Assembly (NCBI RefSeq): GCF_005405005.1
Contig: NZ_BJDH01000005.1
Coordinates: 124,001-188,000 of the forward strand
DNA from: Lactiplantibacillus daoliensis
GTDB taxonomy: Bacteria; Bacillota; Bacilli; Lactobacillales; Lactobacillaceae
DNA length: 64,000 bases
Direction of reading: 5' to 3'
The translations under genes were made by a program, and so were the position numbers. A model generated the notes under the pieces. The model searched no databases. It saw only the letters and a program-made list of their open reading frames with translations, and had not been told where the DNA came from. This document shows positions 1-64,000 of the stretch, piece after piece. How positions within the stretch are numbered: the first letter of the stretch is position 1; every line of letters starts with the position of its first letter.

Positions 1-751
1 GCCAGGTCGGCAAGTGCCACAAGGCCAACCACATGTGATTACCCAGATTATCACGCAACTTGAAGATTTATTCATGGGAATGGGCTATCAGATCGTCGAC
101 GGGGATGAAGTTGAAGAAGATTATTATAACTTCGAACGGTTGAATTTGCCGAAGGATCATCCTGCCCGTGATATGCAAGATACTTTCTATATCACAAAAG
201 AGATTCTGTTGCGGACGCAAACTTCTGCGGACCAACCGCGTTCACTTGAAAATCATGATTTTTCTAAGGGACCATTAAAAGTATTATCACCAGGTCGGGT
301 CTATCGTCGCGATACCGATGACGCAACGCATTCTCACCAATTCCATCAAATTGAAGGGTTAGTCGTGGATAAGCACATCACGATGGCTGATTTGAAAGGG
401 ACTTTGATTTTAGTTGCCAATGAATTATTCGGTGATCAATTTGACGTCCGGTTACGCCCAAGTTACTTCCCATTTACGGAACCTTCTGTGGAAGCCGATG
501 TGACTTGCTTTAACTGTAACGGTAAAGGTTGTGCCGTCTGCAAGCAAACTGGTTGGATTGAAGTCTTAGGTGCCGGGATGGTCCATCCTCGGGTCTTGAA
601 GATGTCTGGGATTGATCCAGAAGTCTATGGCGGTTTTGCCTTTGGCTTAGGTCCAGATCGTTTTGCAATGTTGAAATACGGTGTTGACGATATCCGGAAT
701 TTCTACCTAAATGATGTTCGGTTCTTATCACAGTTTTACAAGAAAGGTTAG
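1..751 (+). CDS. pheS: phenylalanyl-tRNA synthetase alpha subunit (5'-truncated by window edge)
   Basis: Catalytic subunit of the alpha2-beta2 enzyme that charges tRNA-Phe. The reading frame is open from base 2, so the gene starts before the window; about the last 250 residues are present. Class II motif 2 is visible ([19 protein letters not shown]), as is motif 3 near the end ([14 protein letters not shown]). A Cys-rich segment [13 protein letters not shown], typical of Firmicutes PheS, sits about 80 residues before the C-terminus. It lies 9 bases before pheT, so the two are co-transcribed and made in equal amounts. Any T-box leader would be outside the window. Confidence 0.97.
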
Positions 752-760
752 GCTGGTCCA

Positions 761-3178
761 ATGAGAATTTCTTATGCATGGTTACGTGATTATTTAAAGC
801 TGGACATTCCAGCCGATGAATTAGCAGAAAAAATTGAACGGACAGCCGTTGAAGTTGATGGCGTGATTCGTCCAAGTGAAGGCTTGAAAAAGGTTGTCGT
901 GGGTGACGTGCTAGAGTGCGTCCCACATCCCGACTCAGATCATTTACACATTTGCCAAGTTGATGTTGGTGAAGACGATCCAATTCAAATCGTTTGTGGG
1001 GCTCCAAATGTGGCCGCTGGTGAAAAGGTGATTGTGGCGCTGCCAAATTCTTGGATTGGCAATCACACAAAAATCAAGCGCAGTAAGATGCGTGGCGTGG
1101 TTTCAAATGGGATGTTGTGTGCTTTAGATGAACTCGGTTTTGATGAAAAATTAGTACCAAAAGAAGTTGCTGACGGCATCTTCATCTTGCCAGCCGACGC
1201 TAAACCGGGCGAACCAGTCTTCTCATACATTGGGATGGACGACGAAATTATTGACATGTCAGTGACACCTAATCGTGGCGACATGTTGAGTATGAACGGA
1301 ACTGCCCATGAATTGGCCGCAATCTATGATCAACAACCAACGATGCCAACTGTTGATTTGCATGAAGACGCCAATGAATTGGCTGACGATGAACTTAGTG
1401 TGACAGTTCAAGCCGACGAGCAGGCGGTACCAATGTACAAGATGCGTTTGATCAAAAATATCACGATCAAACCAAGTCCATTGTGGCTGCAAATCCGGAT
1501 CTGGAATGCCGGTATGCGTCCCATTAACAACGTGGTTGATGCGACGAACTACATTCTGATGCAATATGGCCAACCTTTACATGCGTTTGATTTCAACAGC
1601 TTAACTAAGGGTCAGGTCAACGTTCGTTTTGCTAAGGCCGGAGAACAATTGACGACCTTAGATGGTGAAGAACGTGACTTAGCCACGACTGACTTGGTCA
1701 TCTGTAGCGACGATGTGCCAATTTGTTTAGCCGGAACCATGGGCGGCTTGGACAGTGAAGTAACTGACAATACCACTGCGATTGCTCTGGAAGGCGCAAT
1801 TTTTGATGCCGTGAAGATTCGGAAGACAGCACATAACCATAATTTGCATAGTGAAGCCTCAATGCGTTATGAACGTGGTATTGATCACAGCGCGACTGAG
1901 ACGGCCTTGGATGCTGCGGCAGCATTAATCGCTGAATTGAGTGATGGTACCGTGACAACTGGCGTGGTCGTCGGTCGGGATGAAGACGTGCAACCAGCAG
2001 TTGTCAAAATTAGTCTGAGTCGGATCAACCATGTGTTGGGGACCGACTTATCCTTAGAGACAGTTGCTGACATCTTCAAACGGTTAGACTTCCCAACCAC
2101 GATCGATGGTGAAACGTATACCGTTACGATTCCAGCCCGCCGTTGGGATATTCATATTCCAGCTGATTTGATTGAAGAAGTGGCGCGTTTGTATGGCTAC
2201 GATAACTTGCCATCAACCTTACCAACTGGTCAACCAACGATTGGTAAATTGAATGAAACGCAACAAGTTATTCGGGACTCTCGCAAGTTAATGGAAAGTG
2301 CCGGCTTAACGCAAGCTATAAGTTATTCTTTGACGACTGAAGCCAAAGCCAAAGCCTTTGCCATGCATGCCAGCGAGGTCACTAAGTTAGATTTCCCAAT
2401 GAGTTCAGAGCGCTCTGCCTTGCGCTTGAATCTGATTTCAGGCTTGTTAGATGACTTAGCTTACAACAATGCTCGTAAAGAACATGACGTTGCCTTGTAC
2501 GAGGAAGGCCGGGTCTTCTTCAGTCAGCCCGAACAAGTGCGTCCTAAAGAAGTTGAACACATTGCTGGTGCAATTACCGGGTCAATGGTTCAAACCGCTT
2601 GGGATACGGCAGCGACACCGGTTGATTTCTATCAAATCAAAGGTATTGTTGCTGGTTACTTGAAGAGTTTGGCGTTAGCAGCCCCAATCAGCTATGTTGC
2701 CAGCACGGAACATCCTGAAATGCACCCTGGTCGGACCGCTGACATCTATGTTGGTGAAGACTTGGTTGGTTTCGTCGGTGAAATTCATCCGGCAACGGCC
2801 AAAGCTTACAAAGTGCGTGAGACGTATGTCTTTGAACTTGACTTGGATGCGCTGATTGCGCAACCAAAGGAACATCAACAATATCAAACGATTTCGAAGT
2901 TCCCAAGCATTACCCGAGACGTTGCGATGTTAATCGATGATCAGGTCACTAATGCTGCAATCGTGAAGTTGATTACCGATAAGGGTGGGGCGCACCTCCA
3001 AAAGGTCCAACTCTTTGATGTTTATAATGGTAAGCATGTGCCAGCTGGTAAGAAGTCCTTGGCTTACACTTTGACTTATCAAGATCAAAATGGGACTTTG
3101 GTGGATGATGAGATCACCAAAGCTTTCGACAAAGTTTTAGCCGCATTAACTGAAACGTTGGGCGCTGAAATCCGTTAA
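761..3178 (+). CDS. pheT: phenylalanyl-tRNA synthetase beta subunit
   Basis: 805 residues, the normal length for the bacterial beta chain, which binds tRNA and edits mischarged Tyr-tRNA. Domains in order: EMAP-like tRNA-binding fold (about 40-150; PHPDSDHLHICQVD), B3/B4 editing domain (about 210-390, including NVVDATNYILMQYGQPLHAF), B5 (about 410-485), a degenerate synthetase-like core, and a C-terminal ferredoxin-like anticodon-binding domain (about 710-805; KFPSITRDVAMLI). It follows pheS directly and ends the operon. Nothing appears truncated. Confidence 0.98.
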   Translation: MRISYAWLRDYLKLDIPADELAEKIERTAVEVDGVIRPSEGLKKVVVGDVLECVPHPDSDHLHICQVDVGEDDPIQIVCGAPNVAAGEKVIVALPNSWIGNHTKIKRSKMRGVVSNGMLCALDELGFDEKLVPKEVADGIFILPADAKPGEPVFSYIGMDDEIIDMSVTPNRGDMLSMNGTAHELAAIYDQQPTMPTVDLHEDANELADDELSVTVQADEQAVPMYKMRLIKNITIKPSPLWLQIRIWNAGMRPINNVVDATNYILMQYGQPLHAFDFNSLTKGQVNVRFAKAGEQLTTLDGEERDLATTDLVICSDDVPICLAGTMGGLDSEVTDNTTAIALEGAIFDAVKIRKTAHNHNLHSEASMRYERGIDHSATETALDAAAALIAELSDGTVTTGVVVGRDEDVQPAVVKISLSRINHVLGTDLSLETVADIFKRLDFPTTIDGETYTVTIPARRWDIHIPADLIEEVARLYGYDNLPSTLPTGQPTIGKLNETQQVIRDSRKLMESAGLTQAISYSLTTEAKAKAFAMHASEVTKLDFPMSSERSALRLNLISGLLDDLAYNNARKEHDVALYEEGRVFFSQPEQVRPKEVEHIAGAITGSMVQTAWDTAATPVDFYQIKGIVAGYLKSLALAAPISYVASTEHPEMHPGRTADIYVGEDLVGFVGEIHPATAKAYKVRETYVFELDLDALIAQPKEHQQYQTISKFPSITRDVAMLIDDQVTNAAIVKLITDKGGAHLQKVQLFDVYNGKHVPAGKKSLAYTLTYQDQNGTLVDDEITKAFDKVLAALTETLGAEIR

Positions 3179-3191
3179 ATTGAGTCTTAAA

Positions 3192-3295
3192 GGTTGAAAG
3201 ACTAAAAAGTATCACAAATGTCGCAGTACCAGTAATCGTCTGGTTTTCACTGTCTGATTATTGACATGCAGATCGGTAATTTTAAACTTTCAACC
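3192..3295 (+). repeat. short (about 104 bp) MITE-like copy of the interspersed repeat family
   Basis: Bounded by perfect 9-bp inverted repeats, GGTTGAAAG at 3192-3200 and CTTTCAACC at 3287-3295. The first 40 or so bases (AAAGTATCACAAATGTCGCA and around) closely match the left end of the long copies at about 12101 and 57948. The last bases match the right end of the 57948-58446 copy. The roughly 400-bp structured core is missing. Reading: an internally deleted derivative of the same element, lying between pheT and the following terminator. Confidence 0.7.
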
Positions 3296-3308
3296 ATTAA
3301 TTAACTCA

Positions 3309-3363
3309 AAAATAATCATCCTAGCACTGTGTGTTTATCAGTCGCTAGGATGGTTATTTTTTT
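3309..3363 (+). terminator. rho-independent terminator after pheST
   Basis: Stem AATAATCATCCTAGC / GCTAGGATGGTTATT (14 of 15 paired) followed by a run of T. It ends the pheST transcription unit beyond the short repeat. Confidence 0.85.
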
Positions 3364-3456
3364 GCCCGCCAGACCAATTTTTTGCGTAGAAATGAAAATT
3401 ATTCTAAAAAAGGGTAAAAGTCTTTCAGAAATCGTGCAAAGATAGCGCTAGTTTTG

Positions 3457-3462
3457 TATAAT
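3457..3462 (+). promoter_or_regulatory. probable -10 element before mltG
   Basis: A perfect TATAAT 35 bases before the mltG start. No good -35 is seen 17 bases upstream (GTGCAA at 3434), so only the -10 is claimed. Confidence 0.45.
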
Positions 3463-3496
3463 TGATAAGATTAATCAATAGATGGAGGGGCGAATT

Positions 3497-4678
3497 TTGA
3501 ATAACGACCAAAATAATCAGGATCAACAAGACCACGGCTCGACCGATCAACCAAATCGGCTAGCCCAGAAACAGCGGAAGTCTTTTTCTAAGCGCGTCAT
3601 TGGCGGCGTGATTGGTATTTTGGTAGCATTGATCGTCATTATCGGTTTTCTCGGTTATCGCTATTTTGATAATGCGACGCAGCCGTTGAATAAAAACGAC
3701 CAACAAGTGGTGCAAGTTGAGATTCCATTTGGTGCGAATGGTAAAAAGATTGCGGATATTTTACAGTCCAAGAAAGTGATTAAGAGCGGTTTTGTGTTCG
3801 AATATTGGACCAAGGCACACAATTTATCTAATTTCCACGCGGGCTATTATCAATTAAAACCATCCATGTCAGTTTCAAAAATCGCGAAAACGTTGAATAA
3901 GGGCGGGTCATCTGAACCCATTCAAAGTTCAACGGGGCGGGTACTGATTGTGGAAGGTAGTCAAATCAAGACCATTGCGAAGACCGTTCAGAAGCAAACT
4001 GACTTTACTTCGCAGGAATTCCTGGCATTGATGAAGGATGAGACCTTCATGAAGTCTTTGGCGAAGAAATATCCTGACTTGCTTGGTTCGGCGATGCAAG
4101 CTAAGAATGTGCGTTACCGGTTGGAGGGGTACCTATTCCCTGCGACTTATATTGCGGATAAGAAAACGACTTTGAAACAATTGGTCACGCAGATGGTTGC
4201 TAAGACGGATCAAGAAATGCAACCTTACTACAAGCAAATCAAGACACAAAAGATGTCTGTTCAAGAAGTGATGACTTTAGCGTCGCTGGTGGAACGTGAA
4301 GGTAGCACGACTAAAGATCGGCATCTGATTGCGGGTGTTTTCTTAAACCGGTTGGCGGCTAAATGGCGCTTGGATTCTGATATTTCAGTCTTCTATGCCA
4401 TTAACTCAACGAAGTCAACTTTGACGGCTAAAGATTTACAATCAAAATCACCGTACAACTTAAGGTTACATTTGGGCTATGGTCCTGGACCATTTAATAG
4501 TCCTGGCTTGGTTTCAATTAAGTCAGTGCTTAACCCAACAGATCGAAGCAAGGATTATATGTACTTTGTGGCTGATTTGAAGACTGGTAAAGTTTATTAT
4601 GCAAAGGACGCTGCAGGACATGCGGCCAACATCAAAAAGGTAGCCAAACATAACGGTACCGACGAAAACGGACAATGA
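3497..4678 (+). CDS. mltG: endolytic murein transglycosylase (MltG/YceG family)
   Basis: Membrane-anchored lytic transglycosylase that cuts nascent peptidoglycan strands. About 393 residues: a polar Gln/Asp-rich cytoplasmic tail, one membrane helix ([20 protein letters not shown]), a LysM-like region, then the YceG domain with the catalytic Glu in [20 protein letters not shown]. The TTG at 3497 is preferred over the in-frame ATG at 3482 because the ribosome site GGAGGGG (3484-3490) overlaps that ATG but lies 6 bases before the TTG. The stop overlaps the udk region, so the two are coupled. Confidence 0.93.
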
Positions 4679-4692
4679 GGTTGAAGCGTAAT

Positions 4693-5322
4693 ATGAATGA
4701 AAATAAACATCGGCGTCCAATTGTGATTGGCGTAACGGGTGGTTCCGGTAGTGGTAAAACAACGGTTAGCAAGGCCATCTATAACCAGTTATCTGGGCAA
4801 TCATTATTAATTTTACAACAGGATTCTTATTACAATGATCAGAGTGAAATGACCATGGCAGAACGGCGGGCAGTCAATTACGATCATCCACTAGCTTTTG
4901 ACACGGAACTCATGATTAAACAAATTAAGCAGTTGATCAATTATGAAGCAATCGAGAAACCCGTGTATGATTATGAACAGTCGACACGGAGCGCGGAGAC
5001 TATCCATCAAGAACCACGCGACGTGATTATTGTCGAGGGTGTTTTGATTTTAGATGATCAACGGATGCGAGATTTGATGGACATCAAGGTGTTTGTTGAT
5101 ACTGACGATGATATTCGAATCATTCGTCGGATTCAACGGGATATCAAGGAACGTGGGCGAACTTTGGACTGGGTGATTGAACAGTACTTAGCAACCGTTA
5201 AGCCAATGTATCATCAGTTCGTGGAACCGACCAAGCGTTATGCTGACATCATCGTGCCAGAAGGTGGCGAGAATGAAGTCGCCATCGATTTGTTAACGAC
5301 GAAAGTACGGTCAATTTTATAA
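4693..5322 (+). CDS. udk: uridine kinase
   Basis: Phosphorylates uridine and cytidine to UMP/CMP in pyrimidine salvage. About 209 residues with a P-loop [13 protein letters not shown], the substrate region DSYYND, and NYDHPLAFD, all typical of the udk/phosphoribulokinase family. The ATG at 4675 overlaps the mltG stop (ATGA). The ATG at 4693 gives the usual N-terminus (MNENKHRRP), and I favour it; the GAGG at 4677-4680 fits it loosely. Co-transcribed with mltG, as in many lactobacilli. Confidence 0.95.
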
Positions 5323-5333
5323 ATATCAACAAA

Positions 5334-5396
5334 CAACAGCCTATTTTTCGGATTTGACAGTTTACAATTAAAATCCGACATGGTAGGCTGTTCTCT
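5334..5396 (+). terminator. hairpin between udk and greA
   Basis: ACAGCCTA (5336-5343) pairs with TAGGCTGT (5384-5391), with an inner TCGGATTT/AAATCCGA pairing. The T-run is poor, so it may be a weak terminator or a processing hairpin. Confidence 0.5.
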
Positions 5397-5429
5397 GTTA
5401 ACTTATTTAAAAATCGAGGAGTGGAAACA

Positions 5430-5912
5430 GTGGCAGAAGATAAAACTTATCCAATGACGGAAGAAGGCAAAGTTAAGCTTGAACATGAACTTGAAGATTT
5501 AAAGCTTAACCAACGTCCTGAAATCATCAACCGGATTAAAATCGCACGGAGTTACGGAGATTTATCCGAAAACTCTGAATATGAATCAGCTAAAAATGAA
5601 CAAAGTTTATTAGAAAATCGGATCAAGACGGTCGAACATATGCTTCAATATGCAGAAATCATCGATAGTGAAAAAATCGATGTGACCGAAGTTTCAGTTG
5701 GTAAGATTGTGACCTTCAAAGAATTACCAGATGAAGATCCTGAAAGCTATACAATTGTTGGGGCAGCAGAAGCTGATCCAATGCAAGGTAAGATCTCTAA
5801 CGATTCACCAATTGCGAAGGGCTTAATTGGCCATCACGTTGATGAAGAAGTTAACATCGATATTCCAGCTGGCTCAATGAAAGTTAAAATTTTAAAAGTT
5901 GAAAATGCTTAA
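5430..5912 (+). CDS. greA: transcription elongation factor GreA
   Basis: Rescues backtracked RNA polymerase by stimulating transcript cleavage. 160 residues, the standard length: N-terminal coiled coil with the acidic tip and the GreA signature ([20 protein letters not shown]), then the C-terminal FKBP-like domain ending [11 protein letters not shown]. The GTG at 5430 is chosen because GAGGAG (5416-5421) is 8 bases upstream; the GTG at 5421 lies inside the ribosome site. Followed by a strong terminator. Confidence 0.97.
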
Positions 5913-5924
5913 TTGAACAGTGTT

Positions 5925-5985
5925 AAAAAGACACTACTAACGATTGCTTGGGTTACCCAAGTTGCCGTTGGTAGTGCCTTTTTGT
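5925..5985. terminator. bidirectional terminator between greA and the LiaF-like gene
   Basis: CACTACTAACG / CGTTGGTAGTG with A-run before and T-run after, plus an inner GCTTGGGTTACCCAAG hairpin. It serves the convergent genes on both sides. Confidence 0.85.
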
Positions 5986-6692
5986 TAGATGTAGGTAATA
6001 GATAATTGACCAAGCGATACCCGGCCTTGCAAGTAGATCACTGGTCCAGCAGTGGTTGGCGTGCCGTTAATGGTAATGTCGCCGAGACTATTGTCCACGT
6101 TTAATTGGACTTGCCAAGTCTTTGGTAGATACAATTCGACGCCACTCAGGGAAATGTCGACAGTGATTGTCGCTTCAGCGTGACGCAGTTGCACATCATC
6201 AAAGTAAATCTTAGCACCACCCATGGAAACGTGGAGGTTCGCACCGTTAAAGTCGGTACTGTGAATGTAACGAATACTGTTACTCATGCTTAAGTCCAGG
6301 TTAACATTAGGCTCATCAATGGTCTGAGTGCTAGTTCGTTCATGATCGAAGTGGCCGTGCCAATTTCGATGCGCACCACCGTGTATTTTCCAACGCGGAT
6401 GAACTAGGATGCTTAGGCCGATGCTGAGTAATAGGGCGGCACCCAGAATTGTCCAAGGAACCAGCGCCGTAATCCCGAGTGGCTTGGCATAAATAATGGC
6501 AAGTAAAGCGATGGCAAAGACCAGACTAGACATGATGAGATTACGAAGACTGGTGACGATAATTGCAATTAAAGCAATGGTTAAAAACAAAGTCCAAATG
6601 CCAACGTGATAACTAAAGACACCTAATTGACTGGTGACGAGGACAATGGCACTAACGAGGAAAAAAGTTCCCCAAAACCAACGTTGTTTCAT
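5985..6692 (-). CDS. LiaF-like membrane protein (toastrack domain)
   Basis: 235 residues. The N-terminal half has about four membrane helices (starting RWFWGTFFLVSAIVLVTS). After a His-rich linker (about 105-120) comes a beta-rich C-terminal domain of the LiaF/DUF2154 toastrack type (GGAKIYFDDVQLRHAEATI, VELYLPKTWQVQLNVDNSLG). In Bacilli, LiaF is a membrane inhibitor of an envelope-stress system. Here the partner is a LytTR regulator whose stop overlaps this start by 4 bases (ATGA), so translation is coupled. The family is clear; the inhibitor role is inferred from the pairing. Confidence 0.8.
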   Translation of the reverse strand: MKQRWFWGTFFLVSAIVLVTSQLGVFSYHVGIWTLFLTIALIAIIVTSLRNLIMSSLVFAIALLAIIYAKPLGITALVPWTILGAALLLSIGLSILVHPRWKIHGGAHRNWHGHFDHERTSTQTIDEPNVNLDLSMSNSIRYIHSTDFNGANLHVSMGGAKIYFDDVQLRHAEATITVDISLSGVELYLPKTWQVQLNVDNSLGDITINGTPTTAGPVIYLQGRVSLGQLSITYI

Positions 6693-7144
6693 TTAAAAGG
6701 CTCCTTCTCTAGAGTTTGTTTGAGTTCCCGATAATACCGACGTGAGGCGTACAATTGTTTGTGGCTATGATCAAATTCAACCAAATTACCAGTTAACGAT
6801 TTGGTTAATGAGGTGATTAACTGTGTATTGGCAATTGCGGATTTTGAAATTCGTAAAAAGGTTGCTGGCAATTGTGCGGCTAATTCATACAAGTGCCACG
6901 AGGTCTGATAGCTGGTCTCCCGTGTATGCGCTCGAACTTGATGACCTTCAGCTTCAAAAAATAAGATAGTTGCGATGGGCAATTGAACGGTGTGTCCAGC
7001 CTGTGAAACGGTTAACGTAACCGCTGTGGCGGAAAAATTTTCAAGTTGCGTCAGTAGCTGTTTTGGATTCGGATAATCCGCCGGTAAGTGTAAAGTGAGT
7101 TTGGGTTCAGTGCCGGCGGGTTCAGTTTTGACAGTGACATGCAC
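6689..7144 (-). CDS. LytTR-type DNA-binding regulator
   Basis: 151 residues. The C-terminal roughly 100 residues are a LytTR domain (ILFFEAEGHQVRAHTRE, then FLRISKSAIANTQLI and LYASRRYYRELK). The N-terminal 45 residues lack a response-regulator receiver domain, so it is not a classical two-component regulator. GTG start with AAAGGAGGTGA just upstream. It is the first gene of a two-gene unit with the LiaF-like protein, matching the known layout of a stand-alone LytTR protein plus a membrane inhibitor. Confidence 0.85.
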   Translation of the reverse strand: MHVTVKTEPAGTEPKLTLHLPADYPNPKQLLTQLENFSATAVTLTVSQAGHTVQLPIATILFFEAEGHQVRAHTRETSYQTSWHLYELAAQLPATFLRISKSAIANTQLITSLTKSLTGNLVEFDHSHKQLYASRRYYRELKQTLEKEPFK

Positions 7145-7329
7145 GGTGATTCACCTCCTTTAGCAATTATTAGTACACCATATTAGGTCGTGATTGTAAA
7201 TGGATTTAGCCTAAGTGGTTCATCTCAGTGCGTGAGTGGTCGAGGATTGTTACATTACTTACAATGTTGCGTTTTGTGACAAAAAAGAAGACAATGTTGT
7301 AAACGATTACAAAGATGAGGTGAGCCTTG

Positions 7330-7632
7330 ATGAAGATTACGATTACACCAGCTGCTAGCAAATGGTTCCACGAAGATATGGGCGTGACGACTGGTAATGG
7401 TGTCCGTTTTTATGGTAAGACATACGGTAAAACACCAGTGCACCACGGTTTTTCAATTGGTGTGGCACGAGATGATGAACCTCATCGCCCGATTGCGTCA
7501 ACGGAGACGGATGGTGTGAACTATTATGTGAACGATCGTGACGAATGGTTCTTTAAGGGGTATGATTTGACGGTCGATTATGATGCTGAAAATGACGGTC
7601 CCAAGTATGAGTACATTGAAAATCACGAGTAA
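7330..7632 (+). CDS. HesB/YneR-like small protein
   Basis: 100 residues with the fold signature of the HesB/IscA-like family (ITITPAASKWFHEDMG, VRFYGKTYGKTPVHHGFSIG). It has no cysteine, so it cannot bind an Fe-S cluster as IscA does; in this it resembles YneR-type proteins of Firmicutes, whose role is not settled. ATG 7330 is preferred to TTG 7327 for spacing to the GAGGTGA site at about 7317. It stands alone, with its own terminator. Confidence 0.75.
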   Translation: MKITITPAASKWFHEDMGVTTGNGVRFYGKTYGKTPVHHGFSIGVARDDEPHRPIASTETDGVNYYVNDRDEWFFKGYDLTVDYDAENDGPKYEYIENHE

Positions 7633-7640
7633 AAGTTACA

Positions 7641-7688
7641 AAAAATGAGTCTCACCACTGATTGAATCAGGGTGAAACTCTTTTTTTA
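7641..7688. terminator. bidirectional terminator
   Basis: GAGTCTCACC / GGTGAAACTC with an A-rich 5' flank and seven T after. It lies between the HesB-like gene and a convergent membrane-protein gene. Confidence 0.85.
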
Positions 7689-8279
7689 AAGATCTTGTTT
7701 GGCGAGATAGTTTGAATATAAACGGGTAATCAGCGTAACAATAGAGATCCCGCCAACGCTCACAATCCATGTCAGCCGGCTGCTACTAGTTGCTGCCACC
7801 ATTATGACCAGTCCTAAGGGAACCAGTAAACGTGCTTCGAGTAAATTCGTTGACCGCCAATTTGGGGCTGAATTAGGTTGACTAATGCTGATGGCTGTTG
7901 GCTGGGTGAGATAACTTAAGGACAAGCTAATCAGAGCCAGGAAGAACCCCAGAACGCCGTAATGACTAATTAGATTTGGTTGGGTGTATGTTGTGGGGAA
8001 GAAAACTAGAATCAAGGCATAGCCCGCAAAAATCAAGTTTAAGTCTTGTTGGATTGACCGGCTAGTACTTGGTTGTACCAATCTTTTGATGAGGGCTGGA
8101 GACACTAGTAATATGCCGTAACCAATGGTAAAGCTTATCATCAGTATTAAGGTATTGTTTGGCAGGAGCACGCGAGGCGTGTACGCCGTGATTTGAGTCC
8201 AGTAAATAAGCAATAAGAGACCGAAGTTGAGCACTTTCCAAAAGATGAGGTTAAATTGGATTTTTGCAGGGATGAGCAT
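7686..8279 (-). CDS. hypothetical integral membrane protein
   Basis: 197 residues, almost all hydrophobic, with about six predicted membrane helices in three pairs (for example FGLLLLIYWTQI, LILMISFTIGYGILLVS, GVLGFFLALISLSLSYL, LLVPLGLVIMVAATSSS). I recognise no catalytic or transport motif. The start has GAGG 8 bases upstream. It is separated from yfhO by that gene's terminator, so it is likely transcribed alone. Function unknown. Confidence 0.65.
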   Translation of the reverse strand: MLIPAKIQFNLIFWKVLNFGLLLLIYWTQITAYTPRVLLPNNTLILMISFTIGYGILLVSPALIKRLVQPSTSRSIQQDLNLIFAGYALILVFFPTTYTQPNLISHYGVLGFFLALISLSLSYLTQPTAISISQPNSAPNWRSTNLLEARLLVPLGLVIMVAATSSSRLTWIVSVGGISIVTLITRLYSNYLAKQDL

Positions 8280-8402
8280 GATAGGTTCCTCGATTCGTGG
8301 GCTGAAACCGGACGTTCACAAGTTGATTTCCTAAAGCCTAGCTGCCAGTCTACCAATTGTCAATCTGACAGGCATTTTGGGATAGTTACCAAACTCAGTG
8401 TC

Positions 8403-8445
8403 GCAAAAAGGCTTCCAGCCCCAAACGGGGTCGAAAGCCTTTCTT
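8403..8445 (-). terminator. terminator of the yfhO-like gene
   Basis: On the minus strand, AAGGCTTTCGACCCC / GGGGCTGGAAGCCTT followed by TTTT. Confidence 0.85.
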
Positions 8446-8447
8446 GA

Positions 8448-11087
8448 CTAATGCTTGCGGCGTTTTAATGTGAACCAGGCGACGGTACCGAGTGCAGCAA
8501 TTCCGGAAATACTTAAGCCGGTGACTAGGTATGGTGGGCGATAGGTTAACGTGACAGTGTGCTTGCCTTGGTTAAGTGGCACGGCGACAAACGTGTTGAT
8601 GACTTTCTTCGTGTTGACTGCCTTGCCATCGACGGTAGCATGCCAACCATCAGAGTACGGAATGGTCGTCATCAAGACTTGGTGCTTTTGTTTAATGTTG
8701 ATGGTTCCAGTCAATTTACGACTTGAGTGTTTCGTCAACTGCCAAGGTGACTGTTGCAATGTCTTGGCGGATTGTTTAAATTGATGATTATTCAACTTAT
8801 AAAGCGTAAAGTTCTGCAACCAGAGCGACGTCTTTTTCATTTGAATGCCGAACGTGACCGTTTTACCTTTGCTGTTAGTTGCGACATTGACAGCGATGGT
8901 ATGCCGGTAAGTCGGATATTGTTGTAATTCTTTACCGTTAATATAATAACTAGCGTTAGAAGTCGTTAAGTTCGAGCCTAAAGTAATATAGTAAGAATCA
9001 TTCGTTTGCGGCGTAAACTTAAAGTAGATCGAACCAGTTTTAGCGAGGTCTTTCTTATTTACGACGGCCCCCGTCAAGGTGGTCACTTGCTTCACGTTTT
9101 GGAAGACGACCTGATCAAAGTTTTCTGCTGAAATCAGGCCAGTGGTTGACCGATTTGCCAGCGTTTGATAGATCAATTCTTGGCGGGCAATTGGATCACC
9201 AGTTGTTTTAGGAACTTTCAAATGCAAGATGTTATCTGAAGCCGCAAAGCCTAGGCCAAGCGCATAAGGATTTTGATAAGTCGTTGCCTCAGAGTTACTC
9301 AAACTGGGCTTTTTTTGATAATGAACTAAATCTGGCTTGGTACTCGTAACCGGAATATAGCGATTGTAATTGGCATTGTCAGCTTGTGATTGTGGAATCG
9401 TCTTGGACATGAAGTAGCGCATGTCTAATAAGGAATCGGTAATCAACGTCCCGTTCGAGTAGGTCACAACCCCGTCACCATCAGGTTGTCCAATCGAGCC
9501 AAAGAAGTTCGGAATAATGCTTTCAAAGGTTGAACTAAAATGATCGGCACCATTATAAGCCGCTTGCATCGGATCATCTTTAGTTCGCGTGAACGTTTTG
9601 CCAACCCGATAGAAGTGATTGTCGCTGCCCTTGATTTGATTGACCGTTTTATCCAAGGCAGCGGTATAGTTGCCAAATTCGGATTGTGAAACGTATGAAA
9701 TGTTATTCAGAGAAGCAACAACGTTAATACTCATATCAGTTGCAACTAACAATAAGGCGATTAGATGGTAAATCATTCGATTTTGTTTAGGTGCCAAGAG
9801 TAAAATTAAACTAACTGCCGCAAGCCCAATCGTAATTAACAGATTAGGCACGTTAATGTAGCTCACGTGCTTGAGATTTAAATAAACAGTGCCAAAGAGA
9901 CCAGCCGCTAATGCAAACATGATCGTTCCTTGCCACCAGTTGACGGTTAACTTTTGTGTCAGTGCTTGTGCGCCTAGCCAAACGATCCAGAAACAAAAGA
10001 CAAATGAGAAGCGGTAAGGGTACCAGACTGGAAATTGGTCGGCGTGCCAAAGCAAGTCTAATGGTTCATAACAGAAAGATAAGACTAAAACGGCTGTGAT
10101 CAGCAGAGCACTAACTTTAATGGACCATTTGGGTTGCTTACGTAAGAAGTACAGAATGAAGGCAAATAATACCAGCCAAGCCACATAGAAGTTAGGCTGA
10201 CCAGCTGGCATCTGTTCAAAGTTGAAGCTACCAGTGACGAATTTTGCCAACATTTTCCAAGGCGCGTATTCAAATTTCCAATGGAGCTTGGTCACGTTGT
10301 ATTGAGCTTTACTTTGCATCAACGCCCAGAAAGTTGGTAGGAGCAACCATGCGGATAACGCGACCGCAAGTAGGCCACCCCAGGCAAACTTTAAGAGCTG
10401 TTTGCCAAGCGTTTTTAAATTCTCCCAATATTTAGTTGCACCATACAACCAGTATAGGCAACTGAACAAAATGACCATGTATGCCATGTAGTAATTATCG
10501 ATTAACATGATGGTGAGCCAACCAGCAAACCAACGAACTTTGCCAGTTTTGAAGAGGCGTTCAAGGCCGAGGATAACTAATGGCAAAATTGCGGTCGTAT
10601 CGAGCCAAATCATGTTGAGTTGGTTGGCAACCATCCAACCCATTAAGGCGTAGGCGGTACTGAATGTTGGCACTAGCCAGCCTTTTTGCGTGTGGGTCTT
10701 GGTCAATAACCAGGCAAATGACCAACCGGCAAAGCCGTATTTCAGCACGGTCACGATGAAAATGCCGGTAGTGATCGATGTGCCTGGGAATAGTAAATAA
10801 ATTAAGTTAAACGGACTCATTAAATAGTAAGCCCAGACGCCCACCATTTCGCCGCCAATTGTTTTAGAAAAGGAATAGAAAAAAGCACTTGGATCGTGCA
10901 ACAGGGTATGGCGGAAATAGGCGAAGAGGTCAACGTATTGTTGTCCCAAATCAACTGTTAGCAGGCTACTTGAGCCAAAAGGTGCCATGTGCCGGTAAAT
11001 GAAATAACCGGTCATGATTAGTAATGGCAGCCAAAAACTGACCCACAGCGGCCAAGTGCGTTTGTCAAAGATACGACGGATTCTCAA
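8448..11087 (-). CDS. yfhO: YfhO-family polytopic membrane protein
   Basis: 879 residues. A long N-terminal region of about a dozen membrane helices (for example WPLWVSFWLPLLIMTGYFI), a large extracytoplasmic portion, and one C-terminal helix (GLSISGIAALGTVAWF) followed by a basic tail. This is the YfhO architecture, a GT-C-like fold; Bacillus subtilis YfhO is needed for lipoteichoic acid glycosylation together with a GT2 enzyme that loads an undecaprenyl carrier. No such partner is encoded nearby. TTG start with GAGGTGG upstream. The substrate is not readable from sequence. Confidence 0.85.
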   Translation of the reverse strand: MRIRRIFDKRTWPLWVSFWLPLLIMTGYFIYRHMAPFGSSSLLTVDLGQQYVDLFAYFRHTLLHDPSAFFYSFSKTIGGEMVGVWAYYLMSPFNLIYLLFPGTSITTGIFIVTVLKYGFAGWSFAWLLTKTHTQKGWLVPTFSTAYALMGWMVANQLNMIWLDTTAILPLVILGLERLFKTGKVRWFAGWLTIMLIDNYYMAYMVILFSCLYWLYGATKYWENLKTLGKQLLKFAWGGLLAVALSAWLLLPTFWALMQSKAQYNVTKLHWKFEYAPWKMLAKFVTGSFNFEQMPAGQPNFYVAWLVLFAFILYFLRKQPKWSIKVSALLITAVLVLSFCYEPLDLLWHADQFPVWYPYRFSFVFCFWIVWLGAQALTQKLTVNWWQGTIMFALAAGLFGTVYLNLKHVSYINVPNLLITIGLAAVSLILLLAPKQNRMIYHLIALLLVATDMSINVVASLNNISYVSQSEFGNYTAALDKTVNQIKGSDNHFYRVGKTFTRTKDDPMQAAYNGADHFSSTFESIIPNFFGSIGQPDGDGVVTYSNGTLITDSLLDMRYFMSKTIPQSQADNANYNRYIPVTSTKPDLVHYQKKPSLSNSEATTYQNPYALGLGFAASDNILHLKVPKTTGDPIARQELIYQTLANRSTTGLISAENFDQVVFQNVKQVTTLTGAVVNKKDLAKTGSIYFKFTPQTNDSYYITLGSNLTTSNASYYINGKELQQYPTYRHTIAVNVATNSKGKTVTFGIQMKKTSLWLQNFTLYKLNNHQFKQSAKTLQQSPWQLTKHSSRKLTGTINIKQKHQVLMTTIPYSDGWHATVDGKAVNTKKVINTFVAVPLNQGKHTVTLTYRPPYLVTGLSISGIAALGTVAWFTLKRRKH

Positions 11088-11370
11088 AATGCCACCTCAA
11101 TCTCTTATTAAATCCACAGTAGCCAGTTAAGACCTGTAAAATGGTTACTGAAATTTTATGTCTATCGTCTAGGATAGCATAAGTGACCCAAGTCGTCGGT
11201 TAAAACTTCGTAATGAAATGGGTGAAAGTTAAGTGGCTGAACTTAGTACTGGAAAACGCTAGGTAAGTTGGTTTTAAGTGAGAATCGAGAATTGCGTATA
11301 GATATCAGATCCGACTACAGTTGCTTTAAATTACTGATATGGCGACTGTGTTGACTTTCATAGTCATGAA
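11088..11370. other. intergenic stretch with no recognised gene
   Basis: 283 bases between yfhO and the lipoprotein gene, both on the minus strand. It probably holds the yfhO promoter (a CATAAAAT-like -10 on the minus strand near 11155). I see no ORF and no clear terminator for the lipoprotein gene; an ATCAG/CTGAT pairing near 11310-11340 lacks a T-run. Confidence 0.4.
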
Positions 11371-12021
11371 CTACCCGTTGTTGGCAATCTGATCAATCTT
11401 ACTTTTAGCACCCGGATCTAATTTGCAAGTCCAAGTAATTGTGTGGCCGCCACTTTCAGTTTGCCAATTGTTAAAATTTAACGAATCATTGGTTAGCGTG
11501 TAGGGAATCTCGTAGTTAGCGACTTTGATCAAGTGGTCCGAAATTGTATAAAAATTAGTTGCAACGTTAACTGAGCCTAGCATGACTGAACTGGCCGTTG
11601 TATCGTTGTCAAAATTTATGAATCCGATGCCGTCGTGAACGGTATTTTGTGGTGCCTTTTGTTCATCCATGGCCTGATCGACATCTTCGCCATCAAATTG
11701 TGTTGGGGTTATTGTAAAACTCTTGCCAATTAGTTGTTGTTTGACTTCCGCTAAGTTAGTGTAGTGTGAGCTGGATTCATGACTGCTAGTTGTGGCGCTA
11801 TCAGAATTCTGACTTGATGATGCACTGACAGTTATACTTGTTGATGCAGCTTCACTTGACTTCTTTTTAAGACTTGTTTCTTTCTTCTCACTCACTTTTT
11901 TAACTGATGATACCTTCGAACTGCCTGCAGTATTTGAGCTGGCACGTTGATTGCCGCAACCAGATAATGTGAGTGTAGACATGGTAAGCACTGTCATACC
12001 CAAAATCAGTGATTTTTTCAT
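11371..12021 (-). CDS. secreted lipoprotein with Ser/Thr-rich linker, unknown function
   Basis: 216 residues from the ATG at 12021, which has GGAGGA 6 bases upstream; the longer frame to 12075 has no ribosome site. A lipoprotein signal peptide (MKKSLILGMTVLTMSTLTLS) is followed by the lipobox LSGC. Then comes a Ser/Lys/Thr-rich low-complexity linker of about 65 residues and a C-terminal domain of about 110 residues (starting YTNLAEVKQQLIGKSFTI, ending with TITWTCKLDPGAKSKID). I do not recognise the domain. Anchored outside the membrane; function unknown. Confidence 0.75.
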   Translation of the reverse strand: MKKSLILGMTVLTMSTLTLSGCGNQRASSNTAGSSKVSSVKKVSEKKETSLKKKSSEAASTSITVSASSSQNSDSATTSSHESSSHYTNLAEVKQQLIGKSFTITPTQFDGEDVDQAMDEQKAPQNTVHDGIGFINFDNDTTASSVMLGSVNVATNFYTISDHLIKVANYEIPYTLTNDSLNFNNWQTESGGHTITWTCKLDPGAKSKIDQIANNG

Positions 12022-12183
12022 GGTAATTCCTCCAAAGTAGTTTTGATAGTCAATTAACACTTCCCCGGAGCACATTAATTGCTAACTGATTTTATTATAA
12101 CTTGAAAGACTCAAAAGTATCACAAATGTAGAAGTACCAGCAACCTTTACGTCCAAAATAGACTTACCTAAATTTTGCGCTCC

Positions 12184-12343
12184 GTCAGTCAAAACCGGTG
12201 TGCTGTGGGGGACGACGCTAGCCAAAGAACGGTCTAGCATCTCAATTCAAAGCCGATAAACCCGTCTTTGAATTGCCCCGCGAGCTTAGTCAACCAAGAA
12301 CGCTGACTAAGCTTGCTGACACCGCACACCGATTTTGACTGAC
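12184..12343 (+). other. structured module I of repeat copy A (possible RNA)
   Basis: A 24-base outer stem pairs 12184-12207 with 12320-12343 (22 of 24 paired). It encloses three hairpins: GCTAG/CTAGC; CAATTCAAAG/CTTTGAATTG; AGCTTAGTCA/TGACTAAGCT. The result is a four-way-junction layout. Whether it is transcribed is unknown. Confidence 0.5.
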
Positions 12344-12396
12344 TCCGCTAAGTGTAAATAACTGATTTATCTTTTAAAAATTGCTGGTTAGCCCGA

Positions 12397-12568
12397 GGTT
12401 GTTGTTGATAACATCGGACGTGCAGGTGGCGTTTGACCGGCGTTTCTTGCCGGTCTTACACCACGGACGGTCCGGGAGATTTGCGGTTTAGGCAAAGCTT
12501 CCGGGCGAGGCTCAAGACGTTTCTAAGGCTTGAACCGGTCCCTCGTCCGCATGTTATCGGCAACAATC
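12397..12568 (+). other. structured module II of repeat copy A (possible RNA)
   Basis: The outer stem pairs 12397-12420 with 12544-12568; the departures from Watson-Crick pairing are mostly G-T (G-U in RNA) plus one bulged base. Inner hairpins include GACCGGC/GCCGGTC (inside GTGG/CCAC), TTGC/GCAA and GGCTCAAG/CTTGAACC. Confidence 0.5.
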
Positions 12569-12612
12569 GGAAGCGGCGGTGATCGACTAGTTTTCATTTT
12601 AGATAACCAGTT

Positions 12613-12854
12613 AATGTGAATCTGTCTCGGCTTTGAAACTTTTTGATAAGATCTATTTTTATTCGGACCGAGTTTTAAAGATGCGTATAAATTCATAGTC
12701 GTAAGAATGCCAAATAAGGGGATTTATAGTACACTATTGATTGGTGAATAGGTACAGGGTAAAATAGTACCAGTTATGCAATGATGTCCAATTGCTAGTA
12801 GTATCTGGTAGTTGTTGAGAAATAGCGACCAAATTAAGAACGGGAGCCTGAGAA
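12613..12854. other. upstream region of the PBP gene
   Basis: 242 bases without an ORF. It contains A+T-rich stretches and possible -10 hexamers (TAAAAT near 12761), presumably including the promoter of the PBP gene. No clear operator is seen. Confidence 0.35.
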
Positions 12855-14897
12855 TTGAAACTGTTTAAGAAAGTAACTGCAAACCGTGATCCGAATAAAT
12901 CACATATTCCATTTCGATTGAATTTTTTGTTTTTTATCGTCTTCTTACTATTTGCAGCGTTAATTGGTCAGTTGGCTTACTTACAAGTTGACTATGGGAA
13001 TAAGTTTGCGACGGAAGTTAACTCCGCGAATAACACGACAGCAACCGCTAGCGTGCAGCGTGGTTCTGTCTATGATTCCACTGGTCGTGTCATGGTTGGT
13101 AACAAGTCTCATCAAGCCATTCAATATACAAAAGGTTTGAACGTTGCTTCTACTAAAATGTATTCAATTGCGACGAAATTAAGCAATTATTTAACGGTAC
13201 CAACGGATACGTTAACTGATCGGAACAAGGCCGACTATTATTTATCGAACGCTAAGAATTTAAAAGCCGTTGCAAAACACGTTAAAACTTCTTCAGATTC
13301 AGAGGTGTTATACGACCGTGAAGTCAAATATACGACGGATCATTTGATTGATGATTTTACAGTGGATCAGAAGAATGCCGCTGAAATTTATGCCAAAATG
13401 AGTGGCGCTTATTCGTTGTCGACGGTCAATATCAAAGCGACTGGCGTGACGAGTAAGGAACTCGCCGAAATTGGTGAACATCAATCTCAAATGCCAGGGA
13501 TCAAAGTTGGGACAAGTTGGACCCGTAGTTATCCTAATGGGACTAGCTTAAGCAGTGTGCTTGGGACAGTCACCACTGAAAAGCAAGGGCTACCAAGTGA
13601 TGACATTAAGACGTTGCTGGCACAGGGTTATTCGCGGGACGATTCCGTTGGTCAAAGCCAATTGGAAAAGCAATACGAAAACGTGCTGCGTGGCACCAAG
13701 TCACAGACTGAAGTAAAGACTCAAGATGGGGTCATCAAGAAAGAAATCAAGAAATATGGCGGGCAAAAGGGTGATAACGTTGGGCTAACGATGAACGCTA
13801 AATTCCAAGAAAAAGTCCAAAGTATTGTCATGTCACAAGCTAAATCTGCCGGCTCTGGTAATTCGTATTCAGTTGGTGGCTATGCGGTTGTCCTGAATCC
13901 AACTACTGGCGCAGTTTATGCCTTAGCCGGAGCAAATCGTGATGTTAAGACTGGTAAAGTGACCGAAAACGCCCTCGGAACTATTAACCAATCATTTGTT
14001 ATGGGGTCAGTCGTCAAAGGTGCGACGGTCATGGGTGCGCTACAATCAGGTGTGATTACGCCAACCAGCAGTGCCTTAACCGATACGCCAATCAAATTAA
14101 AAGGGACCGCTGCTAAGACTTCTTGGTTCAATAAGGCGGGTGCTCAAAGTATCGGACTAGATGCTTCAACGGCGATGGAAGTTTCTTCAAACTCGTACAT
14201 GATGCAATTAGCGATGAAGGAAGGCGGGTTCCAGTATGCCTCTGGTAAAGCACTAGACATGCCAACCTCAATTTTTTCTAAGTTGCGTGGCTACTTTAAT
14301 CAATTTGGTTTAGGTGTCTCAACCGGGATCGATTTACCTGGTGAAGCTACTGGGTATGAAGGGACTGCGGATCAAGCCCATATTGGTAATGCGTTAGACT
14401 TGTCCTTCGGTAACTACGATTCGTACACGACCATCCAAGTGGCTCAATACATTGCCACCATGGCGAACGGTGGTAAACGGGTGGCACCACACGTGGTTTC
14501 TTCAATTACGGGAACAAATGCTGATGGTAGTCAAGGTAAGACTAAGGTCAACGTCGGGACACGGGTTTTGAACACGATTGATGTTCCTAGCTCGTATTTT
14601 GATGTTGTGCATACCGGTTATTGGGACGTGGTCCATGGGTCAAACCAATACAAAACTGGGCGAACCTTAGCTGGTTTGTCACCAGCTGTAGCCGCCAAGT
14701 CTGGGACTGCTGAAACGTTCTACAATGCTTCGACACCTACCGAAACATTGAGTTTGGCAACTTATGCGCCATTCAAGAACCCTAAGGTGGCGATTGCGGT
14801 TGTCTTCCCAGGGATGAATAATGGGACGAATAGTACTGTTAACTTGCAGACGGCGATTCAAATTTATAAGGCTTTCTGGAAGTATTATGCGAAATAA
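12855..14897 (+). CDS. pbp2B: class B penicillin-binding protein (transpeptidase)
   Basis: Monofunctional D,D-transpeptidase that cross-links peptidoglycan. 680 residues: short cytoplasmic tail, one membrane helix (FLFFIVFLLFAALIGQLAYL), dimerisation domain, then the transpeptidase domain. The three active-site motifs are present: S385-V-V-K388, S444-S-N446 and K615-S-G617. TTG start with GGGAG upstream. The neighbours are not division genes, so whether it serves septum or side wall is not shown by context; the symbol follows lactobacillar usage and is less certain than the family. Confidence 0.9.
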   Translation: MKLFKKVTANRDPNKSHIPFRLNFLFFIVFLLFAALIGQLAYLQVDYGNKFATEVNSANNTTATASVQRGSVYDSTGRVMVGNKSHQAIQYTKGLNVASTKMYSIATKLSNYLTVPTDTLTDRNKADYYLSNAKNLKAVAKHVKTSSDSEVLYDREVKYTTDHLIDDFTVDQKNAAEIYAKMSGAYSLSTVNIKATGVTSKELAEIGEHQSQMPGIKVGTSWTRSYPNGTSLSSVLGTVTTEKQGLPSDDIKTLLAQGYSRDDSVGQSQLEKQYENVLRGTKSQTEVKTQDGVIKKEIKKYGGQKGDNVGLTMNAKFQEKVQSIVMSQAKSAGSGNSYSVGGYAVVLNPTTGAVYALAGANRDVKTGKVTENALGTINQSFVMGSVVKGATVMGALQSGVITPTSSALTDTPIKLKGTAAKTSWFNKAGAQSIGLDASTAMEVSSNSYMMQLAMKEGGFQYASGKALDMPTSIFSKLRGYFNQFGLGVSTGIDLPGEATGYEGTADQAHIGNALDLSFGNYDSYTTIQVAQYIATMANGGKRVAPHVVSSITGTNADGSQGKTKVNVGTRVLNTIDVPSSYFDVVHTGYWDVVHGSNQYKTGRTLAGLSPAVAAKSGTAETFYNASTPTETLSLATYAPFKNPKVAIAVVFPGMNNGTNSTVNLQTAIQIYKAFWKYYAK

Positions 14898-14914
14898 TTA
14901 AATTGTGTTTTTCG

Positions 14915-14950
14915 ATGCCAGTATCTGAATTGATACTGGTATTTTTTATT
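14915..14950 (+). terminator. terminator after the PBP gene
   Basis: ATGCCAGTATC / GATACTGGTAT followed by TTTTTT. Confidence 0.9.
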
Positions 14951-15023
14951 TAATAATGGTATAGTAGTTCAAGTTAAGGGCTCCAGCCCTGTATTATGCG
15001 AATGAGTTTGGAGGGTTTACAAC

Positions 15024-15173
15024 ATGCGGGTACACATTACTTTAGAATGTACAGAATGCCATGAACGCAACTACTTATCTTCAAAGAACCGTCGGAACAA
15101 TCCGGACCGGGTTGAATTTAAGAAGTACTGTCCACGGGATCACAAAGTTACATTACATCGCGAAACGAAATAA
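15024..15173 (+). CDS. rpmG: 50S ribosomal protein L33
   Basis: 49 residues in the large ribosomal subunit, starting [20 protein letters not shown] with GGAGGG upstream and ending VTLHRETK. It keeps the first Cys pair (C9, C12) and C36, but the fourth zinc ligand is replaced (CPRD), a form common in lactic acid bacteria. Bacilli often carry several rpmG copies, so the exact paralogue is not fixed here. It has its own terminator. Confidence 0.93.
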
Positions 15174-15197
15174 CAACGGGGTGACCTGTTGTTTTTT
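15172..15197 (+). terminator. terminator after rpmG
   Basis: AACAACGGGG-TGA-CCTGTTGTT followed by TTTTTT; the first A of the stem lies in the stop codon. Confidence 0.85.
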
Positions 15198-15202
15198 CGG
15201 TG

Positions 15203-15290
15203 CATTGTCATTAGACAATGGGTTTCTCATTTGTTGGCAAATGGGTGATTGTTTTCTTAACAATCAGCCGTGTTGATGAATGAGATTTTT
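15203..15290 (+). promoter_or_regulatory. array of three hairpins in front of the folate cyclo-ligase gene
   Basis: Three consecutive perfect small hairpins: CATTGTC/GACAATG (15203-15220), CATTTG/CAAATG (15228-15243) and GATTGTT/AACAATC (15247-15265). TCTCAT (15225-15230) can instead pair with ATGAGA (15280-15285), which precedes TTTTTT. That alternative excludes the middle hairpin. This resembles an attenuator but fits no riboswitch class I know. Confidence 0.4.
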
Positions 15291-15335
15291 TAGTCTTAAG
15301 AGAGAAATTGACTTGAATATAGGAGTGTGATTGTT

Positions 15336-15902
15336 TTGGAGAAAAAGGCTTTTCGTCAACAACAGATCACTCGTTTGACCGAGCTGTCGGACGATGCGCG
15401 AGCACAACAGAATCTGAACTTACAACAACAATTGTTTGCTAGTCCCGCGTGGCAACAAGCTCAAGTGATTGCGACGACGATCAGCAGTGGCATCGAGGTT
15501 GCAACTCAACCAATTATCAGACAAGCTTGGATGGATCATAAACAAGTGGTCATTCCACAAACCTTACCTAAACGCCAAATGGCCTTTAAACCATATACGT
15601 CAGAGACAGTGCTGACTCGCACTAAGTTTGGTATTTTCGAGCCAACAACTGGTGAAACGGTTGCCAAGGATGAGATCGACTTAATCTTGGTTCCTGGTTT
15701 AGGTTACAGTCAAGCTGAACTGGCCCGAATTGGTTTTGGCGGTGGGTATTACGATCGCTACCTCGCTGATTATAGTGGCATTAAACTGACGCTGGCTTTT
15801 CGCGAAATGGTGTTTACGCAGGCTGAATGGCCCGTGGACGCCTATGATATTTTATTGGATCAATTATTGGTTGCAAAGGATGGTGTTGATTACGAACATT
15901 AA
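15336..15902 (+). CDS. 5-formyltetrahydrofolate cyclo-ligase
   Basis: Converts 5-formyl-THF to 5,10-methenyl-THF using ATP, returning stored folate to one-carbon metabolism. 188 residues, the normal size. The family motifs near the C-terminus are clear (DLILVPGLGYSQ, then GFGGGYYDRYL), and the N-terminal basic KKAFRQQQI matches. TTG at 15336 is used because AGGAG (15321-15325) is 10 bases upstream and touches the GTG at 15327. First gene of a unit with rhomboid, yqgQ and glcK; the next gene overlaps its end. Confidence 0.93.
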   Translation: MEKKAFRQQQITRLTELSDDARAQQNLNLQQQLFASPAWQQAQVIATTISSGIEVATQPIIRQAWMDHKQVVIPQTLPKRQMAFKPYTSETVLTRTKFGIFEPTTGETVAKDEIDLILVPGLGYSQAELARIGFGGGYYDRYLADYSGIKLTLAFREMVFTQAEWPVDAYDILLDQLLVAKDGVDYEH

Positions 15903-16566
15903 ACGTTGGTGGCAAACGGAACCAGCGATGACCCAGTTGTTACTGGGGCTCACCGTTGCAGTTTTCTTAGTTGAATGGTTATTAGGTGGCAGCACGGCCA
16001 CGGCAGTGCTCTATCTAATGGGTGCCAAGAACGACCAAGCGATTATTGCGGGCCAGTGGTGGCGCTTTATCACACCAATCTTTTTACATATGGGGTTGAC
16101 CCACATTGCGCTAAATGGGGTGGTCATCTACTTTATGGGTATGCAGATTGAAGCGCTATTTGGTCATTGGCGACTATTAGCAATTTACTTGCTGGGTGGC
16201 ATCAGCGGTAACATCATGAGCTTCGGCTTGTCACCAGACCAGTCAGTCGGTGCTAGTACGGCGATTTTTGCGCTGTTTGGCGCGTTCTTGATGGTTGGTG
16301 AGTCTTTCTGGGAAAACCCAATGATTCGACAATTGACCAGTCAATTTTTATTATTCACCGCGCTGAACTTGGTCTTCGATTTGTTCTCGTCAGGAATCGA
16401 TATTTGGGGGCATGTCGGTGGTTTAATCGGGGGCTTTTTACTCGGTTACATCGTTGGTGTACCGCGAATGGGAAAGATTCCAACCCTCAAACGCGTTTTA
16501 GCTGGGATAACGTTAATAATCGCTTGGTTGGCAATGATAAAATTAGGTTTTACAAATTTTCAATAA
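15886..16566 (+). CDS. rhomboid-family intramembrane serine protease
   Basis: About 226 residues, six membrane helices. The catalytic Ser is in GASTAIFALFGAF and the catalytic His in HVGGLIGGFLLGY; the HMGLTHIALNG motif of helix 2 is also present. Such proteases cleave membrane segments; Bacillus YqgP (GluP) is the positional counterpart, but this protein lacks its long cytoplasmic domain. The frame extends back to 15844, overlapping the preceding gene. TTG at 15886 fits best, AAAGGA lying 5 bases upstream. Confidence 0.9.
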   Translation: MITNIKRWWQTEPAMTQLLLGLTVAVFLVEWLLGGSTATAVLYLMGAKNDQAIIAGQWWRFITPIFLHMGLTHIALNGVVIYFMGMQIEALFGHWRLLAIYLLGGISGNIMSFGLSPDQSVGASTAIFALFGAFLMVGESFWENPMIRQLTSQFLLFTALNLVFDLFSSGIDIWGHVGGLIGGFLLGYIVGVPRMGKIPTLKRVLAGITLIIAWLAMIKLGFTNFQ

Positions 16567-16593
16567 ACTGTATAATTAATCGAGGATATGCAC

Positions 16594-16815
16594 ATGAAAA
16601 CACTTTACGACGTACAACAGTTACTGAAAAAGTTTGGCGTTTACGTTTACGTGGGCAAACGAATTTGGGATATTGAACTCATGGCGATCGAAATTGATCA
16701 TTTGTACCAAGCCGGAGTGCTGGATGCCAAGACGTATGCGCGCGTAAAACTCGTATTGACTCATGAGCACCGGATAGAAGCAGAACATGCGCGTGATGAG
16801 CACACGCATCATTAA
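16594..16815 (+). CDS. yqgQ: YqgQ family protein (DUF910)
   Basis: 73 residues, mostly helical (TLYDVQQLLKKFGVYVYVGK, then WDIELMAIEIDHLYQAGVLD) with a His-rich tail. This is the small YqgQ family of Firmicutes, structure known but function not. The ATG at 16594 is preferred because GAGG is 9 bases upstream. It lies between the rhomboid gene and glucokinase, the same order as yqgP-yqgQ-glcK in Bacillus. Confidence 0.88.
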   Translation: MKTLYDVQQLLKKFGVYVYVGKRIWDIELMAIEIDHLYQAGVLDAKTYARVKLVLTHEHRIEAEHARDEHTHH

Positions 16816-16832
16816 TGGAGGGATTTCGTAAC

Positions 16833-17795
16833 ATGGATCGCAAATTAATCGGTGTCGACCTTGGTGGGACGACGACTAAATTCGCTATTTTAACTGAAAA
16901 TGGCGACATTCAACAAAAGTGGAGTATCGAAACCACTATCTTAGATGAAGGGGCACACATCGTGCCAAACATCATCGACTCAATCAATCATCATTTGGAT
17001 CTCTACAAGATGGATCGTTCTCAATTTGTCGGTATTGGCATGGGAACTCCCGGGACTGTTGATTTAGACGCCGGGACAGTTATTGGTGCCTACAACTTAA
17101 ACTGGAAGACCTTACAACCAGTTAAAAAACAAATCGAAGCTGGAACCGGAATCAAGTTTACGCTTGATAACGATGCCAACGTAGCTGCTTTGGGCGAACG
17201 CTGGAAAGGCGCTGGCGAAAACGGCAATGATGTGGCCTTTGTGACCTTAGGGACTGGTGTCGGTGGTGGTTTGATCGCTGGCGGTCATTTACTTCACGGT
17301 GCTGCTGGTGCCGCTGGTGAAATCGGTCATGTGACCGTAGAACCTAATGGTTACATGTGTACTTGTGGCAAGCGCGGTTGTTTGGAACAATACGCTTCAG
17401 CAACTGGTGTGGTTCACGTTGCGCGAGATATGGCTGAAGAATTCTCTGGTGCTTCTAAATTAAAAGAACTTTTAGACAATGGTGAAGAAATCAGTTCAAA
17501 AATTACCTTTGACTTAGCTAAAGAAGACGATGCCTTAGCTAAAAAGGTTGTTGACAAGGTTTCATATTACTTAGGTTTAGCTTTGGCTAACGTTGGTAAT
17601 ACCATGAACCCATCTTCAATCATCATTGGTGGTGGCGTTTCTGCAGCCGGCGACTTCTTATTGAAGCAAGTTGACGCTTACTTCCAACAATTCACATTCC
17701 CAACTGTTCGGAATACGACAAAGTTGAAGTTAGCGGTTTTAGGTAATGACGCCGGTGTTATTGGCGCCGCATCATTAGCTCAACGTTTTATCTAA
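16833..17795 (+). CDS. glcK: glucokinase (ROK family)
   Basis: Phosphorylates glucose to glucose 6-phosphate with ATP. 320 residues. ATP-binding motif GVDLGGTTTKFAI at the N-terminus; glucose-binding GEIGHVTVEP; ROK zinc site CTCGKRGCLEQYAS with three cysteines. The start at 16833 places GGAGGG (16817) about 10 bases upstream; the longer frame begins inside the yqgQ stop. Last gene of the unit that begins with the folate cyclo-ligase; a terminator follows. Confidence 0.95.
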   Translation: MDRKLIGVDLGGTTTKFAILTENGDIQQKWSIETTILDEGAHIVPNIIDSINHHLDLYKMDRSQFVGIGMGTPGTVDLDAGTVIGAYNLNWKTLQPVKKQIEAGTGIKFTLDNDANVAALGERWKGAGENGNDVAFVTLGTGVGGGLIAGGHLLHGAAGAAGEIGHVTVEPNGYMCTCGKRGCLEQYASATGVVHVARDMAEEFSGASKLKELLDNGEEISSKITFDLAKEDDALAKKVVDKVSYYLGLALANVGNTMNPSSIIIGGGVSAAGDFLLKQVDAYFQQFTFPTVRNTTKLKLAVLGNDAGVIGAASLAQRFI

Positions 17796-17808
17796 TTCAT
17801 TGATGTGT

Positions 17809-17839
17809 GAAAAGAGTCCTCAAGAGGGGCTCTTTTTTA
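17809..17839 (+). terminator. terminator after glcK
   Basis: AAAAGAGTCC / GGGGCTCTTTT followed by TT. Confidence 0.88.
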
Positions 17840-17968
17840 GTTCAAGGTGATTTCTGCTAGCCATACCTGTGTCGTCAATTGGCTAAATCTTAGTTGAAAC
17901 CACAGTAGGACTAGTAAAAGTAAGCGGTTTTGTGTAAAATAAAGAAGTAGAAATTAGGAGGGATAGCG

Positions 17969-18382
17969 TTGGTTTTAGGTGCAGTTGGTGTGATGACATA
18001 CGTTAACACGGTGTTGATCATCTTAATCGCGGCATATTTTATTTATGTCTTTTATAGTTATATTCGTCGGCGTCAGGTTTCAACGATGCTAGATGAAGAA
18101 GAATTTACTAAGGGAATGCGTAAGGCTCAAGTGATTGACTTACGTGAAAAGAAGGAATTTGATGCGGGACATATTTTAGGCGCTCGTAATATTCCCTATA
18201 ATTCCTTAAAGGTTCGGATGGGTGAATTACGTCAAGACATGCCCGTTTATGTTTATGACCAAAATCATACGTTAAGCACGCGAGCAGTGGCAATCTTAGC
18301 TAAAAACGGGTATTCAAACTTATGTATTTTGAAACCTGGTTATGCCCGTTGGGAAGGCAAGACGAAAAAAGCGAAGTATTAA
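17969..18382 (+). CDS. membrane-anchored rhodanese-fold protein without the catalytic Cys
   Basis: 137 residues: one N-terminal membrane helix (VNTVLIILIAAYFIYVFYSY), basic stop-transfer RRR, then a single rhodanese domain (VIDLREKKEFDAGHILGARN). The active-site loop that normally starts with Cys reads YVYDQNHTLSTRA here, so sulfur transfer by the usual mechanism is not possible. It resembles YqhL of Bacilli, also found near glcK. TTG start with AGGAGGG about 6 bases upstream. Probably a structural or regulatory role; unproven. Confidence 0.85.
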   Translation: MVLGAVGVMTYVNTVLIILIAAYFIYVFYSYIRRRQVSTMLDEEEFTKGMRKAQVIDLREKKEFDAGHILGARNIPYNSLKVRMGELRQDMPVYVYDQNHTLSTRAVAILAKNGYSNLCILKPGYARWEGKTKKAKY

Positions 18383-18430
18383 AAAAATGGCGGCCGGAAC
18401 AAAATAACTTTGTTCGTGCCACCATTTTTT
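18383..18430. terminator. bidirectional terminator
   Basis: AAAAATGG ... GGAACAAA / TTTGTTCG ... CCACCATTTTTT between the rhodanese-like gene and the convergent small gene. Confidence 0.85.
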
Positions 18431-18434
18431 GTTA

Positions 18435-18611
18435 TTAACCGTTATGGGCTGAACGACTCTTGCGTAAGGCCTTTTTACGGCTTTCTTCAAATTTATTTTC
18501 TTGATCTTCAATTGGGTCAACGACCTGTTTCTTGAATGATAAAACGGAACCGATAACGGCACCGGCAGTCGCAACTACCCCAAATAAGAACCCGCGTGTA
18601 AATGATTTCAT
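18435..18611 (-). CDS. small membrane-associated protein (DUF3042-like)
   Basis: 58 residues: MKSFTRGFLFGVVATAGAVI at the N-terminus, one hydrophobic helix, then a charged tail (FKKQVVDPIEDQENKFEESR and KKALRKSRSAH). This matches my recollection of DUF3042, a lactic acid bacterial family of unknown function. AGGAGG lies 7 bases before the ATG. Convergent with the rhodanese-fold gene and followed by a shared terminator. Confidence 0.8.
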   Translation of the reverse strand: MKSFTRGFLFGVVATAGAVIGSVLSFKKQVVDPIEDQENKFEESRKKALRKSRSAHNG

Positions 18612-18714
18612 CGTTTGAACCTCCTAATAATTTGTTACATTCATTATGTATGTTTTTCGTTGAAAGCGCAATATTAAAAGCTTAAAAAAGGTCTAAGCTA
18701 ATTGAGGTGATTAG

Positions 18715-19449
18715 ATGTTAACTCAAATTATCGCTCATCGTGGCAGTAAAGGCACTCGTCCCGAAAATACGTTACCAGCGTTTGAAGCGGCATTGGCTGA
18801 TGGCGCAGATGGCATTGAAACGGACGTGCATCTATCAAAAGATGGCCACCTGATCATTATTCATGACGAAAAAGTTGATCGCACCACTGACGGTAAAGGG
18901 CGCGTGTTGGATTTAACTTTGGCACAATTAAAACGCTTGGATGCGGGTGCTAAATTTGATTCCGTCTATGCGGGCACGCGAATTCCAACACTAGATGAAG
19001 TGGTGCAGTTACTCGTCAAGGCGAACTTTACTGGCATTTTTAATCTGGAATTGAAAACGAATAAGATTCATTATGATGGCATTGAAGCGTTAGTGGCGGA
19101 TTACTTTAATCATCACGAGGTGCCATTCAAGTTGGTCTATTCGAGTTTCTATCCGAAGTCAATTGAACGACTGCATGCATTACAACCAACCGCTGAATTC
19201 GATAGTTTATTCGAGAGCAAGTTTAAGACTGCCAGACGGCTGCATGCGGAACATGTGATTATTGGGTACCATCCGGATATTCGGTGGGTACGGCGGCACT
19301 GGCTGTTGTTGCCAAAAGTGCAACTCCGGCCCTGGACGGTCAATTCGGAACGTGATATGCGATTCTGCTATCGTCATCAATTTGCGGGCCTGATTACGGA
19401 TTATCCAGGTCTGGCGCATCGCTTACGACTAAAAATGCAAGGGAGCTAA
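18715..19449 (+). CDS. glycerophosphodiester phosphodiesterase
   Basis: Hydrolyses glycerophosphodiesters to glycerol 3-phosphate and an alcohol. 244 residues, single GDPD domain, no signal peptide, so cytoplasmic. Catalytic motifs: IAHRGSKGTRPENTLPAF (His and Glu), ETDVHLSKDG (metal Glu/Asp) and IIHDEKVDRTTDG (second His). The TIM-barrel end motif FAGLITDYPGL is intact. It precedes miaA by 6 bases, so they are probably co-transcribed although the functions are unrelated. Confidence 0.92.
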   Translation: MLTQIIAHRGSKGTRPENTLPAFEAALADGADGIETDVHLSKDGHLIIIHDEKVDRTTDGKGRVLDLTLAQLKRLDAGAKFDSVYAGTRIPTLDEVVQLLVKANFTGIFNLELKTNKIHYDGIEALVADYFNHHEVPFKLVYSSFYPKSIERLHALQPTAEFDSLFESKFKTARRLHAEHVIIGYHPDIRWVRRHWLLLPKVQLRPWTVNSERDMRFCYRHQFAGLITDYPGLAHRLRLKMQGS

Positions 19450-19455
19450 CGACAT

Positions 19456-20382
19456 TTGACAGGTAAAAAGGTACTATTAATTGCCGGTCCCACGGCTGTC
19501 GGGAAAACGGCATTAGCCATTGACTTGGCCAAGAAATTTAACGGTGAAGTGATCTCTGGCGATTCGATGCAAGTTTATCGCCATTTAGATATTGGCACGG
19601 CCAAGGTTTTGCCAGCTGAACGACAGGGAATTCCACATTACTTAATTGATATTAAAGCGGTGCAGGAACGTTTTACCGTGGCAGAGTTTGTCACTCGCGC
19701 CACGGATTTGATTAATCAGATTCAAGCGCGAGGGAAATTACCGATTATTGCTGGTGGAACAGGGTTTTACCTGCAATCTTTGCTGGCTGGTTATCAGTTT
19801 GGCTCGGCAACGACGGAACCAGACTTGGCGTATCGGCAGTCATGGTTTGATTATGCTGCCAGTCATGGCACACCAGCCGTTTGGACAGCACTCAAAAAGA
19901 TTGATCCAGCGGCGGCGACCGGAATTGAACCGCAGAATTTGGTGCGTGTCGTTCGTGCTTTAGAGTATTGGCATACAAGTGGTCAGAAGTTCTCTGAACA
20001 AGCTGACGAGGCCCCACAGACGTTGGATGCTCGTACGATATGTTTAACTGCTGAACGATCATTGTTATATGCACGTATCAATCAACGCGTGGATCAGATG
20101 ATGTCGGCTGGTTTGGTCGATGAAGCCAAATGGTTATTTGATCAGGGTGGCACTGACCTGCCAGCGGGCAAGGGGATCGGCTATCATGAGCTCTTCCCAT
20201 ATTTTGCCGGTGACAGTGATTTAGACACGGCGGTCGCGTTAATCAAGCAGGATTCCCGGCGCTATGCCAAGCGTCAGCTAACGTGGTTCCGCAACAAAAT
20301 GACGGTGGATTGGTATAACCTATTAGAAGATCCTTCACAACAAGCAATGATTATGACCGAACTAGCTAGTTGGTTAAATTAA
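19456..20382 (+). CDS. miaA: tRNA dimethylallyltransferase
   Basis: Adds dimethylallyl to A37 of tRNAs reading codons that start with U. 308 residues. P-loop GPTAVGKTALAID, substrate motif SGDSMQVYRHLDIGTAK, and the tRNA-contacting GIGYHELFPYF and RRYAKRQLTWFRNK are all present. TTG start with GGGAG about 10 bases upstream. It lies just ahead of glnR-glnA, an order common in Firmicutes. Confidence 0.96.
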   Translation: MTGKKVLLIAGPTAVGKTALAIDLAKKFNGEVISGDSMQVYRHLDIGTAKVLPAERQGIPHYLIDIKAVQERFTVAEFVTRATDLINQIQARGKLPIIAGGTGFYLQSLLAGYQFGSATTEPDLAYRQSWFDYAASHGTPAVWTALKKIDPAAATGIEPQNLVRVVRALEYWHTSGQKFSEQADEAPQTLDARTICLTAERSLLYARINQRVDQMMSAGLVDEAKWLFDQGGTDLPAGKGIGYHELFPYFAGDSDLDTAVALIKQDSRRYAKRQLTWFRNKMTVDWYNLLEDPSQQAMIMTELASWLN

Positions 20383-20411
20383 AAATTAAATTGGTATACC
20401 CGTATAAATGA

Positions 20412-20428
20412 TGTGATATTTTCTTACA
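20412..20428 (+). promoter_or_regulatory. GlnR operator
   Basis: TGTGATATTTTCTTACA matches the GlnR/TnrA consensus TGTNA-N7-TNACA exactly and is extended to ATGT...ACAT. It lies 7 bases upstream of the -35 of the glnRA promoter, fitting autoregulation by GlnR in nitrogen excess. Confidence 0.85.
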
Positions 20429-20435
20429 TGAATGA

Positions 20436-20464
20436 TTGACATTCCAGAATGAGATTGCTAATAT
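20436..20464 (+). promoter_or_regulatory. glnRA promoter
   Basis: TTGACA (20436-20441), 17-base spacer, TAATAT (20459-20464); 28 bases before the glnR start. Confidence 0.88.
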
Positions 20465-20492
20465 TAACACTGTATTAAAGAGGAGGGTCGTC

Positions 20493-20873
20493 ATGAAAGA
20501 AAAGGAATTACGTCGTTCGTTAGCAGTCTTACCAATTGGTACGGTTATGAAGTTAGCTAATTTAACCGCGCGACAGATTCGTTATTACGAAGAACAGGAC
20601 TTGATTCATCCGGAGCGTAATGCCGGGAATCGACGGATGTTTTCGCTGAACGATGTGGATCGTTTGTTAGAAATTAAAGACTATTTAGCTGATGGGATTA
20701 ATATGGCTGGTATTAAAGAAATTTATGCCATGCAAAAGCAAAAAGCCCAACAAAAAGAAGCGGACTTAGCGCGGCCATTAACTGACAACGATGTACGCCG
20801 AATCTTGCATGACGAGTTTCTGAATATCGGGGGCTTAAAAGCTAAGGATGGTCCGGAATATCCAACTCATTAA
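20493..20873 (+). CDS. glnR: glutamine synthetase repressor GlnR (MerR family)
   Basis: 126 residues. MerR-type helix-turn-helix at the N-terminus (MKLANLTARQIRYYEEQDLI), then a dimerisation helix and the C-terminal tail that senses feedback-inhibited glutamine synthetase. ATG 20493 follows GAGGAGGG; the longer frame to 20436 overlaps the promoter and is not used. Directly upstream of glnA, with its own perfect GlnR box, so the pair forms the usual autoregulated nitrogen circuit. Confidence 0.96.
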   Translation: MKEKELRRSLAVLPIGTVMKLANLTARQIRYYEEQDLIHPERNAGNRRMFSLNDVDRLLEIKDYLADGINMAGIKEIYAMQKQKAQQKEADLARPLTDNDVRRILHDEFLNIGGLKAKDGPEYPTH

Positions 20874-20917
20874 TGCGTCTGCATCCAGATAGTCAACCAA
20901 TTTAAGGAGCGATTTTC

Positions 20918-22264
20918 ATGGCAAAACAGCAGTATACTAAGGACGATATTCGCAAAATCGTCAAAGAAGAAAACGTTAATTTCTTACGTTTAATGTTCAC
21001 TGATTTATTCGGTACCATCAAAAACGTGGAAGTGCCAGTGTCTCAACTGGACAAGTTATTAGATAACAAGTTAATGTTTGACGGTTCTTCAATCGACGGC
21101 TTTGTTCGGATTGAAGAGAGTGACATGTACCTGTACCCAGATTTATCAACTTGGTTGATCATGCCTTGGAACACGGAACATGGCAAGATTGCCCGGATTA
21201 TCTGTGAAGTTTATACCACTGACCGCAAGCCATTCGAAGGCGACCCACGGAATAATTTAATTCGGGTCTTAAGCGATATGCGTGATGCGGGTTATACCGC
21301 CTTTAATATTGGGACGGAACCTGAATTCTTCTTATTTAAGATGAATGAGAAGGGTGAACCAACGACCGAATTGAATGATAAAGGGAGCTATTTTGACTTG
21401 GCTCCAATGGACATGGGCGAGAACTGTCGTCGTGATATTGCGCTTGAACTTGAACGCTTGGGCTTCAATGTTGAAGCCAGTCACCATGAAGTTGCTCCTG
21501 GCCAACATGAAATTGACTTTAAGTATGCAGACGCTTTAGCCGCGGCCGATCACATTCAAACCTTTAAATTAGTCGTCAAAACGATCGCACGTAAGTACAA
21601 TTTATGGGCAACCTTTATGCCAAAGCCTTTAAACGGGGTCAATGGTTCTGGGATGCACGTCAATATGTCCTTATTCCATGATCAAGGCAATGCGTTTTAC
21701 GATCAAAGTGAAAAAGACGAATTACAATTATCAACGGATGCTTACCACTTCTTGGGCGGCTTGATGAAGCATGCTCGCAGTTATACAGCGGTGACTAATC
21801 CAACCGTTAACTCGTACAAGCGTTTAGTGCCTGGGTACGAAGCGCCAGTTTATGTGGCTTGGTCTGGGTCTAACCGGTCACCAATGATCCGTATTCCAAG
21901 TGCGCGTGGTTTATCGACTCGTTTGGAACTTCGGAGTGTTGATGCTTCTGCTAATCCATATTTAGCATTTGCAACTGTTTTGGAAGCTGGACTCGATGGC
22001 ATTAAGAATAATATCGAACCACCAAAGAGTGTTGATCGCAATATTTATGTGATGGATGAAGATGAACGCCGTGAAGCTGGCATTGTCGACTTACCATCAA
22101 CTTTGCATAATGCCTTAAAAGAATTCCAAACTGATCCAACGATGAAGAAAGCCTTAGGGCCACATATTTATCAAAGTTTCTTGGAAGCTAAACGACTTGA
22201 ATGGGCTTCATACCGTCAACAAGTTAGTGAATGGGAACGTGAACAGTACATGGAATTGTACTAA
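20918..22264 (+). CDS. glnA: glutamine synthetase type I
   Basis: Makes glutamine from glutamate, ammonia and ATP; main nitrogen-assimilation enzyme. 448 residues, the size of the Bacillus-type GSI-alpha, which lacks the adenylylation insert. Motifs: [56 protein letters not shown], and the ATP-binding [16 protein letters not shown]. Ends in [10 protein letters not shown], as usual. It binds GlnR when feedback-inhibited. A strong terminator follows. Confidence 0.98.
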
Positions 22265-22288
22265 AAAGCGATAAATTCAACTGAATTG

Positions 22289-22330
22289 AGCGGTTAGAAC
22301 ACCAAGTTGGTCGTTCTAACTGCTTTTTTG
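22289..22330 (+). terminator. terminator after glnA
   Basis: AGCGGTTAGAAC / GTTCTAACTGCT followed by TTTTT. Confidence 0.9.
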
Positions 22331-22450
22331 TTAGTTTTTTGGAAAATTGGCGACACAACCCTTTCTTAATCGGGTTATTTTCGGTAACATTAAGGACAGA
22401 AGTGCAAGTCAGCAATTTGCCAATTATCAATTGATTGCAAGGAGATTATC

Positions 22451-23338
22451 ATGGAAAAACAAAATCAGCCAGGTCTTGAAAAACAAGATCAACGGACGAG
22501 CGAGCTTACGAATAGCTTACAGCAAAAACTGGACTATTTAACGACGCTACGTCAAGCAATAACGGCTGGTGACGACCGGTTAATTTACGAATTGATCGAT
22601 GGCGACCACTATCATCAAGCCTTATTGAACGAAGAACCTAATCCAGCTCGAAACGCACAGGTGGATTTAATTACGGATGTTCATCCAGCAATCAGTCACT
22701 ACCTCAGTACGAAATTGATTGACTATTTAGCACATGAATACCCATTCTTTTATTACGAAGAAATCCAGCCAGGTGAATTCCAGATTTATTTTGGGAATTG
22801 GTGGGATCGGCGCCGTTTTGGCAAGCTAAATGTCTTAAATGTGGCGTTTGAGTTTAGTCAAGAAGAATTCAACAAGTTACAACAGACTTTTGAATTAGCC
22901 ATGGCCCATAAACGGTACAATACAGATAACATTCAAAAGGTTTCGGCCGCTAATGATGAACTTCAAAAGCTCATCGATGCGCAAGATGACCGGGATGCTG
23001 AAAAAGATCAGTTGCGGCAACAATTAAAAGAAAACGGCCAACGTAACTCGTTGTTTGATTCTGGCCGGATTAAAGAAGAACGACAACAAATTATTGACCA
23101 ATTAACAAAATTGGCTGATGCCGATGAACAAGCCAATAATGCGCACGCCACTATGAAAGATAACGAAGCTAAAATTTTGTCGTTGTCTAAAGAAGACACG
23201 ATTTTGGCCTACGAAAAGCAAGCTATCGAAACGTCGTTCAAGAGTTTTGAAAACTTTAATGAGCGTAATCGTAGTCTTTATGTGGACTATTTGACAACGC
23301 TGATTGGAAAGGCGCAGGTAGCTGCTGATGGCGAATGA
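22451..23338 (+). CDS. conserved coiled-coil protein of unknown function
   Basis: 295 residues, soluble and acidic. The N-terminal half looks globular with many aromatics (YPFFYYEEIQPGEFQIYFG, NWWDRRRFGKLN). The second half (about 165-265) is a long charged coiled coil (DDRDAEKDQLRQQLKENGQR). I recognise no catalytic motif. AAGGAG precedes the ATG. It is first in a three-gene unit; its stop overlaps the next gene by 11 bases, and a dUTPase gene follows, suggesting a shared function that I cannot name. Confidence 0.75.
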   Translation: MEKQNQPGLEKQDQRTSELTNSLQQKLDYLTTLRQAITAGDDRLIYELIDGDHYHQALLNEEPNPARNAQVDLITDVHPAISHYLSTKLIDYLAHEYPFFYYEEIQPGEFQIYFGNWWDRRRFGKLNVLNVAFEFSQEEFNKLQQTFELAMAHKRYNTDNIQKVSAANDELQKLIDAQDDRDAEKDQLRQQLKENGQRNSLFDSGRIKEERQQIIDQLTKLADADEQANNAHATMKDNEAKILSLSKEDTILAYEKQAIETSFKSFENFNERNRSLYVDYLTTLIGKAQVAADGE

Positions 23339-24278
23339 GACGAATAAAATTGACGCTGCAACGCTAAGCACGCACGGTAAGCTTGCGATGTTTAACGAGG
23401 GTCTGAAGAAGGGCTTAGCGAACGGGGAAAAATTCACGGCGCTGATGGATCAGTTAATTGATACCACGGATGCCGAGGCCTTGTTAGCAGCTGCTCAGAA
23501 GCTGGCCGATTTCAAACTAGATTCGGCTTACGTGACATTCCCGCATCAATATAAAAATGCCGATTATTATCTCATTTTTATGAGTCGTTTGCTAAGTATG
23601 CATCAAGATGAACAAGCTACGCTAAAAACACGGGCGCATAGTGAAGCGTTGTATCACGTTTTTGATGCGATTTCTGATGACTATACATTTTTGTATCAAG
23701 TTGTTGATGGTGAAAATGGTGGGGCTTATTATCGTGAACAGACGACTGGTGAAAATTTATTTTATATTCACTTAGAACGGCGGTTATTGCGCTTTAATAG
23801 CACGGCATTTACCAATTTATTTATTAATAAATTGTTGCTGAAGGGTGCGGATGTCGCCCAGATTAATACTGTATTGGCAACATTGATCAATTTTGGTCAT
23901 GATTTACAGGACGATTTTGGTTTCAACGTTGACTTCAATATTTTGGATGTCAACAATGCAGCCCGCTACGAGTTACGCCAAACGAATCTCGATGGCGAAG
24001 TTTTGGATAAACTCTTTGTGTTAGCTGCTGAACATGACTACATGTTACGTAATTCACCAAATGGTCATGGTGCCGAGATCGAATTGCCGGGCGCCTTAGT
24101 CATTGACGTTTTCGACGCTGGCACGCCGGAAAATGCGAAGTGGGTCTTAACTGTTCGCGATACCGAACAACGAGTCTCTTGGTTCGACGTGTTACTTCAC
24201 TTTGATTTCATGCGGGATTGGTATCTCAATAATATTGAGGCCCTAGAAATTAAAGCAGACCCATTGGTGTTCGCATAG
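23328..24278 (+). CDS. conserved protein of unknown function
   Basis: 316 residues, soluble and acidic, no signal peptide or membrane helix. Notable segments are YVTFPHQYKNADYYLIFMS near residue 65 and VLTVRDTEQRVSWFDVLLHF near the C-terminus. I do not recognise the family. It starts inside the preceding gene (11-base overlap, translational coupling) and ends 15 bases before the dUTPase start. A partner of the upstream coiled-coil protein is the simplest guess. Confidence 0.75.
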   Translation: MANETNKIDAATLSTHGKLAMFNEGLKKGLANGEKFTALMDQLIDTTDAEALLAAAQKLADFKLDSAYVTFPHQYKNADYYLIFMSRLLSMHQDEQATLKTRAHSEALYHVFDAISDDYTFLYQVVDGENGGAYYREQTTGENLFYIHLERRLLRFNSTAFTNLFINKLLLKGADVAQINTVLATLINFGHDLQDDFGFNVDFNILDVNNAARYELRQTNLDGEVLDKLFVLAAEHDYMLRNSPNGHGAEIELPGALVIDVFDAGTPENAKWVLTVRDTEQRVSWFDVLLHFDFMRDWYLNNIEALEIKADPLVFA

Positions 24279-24293
24279 CTGATGGAGGTAGAT

Positions 24294-24833
24294 ATGTTAG
24301 ATTTAACCACGTTATTACAACAATCAATTCGATTGGATCAAGATATTACGCGTCGACAAGCGATTCATTGGAAACCAGCAGATCGGTTGCAGAATGCGAT
24401 GGTCTCACTGGACGTGGAACTCGCTGAGATGGCGAATACTTCGGAGTGGTTCAAAGTTTGGAAGATTCATAAGGGTAAGGCGGATGCTGGTAAAACCCAT
24501 CGTGAAACGTTACTCAATGAATATGTCGATGCCATGGATTTCTTTTTCTTGGTTGCGGCGATTCAACAATGGACACATCTGATCCCAATGATGCCGAGCG
24601 AGTTAACCGAGCTAACTGACAAACGACCAACCGATTTGAATAAACAATACTTAGCCATCAAGCACTTGCTGTATGATGCGTACTTTAATCATCGACAGGT
24701 GAGTTACAAGCACGCATGGCATGTCTTTTTGAAGATTGGTTTAGTTGAGTTTGGTTACTCACAAGCGGAGATTCAGGCGGCCTTTATTGCCAAGAATCAA
24801 GTTAACGAGCAGCGCCAAGAAAATGATTATTGA
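24294..24833 (+). CDS. dimeric-type dUTPase (MazG-like all-alpha NTP pyrophosphatase)
   Basis: 179 residues, all-alpha fold. The metal-binding pattern of the dUTPase_2 family is visible: ELAEMANTSEWFKVW (ExxE) and, about 30 residues on, LLNEYVDAMDFFFLVA (ExxD). It likely hydrolyses dUTP, keeping uracil out of DNA and supplying dUMP for dTMP synthesis. The ATG at 24294 has ATGGAGG 8 bases upstream, so the ATG at 24282 is not used. Last gene of the post-glnA unit, followed by a terminator. Confidence 0.85.
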   Translation: MLDLTTLLQQSIRLDQDITRRQAIHWKPADRLQNAMVSLDVELAEMANTSEWFKVWKIHKGKADAGKTHRETLLNEYVDAMDFFFLVAAIQQWTHLIPMMPSELTELTDKRPTDLNKQYLAIKHLLYDAYFNHRQVSYKHAWHVFLKIGLVEFGYSQAEIQAAFIAKNQVNEQRQENDY

Positions 24834-24837
24834 AATG

Positions 24838-24866
24838 AAGTGTAGCTGTTAAGGCTACGCTTTTTT
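24838..24866 (+). terminator. terminator after the dUTPase gene
   Basis: GTGTAGC / GCTACGC followed by TTTTTT. Confidence 0.88.
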
Positions 24867-24871
24867 CGTCC

Positions 24872-24905
24872 AAAAAAGCATCTGAACGGTTTTCAGATGC
24901 TTGTG
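24872..24905 (-). terminator. terminator of the Ser-rich lipoprotein gene
   Basis: On the minus strand, AAGCATCTGAA / TTCAGATGCTT followed by TTTT; placed back-to-back with the preceding plus-strand terminator. Confidence 0.85.
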
Positions 24906-24911
24906 GTCTAA

Positions 24912-25463
24912 TTATTTCATTGAGCGCCGGTAGCCGGCTGCCTGTGCTTCAGCTTCACTGTTGAACTGTACGCCGTTGCCATGGGGATTACGATAATTGT
25001 GTTGACCAGGAACATGATAGATTTTGCTCTTGGGGTTGCCCCAAATGACGGCTGTTTTTTCGGCACCTGATTTTTGCGTTGCGGGTGTCGCTTTGGTTTC
25101 TGGTTGAGGTGCACTGGTTGCAGCGGCGCTATCAGTACTAGCAGTGTTGGTAGCGCTACTGGTGCTTGAGGCCGTCGTCTTCGGCTCAGCTTTTTGACTT
25201 GTTGAGGAACTAGTTGATTGTGTGATTTCATCAGTAATACTAGTGTCTAGTGCTTGAATCGACTCACTGGAAGCCGAACTACTAGAATTGTTGACCGATG
25301 AGCTAGTAGAACTGCTGGTAGGACTTTTACTTGATTTTTCCACGGCCGAGGATGAGCTAGAAGTGGTGACAGCGGTACTGGCTTCTGAACTACAACCGGC
25401 TAATGCAACCCCAGTAGCTGCTAATAAAATAAGACTTAATACTTGATGCTTAAACTTTTTCAT
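24912..25463 (-). CDS. Ser-rich lipoprotein with a small C-terminal YHVPG domain
   Basis: 183 residues. Lipoprotein signal (LSLILLAATGVALAGC) with lipobox LAGC. A very long Ser/Thr/Ala-rich linker follows (about residues 25-135), presumably spanning the wall. The last 45 residues hold a compact conserved-looking motif, NPKSKIYHVPGQHNY followed by FNSEAEAQAAGYRRSMK. This resembles the Ada-type zinc-binding/nuclease-tail module but has no Cys, so metal binding is doubtful. The start is preceded by GGAGGC. Function unknown. Confidence 0.75.
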   Translation of the reverse strand: MKKFKHQVLSLILLAATGVALAGCSSEASTAVTTSSSSSAVEKSSKSPTSSSTSSSVNNSSSSASSESIQALDTSITDEITQSTSSSTSQKAEPKTTASSTSSATNTASTDSAAATSAPQPETKATPATQKSGAEKTAVIWGNPKSKIYHVPGQHNYRNPHGNGVQFNSEAEAQAAGYRRSMK

Positions 25464-25627
25464 GACTGAAACGCCTCCAAAGAAATAATTTTTTCGTGAC
25501 TTTGAGCCACTATTACTTAAATACGCAAATTCTAGGAAGTTTCATTTTTTTAATTTTAGTTTTATTTTCAAAAATCAATTGGTTGTCTAATTACCATGGA
25601 ATCCGGTGCTAGCTGATTAAATAAGAA
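25464..25627. other. intergenic stretch without a recognised gene
   Basis: A+T-rich region between the lipoprotein gene start and the tRNA-Arg promoter. It must hold the lipoprotein promoter on the minus strand; no ORF or clear repeat is seen. Confidence 0.4.
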
Positions 25628-25656
25628 TTGACAGCCTTTCTTTTGTTAACTATAAT
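25628..25656 (+). promoter_or_regulatory. tRNA-Arg promoter
   Basis: Consensus TTGACA (25628-25633), 17-base spacer, TATAAT (25651-25656); 13 bases before the mature tRNA. Confidence 0.92.
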
Positions 25657-25669
25657 TAATCTTGTTGTT

Positions 25670-25743
25670 GTCACGGTAGCTCAACTGGATAGAGCATCCG
25701 CCTTCTAAGCGGAGGGTTGTGAGTTCAAGTCTCACTCGTGACA
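25670..25743 (+). tRNA. tRNA-Arg (anticodon TCT)
   Basis: 74-base cloverleaf. Acceptor GTCACGG / TCGTGAC with discriminator A, D-arm GCTC/GAGC, anticodon arm TCCGC-CTTCTAA-GCGGA giving anticodon TCT, and T-arm GTGAG-TTCAAGT-CTCAC. CCA is not encoded. It reads AGA/AGG. It has its own strong promoter and terminator. Confidence 0.95.
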
Positions 25744-25762
25744 TAAATTAAGCGTCTAAATC

Positions 25763-25810
25763 AAAAACGACCACCTGTTAAAATCAACTTTAGCAGGTGG
25801 CCGTTTTTTT
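25763..25810 (+). terminator. terminator after tRNA-Arg
   Basis: AAAACGACCACCTG ... CAGGTGGCCGTTTT plus T-run. Confidence 0.9.
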
Positions 25811-25828
25811 GTTTGTATCTTAACAAAG

Positions 25829-25852
25829 TTTGTTTGCACACTCCCCAAACAA
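25829..25852. promoter_or_regulatory. inverted repeat upstream of the PTS gene (possible operator)
   Basis: TTTGTTTG (25829-25836) and CAAACAA (25846-25852) form an inverted repeat with a 9-base gap. It lies 16 bases before a possible promoter TTGAAC-N16-TATGGT (25869-25896). It is not a cre site and does not match an antiterminator RAT that I know. Confidence 0.35.
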
Positions 25853-25931
25853 TTCATCAAGTGTCTCTTTGAACGACTGACCTACTAGAATATGGTTGGT
25901 TATGAAAGTTAGTTTAAAGGGGGAGTTTTTC

Positions 25932-27824
25932 ATGCCAACAAAGTTAACACTAAAAGCACCAGTCAGTGGCCAATTAAAGCCGATTACGGCAGTCAATGAC
26001 GCGGTGTTTGCTTCTGAAAAAATGGGAAAAGGGTTTGCAGTCGAACCGACTGATGGCGCAGTGGTGGCGCCAGTTAGTGGGGTCATCAGTTTCATTGCAC
26101 CGACCAAGCATGCACTGGCGATTTTGACGACTAGCGGGGTGGAAATCCTACTTCATCTGGGGCTAGATACGGTGACACTCAATGGCGCACCATTTACTTG
26201 GAAAGTTAAGGCTCAGCAGGCGGTTACGGCCGGTGAATCATTGGGGGCAATGGATCTGGCGGCCATTGAAGTGAAGCACTTAGCTGCGACCGTGGTTGTC
26301 GTAATCACCAACACGGTTGAACTCGCTGCGGACTTATCACCAATGAACCCTCAGGCGGTCCAGGCCGGTGATGACGTAACCACCTGTGAGTTTACCGATC
26401 CCACAATCAAACCTGCAACCGGGACAACTAAGCCAGCCGATATGGCACCGACGTTGATTAAACTGGTCGGCGGTCCCGGTAATATTAAAAACTTGATTCA
26501 CTGTATTACGCGTCTACGTTTTTATTTGGCAGATGAAAGTTTAGCGGATGACGCGGCGATTAAACGCTTGCCTGGGGTGATTGATGTCGTCAAAGCGGGT
26601 GGTCAATATCAAGTCGTTATTGGTGCGGCCGTTGAGTCTGTCTATGATGCGGTTATGGCCAAATTAGACTTGAAACCGACTGCGGTGGTAAAAGCGCCTC
26701 GGCCAAAAGGAATTTGGCCAAGTTTTAAGTGGGGATTTGGTGAACTGGTTGGGGTTATCACCGCTACGATGATGCCAATCATCGGCTTGTTGGCCGGTGC
26801 TGGGATTGTCAAAGGGATTCTCGCGATGGCGGTGGGGTTTAAATGGTTAACGGCAACCGCACCGTTGTATATTTTGATTAGTGCGATTGCCGATGGTATT
26901 TTCCATTTCTTACCAGTTATTTTGGGTGTCACGGCCGCCAAAAAGTTGGGTTCAAATCAGATTGTGTTAGCCACGGTCGGGGGCGTGCTGGTGTATCCGT
27001 CACTCGCGACGATTGCCAGCAGTAAAACGCCGTCCCTGTTACTTTTTGGCGTTCATTTTCCAATCATGAATTATGCGGCGTCGGTCTTTCCAATTTTAGT
27101 TGCAGCGTGGTTGGCGGTGTACCTCGAGCGCTGGCTAAAAAAAGTTATTCCACAACTGATTGCTTCGATCTTCATCCCAATTATTGAAGTTCTGATTTTA
27201 AGTGCCTTAATTATTTTGATCCTTGGTCCAGCGATTACTCAGTTAAGTGATTGGTTAGCCAATGGTATTATGGCGGCACTGAATTTCAACGCTATTATTG
27301 GGGGCGCCATCTATTGCGCCATTTTCCCAGTGTTGGTTATCTTTGGTCTACACTGGCCATTGATTCCAATTATTGTTAATGATTTAGCGGTCCATGGGTA
27401 TAGCATGTTAAATGCCTTTTCATCCGTTTTGATGATGGGAATTGCCGGTGGGGTCTTCGCAGTGACGTTAAAGACACGGCAAAAGCAGTTGAAACAAATC
27501 GGTTTTGGGGCCACAATTTCGCAATTGTGCGGGGTTGGTGAACCAGCGATTTATGGGGTTTTGTTAAAATACAAACGGGTCTTCTATATGGTCACCTTAG
27601 CTAACATTTTTGGTGGGGCGCTTGCTGGGGCACTACATTTATTAAATTATGGTTTCTCAGGCGGCCTAATTGGGTTTGCATCATTTATCAATCCAAAAGT
27701 TGGCATTGATCAGAATTTTTATAATTATATTATTTCACATGGCTTAACCTTCCTAGTCGCATTCGTCTTAACCTGGCTAGTGGGCTTTAATGATAAAATG
27801 AAACCATCAGATCAAACAGTCTAA
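25932..27824 (+). CDS. PTS sugar permease, fused IIA-IIB-IIC (glucose/beta-glucoside family)
   Basis: Imports and phosphorylates a sugar using PEP-derived phosphate. 630 residues in order IIA (about 1-140, phospho-His H75 in VEILLHLGLDTVTLNG), IIB (about 170-255, phospho-Cys C191 in NLIHCITRLRFYL), then the IIC channel (about 270-625, some ten membrane helices). The A-B-C order differs from the more usual B-C-A. ATG 25932 has GGGGGAG upstream. The sugar is not readable. The next gene, 17 bases on, is an SGNH esterase rather than the usual phospho-glycosidase. Confidence 0.9.
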   Translation: MPTKLTLKAPVSGQLKPITAVNDAVFASEKMGKGFAVEPTDGAVVAPVSGVISFIAPTKHALAILTTSGVEILLHLGLDTVTLNGAPFTWKVKAQQAVTAGESLGAMDLAAIEVKHLAATVVVVITNTVELAADLSPMNPQAVQAGDDVTTCEFTDPTIKPATGTTKPADMAPTLIKLVGGPGNIKNLIHCITRLRFYLADESLADDAAIKRLPGVIDVVKAGGQYQVVIGAAVESVYDAVMAKLDLKPTAVVKAPRPKGIWPSFKWGFGELVGVITATMMPIIGLLAGAGIVKGILAMAVGFKWLTATAPLYILISAIADGIFHFLPVILGVTAAKKLGSNQIVLATVGGVLVYPSLATIASSKTPSLLLFGVHFPIMNYAASVFPILVAAWLAVYLERWLKKVIPQLIASIFIPIIEVLILSALIILILGPAITQLSDWLANGIMAALNFNAIIGGAIYCAIFPVLVIFGLHWPLIPIIVNDLAVHGYSMLNAFSSVLMMGIAGGVFAVTLKTRQKQLKQIGFGATISQLCGVGEPAIYGVLLKYKRVFYMVTLANIFGGALAGALHLLNYGFSGGLIGFASFINPKVGIDQNFYNYIISHGLTFLVAFVLTWLVGFNDKMKPSDQTV

Positions 27825-27841
27825 ATAAAGAAGGTTTTTGG

Positions 27842-28906
27842 ATGTCCACTATCATGGCGTGGCGGCAAATGGTCGCTAATTTTCCAAATCTAAAAGGGCT
27901 GAATGCACAACACTATCAGTCCGTTCAAATCTGTCAACCGTTGTCAGCGACTAGATTACGGATATGGCTGACTAATGACTACGGGGACGCGCCCTTGCCA
28001 ATCAAAAGTCTGGTGGTGACGGGCCAGAAAACTGTATCCGTTACGGTTTCAGGACAAACCAGTTTTCAAATCCCAGCACAGTCGCGGTTTTGGAGCGACT
28101 GGCTTGAGCTACCGGTTACGGCGGGAGAGTGGTTGCAGTTTGAAACGACCTCATCGTGTGATAGTCCACAAACGTTGGCGCAGTCACTCGATGAAACCAT
28201 TGTTCGGGTAACGAGTGCGTCACGCCCGTACTTTTTCGGGCTGGCTGCAATTGAAGTTGAACGCGAGGATTCAGCGCAATCACTGCTCATGTTTGGCGAC
28301 TCTTTAACCAATCAAGGCTACTATTCCGCCGCGTTTTCACGACGATTATTGACCAGTCAGCCGGATCAATGGGGGATTACCAATGGGGGAATTTCAGGCA
28401 ATCGGCTGTTACGTCCTGGACATTCAACTTCCGAGTGGTCACCAAGTTTTGGCGCAGCGGGCCTTGACCGTTTACCCCGTCTATTGACTGAACAACCCGT
28501 CAATTGGTTAATTTTTATGGAAGGGCTGAATGACCTGCTACATCCGGGGAATGGGTCGCCAATTACCGAATTGCCGCGTGCTGCCGAACTGATTGCCGGG
28601 CTTAAGCAGGTGCAACAGTTAGCACAGACCCAACATTGTCGCCTGACGCTCATGACCATTACGCCGTTTAAAGGGGGCCTCAATGGTGGAGCGCCAGCCT
28701 GGAATCCTACTAAAGAGCAAATTCGGCAAACGGTTAATCGTTATTTGCGATCGTTGCCACTGACTGTTGATTTGGCTCAATTTGTGGCCACCGCAGACCA
28801 AAGACTGGTCCCAGATTTTGATTGTGGGGATCATATTCATTTTTCGGCTGCCGGTGGTGAGTTAGTGGGCAGATTTTTAACTGAACAATTGCAGTTAGAT
28901 CAGTGA
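27842..28906 (+). CDS. SGNH/GDSL-type esterase
   Basis: 354 residues, no signal peptide, so cytoplasmic. An N-terminal beta-rich region of about 130 residues precedes an SGNH hydrolase domain with all four blocks: GDSLTNQGYYS (nucleophile Ser), NGGISGNRLL (Gly), GLNDLLHPG (Asn) and DHIHFSAAGG (Asp and His). Such enzymes remove acyl groups from sugars or lipids. Placed 17 bases after the PTS gene, so likely co-transcribed. Deacylation of an imported acylated sugar is an inference from this pairing. Confidence 0.87.
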   Translation: MSTIMAWRQMVANFPNLKGLNAQHYQSVQICQPLSATRLRIWLTNDYGDAPLPIKSLVVTGQKTVSVTVSGQTSFQIPAQSRFWSDWLELPVTAGEWLQFETTSSCDSPQTLAQSLDETIVRVTSASRPYFFGLAAIEVEREDSAQSLLMFGDSLTNQGYYSAAFSRRLLTSQPDQWGITNGGISGNRLLRPGHSTSEWSPSFGAAGLDRLPRLLTEQPVNWLIFMEGLNDLLHPGNGSPITELPRAAELIAGLKQVQQLAQTQHCRLTLMTITPFKGGLNGGAPAWNPTKEQIRQTVNRYLRSLPLTVDLAQFVATADQRLVPDFDCGDHIHFSAAGGELVGRFLTEQLQLDQ

Positions 28907-28908
28907 CG

Positions 28909-28953
28909 AAAAAAGCCTTACCAGTAATGTCAAAATTACTAGTAGGGCTTTTT
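28909..28953. terminator. bidirectional terminator
   Basis: AAAAGCCTTACCAGTAAT / ATTACTAGTAGGGCTTTTT, between the esterase gene and a convergent membrane-protein gene. Confidence 0.87.
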
Positions 28954-28959
28954 GGTGGT

Positions 28960-29547
28960 TTAAGCTTCGATGTAGTGTTTGCTGAGTCGGTTCAAGTCTC
29001 GTTTTAACTGCGCTTCATCGCAACCGCTCCAGTAAGTATATTGATAAAGTTGTACGGTTAGGGTGTTACCAGTGAGGTCAATGCCACGGTCTAACTTTTT
29101 AACTGCGGGTCCCCAAATCATATTTGGATTGACGAGTGTAATGTGGATGGTATCCTCATTGCTGGTTAATTTTTGGACATTTTGCCATGGAATCCGCGCA
29201 AAATTACGAGTAAACATTGGCAAGGCAATGCCACTTGCATTGATATTTAAGACTTGGCAGCGTCCCTTGATGAAGCGAAGCGCGGATTGCCAAATCATAA
29301 ATAACCCACCAACACCAAATAGGCCGATTCCGAGCCAACTGAGGCCTTCAACTTCGAGCACAGTCAGTGACGTATAGCCGATTCCTTTTTCCCAGACGTG
29401 ATCGGCAGCGATGGAAAACCAGGGATCACCCCAGACTGCAATTAAACTGTCGATGGCGAAATAGGTGAAGCCGATGCTAACCAAGATAATTAAAATGGTG
29501 CCGTATGGTGTCGCACGATAGATGATACTGTCTGATGACTTAGCCAT
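28960..29547 (-). CDS. membrane protein with a PH-like cytoplasmic domain, unknown function
   Basis: 195 residues. Two membrane helices (GTILIILVSIGFTYFAI near residue 16; WLGIGLFGVGGLFMIW near residue 70) separated by an external loop. A C-terminal beta-rich domain follows (VLNINASGIALPMFTRNFAR, IPWQNVQKLTSNEDTIHITL), which looks like the PH-like domains of small bacterial membrane proteins. GGAGG lies 8 bases before the ATG. No partner gene is evident. Confidence 0.7.
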   Translation of the reverse strand: MAKSSDSIIYRATPYGTILIILVSIGFTYFAIDSLIAVWGDPWFSIAADHVWEKGIGYTSLTVLEVEGLSWLGIGLFGVGGLFMIWQSALRFIKGRCQVLNINASGIALPMFTRNFARIPWQNVQKLTSNEDTIHITLVNPNMIWGPAVKKLDRGIDLTGNTLTVQLYQYTYWSGCDEAQLKRDLNRLSKHYIEA

Positions 29548-29682
29548 TGGGGAGCCTCCATTCGATAGGATTAAGTTTACGCGTTATGCCGTTATTTTAA
29601 AATAAAAAATTGATTAAATGGGTTTAATAGTTTAAGAAAAGTTAAAGGTGAGGGGTATAGTCATAAATTTCAAACATTTCAC

Positions 29683-29711
29683 TTGAAATATTCCTGTAAC
29701 ATAACGATAAT
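29683..29711 (+). promoter_or_regulatory. promoter of the 41-residue protein gene
   Basis: TTGAAA (29683-29688), 17-base spacer, GATAAT (29706-29711). Confidence 0.7.
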
Positions 29712-29747
29712 ATAACTGTAATCAGAGAAAGGGAAGGTGTGACGCTT

Positions 29748-29873
29748 ATGGGTCCAGTATTAGCAATTATTGGCATGCTTGCCATTGCCGGTGGCGTTCA
29801 ATATTATTCAGATTTTGTGAAGAAGGAAAATGAAGCAAGTAAACACTTCACCGCTTCCCGCGAAAATCGTTAA
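29748..29873 (+). CDS. small membrane protein (41 residues)
   Basis: An ORF of 41 codons: MGPVLAIIGMLAIAGGVQYY, one hydrophobic helix, then a charged tail (DFVKKENEASKHFTASRENR). It has a ribosome-site-like GGGAAGG upstream, a good promoter at 29683 and a terminator after it, which together support a real gene. The family is not recognised. It could insert in the membrane with its tail in the cytoplasm. Confidence 0.65.
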   Translation: MGPVLAIIGMLAIAGGVQYYSDFVKKENEASKHFTASRENR

Positions 29874-29913
29874 CGATTTTTGCCATTCGAGTAACCGGCA
29901 CTTAATAGATAAA

Positions 29914-29953
29914 TAAAAAAAGAACTGACCACCAAGTGGCCAGTTCTTTTTTT
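29914..29953. terminator. bidirectional terminator
   Basis: AAAGAACTGACCAC / GTGGCCAGTTCTTT with A-run and T-run, serving the 41-residue gene and the convergent basic-protein gene. Confidence 0.88.
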
Positions 29954-29956
29954 AGA

Positions 29957-30112
29957 TTACTTGATTTTTGGTGTTGCTTCAATGGTTTCAGTCTTGCCAG
30001 CAGCGAAACGTTGGATGGCAGCAGTTTGCTTTTCGCGACGAATGCGCTTTTGCTTATCAGCAACTGGACGACGTGATGCCCATGTATTGTATGGCTTACG
30101 TACTTCGGTCAT
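29957..30112 (-). CDS. small basic protein (51 residues), unknown function
   Basis: 51 residues from the ATG at 30112, which follows GGAGGA. The longer frame to 30274 has no ribosome site and is A+T-rich noncoding-like. Sequence is strongly basic in the middle (ASRRPVADKQKRIRREKQTA) and could bind nucleic acid or ribosomes, but I do not recognise it. It ends at a shared terminator. Confidence 0.65.
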   Translation of the reverse strand: MTEVRKPYNTWASRRPVADKQKRIRREKQTAAIQRFAAGKTETIEATPKIK

Positions 30113-30272
30113 GAGAGAAATTCCTCCTTTATTTAGTCCAATAACAATTATTGTAAAGCTAGTATAACGTAAAATGCAACAAAAATTAATGAAAAAGCTA
30201 TTTTTTTTGAAAATTCCTCGAAAATTATACACGTTTAGCCATAATTTGTCTTGCTTATTTGAACTGTTAGAC

Positions 30273-30313
30273 ACTTTCTCAAAATGATGTTATATTTAAT
30301 TTAATGAGAAAGT
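30273..30313. promoter_or_regulatory. inverted repeat at the TetR gene promoter (probable operator)
   Basis: Perfect 9-base inverted repeat ACTTTCTCA (30273-30281) and TGAGAAAGT (30305-30313), 23 bases apart. The first half lies in the spacer of a possible promoter (TTGAAC 30259, AATGAT 30282). This is what an autoregulatory site would look like; it could also form an RNA hairpin. Confidence 0.5.
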
Positions 30314-30324
30314 AGGGAAGTTAA

Positions 30325-30954
30325 ATGAGTCACGACATGGATCCACGCGTCGATAAGACCCGCCGGCATTTACGGCAAGCACTAATTACATTACTACAAA
30401 ATGAACAAGTTGAAAACATTTCGGTCCAGGAATTAACTGCCACCGCTTCGGTGACGCGAGGGACCTTTTATCTTCATTATAAAGATAAACCAGCCTTCGT
30501 CGATCAAGCGTTGGATGATTTGGTGACTGATTTATTTGAGCAGACGATTGTGACGGTACCGGTGGCAGATATCATTACCAATCCGCTCGATCCGTTGCGT
30601 CGCGTACAAGTCCTGTCGTTATCGAAGGCCTTGGGTTACGTTGATCAACACGCCGAGGCATTTAAAACGTTACTATTAGACCAGAGTCAATTAGCGGTCA
30701 ATCGTCGTATCAATGAACAACTAACACAGTGGATGCAACGGTTTTATCACGATTTTGAAGATCAGTTTGCGGATTTAGAAGTTCCGGTGAGCGTCCAGAT
30801 TGCTTATTACGTCTCGGCAACGACGGGAATTATTACGGATTGGTTGGCACACGACATGATTTACACGCCGCGTTATTTGACGAAATGTATCAAAAAGCTT
30901 CATCATTTAATGACAGCTCGTAATATTACTTTCACGGATTTCTTCGTACAATGA
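30325..30954 (+). CDS. TetR-family transcriptional regulator
   Basis: 209 residues. N-terminal DNA-binding domain with the TetR helix-turn-helix (VQELTATASVTRGTFYLHYK, then DKPAFVDQ) and a longer C-terminal ligand-binding domain. GGGAAG precedes the ATG. No adjacent gene looks like its target: upstream is a small gene on the opposite strand, downstream rplU with its own promoter. Its ligand cannot be inferred. Confidence 0.88.
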   Translation: MSHDMDPRVDKTRRHLRQALITLLQNEQVENISVQELTATASVTRGTFYLHYKDKPAFVDQALDDLVTDLFEQTIVTVPVADIITNPLDPLRRVQVLSLSKALGYVDQHAEAFKTLLLDQSQLAVNRRINEQLTQWMQRFYHDFEDQFADLEVPVSVQIAYYVSATTGIITDWLAHDMIYTPRYLTKCIKKLHHLMTARNITFTDFFVQ

Positions 30955-30963
30955 AAATATAAC

Positions 30964-30992
30964 TTGACTAGTCACCGGTATTTTGATAGTAT
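30964..30992 (+). promoter_or_regulatory. rplU operon promoter
   Basis: TTGACT (30964-30969), 17-base spacer, TAGTAT (30987-30992). Confidence 0.65.
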
Positions 30993-31004
30993 TTTCTTGT
31001 TGTA

Positions 31005-31085
31005 TTTGTGGACTTCTACAGCTACAACCGCACGAATTGAGTATTAAGTTCAGCAATGACGCTTAATTTGGCGAGTCTAAGTGAT
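31005..31085 (+). ncRNA. probable L21 leader (cis-regulatory RNA of the rplU operon)
   Basis: The untranslated leader between the promoter and rplU carries CTACAGCTACAACCGCACGA followed by ATTGAGTATTAAG. This matches my memory of the conserved Firmicutes L21 leader motif that regulates rplU-rpmA. A covariance-model search was not possible here. Confidence 0.45.
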
Positions 31086-31110
31086 TCATAATTTAAGGAG
31101 GTGCACAAAC

Positions 31111-31419
31111 GTGTACGCAATTATTGTAACTGGTGGTAAACAATATAAAGTTGAAGCAGGCCAAGCAATTTATGTCGAAAAGCTTGATGCTGCTGCAGGC
31201 GACAAGGTTACTTTTGATCAAGTAGTCTTTGTCGGTGGCGACTCAACTAAGATTGGTACGCCTACTGTTGATGGTGCGACGGTCGAAGGTACTGTTGAAA
31301 AACAAGGCCGCGAACGTAAAGTGATTACTTACAAGTACAAGGCTAAGAAAGGCCAACATACTAAGAAGGGTCATCGCCAACCATACACTAAGGTAACGAT
31401 CGACACAATTAATGCATAA
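31111..31419 (+). CDS. rplU: 50S ribosomal protein L21
   Basis: 102 residues, normal length ([20 protein letters not shown] at the N-terminus; [20 protein letters not shown] near the end). GTG start at 31111 with AAGGAGGTG upstream; the frame opened at 31081 lies in the leader. First gene of the rplU-prp-rpmA operon, conserved in Firmicutes. Confidence 0.97.
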
Positions 31420-31440
31420 ATAAGAAAGTAGGCATTCTTT

Positions 31441-31776
31441 ATGATTCAAGCAATGATTTATCGTAATCCTGACCGGTTAATTACTGGTTTTCGATTGACG
31501 GGTCATGCTGATTCAGGTGCTTATGGACAAGACATCGTTTGTGCGGCAGTTTCAGTATTGGCAATCAGTACAATCAATGGGATTGAACAAGTTGCTCATC
31601 TAAAACCCGATGTCCAAAGTGATGAAGCCAACGGTGGTCTACTAATTGCGAACTTTGGTAAGCTTGACTTAACAAATAACCAATTACAGACACTGCTTGA
31701 GAGCTTCACTCTTGGATTAAACGATGTTGCCGCGAACTATCAGGATTATATCCGAGTTCGTGAGCAAACACGATAA
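31441..31776 (+). CDS. prp: ribosomal-processing cysteine protease Prp
   Basis: 111 residues. It cleaves the N-terminal extension of ribosomal protein L27 before assembly. The active-site His and Cys lie in [20 protein letters not shown], the family signature. Located between rplU and rpmA, as in other Firmicutes, and its substrate L27 next door carries the extension that needs removal. Formerly annotated YsxB. Confidence 0.93.
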
Positions 31777-31799
31777 CCACATTCGGAGGTGGACTTACT

Positions 31800-32078
31800 A
31801 TGAAAATGAACTTGCAATTCTTCTCTCACCATAAAGGTGGCGGTTCAACTGCCAACGGTCGTGATTCAGCTGGTCGGCGTTTAGGTGCCAAGCGGGCTGA
31901 TGGCCAAACTGTTAAGGGTGGTAACATCCTTTATCGTCAACGTGGAACCCATATTTACCCTGGTGTTAACGTTGGCCGCGGTGGCGACGATACGTTATTT
32001 GCTAAGGTTGACGGTGTCGTTCGTTTTGAACGCAAAGGTCGCGACAAGCGTCAAGTTTCTGTTTACCCAGCAAAATAA
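31800..32078 (+). CDS. rpmA: 50S ribosomal protein L27 with cleavable N-terminal extension
   Basis: 92 residues. The N-terminus [20 protein letters not shown] contains the LQFF extension removed by Prp, then the conserved mature start region. The residue after FF is Ser instead of the more common Ala. ATG 31800 has GGAGGTG about 8 bases upstream. Mature L27 reaches into the peptidyl-transferase centre. A terminator follows. Confidence 0.97.
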
Positions 32079-32087
32079 TTTTTTTTG

Positions 32088-32116
32088 AAAGAGCCTCTGC
32101 TTGAGGCTCTTTTTTT
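32088..32116 (+). terminator. terminator after rpmA
   Basis: AAAGAGCCTC / GAGGCTCTTT followed by TTTT. Confidence 0.92.
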
Positions 32117-32204
32117 AACGCTTGAGCCGTGAATTGGCTTTCTAGGACGTCGTCTGCACTCAAGTTTGGTATAATGAAGCATGAGTTATGATGGGAGTGA
32201 CTGG

Positions 32205-33269
32205 ATGTCTAGTCGAATTGAACGGTTACAAGCAAGGTTTGATCAGTTAAAAATTGATGCTTTTCTCGTTTCAAGTGAAGGCAATTTGCACTATTTGACG
32301 GGGATGGCAGATATGGCCGGCGACGGTTATTTATTAGTGCTTACCAAATCAGTTTTCTTGATCACTGATGCACGTTACCAAACAGCATTCGCAGATCAAT
32401 TTGATGCTGATCACTTGATAATTACCCGCGACTATCTCGGGGCAGTGTGTGATGTGATTGCCCAGCACCAAACTGGGGTCTTAGGTTTTGAAGATGGCTT
32501 GCCATATACGGCGTACAGCTATTTGGACGAAAACTTAGTCAGTGATTTGGTGGCGTTACCAAACGTGGTCGAACAGATCCGGATGGTTAAAACGAGTGAC
32601 GAATTGGATAAGCTACGAGCAACCGCTAAATTGGCGGATGCCGGCTTTGAGTACGTGACGAGTATTGTGAGACCGGGAATGCGTGAAATTGACGTCAGCA
32701 ACTTGCTAGACGCCTTCATGCGAACGCATGGTGCAAGCGGGCCATCGTTTACAACTATCGTGCTTGGTGGTGCCCGGGCAGCTCTGCCCCACGGCACGGC
32801 CTCAACGGCTTTATTGACGGCTGGGCAACTGGTCACCTTAGATTTTGGCTACTTTTTAGCTGGTTACACGTCAGATATGACGCGGACGTTTGCTTTGGGT
32901 CAGCCTGATGACAAGTTAGCGACGGCTTATGACGTGGTGAAAACCGCGCAACAAGCAGTCGTTGATCAAGTGAAACCAGGCGCTGTTAGTGCTGATTTGG
33001 ATCAAGTTGGTCGGCAACTTATCACAGCGGCTGGTTACGGCGAAGCATTCAATCATGGCATGGGTCACGGAATTGGGCTGGAGATTCATGAAAGTCCGTT
33101 AATTTCGACTCATGGTACTGAAAAGTTAGTTAGCAACAGTGTTGTGACGGTTGAACCGGGTGTTTATTTCCCTGGTCTAGGTGGGATGCGCATCGAAGAC
33201 GATGTGTTGGTGACCGAAACGGGGCATGAACGGCTAACGACCGCGACACGCGATTTATTGATTTTATAA
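32205..33269 (+). CDS. M24-family Xaa-Pro peptidase
   Basis: Cytoplasmic peptidase expected to release N-terminal residues next to proline. 354 residues: N-terminal creatinase-like domain (about 1-125), then the pita-bread catalytic domain. Metal ligands are visible: two Asp in LDFGYFLAGYTSDMTR, His in GMGHGIGLEIHESP, Glu in VTVEPGVYFPG and IEDDVLV. ATG 32205 has GGGAG 7 bases upstream; a TATAAT lies at 32170. It precedes efp, as in other Bacilli. Aminopeptidase versus dipeptidase specificity cannot be told. Confidence 0.9.
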   Translation: MSSRIERLQARFDQLKIDAFLVSSEGNLHYLTGMADMAGDGYLLVLTKSVFLITDARYQTAFADQFDADHLIITRDYLGAVCDVIAQHQTGVLGFEDGLPYTAYSYLDENLVSDLVALPNVVEQIRMVKTSDELDKLRATAKLADAGFEYVTSIVRPGMREIDVSNLLDAFMRTHGASGPSFTTIVLGGARAALPHGTASTALLTAGQLVTLDFGYFLAGYTSDMTRTFALGQPDDKLATAYDVVKTAQQAVVDQVKPGAVSADLDQVGRQLITAAGYGEAFNHGMGHGIGLEIHESPLISTHGTEKLVSNSVVTVEPGVYFPGLGGMRIEDDVLVTETGHERLTTATRDLLIL

Positions 33270-33273
33270 TGGT

Positions 33274-33302
33274 AAGACAGTTGCCACGGTGGCTCTGTCT
33301 TG
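33274..33302 (+). terminator. hairpin between the peptidase gene and efp
   Basis: AAGACAG-TT-GCCA / TGGC-T-CTGTCTT with only a short T-run; weak terminator. Confidence 0.5.
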
Positions 33303-33341
33303 TTATAGTAATAAAGATATCTTCATAGGAGGAACTTTTAT

Positions 33342-33899
33342 ATGATTTCTACAGCAGATTTTAAAAACGGTTTAACAATTGAAGTAGACCATGCCATTTG
33401 GCGTATCGTGGAATTCCAGCACGTTAAGCCTGGTAAGGGTGGCGCTTTTGTACGTTCAAAGCTTAAGAACTTGCGGACAGGTGCTGTTCAAGACAAGACT
33501 TTCCGTGCCGGTGCTAAGATGGAACAAGCCCCAATCGAAAAGAGTACGATGCAATACCTTTATGAAGATGGCGACAACTACGTCTTCATGAATACTGACA
33601 CGTACGAACAACTTGAAATTCCTGGCGACCATATCCAAACTGAATTGAAGTTCTTGAAGGAAAACATGGAAGTTCAAGTAACTTTATACGGCGGCGAAGT
33701 GTTAGGGATTGAATTACCAAACACGGTTACCTTGGAAGTTACTGATACTGAACCAGGTATCAAGGGTGACACGGCTTCTGGTGGCTCAAAACCAGCTACT
33801 TTGGAAACTGGTGCGATTATCCAAGTACCTTTCTTCGTTAAAGCTGGCGACAAGTTAATCGTTAACACGGTTGACAGCACCTACGTTTCTCGGGCTTAA
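33342..33899 (+). CDS. efp: translation elongation factor P
   Basis: Helps ribosomes pass polyproline stretches. 185 residues, three beta-barrel domains. The loop that carries the modified residue reads [14 protein letters not shown], with Lys at the tip; the modifying enzyme is not in the window. Domain III ends in [23 protein letters not shown] precedes the ATG. Followed by yqhY and nusB. Confidence 0.97.
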
Positions 33900-33944
33900 T
33901 TTTTTAGTTAGCGCCGACAAACATGGAATTGGAGGAATGTCAAA

Positions 33945-34403
33945 ATGGCTGAAAGCAGCAACATTACGTTACAAAGTAAAGAACCCAGCTTAGGACAAAT
34001 TCAAATTGCACCAGAAGTGCTTGAGATAATCGTTGGTATCGCGGTAAGCCAGATTGATGGGGTTAACCGCATGCGTGGCTCGATTTCTTCCAGTGTAAAT
34101 GAGTTGTTCGGTCGAAAAAAGAGTCTCAGCAAAGGTGTCAAGTTAACCATCGTTGATGACCAAATCAGTGTTGATGTCTATGCCTATTTAGATTACGGTG
34201 TGTCCGTACCTAAAGTTGCCTTAGCCATTCAAGACAAAGTCAAGCAACAGATCTTGTTCATGACTGATTTGGCCTTGAGCGAAGTTAACGTGCATATTAC
34301 TGGGATCGTTACCGAAAAGACAGAAAGCGGGATTGACCCGAATAATCTCTTTGGTGATGCTGACCCGGAAACCCCAGAAAATGAAGACGGTGAAGAATCT
34401 TGA
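33945..34403 (+). CDS. yqhY: Asp23/Gls24 family protein YqhY
   Basis: 152 residues. Asp23/Gls24 (DUF322) domain over most of the length (IQIAPEVLEIIVGIAVSQID, VKLTIVDDQISVDVYAYLDY) with an acidic C-terminal tail. In Bacillus YqhY lies next to the acetyl-CoA carboxylase genes and affects lipid synthesis; here it sits between efp and nusB. Its stop overlaps the nusB start by 4 bases. A paralogue (YloU) is encoded at 59013-59375. Confidence 0.9.
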   Translation: MAESSNITLQSKEPSLGQIQIAPEVLEIIVGIAVSQIDGVNRMRGSISSSVNELFGRKKSLSKGVKLTIVDDQISVDVYAYLDYGVSVPKVALAIQDKVKQQILFMTDLALSEVNVHITGIVTEKTESGIDPNNLFGDADPETPENEDGEES

Positions 34404-34819
34404 GTTTAACGCGTCATGAAATTCGTGAAAAAGCGTTTCAAGCCTTGTTTGCCTTGAACGCGAATCCAGATGCTGATGAAAATCAGTTATACCAACAATT
34501 ACTCAATCCTGATGAAACGGCGGAATTAGAAATTCCGAGTTACCTCAGTACGTTGGTGACCGGAGTCACGGAACATCAAGCGGAATTAGACGCTAAAATT
34601 CAACCGTATCTGAGTCAAACTTGGTCATTGGATCGGTTACCTAAAACTGATTTGATTATCTTACGACTCGCATTTTATGAGTTGGACTACGTGGAAGATG
34701 TGCCCGGAAAAGTTGCTGTCAATGAAGCTATCGAATTAACGAAAGCATTCAGTGATGACCAATCACGGAAATTTGTGAGTGGCGTCTTGGGTAAAGCCGT
34801 CATGAATGATCACATCTAG
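34400..34819 (+). CDS. nusB: transcription antitermination protein NusB
   Basis: 139 residues, all-helical NusB fold (HEIREKAFQALFALNANPDA, then LPKTDLIILRLAFYELDYV and VAVNEAIELTKAFSDDQSRK). It forms the rRNA antitermination complex with S10. TTG start overlaps the yqhY stop, so translation is coupled. A terminator follows. Confidence 0.95.
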   Translation: MSLTRHEIREKAFQALFALNANPDADENQLYQQLLNPDETAELEIPSYLSTLVTGVTEHQAELDAKIQPYLSQTWSLDRLPKTDLIILRLAFYELDYVEDVPGKVAVNEAIELTKAFSDDQSRKFVSGVLGKAVMNDHI

Positions 34820-34850
34820 TCTAAAACCGAATAATAGTTTGTTCAATCTG

Positions 34851-34879
34851 AGAGCCTGGCAAATTGCCAGGCTTTTTTT
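34851..34879 (+). terminator. terminator after nusB
   Basis: AGCCTGGC-AAATT-GCCAGGCT followed by TTTTTT. Confidence 0.92.
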
Positions 34880-34962
34880 AATAACTCTTGGTTAAGCCGC
34901 TATATAATCGTAGCTGGAATATGCTAAAATAAAAAAAGACAAACCAAAGGAGCGTGGCATGT

Positions 34963-35823
34963 GTGACAACACTTATTGATGGTAAAGCCGTAGCGAAAAA
35001 AGTTAATCAAGCAACGCAAGTCGAAGTTGCTAAATTAGTTGAACGGGGTATTCAACCTGGAATTGTGGTCATTATTGTGGGGGCAGATCCAGCCAGTCAA
35101 ATCTATGTGCGTAATAAGAATCGCAAAGCTGAAAAACTAGGCATGCATTCGATTGTTCGGGAATTACCCGAGACGACGACACAGGCCGAATTACTATCAA
35201 TCATTGCTGAATATAATGTGGATCCAAGTATTCACGGAATCTTAGTGCAGTCACCATTGCCAAAACAAATTAACGAACCATTGATCACATTGGCCATTGA
35301 TCCTAGAAAAGACGTTGATGGGTTCCATCCAACGAATATTGGTAAGCTGTTGACCAATTTTCCTGGTCACTATCCGGTTGCCAATACCCCACGGGGAATT
35401 ATGACCATGTTGGCAGCCTATGATATTGACCCGGCTGGGAAGACTGCAGTCGTGATTGGCCGGAGCACCATTGTGGGTAAACCGATGGCAGCACTCTTGA
35501 CGAATGCCAATGCTACCGTCACGATTGCCCATAGTCGGACGAAGGATCTCAAAGCGGTTGCCCGCACTGCCGATATTTTAGTGGTGGCGACGGGGATTGC
35601 GCACCTGATTACTGGTGCAGATTTGAAGCCCGGTGCGACTGTGATTGATGTCGGTATGGATCGTGACGCTAATGGTAAATTAGTCGGTGACGTCGATTTC
35701 GATTCTGCTCAAGGGATTGCTGGGGCAATTACGCCGGTGCCCGGTGGTGTTGGTCCAATGACCATCGCAACTTTGATGCAAACAACGGTAGAATTAGCAA
35801 AATGGAGTGATTTAGGTGAGTGA
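34963..35823 (+). CDS. folD: methylenetetrahydrofolate dehydrogenase/cyclohydrolase
   Basis: Bifunctional enzyme of one-carbon metabolism. 286 residues. Catalytic Lys lies in the SQIYVRNKNRKAEKLG region; the signature QSPLPKQINE and cofactor loop VIGRSTIVGKPMAALL are intact, and the end has TPVPGGVGPMTIATLMQTT. GTG 34963 is chosen as AAAGGAG is 10 bases upstream; the GTG at 34954 is too close. The stop overlaps xseA by 8 bases. A TATAAT lies at 34903. Confidence 0.96.
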   Translation: MTTLIDGKAVAKKVNQATQVEVAKLVERGIQPGIVVIIVGADPASQIYVRNKNRKAEKLGMHSIVRELPETTTQAELLSIIAEYNVDPSIHGILVQSPLPKQINEPLITLAIDPRKDVDGFHPTNIGKLLTNFPGHYPVANTPRGIMTMLAAYDIDPAGKTAVVIGRSTIVGKPMAALLTNANATVTIAHSRTKDLKAVARTADILVVATGIAHLITGADLKPGATVIDVGMDRDANGKLVGDVDFDSAQGIAGAITPVPGGVGPMTIATLMQTTVELAKWSDLGE

Positions 35824-37168
35824 CAGTCAGCAGTATTTGACAGTTTCTGCACTAACGCAATACATTAAACGTAAATTTGATGTTGATCCATACTTGGGTA
35901 AGGTTTATTTGACGGGTGAAATTTCCAATTACCGTCCACGTCCACATACGCATCAATACTTTAGTTTAAAAGACGATCAGGCTAAGATTGCGGCAATTAT
36001 GTTTCGGTCGGCGTTTGAAAAGGTCAAATTTCAACCCGAAGTTGGGATGAAGGTGCTCGTGGTCGGCCGTATTGGGCTTTATGAAGCGAGTGGCAATTAC
36101 CAAATTTATATCGAACGTATGGAACCTGATGGCGTCGGGGCACTTTATCAAGCTTATGAACAACTCAAGAAGAAGTTAGCAACAGAAGGCCTCTTTAGTG
36201 CTCCCAAACAGCCATTACCGCGTTTTCCAAAACGGATTGCGGTGGTAACGAGTCAATCGGGTGCAGTGATCCGCGATATTATTACGACAGTCCGACGGCG
36301 TTACCCGATTGCGCAAATCGTGCTTTATCCAGCACAGGTTCAAGGTGATGCGGCGGCACCAGAGATTGCCCAGCAGATTGAACGCGCTAATGCAGCTGGC
36401 AACTTTGATACGTTGATTATTGGTCGTGGTGGTGGCTCGATTGAAGACTTATGGCCATTTAATGAAGAAGTTGTGGCGCGCGCGATTGCGGCGAGTCAGT
36501 TACCGGTTATTTCTTCGGTGGGTCATGAAACGGATACCACAATTGCTGATTTGGTCGCAGACGTTCGTGCTGCGACGCCAACTGCGGCCGCTGAGTTAGC
36601 AGTGCCGGTTTTTAATGATGTTTTACTGCAACTCAACCAGGATCGAACACGCGTCTTTAATGCGTTTCAAAATTTAGTTCAACGGGATCGCCAACGACTG
36701 AATAAGTTGACGACTTCCTATGTCTTCATGCAGCCCAATCGGTTGTATGAGGGCTATATTCAAAAATTAGATTTCTTAACTGAGCGTTTACAACAAGCAG
36801 GGACACAACGCTTAGCACAATCGCAGCAACAGTATCAACGCTTAGCACAACGCTTAGGGCAACAAACACCGATTCATCGTGTTCGTCAAGCTCAGACGCA
36901 GTTGACGAACTTACAACAGCGTTTACAGCGTGGTGTTCAGCTTGTCTTAACGACTAAGGAACAGCAACTCACGCGGACGATCCAATCATTGGATTTGCTG
37001 AGTCCCTTGAAGATTATGGGGCGTGGCTACGCGTTTGTGACACACGATGATCAAATCGTGCGGTCGATTAAGCAGGTTGCTCCGAAACAGACTGTTGCGG
37101 TCCATTTTGCGGATGGCGAAGCCCAAGCTCAGATTACGAAAATTGATGGAGGAAAAATGAATGGCTGA
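35816..37168 (+). CDS. xseA: exodeoxyribonuclease VII large subunit
   Basis: 450 residues. N-terminal OB-fold ([20 protein letters not shown]), catalytic core ([59 protein letters not shown]), a long coiled coil rich in Gln/Arg, and the C-terminal barrel ([14 protein letters not shown]). Degrades single-stranded DNA together with XseB. Overlaps folD at the start and xseB at the end. Confidence 0.97.
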
Positions 37169-37400
37169 TCAACCAACTTTTGAAGCAAACTTAACCCAAT
37201 TAGAAACCATTGTGAACCAGTTAGAACAAGGCGACGTGCCGCTGGAACAAGCTTTGGATCAATTCCAAAAGGGCGTGACCTTAAGCAAACAATTACAAAC
37301 GACCTTGGAAGGTGCCGAGAAGACCCTAACTAAGATGATGGATGAAAATGGGGCAGAGGTCCCATTTGAACAAGCTAAAGCTCCTGATTCTAATGAATAA
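37161..37400 (+). CDS. xseB: exodeoxyribonuclease VII small subunit
   Basis: 79 residues ([20 protein letters not shown], then [20 protein letters not shown]), the full family motif. It binds the XseA coiled coil. Overlaps xseA by 8 bases and ispA by 8 bases, so all three are coupled in translation. Confidence 0.96.
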
Positions 37401-38283
37401 GTCAACCCTAACTGCCTTTGAACAGCAATGGCAACCGCGAATTAACACTTATTTGGATGAAAATTTGCGTTCAGTTAGTGACCGGGAAAGCTTAACTGCG
37501 GCAATGCGTTATTCTGTACTGGCGGGTGGCAAGCGATTACGGCCGTTACTCAGTTTGGCCGTCTTAACCGCGTTTGAGCAACCGATTACAGAGATTAATC
37601 TGCGCGCAAGTGTGGCGTTGGAACTCATGCATACTTATTCGTTGATCCATGATGACTTACCAGCCATGGACAATGATGGCTTGCGGCGCGGCCAACCGAC
37701 TAGTCACGTTAAATTTGGTGAAGATATTGCCATTTTAGCGGGTGATGCACTACAGCCGTTGGCCTTTCAGTGGCTGGCCGACAGTGGATTGCCCGCCGAA
37801 CAAGTGGCCCAATTGACTTTGGGCTTGGCACAAGCTGCTGGTCCACAAGGGATGGTTGCTGGCCAAGTTGCAGATGTGCAAGGGGTTGGTCAACACTTAG
37901 CGTTACCGGCACTACAGCAATTACATCGCGAGAAAACAGGTGCGTTGATTCATTATGCAGTGTTATCCGGTGCCATTCAGGCCGAACTGCCAACTGACGT
38001 TCGAACGGCTTTATTAGCTTTTGGCGATGCCTTTGGACTCGCTTTCCAGATCTATGACGATATTCTGGATGTGACTAGTACGCCGGCGCAACTCGGTAAA
38101 GAGACTCATAAAGATGCGGGTGAGCACAAGAATACTTATCCGGGTCTATTGGGGTTAGCCGGCGCGGAAGATGCTTTGAAACAAGCAATCACCACTGCGC
38201 AAACCGCTCTTGATCGCGCCGAGCGTCTCAGTCAGCGCGACTTAGATTTATTGGCATCGTTTTTAACGTATTTTACGAATTAG
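37393..38283 (+). CDS. ispA: farnesyl diphosphate synthase (short-chain polyprenyl synthase)
   Basis: Makes C15 prenyl diphosphate for undecaprenyl and quinone precursors. 296 residues. First Asp-rich motif in [20 protein letters not shown], second in [26 protein letters not shown] at the N-terminus. The ATG at 37393 overlaps the end of xseB and gives the usual N-terminus; the frame to 37342 would run deep into xseB. Chain length is inferred from the family, not proven. Confidence 0.93.
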
Positions 38284-38296
38284 AGGACTTAATTAG

Positions 38297-39112
38297 ATGG
38301 AAAAAGAACGGATTGACGTGTTATTAGTACAACAAGGCCTATTTGATACCCGAGAAAAAGCGAAACGGGCGGTCATGGCCGGTGAAATCTTAGGGGTCAA
38401 CGAAGAGCGGTTAGATAAACCTGGTGTGAAAATTCCGGTGACCACTGAGTTGCATTTGAAAGGCAAACCAATGCCCTACGTTTCACGTGGGGGCTTGAAG
38501 CTCGAAAAGGCACTCAAAAGTTTTAACATTGATGTGACCGACCGGATTGTGCTAGATATTGGTTCTTCAACTGGCGGTTTTACAGATGTGATGTTACAAA
38601 ATGGTGCCCAGATGAGCTATGCCCTGGATGTCGGCAGCAATCAGCTGGTCTGGAAGTTACGGCAAGATCCGCGTGTTGAAGTCATGGAACACACTAACTT
38701 CCGTTACAGTAAGTTGGCAGATTTCAAACGCGGCCAACCCAGCTTCGCGTCCATCGATGTGTCCTTTATTTCCTTACACTTAATTTTGCCACCATTACAT
38801 GCCATTATTGAAAACGGCGGTGAAGTGGTCGCACTGATCAAGCCACAATTTGAAGCTGGTCGGGAAAACGTCGGGAAACATGGAATTGTCCGTGATCATG
38901 CGGTGCACACGTCGGTTTTAACGGATATTGTTAATTTTGCTCAGTCGGCGGGGTACAATGTGCTTGGCCTCGATTATTCACCAATTAAAGGCGGCGAAGG
39001 CAATATTGAATTTTTAGTTCATTTACAAGCAACCGACGGCAGTGCTGAAGTGAAACCTACCGTATCCATTGAAAAGACGCAACAAGCAGCTTACGACCAA
39101 TTGAATAAGTAA
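38297..39112 (+). CDS. tlyA: TlyA-family rRNA methyltransferase
   Basis: 271 residues: S4 RNA-binding domain (about 1-62; RIDVLLVQQGLFDTREKAKR) and FtsJ-like SAM-dependent methyltransferase (VLDIGSSTGGFTDVMLQNGA). TlyA methylates 16S and/or 23S rRNA 2'-hydroxyls; older labels call it hemolysin. ATG 38297 with GAGGAC upstream. Position between ispA and argR matches Bacillus yqxC. Confidence 0.93.
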   Translation: MEKERIDVLLVQQGLFDTREKAKRAVMAGEILGVNEERLDKPGVKIPVTTELHLKGKPMPYVSRGGLKLEKALKSFNIDVTDRIVLDIGSSTGGFTDVMLQNGAQMSYALDVGSNQLVWKLRQDPRVEVMEHTNFRYSKLADFKRGQPSFASIDVSFISLHLILPPLHAIIENGGEVVALIKPQFEAGRENVGKHGIVRDHAVHTSVLTDIVNFAQSAGYNVLGLDYSPIKGGEGNIEFLVHLQATDGSAEVKPTVSIEKTQQAAYDQLNK

Positions 39113-39197
39113 TTATTTTGTCGTGAAGTCTTTCATATTTATGCAAAATAGCTTATTATGTGGGTAGTGAACTGACTAATACGCCGGGGGTGATCGG

Positions 39198-39656
39198 TTG
39201 AAAAAGCAAGAGCGCCAACGCTACATTAAACGATTATTAAGTTCAAAAGAGATTGAACGACAAGAAGACTTTGTCAGCTTATTACGTGCCGAAAATATTG
39301 ACGTGACGCAAGCCACGATTTCTAGAGATATCAAGGACATGCAACTGGTTAAAGTTCCCTCGGCCACGGGTGGGTATCATTACAGTATGCCAGTCCAAAA
39401 AAAGATGGACACGGAAAAGAAGCTCAAGCGAACTTTGAAAGACGCGTATGTTTCGTATGCGACACAGGATAAATTTGTGCTGATCAAGGTGTTGCCCGGT
39501 AACGGTCCAGCACTGGCTTCACTAGTAGAAGCTATGCATTATGAGCACGTTTTTGGAACTTTGGGTGACGATTCAACTGTTTTGATTATCTGCAAGTCAC
39601 TGGATGCAACCTTAGAATTACAACAAACACTTCAACGACTATTAAGCGATAACTAA
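39198..39656 (+). CDS. argR: arginine repressor (ArgR/AhrC)
   Basis: 152 residues. Winged-helix N-terminus (KKQERQRYIKRLLSSKEIER; VTQATISRDIKDMQLVKVP) and C-terminal hexamerisation/arginine domain (VLPGNGPALASLVEAM, GTLGDDSTVLIIC). Arginine-dependent regulator of arginine metabolism. TTG start with GGGGGTGA upstream. Located between tlyA and recN as in Bacilli. Lactobacilli often have a second argR elsewhere. Confidence 0.94.
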   Translation: MKKQERQRYIKRLLSSKEIERQEDFVSLLRAENIDVTQATISRDIKDMQLVKVPSATGGYHYSMPVQKKMDTEKKLKRTLKDAYVSYATQDKFVLIKVLPGNGPALASLVEAMHYEHVFGTLGDDSTVLIICKSLDATLELQQTLQRLLSDN

Positions 39657-39664
39657 GGGTTATC

Positions 39665-39704
39665 ATGGGCCTGTTCACGATGAGTGAGACAGGCCATTTT
39701 TTTA
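39665..39704 (+). terminator. terminator between argR and recN
   Basis: ATGGGCCTGT / ACAGGCCAT followed by TTTTTTT, just before the recN ribosome site; read-through into recN is possible. Confidence 0.75.
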
Positions 39705-39717
39705 GGAGGGATTCGCG

Positions 39718-41409
39718 GTGTTACAAGAATTATCCATTACGAATTTTGCGATTATTGAACAACTAGACATCGCCTTTGAAAATGGGATGACGGTCTTAAC
39801 AGGGGAAACCGGGGCCGGTAAATCAATTATTATTGATGCGGTTGGCTTACTTGCAGGTGGCCGTGGCTCACAGGAGTTTATTCGAACTGGTGCGGACAAA
39901 GCGGTTTTGCAAGGCATGTTCATTTTACCAGCCGATGGTGTGACCGCGCATATGCTTGACGATGCGGGGATTGATCATGCGGACAACACGGTGATTTTAC
40001 AACGTGAGATTGCGAAGAGCGGCCGGAATACTTGTCGAATCAATGGGATGTTGGTCAATACGACGACGCTGAAACGGATTGGCGAAACGATCGTCGATAT
40101 TCACGGTCAAAATGAACATCAAGAGTTAATGCAACCTGAAAAACATTTAGGGTTATTGGACGAATTTGCTGCTCACAAGATTCAAAAATTAAAAGCAACT
40201 TACACGCAACAATATGAAGAATATCAACAGTTAAATCAAGAATTACGCCAGAAAAATGCGAACGAAAAAGAATGGGCCCAACGCTTGGATATGTTGAATT
40301 TTCAAGTTGAGGAAATTAGTGGCGCTCAAGTTAAGGTTGGCGAAGAGGCGGAATTGACGGCCGAACGGGATCGGTTAGATAACTATCAGACCATTAACCA
40401 AGCCTTGCAACAAAGCTACAATTTGTTGACCGCCGAAGAAGAAACTCCGGGTGCGGTTGATGTGGTTGGCGAAGTAATGAATGCCTTAGAACCGATTGCC
40501 AATTTAGATTCTGCATTTAATGACATTACGGTCAACGTCAAAAATGCCTTTTATGCGTTACAAGATGCTGCCGGTCAAATTTCGAATCAGTTGGATTTAC
40601 AAGAGTTTGACGAGGGTCGGCTGGATGAAATTGAACAACGGCTTGATGTCTTGGCGCAGTTAAAACGTAAATATGGCGATTCTGAGCAACAGATTTTGGA
40701 TTATTATCAAAAGATTGTTGCCGAACTCGCCAAAATGACGGACTCTGAAGAAAATAGTGAAGGCTTATCACAACGTGTTGCCGAACAAAAAGCAGCGCTG
40801 CTGAAGACCGGACAGGCGCTCTCAGATAAGCGGCGGTCTTGCGCGAAAAGTTTACAACGCCAAATTCATCAAGAACTCAAAGATCTCTATATGGATAAAG
40901 CTATTTTTGAAGTACGGTTCAAGCCAACTAAGGGACAAATCTATCGTAGTGGTTTAGACAGTGTAGAATTTTATATCCAGACAAATCCTGGCGAACGGAT
41001 GCGACCATTGGCAAAGATTGCGTCCGGTGGGGAACTTTCACGGATGATGTTGGCCTTGAAAACCATTTTTTCAGAGTCACAGGGAATCACGAGTATTATC
41101 TTTGATGAAGTGGATACCGGGGTCAGTGGTCGAGTGGCACAAGCAATTGCAGAAAAAATCAGTGGTATTGCAACCTTTTCACAAGTCCTTTGTATCACTC
41201 ATTTACCACAAGTTGCGGCTATGGCGGATCATCATTACTTTATTGCTAAGAAAATCACTGGTAAACGAACCAAGACGAGTGTTGCTAAGCTCGCACAACC
41301 GGATCGGGTGCAAGAATTGGCACGGATGCTTGCCGGAACAAAGGTGACACAATTGTCATTGGAGCATGCTGAAGAGCTATTACGTTTAGCCGGAGAAGAG
41401 AAAAAATAA
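39718..41409 (+). CDS. recN: DNA repair protein RecN
   Basis: SMC-like ATPase for double-strand-break repair. 563 residues. N-terminal Walker A (GMTVLTGETGAGKSIIIDA), long central coiled coil (about 155-400), C-terminal ABC signature (KIASGGELSRMMLALK) and Walker B (SIIFDEVDTGVSGRVAQAIA). GTG start with AGGAGGG upstream. I see no clear LexA box in the bases before it. Terminator follows. Confidence 0.97.
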   Translation: MLQELSITNFAIIEQLDIAFENGMTVLTGETGAGKSIIIDAVGLLAGGRGSQEFIRTGADKAVLQGMFILPADGVTAHMLDDAGIDHADNTVILQREIAKSGRNTCRINGMLVNTTTLKRIGETIVDIHGQNEHQELMQPEKHLGLLDEFAAHKIQKLKATYTQQYEEYQQLNQELRQKNANEKEWAQRLDMLNFQVEEISGAQVKVGEEAELTAERDRLDNYQTINQALQQSYNLLTAEEETPGAVDVVGEVMNALEPIANLDSAFNDITVNVKNAFYALQDAAGQISNQLDLQEFDEGRLDEIEQRLDVLAQLKRKYGDSEQQILDYYQKIVAELAKMTDSEENSEGLSQRVAEQKAALLKTGQALSDKRRSCAKSLQRQIHQELKDLYMDKAIFEVRFKPTKGQIYRSGLDSVEFYIQTNPGERMRPLAKIASGGELSRMMLALKTIFSESQGITSIIFDEVDTGVSGRVAQAIAEKISGIATFSQVLCITHLPQVAAMADHHYFIAKKITGKRTKTSVAKLAQPDRVQELARMLAGTKVTQLSLEHAEELLRLAGEEKK

Positions 41410-41426
41410 GCCCATCAGTGGCCCAG

Positions 41427-41459
41427 GAAGGTTTGACGATTTATGTCAAACCTTTTTTG
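41427..41459 (+). terminator. terminator after recN
   Basis: AAGGTTTGAC / GTCAAACCTT followed by TTTT. Confidence 0.92.
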
Positions 41460-41620
41460 TGCAATCGGTGCGCTCAAGGGGATTGTGGAGAGTTATCCAA
41501 GCAGATGCTCGATAGGGAGACTTCGACTTGTTTGCAATTGGGGGCTTGGGTAAGTTATGATTTATCGTGTACTGCTTTAGAAAATTAATTATGAAAAATA
41601 AAAAGATAGGAGTGATAAGA

Positions 41621-42841
41621 TTGTTTCTGACAATGGAACATTTGAACAAAACTTATCCCGGTGGCAAAGTCGCGGTCGAAGATTTTAACCTAGAAATTGA
41701 AAAAGGTGAATTTATCTGTTTTATCGGGACGTCTGGTTCCGGGAAAACGACTACGATGCGGATGATTAATCGGATGTTGAGTCAGACCTCCGGCACAATT
41801 AAATTGAACGGGGAAGATATTGGCAAGATGGATCCCGTCAAGTTGCGGCGTAAAATCGGCTACGTCATTCAAAATATCGGCTTAATGCCGCATATGACAA
41901 TCCGTGACAACATTACGTTAGTGCCCAAATTGTTGAAATGGCCACAAGAAAAAATGAACCAACGGGCTAAAGAAATGATCAAATTGGTTGAATTGCCTGA
42001 AGATTATTTAGATCGTTATCCTTCCGAACTTTCTGGTGGGCAACAACAACGGATTGGGGTTGTGCGGGCTTTGGCCGCCAATCAAGATTTAGTTTTGATG
42101 GACGAACCATTTGGAGCCTTGGATCCAATCACGCGGGAAGCTTTGCAAGACTTGGTCAAAGATTTGCAGGAACGTTTGGGTAAGACCTTCGTCTTTGTGA
42201 CCCATGATATGGATGAAGCTTTGAAGCTATCAACTCGGATCGTCGTCATGGATGGCGGTAAGATTATGCAAGTTGACACGCCCGATGGTATTTTACGGCA
42301 TCCCGCCAATGAATTTGTTGAGAATTTGATTGGGAAGGATCGCTTGATTCAGGCCCGGCCAAGTATTACGACTGTTGGGCAAGTGATGTTGAAGAACCCA
42401 ATTTCAACGACGCCTGGCAAATCATTGACTGATGCCTTACGTTTGATGCATGAAAAACGGGTCGATTCACTCTTAGTGACTGATGAAGCCAATATCCTTA
42501 AAGGGATGATTGGTATTGAAGATGTGGATTATAACTTTAATTCGGCCACGAGTGTCGATGACATAATGAACCGCGATATTTTCTATGTTCAATCTAACTC
42601 ATTAATTCGTGATACAGTTGAACGCATCTTGAAGCGTGGCTTTAAGAATATTCCGGTTGTCGATGACGAGCATCGGTTGGTCGGGATTGTGACTCGGGCA
42701 ACCTTGGTCGACATCGTCTACGATGCGCTCTGGGGTGATGAAGAAGAAGATGAAGAGTCTGATAACATTCATCATGGCACCGACAAAACACCAGTAAGTG
42801 GGGCTTCGCAAACTGACGCTAAGGGCGGTGATCAGGGATGA
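41621..42841 (+). CDS. opuCA: glycine betaine/carnitine/choline ABC transporter, ATP-binding subunit with CBS pair
   Basis: 406 residues. ABC ATPase: Walker [15 protein letters not shown], signature [16 protein letters not shown], Walker [13 protein letters not shown]. Two CBS domains follow (about 255-375), ending in an acidic tail. In related OpuC systems the CBS pair binds c-di-AMP and shuts uptake; the same control is likely here. TTG 41621 has ATAGGAG 8 bases upstream; the longer frame has none. First of four overlapping genes. Confidence 0.93.
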
Positions 42842-43467
42842 TCACGTTCTTGCAAACTTATGGCACGCAATTATTACTGAAAACTTGGCAACACTTATAC
42901 ATTTCGGCAATTGCGCTTGCACTAGGGATTATTGTCGCGGTGCCACTTGGCATTTTATTGACACGGACCAAGAAAATTTCTGGCTTTGTCATGGCGATTG
43001 CTAGTATGTTACAAACGATTCCGGCGATGGCTTTGTTGGCCTTAATGATTCCGTTCTTCGGGATTGGGGCAATTCCAGCCATCATCGCGTTATTCATCTA
43101 TTCGCTGTTGCCAATTTTGCGGAATACCTATTTGGGGATGGAAGATGTGAATCCAGCTTTGATTGATGCCGCTAAAGGGATGGGCCTCACTGGTTGGCAA
43201 TCAATCGTTAAAGTTGAGTTACCAATGGCGGCGCCAGTCATTATGGCGGGAATTCGTTTGTCGGCAACCTATGTCATCGCATGGGCCGCCTTAGCCTCTT
43301 ATATTGGTGCCGGTGGTCTTGGGGATTTCATCTTCAATGGGTTGAATTTGTATCGGACTGATTTAATTTTAGGTGGGTCGATTCCAGTGATTATCCTGGC
43401 GTTGATTGTCGATTGGTTACTCGGGAAACTGGAAGCTGCAGTGACCCCACGAACGACTCAAGCGTAA
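42838..43467 (+). CDS. opuCB: compatible-solute ABC transporter permease
   Basis: 209 residues with about five membrane helices ([20 protein letters not shown]) and the BPD permease loop EAA-like motif near [20 protein letters not shown]. It forms half of the membrane channel for osmoprotectant uptake. Starts 4 bases inside the end of opuCA (ATGA), so coupled. Pairs with the second permease at 44416. Confidence 0.93.
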
Positions 43468-43480
43468 GGAGGGAAACGAC

Positions 43481-44416
43481 ATGCGAAAATTTAAGAAATG
43501 GTTACTCAGTTTAATCGCCGCCGCTGCCAGTGCCTTGCTCTTGGCAGGTTGTGGGTTTCCCGGCCTATCTGGGACTTCGAGTGATACCGTTCGGATTGCA
43601 TCCCAAAATACGACCGAACAACAAATCATGGCTTATATGATTCAAGACATGATTCAGCATTATTCGAATTTAAATACGACGATTATTAATAATTTGGGCT
43701 CTGGGACAGTAAGCTTCAATGCTTTGAAGAACGACCAGGCTGATATTTCCTCGATTCGCTTTACTGGGACTGATTTAACGACCATCCTGGGTGAAAAAGT
43801 TCAACGTGGTCAAACCAAAAAGACGGATGCTTTGGTTAAGCGGCAATTCGACTCGAAATATGGGATGCATTATTTCCCAAGTTATGGCTTTGCGGATACG
43901 TATGCCTTTATGGTCACAAAACAAACGGCCAAAAAGTATAATTTAAAGACGGTTAGTGACATGCAGAAAGTCTCTTCAAAGTTGACAGTTGGTTTGGATC
44001 AAACTTGGCTGGAGCGTAAGGGTGACGGCTACGATGCCTTTCAAAAACTCTATGGCTATTCCTTCGGCAAGACTTATCCAATGCAAATTGGGTTAGTTTA
44101 TGACGCGTTGGAATCTGGTAAGATGGATGCAATTCTCGGTTATTCCACCGATGGTCGGATTAAGAGCTACGATTTGACGATTTTGAAGGATGATCGCCAC
44201 TTCTTCCCACCATACAATGCCAGTGCTGTTGCGACAAACAAAATCCTGGCCGCACATCCTAAACTCAAACCGATTCTGTCGCGTTTGAATGGTAAGATTG
44301 ATTTGAAGACGATGCAGAGCTTGAATTATCAGGTGGATAACAACTTAGTTGAACCAGAAGTGGTTGCTAAACAATTCCTCGAAAAAAATAATTACTTTGA
44401 AGGGAGTGGCAAATAA
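43481..44416 (+). CDS. opuCC: compatible-solute-binding lipoprotein
   Basis: 311 residues. Lipoprotein signal peptide (WLLSLIAAAASALLLAG) with lipobox LAGC, then a periplasmic-binding-type domain of the OpuAC family (VRIASQNTTEQQIMAYMIQD at the start). Anchored outside the membrane, it captures betaine-type solutes for the permease. GGAGGG precedes the ATG; 13 bases after opuCB. Confidence 0.93.
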   Translation: MRKFKKWLLSLIAAAASALLLAGCGFPGLSGTSSDTVRIASQNTTEQQIMAYMIQDMIQHYSNLNTTIINNLGSGTVSFNALKNDQADISSIRFTGTDLTTILGEKVQRGQTKKTDALVKRQFDSKYGMHYFPSYGFADTYAFMVTKQTAKKYNLKTVSDMQKVSSKLTVGLDQTWLERKGDGYDAFQKLYGYSFGKTYPMQIGLVYDALESGKMDAILGYSTDGRIKSYDLTILKDDRHFFPPYNASAVATNKILAAHPKLKPILSRLNGKIDLKTMQSLNYQVDNNLVEPEVVAKQFLEKNNYFEGSGK

Positions 44417-45075
44417 TGGCTAATATGAATATGTTGCAACAGTTGATTTATTATTATCAACAAAATGGCGCTTATGTTTTGAGCCAGTTCTCCCGCCACT
44501 TCTTGATTTCAATTTATGGGGTCTTATTTGCCGCCGTGATTGGGATTCCCATTGGGATTTTCATTGCGCATCACAGTAAGTTAAGTGCGACCGTAATTGC
44601 CATTGCCAATGTGATCCAGACGGTGCCATCACTCGCGATGTTGTCAATCATCATGATTGGCCTAGGACTGGGTGTAAATACGGTTATCGTTACGGTCTTC
44701 TTGTATGCCTTATTACCAATTATCAAGAATACGTATACTGGGATGCTTAATGTTGATCCAAGTGTGCTGGATTCAGGTAAAGGGATGGGCATGACTCGTT
44801 GGCAAGTGTTACGGATCGTTGAGTTACCATTATCTTTATCAGTGATTATGGCAGGCTTGCGGAATGCCTTGGTCTTGGAAATTGGGATTACTGCGATTGG
44901 GACCTTCGTTGGTGCTGGTGGATTAGGTGATATCATTATTCGTGGGACTAACGCAACGGATGGTGGTGCCATTATCTTAGCTGGGGCATTACCAACGGCT
45001 TTAATGGCAATTATTTCCGATTTAGTTTTAGGCTGGATCGAGAAAAAAGCTGATCCAACTCAGAAAAAAGCGTAA
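44416..45075 (+). CDS. opuCD: compatible-solute ABC transporter permease
   Basis: 219 residues, about five membrane helices; closely resembles opuCB in its core (NVDPSVLDSGKGMGMTRWQV). The start shares a base with the opuCC stop (TAATG), so it is coupled. Together the four genes are a complete OpuC-type osmoprotectant importer. Confidence 0.93.
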   Translation: MANMNMLQQLIYYYQQNGAYVLSQFSRHFLISIYGVLFAAVIGIPIGIFIAHHSKLSATVIAIANVIQTVPSLAMLSIIMIGLGLGVNTVIVTVFLYALLPIIKNTYTGMLNVDPSVLDSGKGMGMTRWQVLRIVELPLSLSVIMAGLRNALVLEIGITAIGTFVGAGGLGDIIIRGTNATDGGAIILAGALPTALMAIISDLVLGWIEKKADPTQKKA

Positions 45076-45078
45076 ACT

Positions 45079-45150
45079 AAAAGATTGATTTACAGGCGTC
45101 AACATTGCTCATTCAGGGAAGCAGGTTGAACTGTAACATCAATCTTTTTT
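45079..45150 (+). terminator. terminator after opuCD
   Basis: AAAGATTGATTTACAG / CTGTAACATCAATCTTT followed by TTT, with a long loop. Confidence 0.8.
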
Positions 45151-45153
45151 AAG

Positions 45154-45218
45154 TTGCATCAAAAACACCAAGGCAATCTGCAAGGTTTGATTAACCTTGA
45201 TTTCATCTTTTGATGCAA
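45154..45218. repeat. nested inverted repeat downstream of the LexA-controlled gene
   Basis: Perfect 11-base arms TTGCATCAAAA (45154-45164) and TTTTGATGCAA (45208-45218) enclose a second hairpin AAGGT/ACCTT (45183-45199). Probably the 3' end structure of the minus-strand gene; it has no adjoining T-run. Confidence 0.5.
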
Positions 45219-45237
45219 GTCATGTTAATAATGATGA

Positions 45238-45573
45238 TTAGGCACGTTTTAAATAGCGAATTTGTTCTGGATCAATTAAATGGGTCAGATGTTCGCGACG
45301 ATTTACGAGGACCAACTGCCCAGAAGCCAAAGTTTTAAGAATACCATGAATGTTATAGGGACGAGTTTCGGTTAAACTTGGTTGCATTTGCAACATAATC
45401 TGATAATGATTCGTCTGTGCTTTTTCCAAAAATAGGTTTAATTGGAAGGCAGGCATCTGCGGCAACAACGGTGCGACGACTTCGGCTGGGCTGGTAAAAT
45501 CAGCCATGAACTGCCGATATGAAGTTTGTAAGCTTTTGGAAACAATTTGTAAACTTGATTGTTTGTTTTGCAT
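45238..45573 (-). CDS. YolD-like small protein under LexA control
   Basis: 111 residues. The layout and the C-terminal pattern (NHYQIMLQMQPS, then YNIHGILKTLASGQLVLVN and a final hydrophobic strand) resemble the YolD family, often encoded with SOS polymerases. The match is by shape, not a firm motif. ATG 45573 has GAGGTGG upstream. A near-perfect LexA box overlaps its promoter, supporting a damage-response role. No umuC-type polymerase is next to it. Confidence in a real gene is high, in YolD modest. Confidence 0.6.
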   Translation of the reverse strand: MQNKQSSLQIVSKSLQTSYRQFMADFTSPAEVVAPLLPQMPAFQLNLFLEKAQTNHYQIMLQMQPSLTETRPYNIHGILKTLASGQLVLVNRREHLTHLIDPEQIRYLKRA

Positions 45574-45605
45574 GATAGCCACCTCGAACATTTGTTTGTG
45601 TTTTT

Positions 45606-45625
45606 ATTATACGAACAAGCGTTCT
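45606..45625 (-). promoter_or_regulatory. LexA (SOS) box next to the -10 of the YolD-like gene
   Basis: CGAACAAGCGTTCT (45612-45625) fits the Gram-positive LexA/DinR consensus CGAAC-N4-GTTCG at 9 of 10 fixed positions. It directly abuts a perfect TATAAT on the minus strand (45606-45611), so bound LexA would block the promoter. Confidence 0.85.
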
Positions 45626-45773
45626 AAAATGCAAGCAATATTTTCGCAAATTATCAGATTAGCGATGGCACTTTAATGAAAATCCATGGCTGGCCTGCGA
45701 TAAAACTTGCAATCACGCCGTAAAAAGTGCAAAATAATCTTTAAAACATATTTAATAAGGGGAATTTGCGATC

Positions 45774-46394
45774 ATGGCGAAACAAGGCATGTTAATCGTC
45801 TTATCAGGTCCTTCGGGCGTCGGCAAGGGTACCGTCCGTAAGGAAATCTTTGACTCAGATGATAACGATTTTCAATATTCAGTCTCGATGACGACTCGGA
45901 AAATGCGTCCGGGTGAAGTCGATGGAAAGGATTACTATTTTGTCTCCAAAGATGAATTCGAGGATGAAATCAAGAGTGGCGGTATGCTTGAATATGCCAA
46001 GTATGTTGACAATTACTATGGAACGCCCTTAAAATATATTAAGCAATCACTGGCAGCCGGCAAAGATGTCTTTTTGGAGATTGAAGTTAACGGTGCCATG
46101 CAAGTTCGCGAAAAAATGCCCGATGGTGTCTTTATCTTTTTGACACCACCAGACCTAATGGAACTGAAACATCGCATCATTGGTCGTGGTACCGATGATA
46201 TGGCGGTCATCAATAAGCGAATGGCGAAAGCGGTTGGCGAAATTAAGATGATGCGGAATTATGATTATGCCGTCGTCAATGATGAAGTGCCATTGGCTGC
46301 TGAACGAATCAAGGCGATTATTCGCAGTGAACGTTACAGTGTCAAACGGGTCATGCCAGAATACGAAGAAATGTTAGGAGATGCTGAATCTTGA
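45774..46394 (+). CDS. gmk: guanylate kinase
   Basis: Phosphorylates GMP to GDP. 206 residues. P-loop [19 protein letters not shown]-binding [20 protein letters not shown] and YYGTP are intact. GGGGAA precedes the ATG. First gene of the long gmk-to-thiN group; overlaps rpoZ by 4 bases. Confidence 0.97.
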
Positions 46395-46603
46395 TCTTAT
46401 ATCCATCAGTTGATGATTTATTAAAGCAAGTTAATTCACGTTACTCATTGATTATGTTGGCCAGCAAACGGGCTCACGAGCTAGATGCTGGTGCAACGCC
46501 AATGTTGAGTGAATACAAGTCAGTTAAAACGATTGGTCGGGCCTTAGAGGAAATCGCTGCCGGCGATTTAATGATTGACCCTGACGAAACCGATAAAGAT
46601 TAG
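46391..46603 (+). CDS. rpoZ: RNA polymerase omega subunit
   Basis: 70 residues ([20 protein letters not shown], then [11 protein letters not shown] and [15 protein letters not shown]), the omega signature. Stabilises the beta' subunit. TTG start overlaps the gmk stop (4 bases). A terminator follows, so coaBC probably has its own promoter. Confidence 0.95.
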
Positions 46604-46628
46604 TCTGAAATAAATAAGTTGTTGCAAC

Positions 46629-46665
46629 GAAATGAGCCTGGGGTTTAGTCCCGGACTCATTTTTT
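46629..46665 (+). terminator. terminator after rpoZ
   Basis: AAATGAGCCTGG / CCCGGACTCATTT followed by TTT. Confidence 0.85.
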
Positions 46666-46816
46666 GACTTGTAGGGTAGATTAACGCGGCCTTCAAGCTT
46701 CACCTAAACTCTGATTCTTGATACAATTAACTTATTCATGACTTGTTTGGACAACGTTGCACTAAAAAAAGACTCCAGGCAAGTTTAAATCGATTAAAAA
46801 TTGAGGACGTGAGCGA

Positions 46817-48043
46817 ATGAGTATTTGGACGGATCGACATGTGACTGTCGTGGTTAGTGGCGGCATTGCGAGTTATAAGGCCTTAACGGTGATCCGATTA
46901 TTAATGCATCAAGGTGCCCAGGTGCGGGTGGCGCTGACGGCTCATGCCACTGAATTCATTACGCCATTGACCTTTCAGACGCTAACGCAACAACCAGTTG
47001 CGACGGATGAGTTTGCGATGACCGACCCCGAACACGTGGTGCATGTTGCTTTGGCTGACTGGACGGATCTAATGTTGGTCGTGCCGGCAACAGCTAACCT
47101 GATTGCTAAAATGGCTACTGGTATCGCGGATGATGTGGCTACGACGACAATTTTAGCAACGACTGCGCCAAAGTACGTGGTTCCCGCCATGAATTCACAT
47201 ATGTTTGCGAATCCAGCGACGACCCGTAATTTAAAGCAACTTGTTGCAGATGGCATGACCGTGTTAGATCCAGCTACGGGGCTGTTAGCCGAAGGTTATG
47301 TAGGCCATGGCAGATTACCAGAACCACCCGAAATCGTGGCCTGGCTGACGTCTCAGTTACTTGCAACCGCGACTGAGTTGCCACTACATGGAAAAAAAGT
47401 CCTCGTGACGGCTGGTGGCACACGTGAGATGCTTGATCCAGTACGTTATATTTCTAACCGATCATCCGGTAAGATGGGGTATGCCCTTGCCCAAGTGGCC
47501 CGTGAAATGGGTGCCAATGTGACTTTGATCAGTGCACAAACAGCATTAACACCGCCTGAAGGAGTGCACTATGTACAAGTGACCTCTGCGGCAGAAATGT
47601 TGACTCAGGTTGAACAAGCTTTCGATGCGACCGATATTTTAGTGATGGCAGCAGCGGTCTCAGATTATCGACCGGTTGAAATGGCGGCACAAAAAATCAA
47701 AAAGCAACCGGAGATTAATGGACTGACACTCGAATTAACGGAAACGACCGATATTTTGAAAAAATTAGCTGGTCAAAAGCACAATCAATTTGTGATTGGC
47801 TTTGCGGCAGAAACCCAGCAGTTGTTGGCCAACGCAACTCGCAAATTAACCGCAAAAAAATTGGATTTGTTAGTGGCAAATGATGTCTCAAAGCCCGGTG
47901 TTGGCTTTAACGGAGAGACGAATCAAGTGACGATGTTAAGTCAGAATTTTGCACCGATTACGACCGGTGTTTTAGCCAAAAAAGCCATTGCGCGGACAGT
48001 TTTAGAAACTGCAATTGCACAAGGTGCGACGCAGAAAGTTTAA
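46817..48043 (+). CDS. coaBC: phosphopantothenoylcysteine synthetase/decarboxylase
   Basis: Bifunctional coenzyme A enzyme, 408 residues. N-terminal flavin decarboxylase CoaC (VVVSGGIASYKALTVIRLL, the catalytic His in EHVVHVALADW, and VPAMNSHM). C-terminal CoaB ligase (VLVTAGGTREMLDPVRYISN, then RSSGKMGYALA). Present as one fused chain. Followed by priA after 15 bases. Confidence 0.96.
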   Translation: MSIWTDRHVTVVVSGGIASYKALTVIRLLMHQGAQVRVALTAHATEFITPLTFQTLTQQPVATDEFAMTDPEHVVHVALADWTDLMLVVPATANLIAKMATGIADDVATTTILATTAPKYVVPAMNSHMFANPATTRNLKQLVADGMTVLDPATGLLAEGYVGHGRLPEPPEIVAWLTSQLLATATELPLHGKKVLVTAGGTREMLDPVRYISNRSSGKMGYALAQVAREMGANVTLISAQTALTPPEGVHYVQVTSAAEMLTQVEQAFDATDILVMAAAVSDYRPVEMAAQKIKKQPEINGLTLELTETTDILKKLAGQKHNQFVIGFAAETQQLLANATRKLTAKKLDLLVANDVSKPGVGFNGETNQVTMLSQNFAPITTGVLAKKAIARTVLETAIAQGATQKV

Positions 48044-48058
48044 GAAAGGAAGTTTGAC

Positions 48059-50476
48059 TTGGCTCAAATTGCACAAGTTTTGGTCGATGTTCCGACCATG
48101 CAGACTAATCGACCTTATAGTTATCAGATTCCGAGTGCTTGGCAATCCCAAGTTAAACCGGGAATGCGTGTCGTTGTGCCATTTGGTCGTGGCAAACGTC
48201 GCGTGCAAGGTTTTGTTTTAAAGTGTGACGACGTGACGACCTTCGGTGGTGATTTGAAAGCCATTGATGCGGTGGTTGACCTCGCACCAGTGCTGAACAC
48301 GGAAGCCTTAGAATTAACTTCCTGGTTGGCAGCTAGTACTTTTTCATTCCAAATAACTTGTGCTCAAACCATGTTACCAGCAGTGATGCGAGCGAAATAT
48401 GAAAAGTTATTGCGACCAACGTCTCAGACAACCCCAGCGATTGCCGCAAAAATTTTTCATGGTCAAACCAGTGTCGATTTTGATAGTGTGGCGACTACTG
48501 CGGCAATTGTCAGTCAGCTTTTACAACTACAGGCGGCCGGTGAGGTAGAGGTTTATTATCAAGTAAAAAACCAAGCCCATCATAAAACGCAAGTTGCCAT
48601 CAAAGCGGCACTGAGTTCTGCCGAGCTGGTGACAGCTGAAACGACCGTGCGTGCCGGAGCGGCTAAACAGTTAGCCTTGTTGCATGGTTTGCAGACACTT
48701 AATGGGGAAACAATGACTCAACGTGACTTTAGTCAACGTTTTGACGTCAGTGACGCGGTGATTCGTACGGGTGAACAGAAAGGCTGGCTCGAGAAGACCG
48801 CGGTAGAAGTTTATCGTGATCCCTATGCCGCCGCAGATATTCAGCCGACGACCCCTTTGACTTTAAATGCAGAACAACAAGTGGCGGTCGATCAGATTGT
48901 GGCAGCCGTGGATCAACCAGCCACGACCACTTTTTTACTCGAAGGAGTGACTGGTAGCGGTAAGACGGAAGTTTATTTGCAATCCATTGCGGCAGCCCTA
49001 GCACAAGGTAAGACTGCGTTGATGCTTGTCCCTGAAATTTCGCTGACCCCACAAATGGTTCAGCGCGTGAAGGGGCGTTTCGGCAAAGCCGTCGCGGTAT
49101 TACACAGTGGTTTATCCAGTGGTGAAAAGTATGATGAATGGCGCCGAATTCGGCGGCATGAAGCCCAAGTGGTTGTTGGGGCGCGTTCGGCGGTATTTGC
49201 ACCACTGGATAATCTTGGTCTGATTATCATGGATGAAGAACATGAAAGTAGCTATAAACAAGACGATGCCCCACGTTATCATGCCCGCCAAGTGGCGCTG
49301 TGGCGCAGTCAATATCATCAGTGTCCGGTCGTCCTCGGCTCGGCAACGCCGTCGTTAGAGACACGCGCACGAGCGGAAAAAGGCGTCTATCAGCGGTTAG
49401 TCTTGGCGGATCGGGTTAATCATCGGCCGTTACCAGCAGTTTCGATTATTGACATGAAGCAGGAAATGCAGCAACACGCCGAGAGTAATTTTTCACGGGC
49501 GTTATTGGTTGCGTTACAAGACCGGTTAGATCGTCATGAACAAAGTGTGTTAATGTTAAATCGGCGTGGTTATTCATCCTTCGTGCTCTGTCGAGACTGT
49601 GGTTTCGTGCTGAAATGTCCAAATTGTGATATCTCATTGACGTTACATATGGATACGCATACGATGAAGTGTCACTACTGTGGTCATGAAGAAGCCATTC
49701 CACGGGTCTGCCCGAACTGTCATAGCCGTCAAATTCGCTACTACGGCACTGGGACAGAAAAAGTTGAAGAAGAATTGCAAAATTTGATGCCGGATGCGCG
49801 TATTATTCGGATGGATAATGATACGACCCGTAAAAAGGGTGCCCATGCCAAGCTATTAACGCAATTCGGTAGTGGTGAAGCAGATATTTTGATTGGCACG
49901 CAAATGATTGCCAAGGGGCTCGATTTTCCAAATGTCACACTGGTCGGCGTGTTGAATGCCGACACGGCGTTAGGATTACCCGATTTTCGAGCGAGTGAGC
50001 GGACTTTCCAACTGCTCACGCAAGTCAGTGGTCGCGCAGGTCGGGCCGAGAAGACTGGTCACGTGTATATTCAGACCTTTAATCCGGACCATTATGCGAT
50101 TCGTTTTGCCAAGCATCATGATTATGAAGGTTTTTTCAAGTATGAAATGCAGATGCGTCATCAAGGTGGCTATCCGCCGTATTACTTTACAGTGCAAATT
50201 ACGGCCAGTGATTTAGATGAAGCGGTGGCTGCCAAACGGATGTATCAACTGTTACAATGGTTAAAGCCACGTTTGACGCCAAACACGATTATTTTAGGAC
50301 CAACACCCAAGCCAATTGCCCGCGTGAACCGGCGGTATTATTATCAAATTGTCATTAAATATAAACAAGAACCAAATCTAGAAAACACGTTAACGACCTT
50401 ATTACAAGAGACACAGGTCCAGCAACGCCAAGGCTTACAAATTGGTATTGACGTGGAACCGTTGCATTTTATGTAA
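48059..50476 (+). CDS. priA: primosomal replication helicase PriA
   Basis: 805 residues. Restarts stalled replication forks. N-terminal 3'-end-binding domain, Walker A EGVTGSGKTEVYLQSI, Walker B MDEEHESSYKQ, and a zinc module inserted in the helicase with eight cysteines (CRDCGFVLKCPNC and CHYCGHEEAIPRVCPNC). TTG start with AAAGGAAG upstream. Complete. Confidence 0.96.
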   Translation: MAQIAQVLVDVPTMQTNRPYSYQIPSAWQSQVKPGMRVVVPFGRGKRRVQGFVLKCDDVTTFGGDLKAIDAVVDLAPVLNTEALELTSWLAASTFSFQITCAQTMLPAVMRAKYEKLLRPTSQTTPAIAAKIFHGQTSVDFDSVATTAAIVSQLLQLQAAGEVEVYYQVKNQAHHKTQVAIKAALSSAELVTAETTVRAGAAKQLALLHGLQTLNGETMTQRDFSQRFDVSDAVIRTGEQKGWLEKTAVEVYRDPYAAADIQPTTPLTLNAEQQVAVDQIVAAVDQPATTTFLLEGVTGSGKTEVYLQSIAAALAQGKTALMLVPEISLTPQMVQRVKGRFGKAVAVLHSGLSSGEKYDEWRRIRRHEAQVVVGARSAVFAPLDNLGLIIMDEEHESSYKQDDAPRYHARQVALWRSQYHQCPVVLGSATPSLETRARAEKGVYQRLVLADRVNHRPLPAVSIIDMKQEMQQHAESNFSRALLVALQDRLDRHEQSVLMLNRRGYSSFVLCRDCGFVLKCPNCDISLTLHMDTHTMKCHYCGHEEAIPRVCPNCHSRQIRYYGTGTEKVEEELQNLMPDARIIRMDNDTTRKKGAHAKLLTQFGSGEADILIGTQMIAKGLDFPNVTLVGVLNADTALGLPDFRASERTFQLLTQVSGRAGRAEKTGHVYIQTFNPDHYAIRFAKHHDYEGFFKYEMQMRHQGGYPPYYFTVQITASDLDEAVAAKRMYQLLQWLKPRLTPNTIILGPTPKPIARVNRRYYYQIVIKYKQEPNLENTLTTLLQETQVQQRQGLQIGIDVEPLHFM

Positions 50477-50496
50477 CTTATTGGAGGAATTTAGGA

Positions 50497-51444
50497 ATGA
50501 CATCGATCGTTTTTATGGGGACGCCCCAATTTTCGGCGCCCATTTTAAGCAGTTTAATTGAACACAACTATGACGTGTTAGCCGTCGTGACACAACCGGA
50601 TCGCAAAGTGGGTCGTAAGCATATTTTGACGGCCTCGCCAGTCAAACAAGTCGCTGTCGCTCACGATATTTTGGTCTTGCAGCCAGAAAAAATTGGTGGC
50701 AGTCCGGAAATGCAGCAAGTGATCGATTTACAGCCCGATTTAATCGTGACCGCAGCATTTGGTCAATTTTTACCAACCAAATTATTAAAGGCGGCCAAGA
50801 TTGGCGCCGTGAACGTGCATGGGTCACTCTTACCGAAGTATCGTGGTGGTGCACCGGTTCAATATTCGATCATTAATGGCGAAAAGGAAACCGGGATTAC
50901 GATCATTTATATGGTCAAAAAGATGGATGCCGGCGATATGCTGGCACAACGCGCAATTCCAATTACTGGCCAAGATGACACCGGTACGATGTTTGAAAAG
51001 TTGAGTGTCCTTGGACGGGATTTGTTGCTTGAGACGCTGCCTAAGTTGATTGCCGGCGAAATCCAAGCAACACCACAGCCGGAAGACCAAGTGACTTTTT
51101 CACCAACGATTAAACCAGAAGAAGAACAACTGGACTTTGACCAAACTGCGACGCAAATTGATGACAAAGTCCGTGGACTCCGCCCAGCACCAATTGCCTA
51201 TGCGATTTTAGATGGCAAGCGGACGAAGTTCTGGGATGTGACGCCGTTGGACGAAACGGTTACTCAGGCGCCGGGACAAGTTGTTCGTAAAACGAAACAT
51301 GAATTAGTGCTGGCAGCTGGTCAGCAAACCGCGTTAGCAGTCAATACGATTCAACCAGCTGGTAAGCCTAAGATGACCATTACAGATTTTCTGAATGGTG
51401 CAGCTGATAAATTCAATACTGGAGAGCAGGTCATTACAAAATGA
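50497..51444 (+). CDS. fmt: methionyl-tRNA formyltransferase
   Basis: Formylates initiator Met-tRNA using 10-formyl-THF. 315 residues. Catalytic region VNVHGSLLPKYRGGAPVQYS and GITIIYMVKKMDAGDML present; C-terminal tRNA-binding barrel present. ATG with GGAGGA upstream. Overlaps rsmB by 4 bases. Confidence 0.97.
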   Translation: MTSIVFMGTPQFSAPILSSLIEHNYDVLAVVTQPDRKVGRKHILTASPVKQVAVAHDILVLQPEKIGGSPEMQQVIDLQPDLIVTAAFGQFLPTKLLKAAKIGAVNVHGSLLPKYRGGAPVQYSIINGEKETGITIIYMVKKMDAGDMLAQRAIPITGQDDTGTMFEKLSVLGRDLLLETLPKLIAGEIQATPQPEDQVTFSPTIKPEEEQLDFDQTATQIDDKVRGLRPAPIAYAILDGKRTKFWDVTPLDETVTQAPGQVVRKTKHELVLAAGQQTALAVNTIQPAGKPKMTITDFLNGAADKFNTGEQVITK

Positions 51445-52784
51445 GCGAAGTTGGAAACAGTCCCCGTTGGTTAGCCGTCTCGGCCTTAGCCAAAATTAAA
51501 AATGGTGCCTATTCAAATCTACAATTAAATCAGTTGATCAATCAACACATACTGGATCGGCGTGATATTAATTTGTTGACGAATATCGTCTACGGTGTGA
51601 TTCAACATCGTTTGACATTGGAATATTGGCTGAAACCATTCGTTCGTCATCCGCATCAATTAGATCCCTGGGTGAACGAATTACTGTTGACGGCGTTATA
51701 TCAATGGCAATACTTGGATAAAATTCCTAAACGGGCCGTCTTTAACGAAACGATTGAAATTGCTAAAGTTAAAGGTCATCCTGGGATTCGCCGCTTTGTG
51801 ACGGGGGTCTTACATGAAATGGATCGCAGTGGTTTGCCAGACTTTGACGCCATTACTGATCCTGATGAACGCTTGAGTATCACATATAGCATGCCAGTTT
51901 GGTTGATTAATGAATTGCGTGATCAGTTGGGTGCCGACAAGATGCAACAAATTATTGCTTCTTTAAATCAGCCAGCTAAGCAATCCTTACGAGTTAATAC
52001 GGCCGTTTCTGATGTCGAGGACGTGACGGCGGCATTGACTAATGAGGATCTGACCGTTGACTTTAGCGAAATTTCACCGATTGGTTTGATCATTACGGAC
52101 GGGCAAGCCATCACGACGGATGCCATGAAGTATGGGATGTTTACGATTCAAGATGAAAGTGCGCAATTGGTCGTCCCAGCCTTAGATCCACAACCGGGTG
52201 ATCGCGTCTTGGATGCCTGTGCAGCGCCTGGCGGTAAGACCACGCAGATTGCTGCGGCTTTAGACTCAGATGTTGGTGGGGAAGTCATTGCCTTAGATAT
52301 TCATGCGAACAAAGTGAAGTTGATTGGCGAAAATGCCGCGCGGATGCACGTGGCCGATCGAGTGGCAGCAACCGAATTGGATGCCCGTAAAGTCGGCACA
52401 GAATTTAAGGATGAGCACTTTGACCGGATCTTAGTAGATGCCCCTTGTTCCGGTTTAGGACTCATTCGCCGGAAGCCTGAAATCCGTTACGAAAAACAAC
52501 TTTCAGATAGTTTAAACTTGCAACGAATCCAACTTGAGATTTTAGACGCCGTCGCACCAACCTTAAAAAAAGGTGGTATCATGACGTATAGCACTTGTAC
52601 GATTCTAAAACAAGAAAATCAGGACGTGATTGCGCAATTTTTAGCGGCTCATCCTGATTTTGACTTGATCAAGACACCAACTGAGCTGGGCTTAAAAGCG
52701 GACCGGGAGAGTGACACTTTGTCGATCTATCCAGACGATTACCTTTCAGATGGCTTTTTCATTGCTTGTTTACGAAAAAAATAA
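51441..52784 (+). CDS. rsmB: 16S rRNA m5C967 methyltransferase
   Basis: 447 residues: N-terminal NusB-like domain (about 1-130), then the SAM-dependent methyltransferase with DACAAPGGKTTQIAAAL, and the two cysteines of m5C enzymes in VDAPCSGLGLIRRKPE and TYSTCTILKQEN. Also known as Sun. Start overlaps the fmt stop. Confidence 0.95.
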   Translation: MSEVGNSPRWLAVSALAKIKNGAYSNLQLNQLINQHILDRRDINLLTNIVYGVIQHRLTLEYWLKPFVRHPHQLDPWVNELLLTALYQWQYLDKIPKRAVFNETIEIAKVKGHPGIRRFVTGVLHEMDRSGLPDFDAITDPDERLSITYSMPVWLINELRDQLGADKMQQIIASLNQPAKQSLRVNTAVSDVEDVTAALTNEDLTVDFSEISPIGLIITDGQAITTDAMKYGMFTIQDESAQLVVPALDPQPGDRVLDACAAPGGKTTQIAAALDSDVGGEVIALDIHANKVKLIGENAARMHVADRVAATELDARKVGTEFKDEHFDRILVDAPCSGLGLIRRKPEIRYEKQLSDSLNLQRIQLEILDAVAPTLKKGGIMTYSTCTILKQENQDVIAQFLAAHPDFDLIKTPTELGLKADRESDTLSIYPDDYLSDGFFIACLRKK

Positions 52785-52801
52785 CAGTGGAGTGGTGAAC
52801 C

Positions 52802-53551
52802 GTGAATTTTGCATATCGGTCTGATATCGGCCAACAACGCGAAGAAAATGAAGATTATGTCGGGGTTTTTAAAAATAAAGCAGGCGTTCAGTTTGCCATT
52901 GTTGCAGATGGGATTGGTGGTCACCAAGGTGGCGACGTGGCTTCAGAGATGGCAGTGTCTCACATGGGCTACCGATTCGAGAATACGACTTTTGATCAAC
53001 CAACTGCTGCCGTTAAATGGCTAGCTGCTGAAGTTCAAGATGAAAATCAACATATTATTGAAAAAGCGCGCGAATTTTCAGATTTAAATGGCATGGGGAC
53101 CACAATGGTGGCTGCCTTGATTTTTAATGATGAATTTTTGATGGCTAATATCGGCGATAGTCGGGGCTACCTGTTCCGCAACGGTGAGTTACAACAATTG
53201 ACTGAAGATCATTCCTTGGTGAATGAACTAGTCAAGCGGGGTGAAATTTCCGCGGAACAAGCGCGTCAACATCCACAAAAAAACATTATTACGCGGACGT
53301 TAGGAATTTCACCGGATGCCGATATTGATACGAATCTCTACCAAATGCAGCCTGATGATCAACTTCTATTGTGTTCGGACGGCTTGACCAATATGGTGAC
53401 GGATGAACAACTGACCACTGTTTTACAAAGTGACGATCAAACGGCCACTGAAAAATGTGAGACCTTGATTAAACTAGCAAATACGGCTGGTGGGGCGGAT
53501 AATATTACCGCCTTGATCGTGGTCGTTGACGGTGAGGTGGCCAGTAAATGA
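52802..53551 (+). CDS. stp: PPM-type Ser/Thr protein phosphatase
   Basis: 249 residues. Metal-binding motifs of the PP2C/PPM family are complete: SDIGQQREENEDYVG, VADGIGGHQGGD, NIGDSRGYLFRNG, CSDGLTNMV and GGADNITALIVV. It dephosphorylates targets of the PASTA kinase whose gene overlaps its end by 4 bases. GTG start with GGAGTGG upstream. Cytoplasmic. Confidence 0.96.
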   Translation: MNFAYRSDIGQQREENEDYVGVFKNKAGVQFAIVADGIGGHQGGDVASEMAVSHMGYRFENTTFDQPTAAVKWLAAEVQDENQHIIEKAREFSDLNGMGTTMVAALIFNDEFLMANIGDSRGYLFRNGELQQLTEDHSLVNELVKRGEISAEQARQHPQKNIITRTLGISPDADIDTNLYQMQPDDQLLLCSDGLTNMVTDEQLTTVLQSDDQTATEKCETLIKLANTAGGADNITALIVVVDGEVASK

Positions 53552-55569
53552 CACCTAACTACACACTTAGCGGACGGTATCGAATTATCCGGTCCTTAGG
53601 TGAAGGTGGGATGGCGAATGTTTACTTGGCGCATGACTTAATATTGGATCGTGATGTGGCGGTCAAATTGCTACGCTTGGATTTACGTGATGATCCTAAG
53701 ACCATCAAACGATTCCAGCGTGAGGCGTTGGCAACCACAGAATTGGTCCACCCACACATTGTGAGTCTATATGATGTCGGCGAAGAAAATGGGATGCAGT
53801 ACTTGGTCATGGAGTACGTGAAAGGAATGGACCTTAAGAACTATATTAAGGCACATTTCCCGTTACCACTCCAGCAAGTGATTGACATCATGGAACAGAT
53901 ATTAAGTGCGGTGGCAACCGCGCATGCGCACAACATTATTCATCGGGATCTCAAACCGCAAAACATTTTAATCGATGAACAGGGTAATGCCAAAATTACG
54001 GACTTTGGCATTGCGGTCGCGTTATCGGAACATACGATGACGCAGACCAATACAATTCTAGGCTCCGTGCATTATCTGTCACCTGAACAGGCACGTGGTA
54101 GTATGGCAACGAAGCAGTCAGATATTTATTCATTAGGAATCATCTTATATGAAATGCTGACTGGTTCGGTTCCCTTCAAGGGTGAAACTGCGGTTTCGAT
54201 TGCGCTAAAACACTTTCAAAATGAAATTCCTTCGGTTCGCGAGTTTGATGCGGCGATTCCTCAAGCCTTAGAAAATGTTGTGCTCCGGGCAACGGCTAAG
54301 GATCCACGGGACCGTTATGCCACGGTTGCGGATATGGCGAGTGATCTGTTGACGACCCTGTCGGAATCCCGGGTTGGTGAAAAACGGTTTGAACCAGCAG
54401 ACTTAGGCAATGATGAAACTAAAATCATGCCGAGTGCTGATATTGCAGCCGCCATTGCAGCCAACCGGCGTGCTGACGCTGCTAAGAAAGACCGGCAGCC
54501 AACGCCGAAAACGCCCCATCAGCAATCAAAACCGACCGATGAGGTGAAAAACGAGGCACCGCTGCCAAAGCGGTCCTGGTCTAAACGTCATCCGATTCGT
54601 CGGCGCATCATCTTATATGGGTCGATTGCGATTTTGCTAATTGTCGCGATTGTTGTCGGGCTTGAATTGAGTCGACCTCAGATGACTACGGTACCGAAAT
54701 TAACAGGAATGACGCAAGCTCAAGCAACCAAAGTGTTGGCGAAACGGCAATTGTCAGTTGGCACGATCAAGCATGCGAAGAGTAATGAAGTCGCTAAAAA
54801 TGAAATTATTAAAAGCACGCCTGGTAGTAAGCAGTCGGTTCAACAACGGTCGCGCATTAGTCTCACCATTAGTAATGGCGAAAAAAAGGTTAACTTTGGC
54901 AACTATGTGAACGAAAATTATGCAGATGTTAAATCTACACTTTCGTCGGTTGGTTTTAAGGTCAAACAACGGTTCAGTACTTCTGATGTCGCGGCAGGCC
55001 AGATTGTTAGCCAAGATGTTGTTGCAGGGAGTTCGGTCTTGCCAACCAATACCACGGTGACGTTTACCGTGAGTGCTGGTAGCCGCTACGTGGCCTTGCG
55101 AGATCTGACGGGCGAAAGTCAATCAGATATTGTGAATTATGCCACGGCTAATCGTATTAACGTGACGTTTAAGCAAGGATACTCTGATGATCAGAAAGCG
55201 GGGTATTCGTATGACCAAGATCCAGAAGGCGGCGCGTCGGTTCGGGCTGGTTCAACGGTGACGGTCAATATGTCTAAAGGGTCGCAACCTGCCAATGCCG
55301 ATTTGGCAGAAAGCTTTAAAGTTAAGGTGAAAATTCCTTATCAATCGCTGAATACGGCGACAGCCACGGCCAATGATGTGAAAATTTACTTGGAAGACGA
55401 CAGTCATGTGATTGGGAGCTTATACCGTGAGATTACGATTACCGATAACACTCGGGTCAGCTTGCCTTTCCAATTGACAGGATCGCAAACGGGTAAATAT
55501 CGGATCGTGCGCAATGGTGTCACCATCGCAGAGAAAAACAAAATTACGAATAAAGATGCGTCCAATTAA
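53548..55569 (+). CDS. pknB: PASTA-domain Ser/Thr protein kinase
   Basis: 673 residues. Cytoplasmic kinase: glycine loop LGEGGMANVYLAHD, Lys in VAVKLLRLD, HRDLKPQN catalytic loop, DFG, and SPEQARG. A basic linker leads to one membrane helix (IILYGSIAILLIVAIVVGLEL, residues about 352-372, shown in part). Outside lie three PASTA repeats (about 373-440, 441-510, 511-580), which bind muropeptides or lipid II, and a C-terminal beta-rich tail. Senses wall state; paired with stp. Confidence 0.94.
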   Translation: MTPNYTLSGRYRIIRSLGEGGMANVYLAHDLILDRDVAVKLLRLDLRDDPKTIKRFQREALATTELVHPHIVSLYDVGEENGMQYLVMEYVKGMDLKNYIKAHFPLPLQQVIDIMEQILSAVATAHAHNIIHRDLKPQNILIDEQGNAKITDFGIAVALSEHTMTQTNTILGSVHYLSPEQARGSMATKQSDIYSLGIILYEMLTGSVPFKGETAVSIALKHFQNEIPSVREFDAAIPQALENVVLRATAKDPRDRYATVADMASDLLTTLSESRVGEKRFEPADLGNDETKIMPSADIAAAIAANRRADAAKKDRQPTPKTPHQQSKPTDEVKNEAPLPKRSWSKRHPIRRRIILYGSIAILLIVAIVVGLELSRPQMTTVPKLTGMTQAQATKVLAKRQLSVGTIKHAKSNEVAKNEIIKSTPGSKQSVQQRSRISLTISNGEKKVNFGNYVNENYADVKSTLSSVGFKVKQRFSTSDVAAGQIVSQDVVAGSSVLPTNTTVTFTVSAGSRYVALRDLTGESQSDIVNYATANRINVTFKQGYSDDQKAGYSYDQDPEGGASVRAGSTVTVNMSKGSQPANADLAESFKVKVKIPYQSLNTATATANDVKIYLEDDSHVIGSLYREITITDNTRVSLPFQLTGSQTGKYRIVRNGVTIAEKNKITNKDASN

Positions 55570-55573
55570 AAAT

Positions 55574-55607
55574 AAAGAGTTTAGGTCCAAACCTGAACTC
55601 TTTTTTT
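55574..55607 (+). terminator. terminator after the kinase gene
   Basis: AAAGAGTTTAGGT / ACCTGAACTCTTT followed by TTTT. A TACAAT at 55610 may be the -10 of a promoter for rsgA. Confidence 0.85.
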
Positions 55608-55672
55608 GGTACAATAGACCCAGTGAGAGTTAAAGTGGATCGACCCAAAACAAAAAATAAGGTGGTGCAAGT

Positions 55673-56569
55673 TTGAAAACAGGACAAATTCGGCAATCTT
55701 TGAGTGGTTTTTACGATGTCTACGCGGATGGGCAACTCTATCGAACCCGTGCACGGGGTAATTTTCGCAAACGCGGCTTGACGCCATTAGTCGGCGATCA
55801 GGTGGCCTTTGATGCACCAACGCAGCAGGAGGGCTATATCTTAAAACTCTTAGCACGGCAGACAGAACTTGTCCGACCACCCGTTGCAAATGTTGATTTG
55901 GCAATCGTGGTTACGGCAACAACGACGCAGGAATTTTCAACGAATCTGTTGGACCGGCAGTTGGTTGCGCTGGAAGTCGCTGGGATTCAATCGGTTATTT
56001 ATATGGCCAAGACTGACTTGTTAAGCGAGACCGAATTTGCCGAGCGTCAAAAGTTAGCTGAGGCATACCAGGCCATTGGTTATCAAGTCATTATCGAACG
56101 GGCCGCCTTTGATCCAGCTGCGTTGACAGCGGTTAAATCGGCGTTGGCTGGCCATGTTGCTGTCGTGATGGGTCAAACCGGGGCTGGCAAGTCGACGTTG
56201 TTGAATCACTTGCAACCTGGCTTAGATTTGGCGACTGGTGAGATCTCACAAGCGTTAAATCGTGGGAAACATACGACGCGTAAAGTAAGCTTGATTGAAA
56301 TTGCGGATGGGTTAGTTGCGGATACCCCAGGTTTTTCGTCCTATGAAGTGTTTGATATTCCGGCAACAGATTTAACTCATTATTTTCCAGAATTTGTGCA
56401 GTTAAGTGCGGATTGTAAGTATCGTGGTTGCGTGCATATCAATGAACCCAAGTGTGCGGTTAAGGCTGCATTAGCTGCTGGGACAATCCTGCAAAGTCGT
56501 TATGACAATTATTTGCAATTCTATGAAACGATTAAGAATAAAAAAGTTATTTATAATAAGAAAAAGTGA
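55673..56569 (+). CDS. rsgA: ribosome small-subunit biogenesis GTPase RsgA
   Basis: 298 residues, circularly permuted GTPase: OB domain first (about 1-65), then G4 (YMAKTDLL), G1 (MGQTGAGKSTLLNHL), G3 (DTPGFSSYE), and a C-terminal zinc finger (CKYRGCVHINEPKC). Helps late 30S assembly. TTG start with AAGGTGG upstream. Followed directly by rpe and thiN. Confidence 0.96.
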   Translation: MKTGQIRQSLSGFYDVYADGQLYRTRARGNFRKRGLTPLVGDQVAFDAPTQQEGYILKLLARQTELVRPPVANVDLAIVVTATTTQEFSTNLLDRQLVALEVAGIQSVIYMAKTDLLSETEFAERQKLAEAYQAIGYQVIIERAAFDPAALTAVKSALAGHVAVVMGQTGAGKSTLLNHLQPGLDLATGEISQALNRGKHTTRKVSLIEIADGLVADTPGFSSYEVFDIPATDLTHYFPEFVQLSADCKYRGCVHINEPKCAVKAALAAGTILQSRYDNYLQFYETIKNKKVIYNKKK

Positions 56570-56578
56570 GTGAAGCTG

Positions 56579-57232
56579 ATGATTAAAGTTGCGCCTTCAA
56601 TTTTAAGTGCGAATTTTGCAAATCTACAACCAGACGTTGAACTAGTGGAAAAAGCCGGTGCGGATGCGTTGCATATCGACGTCATGGACGGTCAATTTGT
56701 CCCCAATTTATCGTTTGGGATGAGCACGGTGGCCGCAATCCGGCCAATCACCTCGTTGACCTTGGACTGCCATTTGATGATTGTGGAACCAGAGCGGTTT
56801 GTCGAACAGTTTGCCCAAGCTGGGGCAGACTTAATTGGCGTACATGTTGAAAGTACGCGGCATATTTATCATGTCTTACAACTGATTAAGCAGGCTGGGG
56901 CAAAAGCCGAAGTCGTGGTTAACCCTGGGACACCCTTAAGCATGATTGAATCGGTGTTGCCACTCGTTGACCAGGTATTGATTATGACGGTTAACCCCGG
57001 TTTTGGTGGTCAACATTTCCTAGCACCGATGATTGAAAAAATTCAAGCGTTGGCACAATTAAAACAGCAACATGGCTATCAGTTCGATATCGAGGTTGAC
57101 GGTGGGATTAATGGCCAGACGGTTAAGTTGGTCTATGATGCCGGCGCAACTGTTGCAGTGGCCGGCTCTTATGTTTATGGGAGTGCTGATCCGGCACAAC
57201 GGATTCAGGACTTGAAGGTGGCGACGAACTAA
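56579..57232 (+). CDS. rpe: ribulose-phosphate 3-epimerase
   Basis: Interconverts ribulose 5- and xylulose 5-phosphate. 217 residues, TIM barrel with SILSANFANLQPDVE, HIDVMDGQFVPNLSFG, MTVNPGFGGQ and DGGIN. ATG 56579 gives the usual N-terminus (MIKVAPSIL); GTG 56570 is also in frame. Shares one base (TAATG) with thiN. Confidence 0.95.
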   Translation: MIKVAPSILSANFANLQPDVELVEKAGADALHIDVMDGQFVPNLSFGMSTVAAIRPITSLTLDCHLMIVEPERFVEQFAQAGADLIGVHVESTRHIYHVLQLIKQAGAKAEVVVNPGTPLSMIESVLPLVDQVLIMTVNPGFGGQHFLAPMIEKIQALAQLKQQHGYQFDIEVDGGINGQTVKLVYDAGATVAVAGSYVYGSADPAQRIQDLKVATN

Positions 57233-57876
57233 TGACCATTGTGAATTTGTTGGTCGGGGGACCGACGGCGAATTGGCCCGCAAACCTAGCTCAGATTCCT
57301 GGGCCGTGGGTCGGCGCTGATCGGGGTGCGCTCCGTTTGGTCAAATTGGGGATACAGCCAGTGATGGTCGTTGGGGATTTTGATTCCATCAACCGTACAG
57401 AATTACAAACGGTGAAGGCAGCGATTGACGGGTCGGTGATTGTTAAACCGGACCAAGATCATACGGATACCCAACTAGCAGTCAAATCAATTTTTGAACA
57501 GTTACAGCCTGATGAACTACACATTTATGGGGCAACTGGCGGTCGGATTGATCATTTATTAGCGAATCTTTGGCTAGTACTCGAGCCATTCTTTCGAGCA
57601 TGGGCACCCAAAATTACCTTAATTGACCGTCAGAATACGATTCGTTATTTTTTACCGGGCGACTATACAATTTCTAAAGAACCAGATAAAACTTATTTGG
57701 CGTTTGTCCCGTTAATGCCCATGAAGTTAACCTTGGCGGATGAAAAGTATCCGTTGACTGGTGCGACAAATGAGTATCCAATTTCTTGGGCAAGCAATGA
57801 GTTTGTTGGTGAAAAGGGACATTTCAGTTTCGATACCGGCGTATTAGCCGTGATTCAGAGCTGTGATGCAGACTAA
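57232..57876 (+). CDS. thiN: thiamine pyrophosphokinase
   Basis: Makes thiamine pyrophosphate from thiamine and ATP. 214 residues. Signature elements WVGADRGALRLVKLGIQP, VVGDFDSI, KPDQDHTDTQLAV and YGATGGRIDHLLANLWL are intact. Start overlaps the rpe stop. The rsgA-rpe-thiN order is the standard one in Firmicutes. A strong terminator follows. Confidence 0.95.
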   Translation: MTIVNLLVGGPTANWPANLAQIPGPWVGADRGALRLVKLGIQPVMVVGDFDSINRTELQTVKAAIDGSVIVKPDQDHTDTQLAVKSIFEQLQPDELHIYGATGGRIDHLLANLWLVLEPFFRAWAPKITLIDRQNTIRYFLPGDYTISKEPDKTYLAFVPLMPMKLTLADEKYPLTGATNEYPISWASNEFVGEKGHFSFDTGVLAVIQSCDAD

Positions 57877-57888
57877 GTATTGTTAAAT

Positions 57889-57935
57889 TAAAAGGTCGAG
57901 ACAACTTGGAACATCCAAGGGTCTCGACCTTTTGA
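57889..57935 (+). terminator. terminator after thiN
   Basis: AAAAGGTCGAGAC / GTCTCGACCTTTT, an inner CTTGG/CCAAG, and little T-run beyond the stem. Confidence 0.8.
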
Positions 57936-58023
57936 TAATTGACTAAAGATTGAAAGACTCAAAAAACGTCACAGTACTAGTAACATTTACGTCTAAAGTA
58001 GCCTTGTCTAAATTTAGCGCTCC

Positions 58024-58184
58024 GTCAGTCAAAACCGGTGTGCTGTGGGGAACGGCGCCAGCCAAGGTGCGGTCTGACGCCTCAATTCCAAGCCGATAAA
58101 ACACGTCTTTGAATTGCCCCGCGAGATTGGTCAGCCAAGAACGCTGACTCATCTTGCCGACACTGCACATCGATTTTGATTGAC
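58024..58184 (+). other. structured module I of repeat copy B (possible RNA)
   Basis: The outer stem pairs 58024-58047 with 58161-58184. Inner hairpins match those of copy A, with paired changes: CAG/CTG here for TAG/CTA in copy A, and AGAT/ATCT for AGCT/AGCT. Confidence 0.5.
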
Positions 58185-58238
58185 TCCGCTTAGCGTAAGT
58201 AACGTTTTTATCCAAAAAAGAACTACTGATTAGCTGGA

Positions 58239-58412
58239 GGTTGTTGCTGATAGCATCGGACGTGCAGGTGGCGTTAGACCGGCGTTTCTTGTGCCGGCCT
58301 TACACCACGGACGGTCCGGGAGATTTGCGGTTTTGGCAAAGCTTTCGAGCGAGGCTCAAGACGTTCCTGAGGCTTGAACCGGTCCCTCGTCCGCATGTTA
58401 TCGGCAACAACC
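58239..58412 (+). other. structured module II of repeat copy B (possible RNA)
   Basis: The outer stem pairs 58239-58262 with 58388-58412, with G-T pairs and one bulged base. GACCGGC/GCCGGCC and GGCTCAAG/CTTGAACC hairpins lie inside. Confidence 0.5.
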
Positions 58413-58544
58413 GGAAGCGGCAACTTTTAACTTATAACTTTCAACCCTTAGTTTAAAATCAGAAAAATGACAAGCACTTCGAAAAAGGCTTGCCAGATTA
58501 TAAACTTTATAAAATTCACCACTCGAAAGTTGCCGAAAAGGGCA

Positions 58545-58582
58545 ACAAAAAACGCCACTCGCAAAAAAATGCGGTGACGGTT
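58545..58582 (-). terminator. probable terminator of rpmB
   Basis: On the minus strand, ACCGTCACCGC / GCGAGTGGCGT followed by TTTTTT; the stem has mismatches. Confidence 0.6.
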
Positions 58583-58589
58583 TGCTGCG

Positions 58590-58775
58590 CTAAACGCGCG
58601 TTACTTTACCTGATTTCAAAGTCCGAGCTGAAACCCAAACCTTCTTTGGTTTACCATCAACTAAAATGCGAACTTTTTGCAAGTTAGCTTTCCAGCTGCG
58701 GCGGCTGTGGTTCAAAGCGTGAGAACGCGAGTTACCAAAGTGCGTCCGCTTGCCTGTAACGAAGTCTTTTGCCAT
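58590..58775 (-). CDS. rpmB: 50S ribosomal protein L28
   Basis: 61 residues ([20 protein letters not shown] at the N-terminus, [16 protein letters not shown] at the end), standard length. ATG 58775 with GAAGGAGG upstream; the longer frame to 58826 is not used. Divergent from yloU, as in Bacillus. Confidence 0.97.
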
Positions 58776-58963
58776 GTTGATCTGCCTCCTTCGGTAATCA
58801 TTGATAAAAGGTCGATGCTTTATCATTCACTAGAATAATTTATCATAGATTAATAAAGGTTGCAATACATTTCTATCAAGTAATTTTACTTTACTGCTAA
58901 ATTCCGTTAATTCGGGCTTCCTGAAAGACAGTCGTGTAATTTTTCTTTCATGAAGGGTTGTGC

Positions 58964-58969
58964 TATGAT
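58964..58969 (+). promoter_or_regulatory. probable extended -10 for yloU-fakA
   Basis: TGCTATGAT (58961-58969) is an extended -10 (TGnTATGAT) 44 bases before yloU; no strong -35 is seen. Confidence 0.5.
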
Positions 58970-59012
58970 AAACTATCGTAAATGAGCGCGTTAAAACAAG
59001 GAGGCTATTTTC

Positions 59013-59375
59013 ATGGCTGTCAAAATCAAAACGCAATTTGGAACAATCGACATCGATAATGATGTGATTGCGACAGTAGTTGGCGGTGCCGCTACGGATA
59101 ACTACGGGGTTGTCGGCATGGCTAGTCGTAATCAAATTCGTGATAATTTAAATGAAATTTTACGCCGCGAAAACTTTGCACGTGGCGTCGTGGTACGGCA
59201 GGAAGATAATGGCGTGGCCATCGAAGTTAATATTATCGTGAGCTATGGGACTAAAATCTCAGAAGTCTCACGAAATGTCCAAGCCAAGGTCAAATATAAC
59301 TTACAAAATATGCTTGGCGTTGCGGCCAATTCGGTCAACGTCATTGTCCAAGGTGTTCGGGTAATGAACGACTAA
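59013..59375 (+). CDS. yloU: Asp23/Gls24 family protein YloU
   Basis: 120 residues, one Asp23/Gls24 domain (IDIDNDVIATVVGGAATDNY, then VAIEVNIIVSYGTKISEVSR). It directly precedes fakA, the conserved yloU-yloV pair. Role in envelope or lipid homeostasis is inferred. A paralogue, YqhY, is at 33945. ATG with AAGGAGG upstream. Confidence 0.93.
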   Translation: MAVKIKTQFGTIDIDNDVIATVVGGAATDNYGVVGMASRNQIRDNLNEILRRENFARGVVVRQEDNGVAIEVNIIVSYGTKISEVSRNVQAKVKYNLQNMLGVAANSVNVIVQGVRVMND

Positions 59376-59410
59376 TCGATATTGGTGTGAGCCAAGGAGG
59401 AATTTTGAAA

Positions 59411-61114
59411 TTGAAAATCACCAAGATAACTAATCTTGAGTTTGGCAAAATGGTGCAAGCTGCTTCACAAAAGTTGAACCAACGTGCCGAATTCATTAAT
59501 TCTTTGAACGTTTTTCCGGTTCCCGATGGGGATACTGGGACTAATATGAGTTTATCCATGGCCAGTGGGGCCAAGTATGAACGGGATGAGACCAGCACAC
59601 AAGTTGGCGATTTAGCGTCTGCTTTAGCCAAGGGGCTATTAATGGGTGCTCGTGGTAATTCCGGCGTTATTTTATCGCAAATTTTTCGGGGCTTTTCGAA
59701 AAATGTTGCTGGTAAAGATGTTTTAACTGCGGATGATTTAGCACAAGCTTTCGCTGCAGGGGCTCAGACGGCCTATAAGGCAGTTATGAAGCCGACTGAA
59801 GGAACGATTCTGACCGTTATCCGCAAAGCTGCTGGTGCTGGTAAAGAAGCTGTCAAAACGACCGATGATATTTGTGAGGTCATGGTGGCCATCGTGGATG
59901 CTGCCGAAGCCGCTTTGAAGTCAACGCCAGACCTCTTGCCAGTCTTGAAGCAAGTTGGCGTGGTTGATTCTGGTGGTCAAGGGTTGACTTTTGTCTTAGA
60001 AGCATTCAGCGACTCTCTGAGTGGCAAGATTGACGAATCACAAGACTATATACCCGATGATGCGGAAATGGACTCCATGATCGACGCTGCGCATCATCAG
60101 AGTGTCCAAGGTCAATTGGATCCTAACGATATTAAGTATGGTTACTGTACTGAAATTATGGTGCGGATCGGTGATGGTAAGTTAGTTGATCATGACTTCG
60201 ATTACGATACCTTCTATGATTATTTGGCAAAATTAGGTGATTCTTTATTGGTCATCAATGATGACGAAATTGTCAAAGTACATGTCCATACGGAACATCC
60301 CGGCGATGTCATGACTTGGGGCCAACGTTTTGGGGCTTTAATTAAGGTTAAAGTCGATAACATGCGGCTACAACAAGAAACCATTATGGAACATGATCAT
60401 GAAGCCGAAGCTGCTGCGCCGGTTGCTGAACCAGTTGGGCAACCTAAACCTGACATGCATGGCTATGCCATCATTTCAGTTGCTTCTGGTGACGGAATTG
60501 GCAAGTTGTTTAAGGGCTTAGGGGTGACGGATATTATTGCCGGTGGTCAAACGATGAATCCAAGCACGGCCGACATTGTTAAAGCGGTTAATGCTAGTGG
60601 TGCGGACAAGGCTTTGGTTTTACCGAACAACAAGAATATTTTCTTGGCCGCTGAACAAGCTGCTGATGTGGCTGATATTCCGGTTGAAATTGTGCACAGC
60701 AAAACGGTTTCACAAGGGATGACAGCAATGTTAGCCTTTAATCCAGAAGCTGAACTTGCCGATAACCAAGCTGAAATGGAAGACACTTTGGATACGGTCG
60801 TTAGTGGTCAAGTCACGCATGCGGTGCGTGATACAACCATTAACGGCATGGCAATCCGTAAAGATGACTACATGGGCTTAGTTGATGGCGATATCGTGGT
60901 TACTGACCCTAGTCGGGAAACCGCGACGATCGATATGGTCAAACACATGTTGGATGAAGATAGTGAATTGGTCACGATTATTTATGGTGCCGATGCCACC
61001 AAGGCAGACGCTGATAAGTTATCGACTGCTATTCAGGAACTCGATGATGAACTTGAAATCGAAATTCACGAAGGTGACCAACCAGTTTATCCATTCTTAG
61101 TGTCAGTTGAATAA
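59411..61114 (+). CDS. fakA: fatty acid kinase ATP-binding subunit FakA (YloV, DAK2 domain)
   Basis: 567 residues. N-terminal DAK2/DhaL nucleotide domain (NVFPVPDGDTGTNMSLSM, LLMGARGNSGVILSQIFRGF), a middle domain with HVHTEHPGDVMTWG, and a C-terminal EDD-like region. With a DegV-type FakB it phosphorylates exogenous fatty acids. No fakB is in the window. TTG 59411 has AAGGAGGA 9 bases upstream; GTG 59387 precedes that site. plsX, which also makes acyl-phosphate, lies downstream. Confidence 0.93.
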   Translation: MKITKITNLEFGKMVQAASQKLNQRAEFINSLNVFPVPDGDTGTNMSLSMASGAKYERDETSTQVGDLASALAKGLLMGARGNSGVILSQIFRGFSKNVAGKDVLTADDLAQAFAAGAQTAYKAVMKPTEGTILTVIRKAAGAGKEAVKTTDDICEVMVAIVDAAEAALKSTPDLLPVLKQVGVVDSGGQGLTFVLEAFSDSLSGKIDESQDYIPDDAEMDSMIDAAHHQSVQGQLDPNDIKYGYCTEIMVRIGDGKLVDHDFDYDTFYDYLAKLGDSLLVINDDEIVKVHVHTEHPGDVMTWGQRFGALIKVKVDNMRLQQETIMEHDHEAEAAAPVAEPVGQPKPDMHGYAIISVASGDGIGKLFKGLGVTDIIAGGQTMNPSTADIVKAVNASGADKALVLPNNKNIFLAAEQAADVADIPVEIVHSKTVSQGMTAMLAFNPEAELADNQAEMEDTLDTVVSGQVTHAVRDTTINGMAIRKDDYMGLVDGDIVVTDPSRETATIDMVKHMLDEDSELVTIIYGADATKADADKLSTAIQELDDELEIEIHEGDQPVYPFLVSVE

Positions 61115-61128
61115 TAATTAAAGCTGTT

Positions 61129-61167
61129 TAAACGGGTCCAGACGTCAAAGTCTACGGCCCGTTTTTA
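61129..61167 (+). terminator. terminator after fakA
   Basis: AAACGGGTCCAGAC / GTCTACGGCCCGTTT followed by TT. A TATAAT at 61190 may start recG. Confidence 0.78.
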
Positions 61168-61228
61168 GATTTTTCGACTAATAGTTTGGTATAATTAAGA
61201 GAAATTCAGTTGAAAGGGGATTTTTAGG

Positions 61229-63268
61229 ATGACCAAAGCATTAACGGATCCGGTGGGGTTGTTAGCCGGCGTTGGACCGGCGCGGCAAAAAGCGCTGGCT
61301 GAACTCGGTATTAATACAGTGGCGGACCTGTTAACTTATTACCCCTTTCGTTATGACGATCTCCAGGTCAAAGATATTAATGAAATTGCGGATCAAGAAA
61401 AGGTGACATTGAAAGGGACGGTCGCGTCCGAGCCAGTGTTAGCCCGCTTTGGCCGTAAAAAGAATCGACTTAATTTCCGGTTGTTGATCGATCACGATGT
61501 GTATATGGTGACCTTTTTCAATCAGCCTTATCTGATGAAACAGATTGAAACAGGACAGCCAATGGCCGTTTATGGCAAATGGGATGCTAAGCGTAGCAGC
61601 ATTACCGGGATGAAGATTATCAATCCTAACAACGCTGAAGAAGCGTTTGGCTCGATTTATCCGGCCAGCAAGGCAATTAAACAGGGAACCATTCAGAAGC
61701 TGGTTAAACAAGCCTATGAAGCGTATGAGGACGTGATCGTGGATGTCGTTCCAGCACCTCTAAGTGCTAAATATCGACTGTTGCCGCGGCAACAAATGAT
61801 TCACGACATGCATTTTCCTATCAGTCAGGAAGCTTCGGCGGCTGCTCGCCGCTCAGCAACCTATGAGGAATTTTTAGTGTTTCAGATGCAGATGCAAGTT
61901 TTGAAGCGTTCTGACCATGACACGGATGGCATTGCCATTCACTATGACAATGAATTGCTGAAAGCCTTTATCAAAACATTACCGTTTGAATTGACGCAGG
62001 CGCAAAAACGGGTCGTCAATGAAATCTGTTTAGATTTAAAATCATCGAAGCATATGAATCGGTTGTTGCAAGGGGATGTTGGCTCTGGGAAGACTATCGT
62101 GGCGGCAATTGTGATGTACGCTGCGATTACAGCTGGCTACCAAGCGGCATTAATGGCGCCCACAGAAATTTTAGCCGAGCAACATGCGAACAATCTGGCG
62201 AAAGTCTTTGCGAAGACACCCGTGAATGTCGCCTTGTTGACCGGTTCCACCAAACCCGCTGCTCGTAAGACGCTTTTGGCTGCACTGGCGGCTGGTGAAA
62301 TTAATTTGCTGATTGGGACACATGCCTTGATTCAAGATGGCGTCAACTATGCTAACTTGGGCTTGGTTATTACAGATGAGCAACATCGCTTTGGGGTCAA
62401 TCAACGAGCCGCTTTTCGTCAAAAAGGTGGTCAACCCGACGCATTAGCGATGACTGCCACGCCAATTCCAAGAACATTGGCAATCACAGCGTACGGTGAA
62501 ATGGACGTCTCTGAGATTGACGAACTGCCGGCTGGTCGTCAGCCAATTCAGACGACATGGGTTCGAAGTAATCAAGCTAACAATGCCTTGGATTTTGTCC
62601 GCAAACAATTGGCTGCTGGGTCACAAGTTTATGTGGTGACGCCGCTGATTGAGGAGTCGGAAACGCTTGACGTTAAGAATGCCGAAGCGTTGTCGGAGAA
62701 CTTACAGGACTACTTTGCGCCAGATTATACGGTTGGCTTGTTGCATGGTCGTATGAAGCCTGATGAAAAAGAAGCGGTCATGGCTGATTTTAAGGCTGGC
62801 AAGACGCAACTGTTAGTTTCAACCACTGTGATTGAAGTGGGTGTCGATGTTAAAAATGCGACCGTCATGATGATTTATGATGCGGATCGTTTTGGATTGG
62901 CACAGTTGCATCAATTACGTGGCCGAGTCGGTCGGGGTAAAAAGGCCTCATACTGTATTTTAGTGGCCGATCCTAAAAATCAGCAGGGGATTGAACGCAT
63001 GCAGATCATGACTGAAACGACTAACGGTTTTGTGTTGGCGCAAAAAGATCTGGAGCTGCGTGGCTCTGGGGAAGTTCTGGGTGTGAAACAATCAGGGATG
63101 CCATCTTTCAAGGTGGGAGATCCAATTGCGGATTTGAACGTTTTACAAGTCGCACAGCAAGATGCGCATGCAATTGTGGCGACGCCGGCTTGGGAACAAC
63201 AACCGGAAAATCAAGCATTAGCACGTTATTTAAAAGGAAAATTAGCAGCAGTCGGCACGTTAGACTAG
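61229..63268 (+). CDS. recG: ATP-dependent DNA helicase RecG
   Basis: 679 residues. Remodels replication forks and Holliday junctions. N-terminal wedge/OB domain (about 1-150), Walker A LLQGDVGSGKTIVAAIVM, DEQH box in VITDEQHRFGVNQRA, and the motif VI region HQLRGRVGRGKKASYCI. AAAGGGG precedes the ATG. Next to plsX as in Firmicutes. Confidence 0.97.
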   Translation: MTKALTDPVGLLAGVGPARQKALAELGINTVADLLTYYPFRYDDLQVKDINEIADQEKVTLKGTVASEPVLARFGRKKNRLNFRLLIDHDVYMVTFFNQPYLMKQIETGQPMAVYGKWDAKRSSITGMKIINPNNAEEAFGSIYPASKAIKQGTIQKLVKQAYEAYEDVIVDVVPAPLSAKYRLLPRQQMIHDMHFPISQEASAAARRSATYEEFLVFQMQMQVLKRSDHDTDGIAIHYDNELLKAFIKTLPFELTQAQKRVVNEICLDLKSSKHMNRLLQGDVGSGKTIVAAIVMYAAITAGYQAALMAPTEILAEQHANNLAKVFAKTPVNVALLTGSTKPAARKTLLAALAAGEINLLIGTHALIQDGVNYANLGLVITDEQHRFGVNQRAAFRQKGGQPDALAMTATPIPRTLAITAYGEMDVSEIDELPAGRQPIQTTWVRSNQANNALDFVRKQLAAGSQVYVVTPLIEESETLDVKNAEALSENLQDYFAPDYTVGLLHGRMKPDEKEAVMADFKAGKTQLLVSTTVIEVGVDVKNATVMMIYDADRFGLAQLHQLRGRVGRGKKASYCILVADPKNQQGIERMQIMTETTNGFVLAQKDLELRGSGEVLGVKQSGMPSFKVGDPIADLNVLQVAQQDAHAIVATPAWEQQPENQALARYLKGKLAAVGTLD

Positions 63269-63296
63269 CTGAACTCGAGAGGAAATGGTGATAAAC

Positions 63297-64000
63297 ATGG
63301 TCAAAATTGCGATTGATGCGATGGGCGGCGATTATGCCCCGGAAGCAGTGATTGAAGGGGTCGAACAAGCTCGTGATTTATTTGAAGATACAGTATTCTT
63401 ACTTTACGGCAAACGTGAGGTCATCAATCAACACCTTAAAAATCGGGATCGTATTCAAGTAATTAATGCGGATGAAGTGATTACAATGGAAGATGAACCC
63501 GTTCGCGCGGTCCGGCGTAAGAAAAATTCATCAATCGTGATGGCGGCAACCGCAGTCAAAGAAGGTCAAGCAGATGCCTTTTTTTCAGCTGGGAATTCTG
63601 GCGCAGTTTTAGCGGCCGGTTTATTTATTGTTGGACGGATCAAGGGGATTGATCGTCCTGGCTTAGTGACAGCACTACCAGTTGTTCGTAATGCTAAGCA
63701 GTCAAATTTTGTCATGATGGATATTGGGGCCAATGCTGATAGCAAACCAGTTAATTTGCAACAATATGCCGTGTTAGGGACCTATTATGCTGAGCGGATG
63801 ATGAAAGCCCAATCGCCTCGAGTGGCTTTATTGAATAATGGGACGGAAGATGACAAGGGTAATAAGGTACACAAAGCTGCCTTTGAGTTGTTGCAGCAGA
63901 CCGCTGATATTAATTTTATTGGGAACGTTGAATCACGGGACTTATTAAACGGTGTCGCGGATGTTGTCGTGACTGATGGGTTTACCGGGAATGCGGTTTT
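63297..64000 (+). CDS. plsX: phosphate acyltransferase PlsX (3'-truncated by window edge)
   Basis: Converts acyl-ACP to acyl-phosphate at the start of phospholipid synthesis. The frame opens at ATG 63297 (GAGAGGAAAT upstream) and stays open to the window end, giving about 234 of some 340 residues. Family motifs: VKIAIDAMGGDYAPEAVIEG, ADAFFSAGNSGAVLAAGL, MMDIGANADSKPVNL and VVTDGFTGNAV. Located after recG, in the classical plsX neighbourhood. Confidence 0.96.
   Translation, partial: MVKIAIDAMGGDYAPEAVIEGVEQARDLFEDTVFLLYGKREVINQHLKNRDRIQVINADEVITMEDEPVRAVRRKKNSSIVMAATAVKEGQADAFFSAGNSGAVLAAGLFIVGRIKGIDRPGLVTALPVVRNAKQSNFVMMDIGANADSKPVNLQQYAVLGTYYAERMMKAQSPRVALLNNGTEDDKGNKVHKAAFELLQQTADINFIGNVESRDLLNGVADVVVTDGFTGNAV

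What the first reader, a model, noticed from the sequence alone, without database searches (positions are those of the whole stretch)
57948..58446. Full-length noncoding repeat bounded by inverted ends: a possible structured-RNA mobile element
Seen: a 499-bp element with ends GATTGAAAG/CTTTCAACC and an interior that recurs at 12101-12576. It codes for no protein shared between copies, yet its centre folds into two large multibranched modules (58024-58184 and 58239-58412). Ordinary MITEs are hairpins or derivatives of transposase genes; two conserved four-way-type modules suggest the interior itself is selected as RNA. I do not know a named family that fits.
Basis: partly seen in the sequence, partly recalled or inferred. 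Interest (0 to 1): 0.85.

Follow-up and report, generated by a model that had tools for sequence, protein, structure and literature searches.

The report
Mobile element carrying twin folded RNAs
A short gene-less jumping DNA element, repeated many times in this lactic-acid bacterium, carries two mirror-image copies of an unnamed folded RNA whose shape has been kept by matching mutations across related species.

Summary
Window 57943-58451 is one copy of a non-coding element (consensus 562 bp) with 14-bp terminal inverted repeats (TIRs); 20 copies or remnants lie in 400 kb of this genome. In relative G020, near-identical copies have 7-9 bp target duplications (10 of 17 exact; mismatched control 0 of 650), and an intact IS4-family IS has the same TIR. 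So it is a MITE-type element, presumably moved by an IS4 transposase in trans. Its interior does not match the IS.

The two modules share one ~170-nt architecture in inverted orientation. Covariation supports the fold: 37 of 40 pairs have compensatory changes, 38 of 40 in a second set. A covariance model matches 97 of 397 sampled Lactobacillaceae genomes and no sampled genome of another family. Rfam has no match. G-U exceeds A-C in shared variants (54:18), not in private ones (66:57). I read this as RNA-level selection in spreading lineages, then neutral decay. A shortened unit also follows some IS110-family transposase remnants. What the RNA does is inferred.

The parts
57943..58451 (.). whole element, an old copy lacking about 50 bp near its right end
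   Evidence: TIR scan; profile match 57943-58450, profile positions 2-514 of 562; 40 genome matches listed
57943..57956 (+). left terminal inverted repeat, CTAAAGATTGAAAG
   Evidence: 1 mismatch to CTAAAGGTTGAAAG, the end of the IS4-family IS in G020
58021..58187 (-). structured unit A (module 1), sense on the minus strand
   Evidence: covariance model R1, 114.8 bits; fold
58188..58238 (.). 51-nt spacer between the 5' ends of the two units
   Evidence: interval between the R1 matches
58239..58412 (+). structured unit B (module 2), sense on the plus strand
   Evidence: covariance model R1, 141.5 bits; fold
58438..58451 (-). right terminal inverted repeat, CTTTCAACCCTTAG on the plus strand
   Evidence: 1 mismatch to the TIR
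12096..12651 (+). second copy, both units present, both ends degenerate
   Evidence: profile positions 3-553 of 562; 86.6% identity
12181..12346 (-). unit A of the second copy
   Evidence: R1, 114.3 bits
12397..12568 (+). unit B of the second copy
   Evidence: R1, 151.7 bits
3187..3300 (.). 114-bp derivative with both TIRs and no unit
   Evidence: TIR pair with 1 and 2 mismatches; left-end profile match 3188-3240

Best explanation
The element is a non-autonomous (MITE-type) DNA transposon. SHOWN: it has TIRs and target duplications, its TIR is that of an IS4-family IS, and its interior holds two units of one structured architecture, inverted, with their 5' ends towards the centre. INFERRED: an IS4-family transposase moves it by acting on its ends in trans. 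INFERRED: the units work as RNA; because the pair is inverted, transcription across the element in either direction yields one unit in sense, so function does not depend on orientation. INFERRED: the RNA serves the spread of the element rather than the host, because fold-keeping changes are enriched only among variants shared by several copies, while private changes look neutral. The step I think most likely is that the folded RNA, made at its own locus and perhaps bound by a protein, favours that copy's transposition or a tolerated insertion, for example by bringing transposase to it. That last step is a proposal (about 0.3).
For: Target duplications: G020 10 of 17 exact and 14 of 17 with at most one mismatch; G237 5 of 7 and 6 of 7; mismatched flanks 0 and 10 of 650. 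IS4-family IS with the same ends; related IS copies with the same or a near TIR in G017, G010, G359, G091. Covariation: (91.8% of cells paired, shuffles 66.9%; 613 double-change cells, shuffles 181; slid partners at most 44.1%). Conserved unpaired features: bulged A in 55 of 59 units, U in 58 of 59 at one side of an internal mismatch. Strand asymmetry in shared variants: G-U 54, A-C 18, other 10, against 66, 57, 66 in private ones; module 1 alone 33 to 8. Inverted arrangement in the loci with two or more units. In the IS110-linked cases the unit has the transposase's orientation, 10 of 10.
Against: Movement without two whole units happens: in G020 two sites with different target duplications share the same internal deletion in module 2, though module 1 is intact there. 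Module 2 alone gives 21 to 10 for G-U to A-C, p 0.07. The events are not corrected for ancestry. No transcript is shown and no promoter was sought by tool. The transposase was found in only 4 of 28 genomes at E <= 1e-40, not in the window's genome, so mobilisation is seen as a footprint only. The inverted homology of the two units is weak when only strict right-hand units are used.
Confidence: 0.68

Rival explanations
1. The units work as single-stranded DNA or cruciforms, bound by transposase, host proteins or at replication forks, not as RNA.
For: Inverted units put one sense unit on each DNA strand; long palindromes can extrude; G-T wobble in DNA could give the same asymmetry.
Against: Beside IS110 transposases the unit is single and always in transposase sense, 10 of 10, which DNA function would not need. 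Two unrelated transposase families carry it.
Confidence: 0.15
2. The covariation is an artefact of palindrome self-correction (template switching at imperfect inverted repeats) in an otherwise neutral MITE.
For: Inverted repeats can correct themselves, giving matched changes without selection; private variants look neutral.
Against: Self-correction is not strand-specific, yet shared variants favour G-U 54 to 18. It should remove the bulged A (55 of 59) and the internal mismatch, which are kept.
Confidence: 0.06
3. The units serve the host as 3'-end elements: bidirectional insulators, processing or stability signals between genes.
For: In C1 9 of 18 elements lie between convergent genes against 59 of 359 gene pairs (p 0.0015), 0 of 18 between divergent genes (p 0.09) (crude gene calls).
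Against: Private changes show no sign of constraint. The position bias is also what removal of harmful insertions would leave. Sites are not shared: between thiN and rpmB, 6 of 19 genomes have matches, in differing orientation and composition.
Confidence: 0.07
4. The unit is the guide (bridge or seeker) RNA of IS110-family elements, captured by IS4-type MITEs.
For: A shortened unit follows IS110-family transposase ends in 10 of 28 loci (Pfam PF02371 E 9.2e-22 for one of them). IS1111-type seekRNA lies downstream of the gene (PMC11187229, passages).
Against: Of 30 loci with related transposases only one, a re-fetch of one of the ten, has a complete unit, while 21 of the other 29 have the same right end CTTGACTAAKCGTAGGAA. 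The published consensus is a stem-loop plus two internal-loop stem-loops (PMC11208160, passages), unlike nested junctions.
Confidence: 0.04

Closest known systems
MITEs mobilised in trans by IS4-family insertion sequences
   Same: TIRs of the IS, 7-9 bp target duplications, no gene, high copy number, intergenic sites
   Different: The interior is not a deletion derivative of the IS and holds a conserved pair of structured units
IS110/IS1111 bridge RNA or seekRNA
   Same: Structured RNA-type region of a mobile element; a shortened unit lies downstream of IS110-family transposase ends
   Different: Sister IS110 copies with the same right end lack it; different fold; here it lies between IS4-type ends
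IS200/IS605-linked structured RNAs (HEARO and similar; recalled)
   Same: Conserved RNA fold travelling with transposable elements
   Different: No Rfam match; TIRs and target duplications, which IS605-type elements lack (recalled)
Alu-type non-autonomous elements (recalled)
   Same: A parasite without a gene whose folded RNA is kept in the spreading lineage while inserted copies decay
   Different: DNA-transposon ends, bacterial, no sign of reverse transcription; a likeness of logic, not of descent
REP/BIME palindromes (PMC3733652, search listing only)
   Same: Many palindromic intergenic repeats
   Different: 20-40 bp there; here about 550 bp with complex folds and IS4-type ends

Membership tests
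IS4-mobilised MITE | TIRs shared with an IS4-family IS | tested here: met
   CTAAAGGTTGAAAG at both; transposase NF049925 E 5.9e-138
IS4-mobilised MITE | target-site duplication of the IS type | tested here: met
   7-9 bp in G020 and G237, 7 bp at the G020 IS; not seen at the window copy
IS4-mobilised MITE | no coding capacity | tested here: met
   frameshifts in 19 of 30 and stops in 25 of 30 copies in the longest frame
IS4-mobilised MITE | interior derived from the parent IS (true only of deletion-derived MITEs) | tested here: not met
   no profile match of the element to the IS of G020 or G017 at E <= 10
IS4-mobilised MITE | moved by the transposase in trans | not testable with these tools
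   needs a transposition assay
known Rfam family | match to a covariance model | tested here: not met
IS110/IS1111 bridge RNA or seekRNA | lies in the noncoding region of each such IS | tested here: not met
   10 of 28 loci chosen by similarity to one fragment; complete in 1 of 30 related loci
IS110/IS1111 bridge RNA or seekRNA | loops complementary to target and donor | not tested
   no loop-to-target comparison was run
structured RNA | compensatory changes beyond chance | tested here: met
   with shuffle and slide controls
structured RNA | transcribed | not testable with these tools
   no RNA-seq here

The most novel reading that the evidence does not exclude
The unit is a transferable RNA module of mobile DNA: a ~170-nt RNA with nested junctions taken up by unrelated transposable elements (an inverted pair in IS4-type MITEs, a shortened single unit downstream of some IS110-family transposase genes, a third carrier in G091), which helps its carrier to spread as RNA, a DNA-transposon counterpart of the folded RNA of Alu-type elements.
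Probability: 0.33. Interest if true: 0.92.

Novelty: new variant of a known kind. Interest (0 to 1): 0.76.

Why it matters
Bacterial MITEs are usually taken as transposon ends plus filler. Here the filler is a conserved structured unit that Rfam does not hold, matched in 97 of 397 sampled Lactobacillaceae genomes and at 35 places in 464 kb of this genome. Its variation separates selection in spreading lineages from decay after insertion. That makes a clear question testable: can a structured RNA raise the success of a non-autonomous DNA transposon? It also gives a model for annotating these food and gut bacteria.

Tried and rejected
Rfam: no family in the modules. Plasmids and phages with the window element, plasmids with two divergent elements: no match. 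One exact-pattern scan of viral contigs: none. A protein-coding interior was rejected. A gene between the two units was not systematically sought; a central promoter was looked for by eye only. Bridge/seek RNA identity was considered and set aside. The comparison of the two G000 module consensus sequences was not significant (score 98; shuffles mean 84, maximum 102). An automatic search for ends around single units in 20 loci gave one weak candidate. The wobble test was first made on cells, which over-count shared ancestry, then on events. In the target-duplication count, loci without a detectable TIR pair (such as L159, L167, L178) were not scored, and TIR pairs in L188, L189 and L198 were left out. 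Literature: eight searches showed no description of this element in their listings; the library lacks most subscription papers. I saw passages of PMC2267715, PMC12306157, PMC11187229 and PMC11208160 and only listings of the rest.

Full report
WHAT IS THERE. The element at 57943-58451 is bounded by 14-bp inverted ends. The second window copy, 12096-12651, is 86.6% identical (438 of 506 aligned bases), and an ends-only derivative lies at 3187-3300. In the genome (2.63 Mb, 19 contigs) one DNA search listed 40 matches, all that it scored of 119 first-look candidates; apart from the query itself they are 83-91% identical. In 400 kb of contig C1 a profile of the element matched 20 separate places: 18 elements or large pieces and 2 lone left ends. 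That scales to about 130 per genome, remnants included. C1 plus window, 464 kb, hold 35 units by covariance model, about 200 per genome if even. The consensus is 562 bp; the window copy lacks about 50 bp near its right end.

MOBILITY. In G020 copies are nearly identical and flanked by 7-9 bp direct repeats: 10 of 17 exact, 14 of 17 with at most one mismatch; in G237 5 of 7 and 6 of 7; mismatched flank pairs 0 and 10 of 650. Only loci with a TIR pair were scored, and six TIR pairs in L188, L189 and L198 were left out. A TIR search in four genomes led to a 1567-bp IS in G020 with the same ends, a 7-bp duplication and a 457-aa transposase, NCBIfam NF049925 IS4 family, E 5.9e-138. A 1509-bp relative in G017 has the same ends, broken frames and no duplication. 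Transposase copies in G010, G359 and G091 also have the same or a near TIR; the one in G020 contig 3 does not, and one in G359 shows a single end. Four of 28 genomes have the transposase at E <= 1e-40; the window's genome does not. This fits old copies here and fresh copies in G020. The element profile does not match either IS at E <= 10, and five IS loci given to the covariance model had no unit.

THE TWO UNITS. Both fold alike: an outer clamp, a purine-rich internal loop, a stem of about 20 bp, then nested three-way junctions with three arms. Homology in inverted orientation: a profile of 20 strictly right-hand units scores 11 of 18 left-hand units above the best of 360 shuffled controls, all in the predicted orientation, ties it for one and misses six. 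A profile of 41 units, including left-hand units of G006, G007 and G035, finds 18 of 18, 18.8-61.3 bits. The direct comparison of G000 consensus sequences was not significant. I take them as homologous, bridged by intermediate genomes. Fifty-nine units from 12 genomes were aligned; RNAalifold gives 40 pairs, 37 with compensatory change. 91.8% of cells pair (shuffled 66.9%) and 613 cells have double changes (shuffled 181); sliding the partner lowers pairing to at most 44.1%. The model R1 found 99 units in 60 sources and 80 in 62 more. On these two alignments 38 of 40 pairs covary, but both are fitted to the model. In loci with two or more units the leftmost is on the minus and the rightmost on the plus strand; L041 and L097 have one more minus unit.

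DISTRIBUTION. R1 matches 97 of 397 Lactobacillaceae genomes, 10 of 40 genera, at E <= 1e-8, the window's own included. In 395 genomes of the order 21 match, all in the same family; in 398 of the class only the window's own. These large searches used stricter filters that lose weak matches. An exact 35-base pattern found Lactiplantibacillus daowaiensis, L. fabifermentans and an uncultured Lactobacillus assembly.

WHICH STRAND, WHEN SELECTED. In unit sense, variants shared by two or more copies of one genome give G-U 54, A-C 18, other 10; private variants give 66, 57, 66 (30, 10, 10, 8 and 8 copies in five genomes). Module 1 alone: shared 33 to 8; module 2: 21 to 10, p 0.07. The structure was predicted on the plus strand, which favours plus-strand G-U and so works against module 1, yet module 1 is the stronger. 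Events were not corrected for ancestry. I conclude that selection acts on one strand in lineages that spread and is not visible in single inserted copies.

OTHER CARRIERS. Matches of about 50-75 bits lack the last arm. In 10 of 28 loci of G009, G012, G151, G310 and G403 a complete unit of this kind follows an IS110-family transposase end, on the same strand, by about 75-100 nt (Pfam PF02371 E 9.2e-22 for the G009 fragment). These loci were chosen by similarity to a fragment that lay beside a unit. Of 30 loci with related transposases one has such a unit, a re-fetch of one of the ten; 21 of the other 29 show the same right end. So I treat the unit as cargo there. In G384 two IS110 copies have unit pieces on both sides, as if inserted just before the last arm. 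In G091 near-identical single units occur without the TIR.

CONTEXT. None of 18 elements in C1 lies inside an ORF; 9 are between convergent genes, 9 tandem, 0 divergent, against 59, 240 and 60 gene pairs by crude gene calls (p 0.0015 for convergent, 0.09 for divergent). thiN was found beside rpmB in 19 of 20 loci; R1 matches lie between them in 6 of 19 (G000, G013, G016, G004, G014 and, weakly, G011), in differing orientation and composition, and in none of the other 13, G020 among them.

MECHANISM. Shown: a transposition footprint, shared ends with an IS4-family IS, a covarying fold, inverted duplication. Inferred: mobilisation in trans, RNA as the acting form, benefit to propagation. Of 12 deletion derivatives in C1 none shares both breakpoints with another (my reading), but G020 has two with the same deletion at different sites, with module 1 whole. 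So one unit may suffice, or units may not be needed for movement; I cannot decide.

VERDICT. A real, widespread MITE-type element with a twin structured unit that Rfam does not hold. The kind of carrier is known; the cargo and its arrangement were not described in anything my searches showed.

Noticed in passing
L276 and L290 (genome G384); in L276 1302-1439 and 2877-3026: Two IS110-family copies have pieces of a unit on both sides, as if inserted at the same point just before the last arm; units may serve as IS110 target sites.
   Followed up: partly
L218-L222 (genome G091): Near-identical single units lacking the last arm, with common flanks and no IS4-type TIR: a third, unidentified carrier.
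   Followed up: partly
L240, L241, L248 (genomes G310, G403): IS110-family remnants appear to share one left boundary inside the transposase gene and to sit beside terminator-like hairpins, so they may be mini-IS110 elements (read by eye).
   Followed up: no
L097, L099, L100, L148 (genomes G007, G388): Unit pairs with spacers of about 390-510 nt, and in L097 an extra unit in the same orientation; the spacers were not examined.
   Followed up: no
window 57877-58589, the thiN-rpmB gap: The same gap holds units in 6 of 19 genomes in differing orientation, so it seems to be a repeatedly used landing site.
   Followed up: partly
window 25670-25743 and 31016-31088: A tRNA and a ribosomal protein L21 leader, the only two Rfam gathering-level matches in the window.
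   Followed up: no
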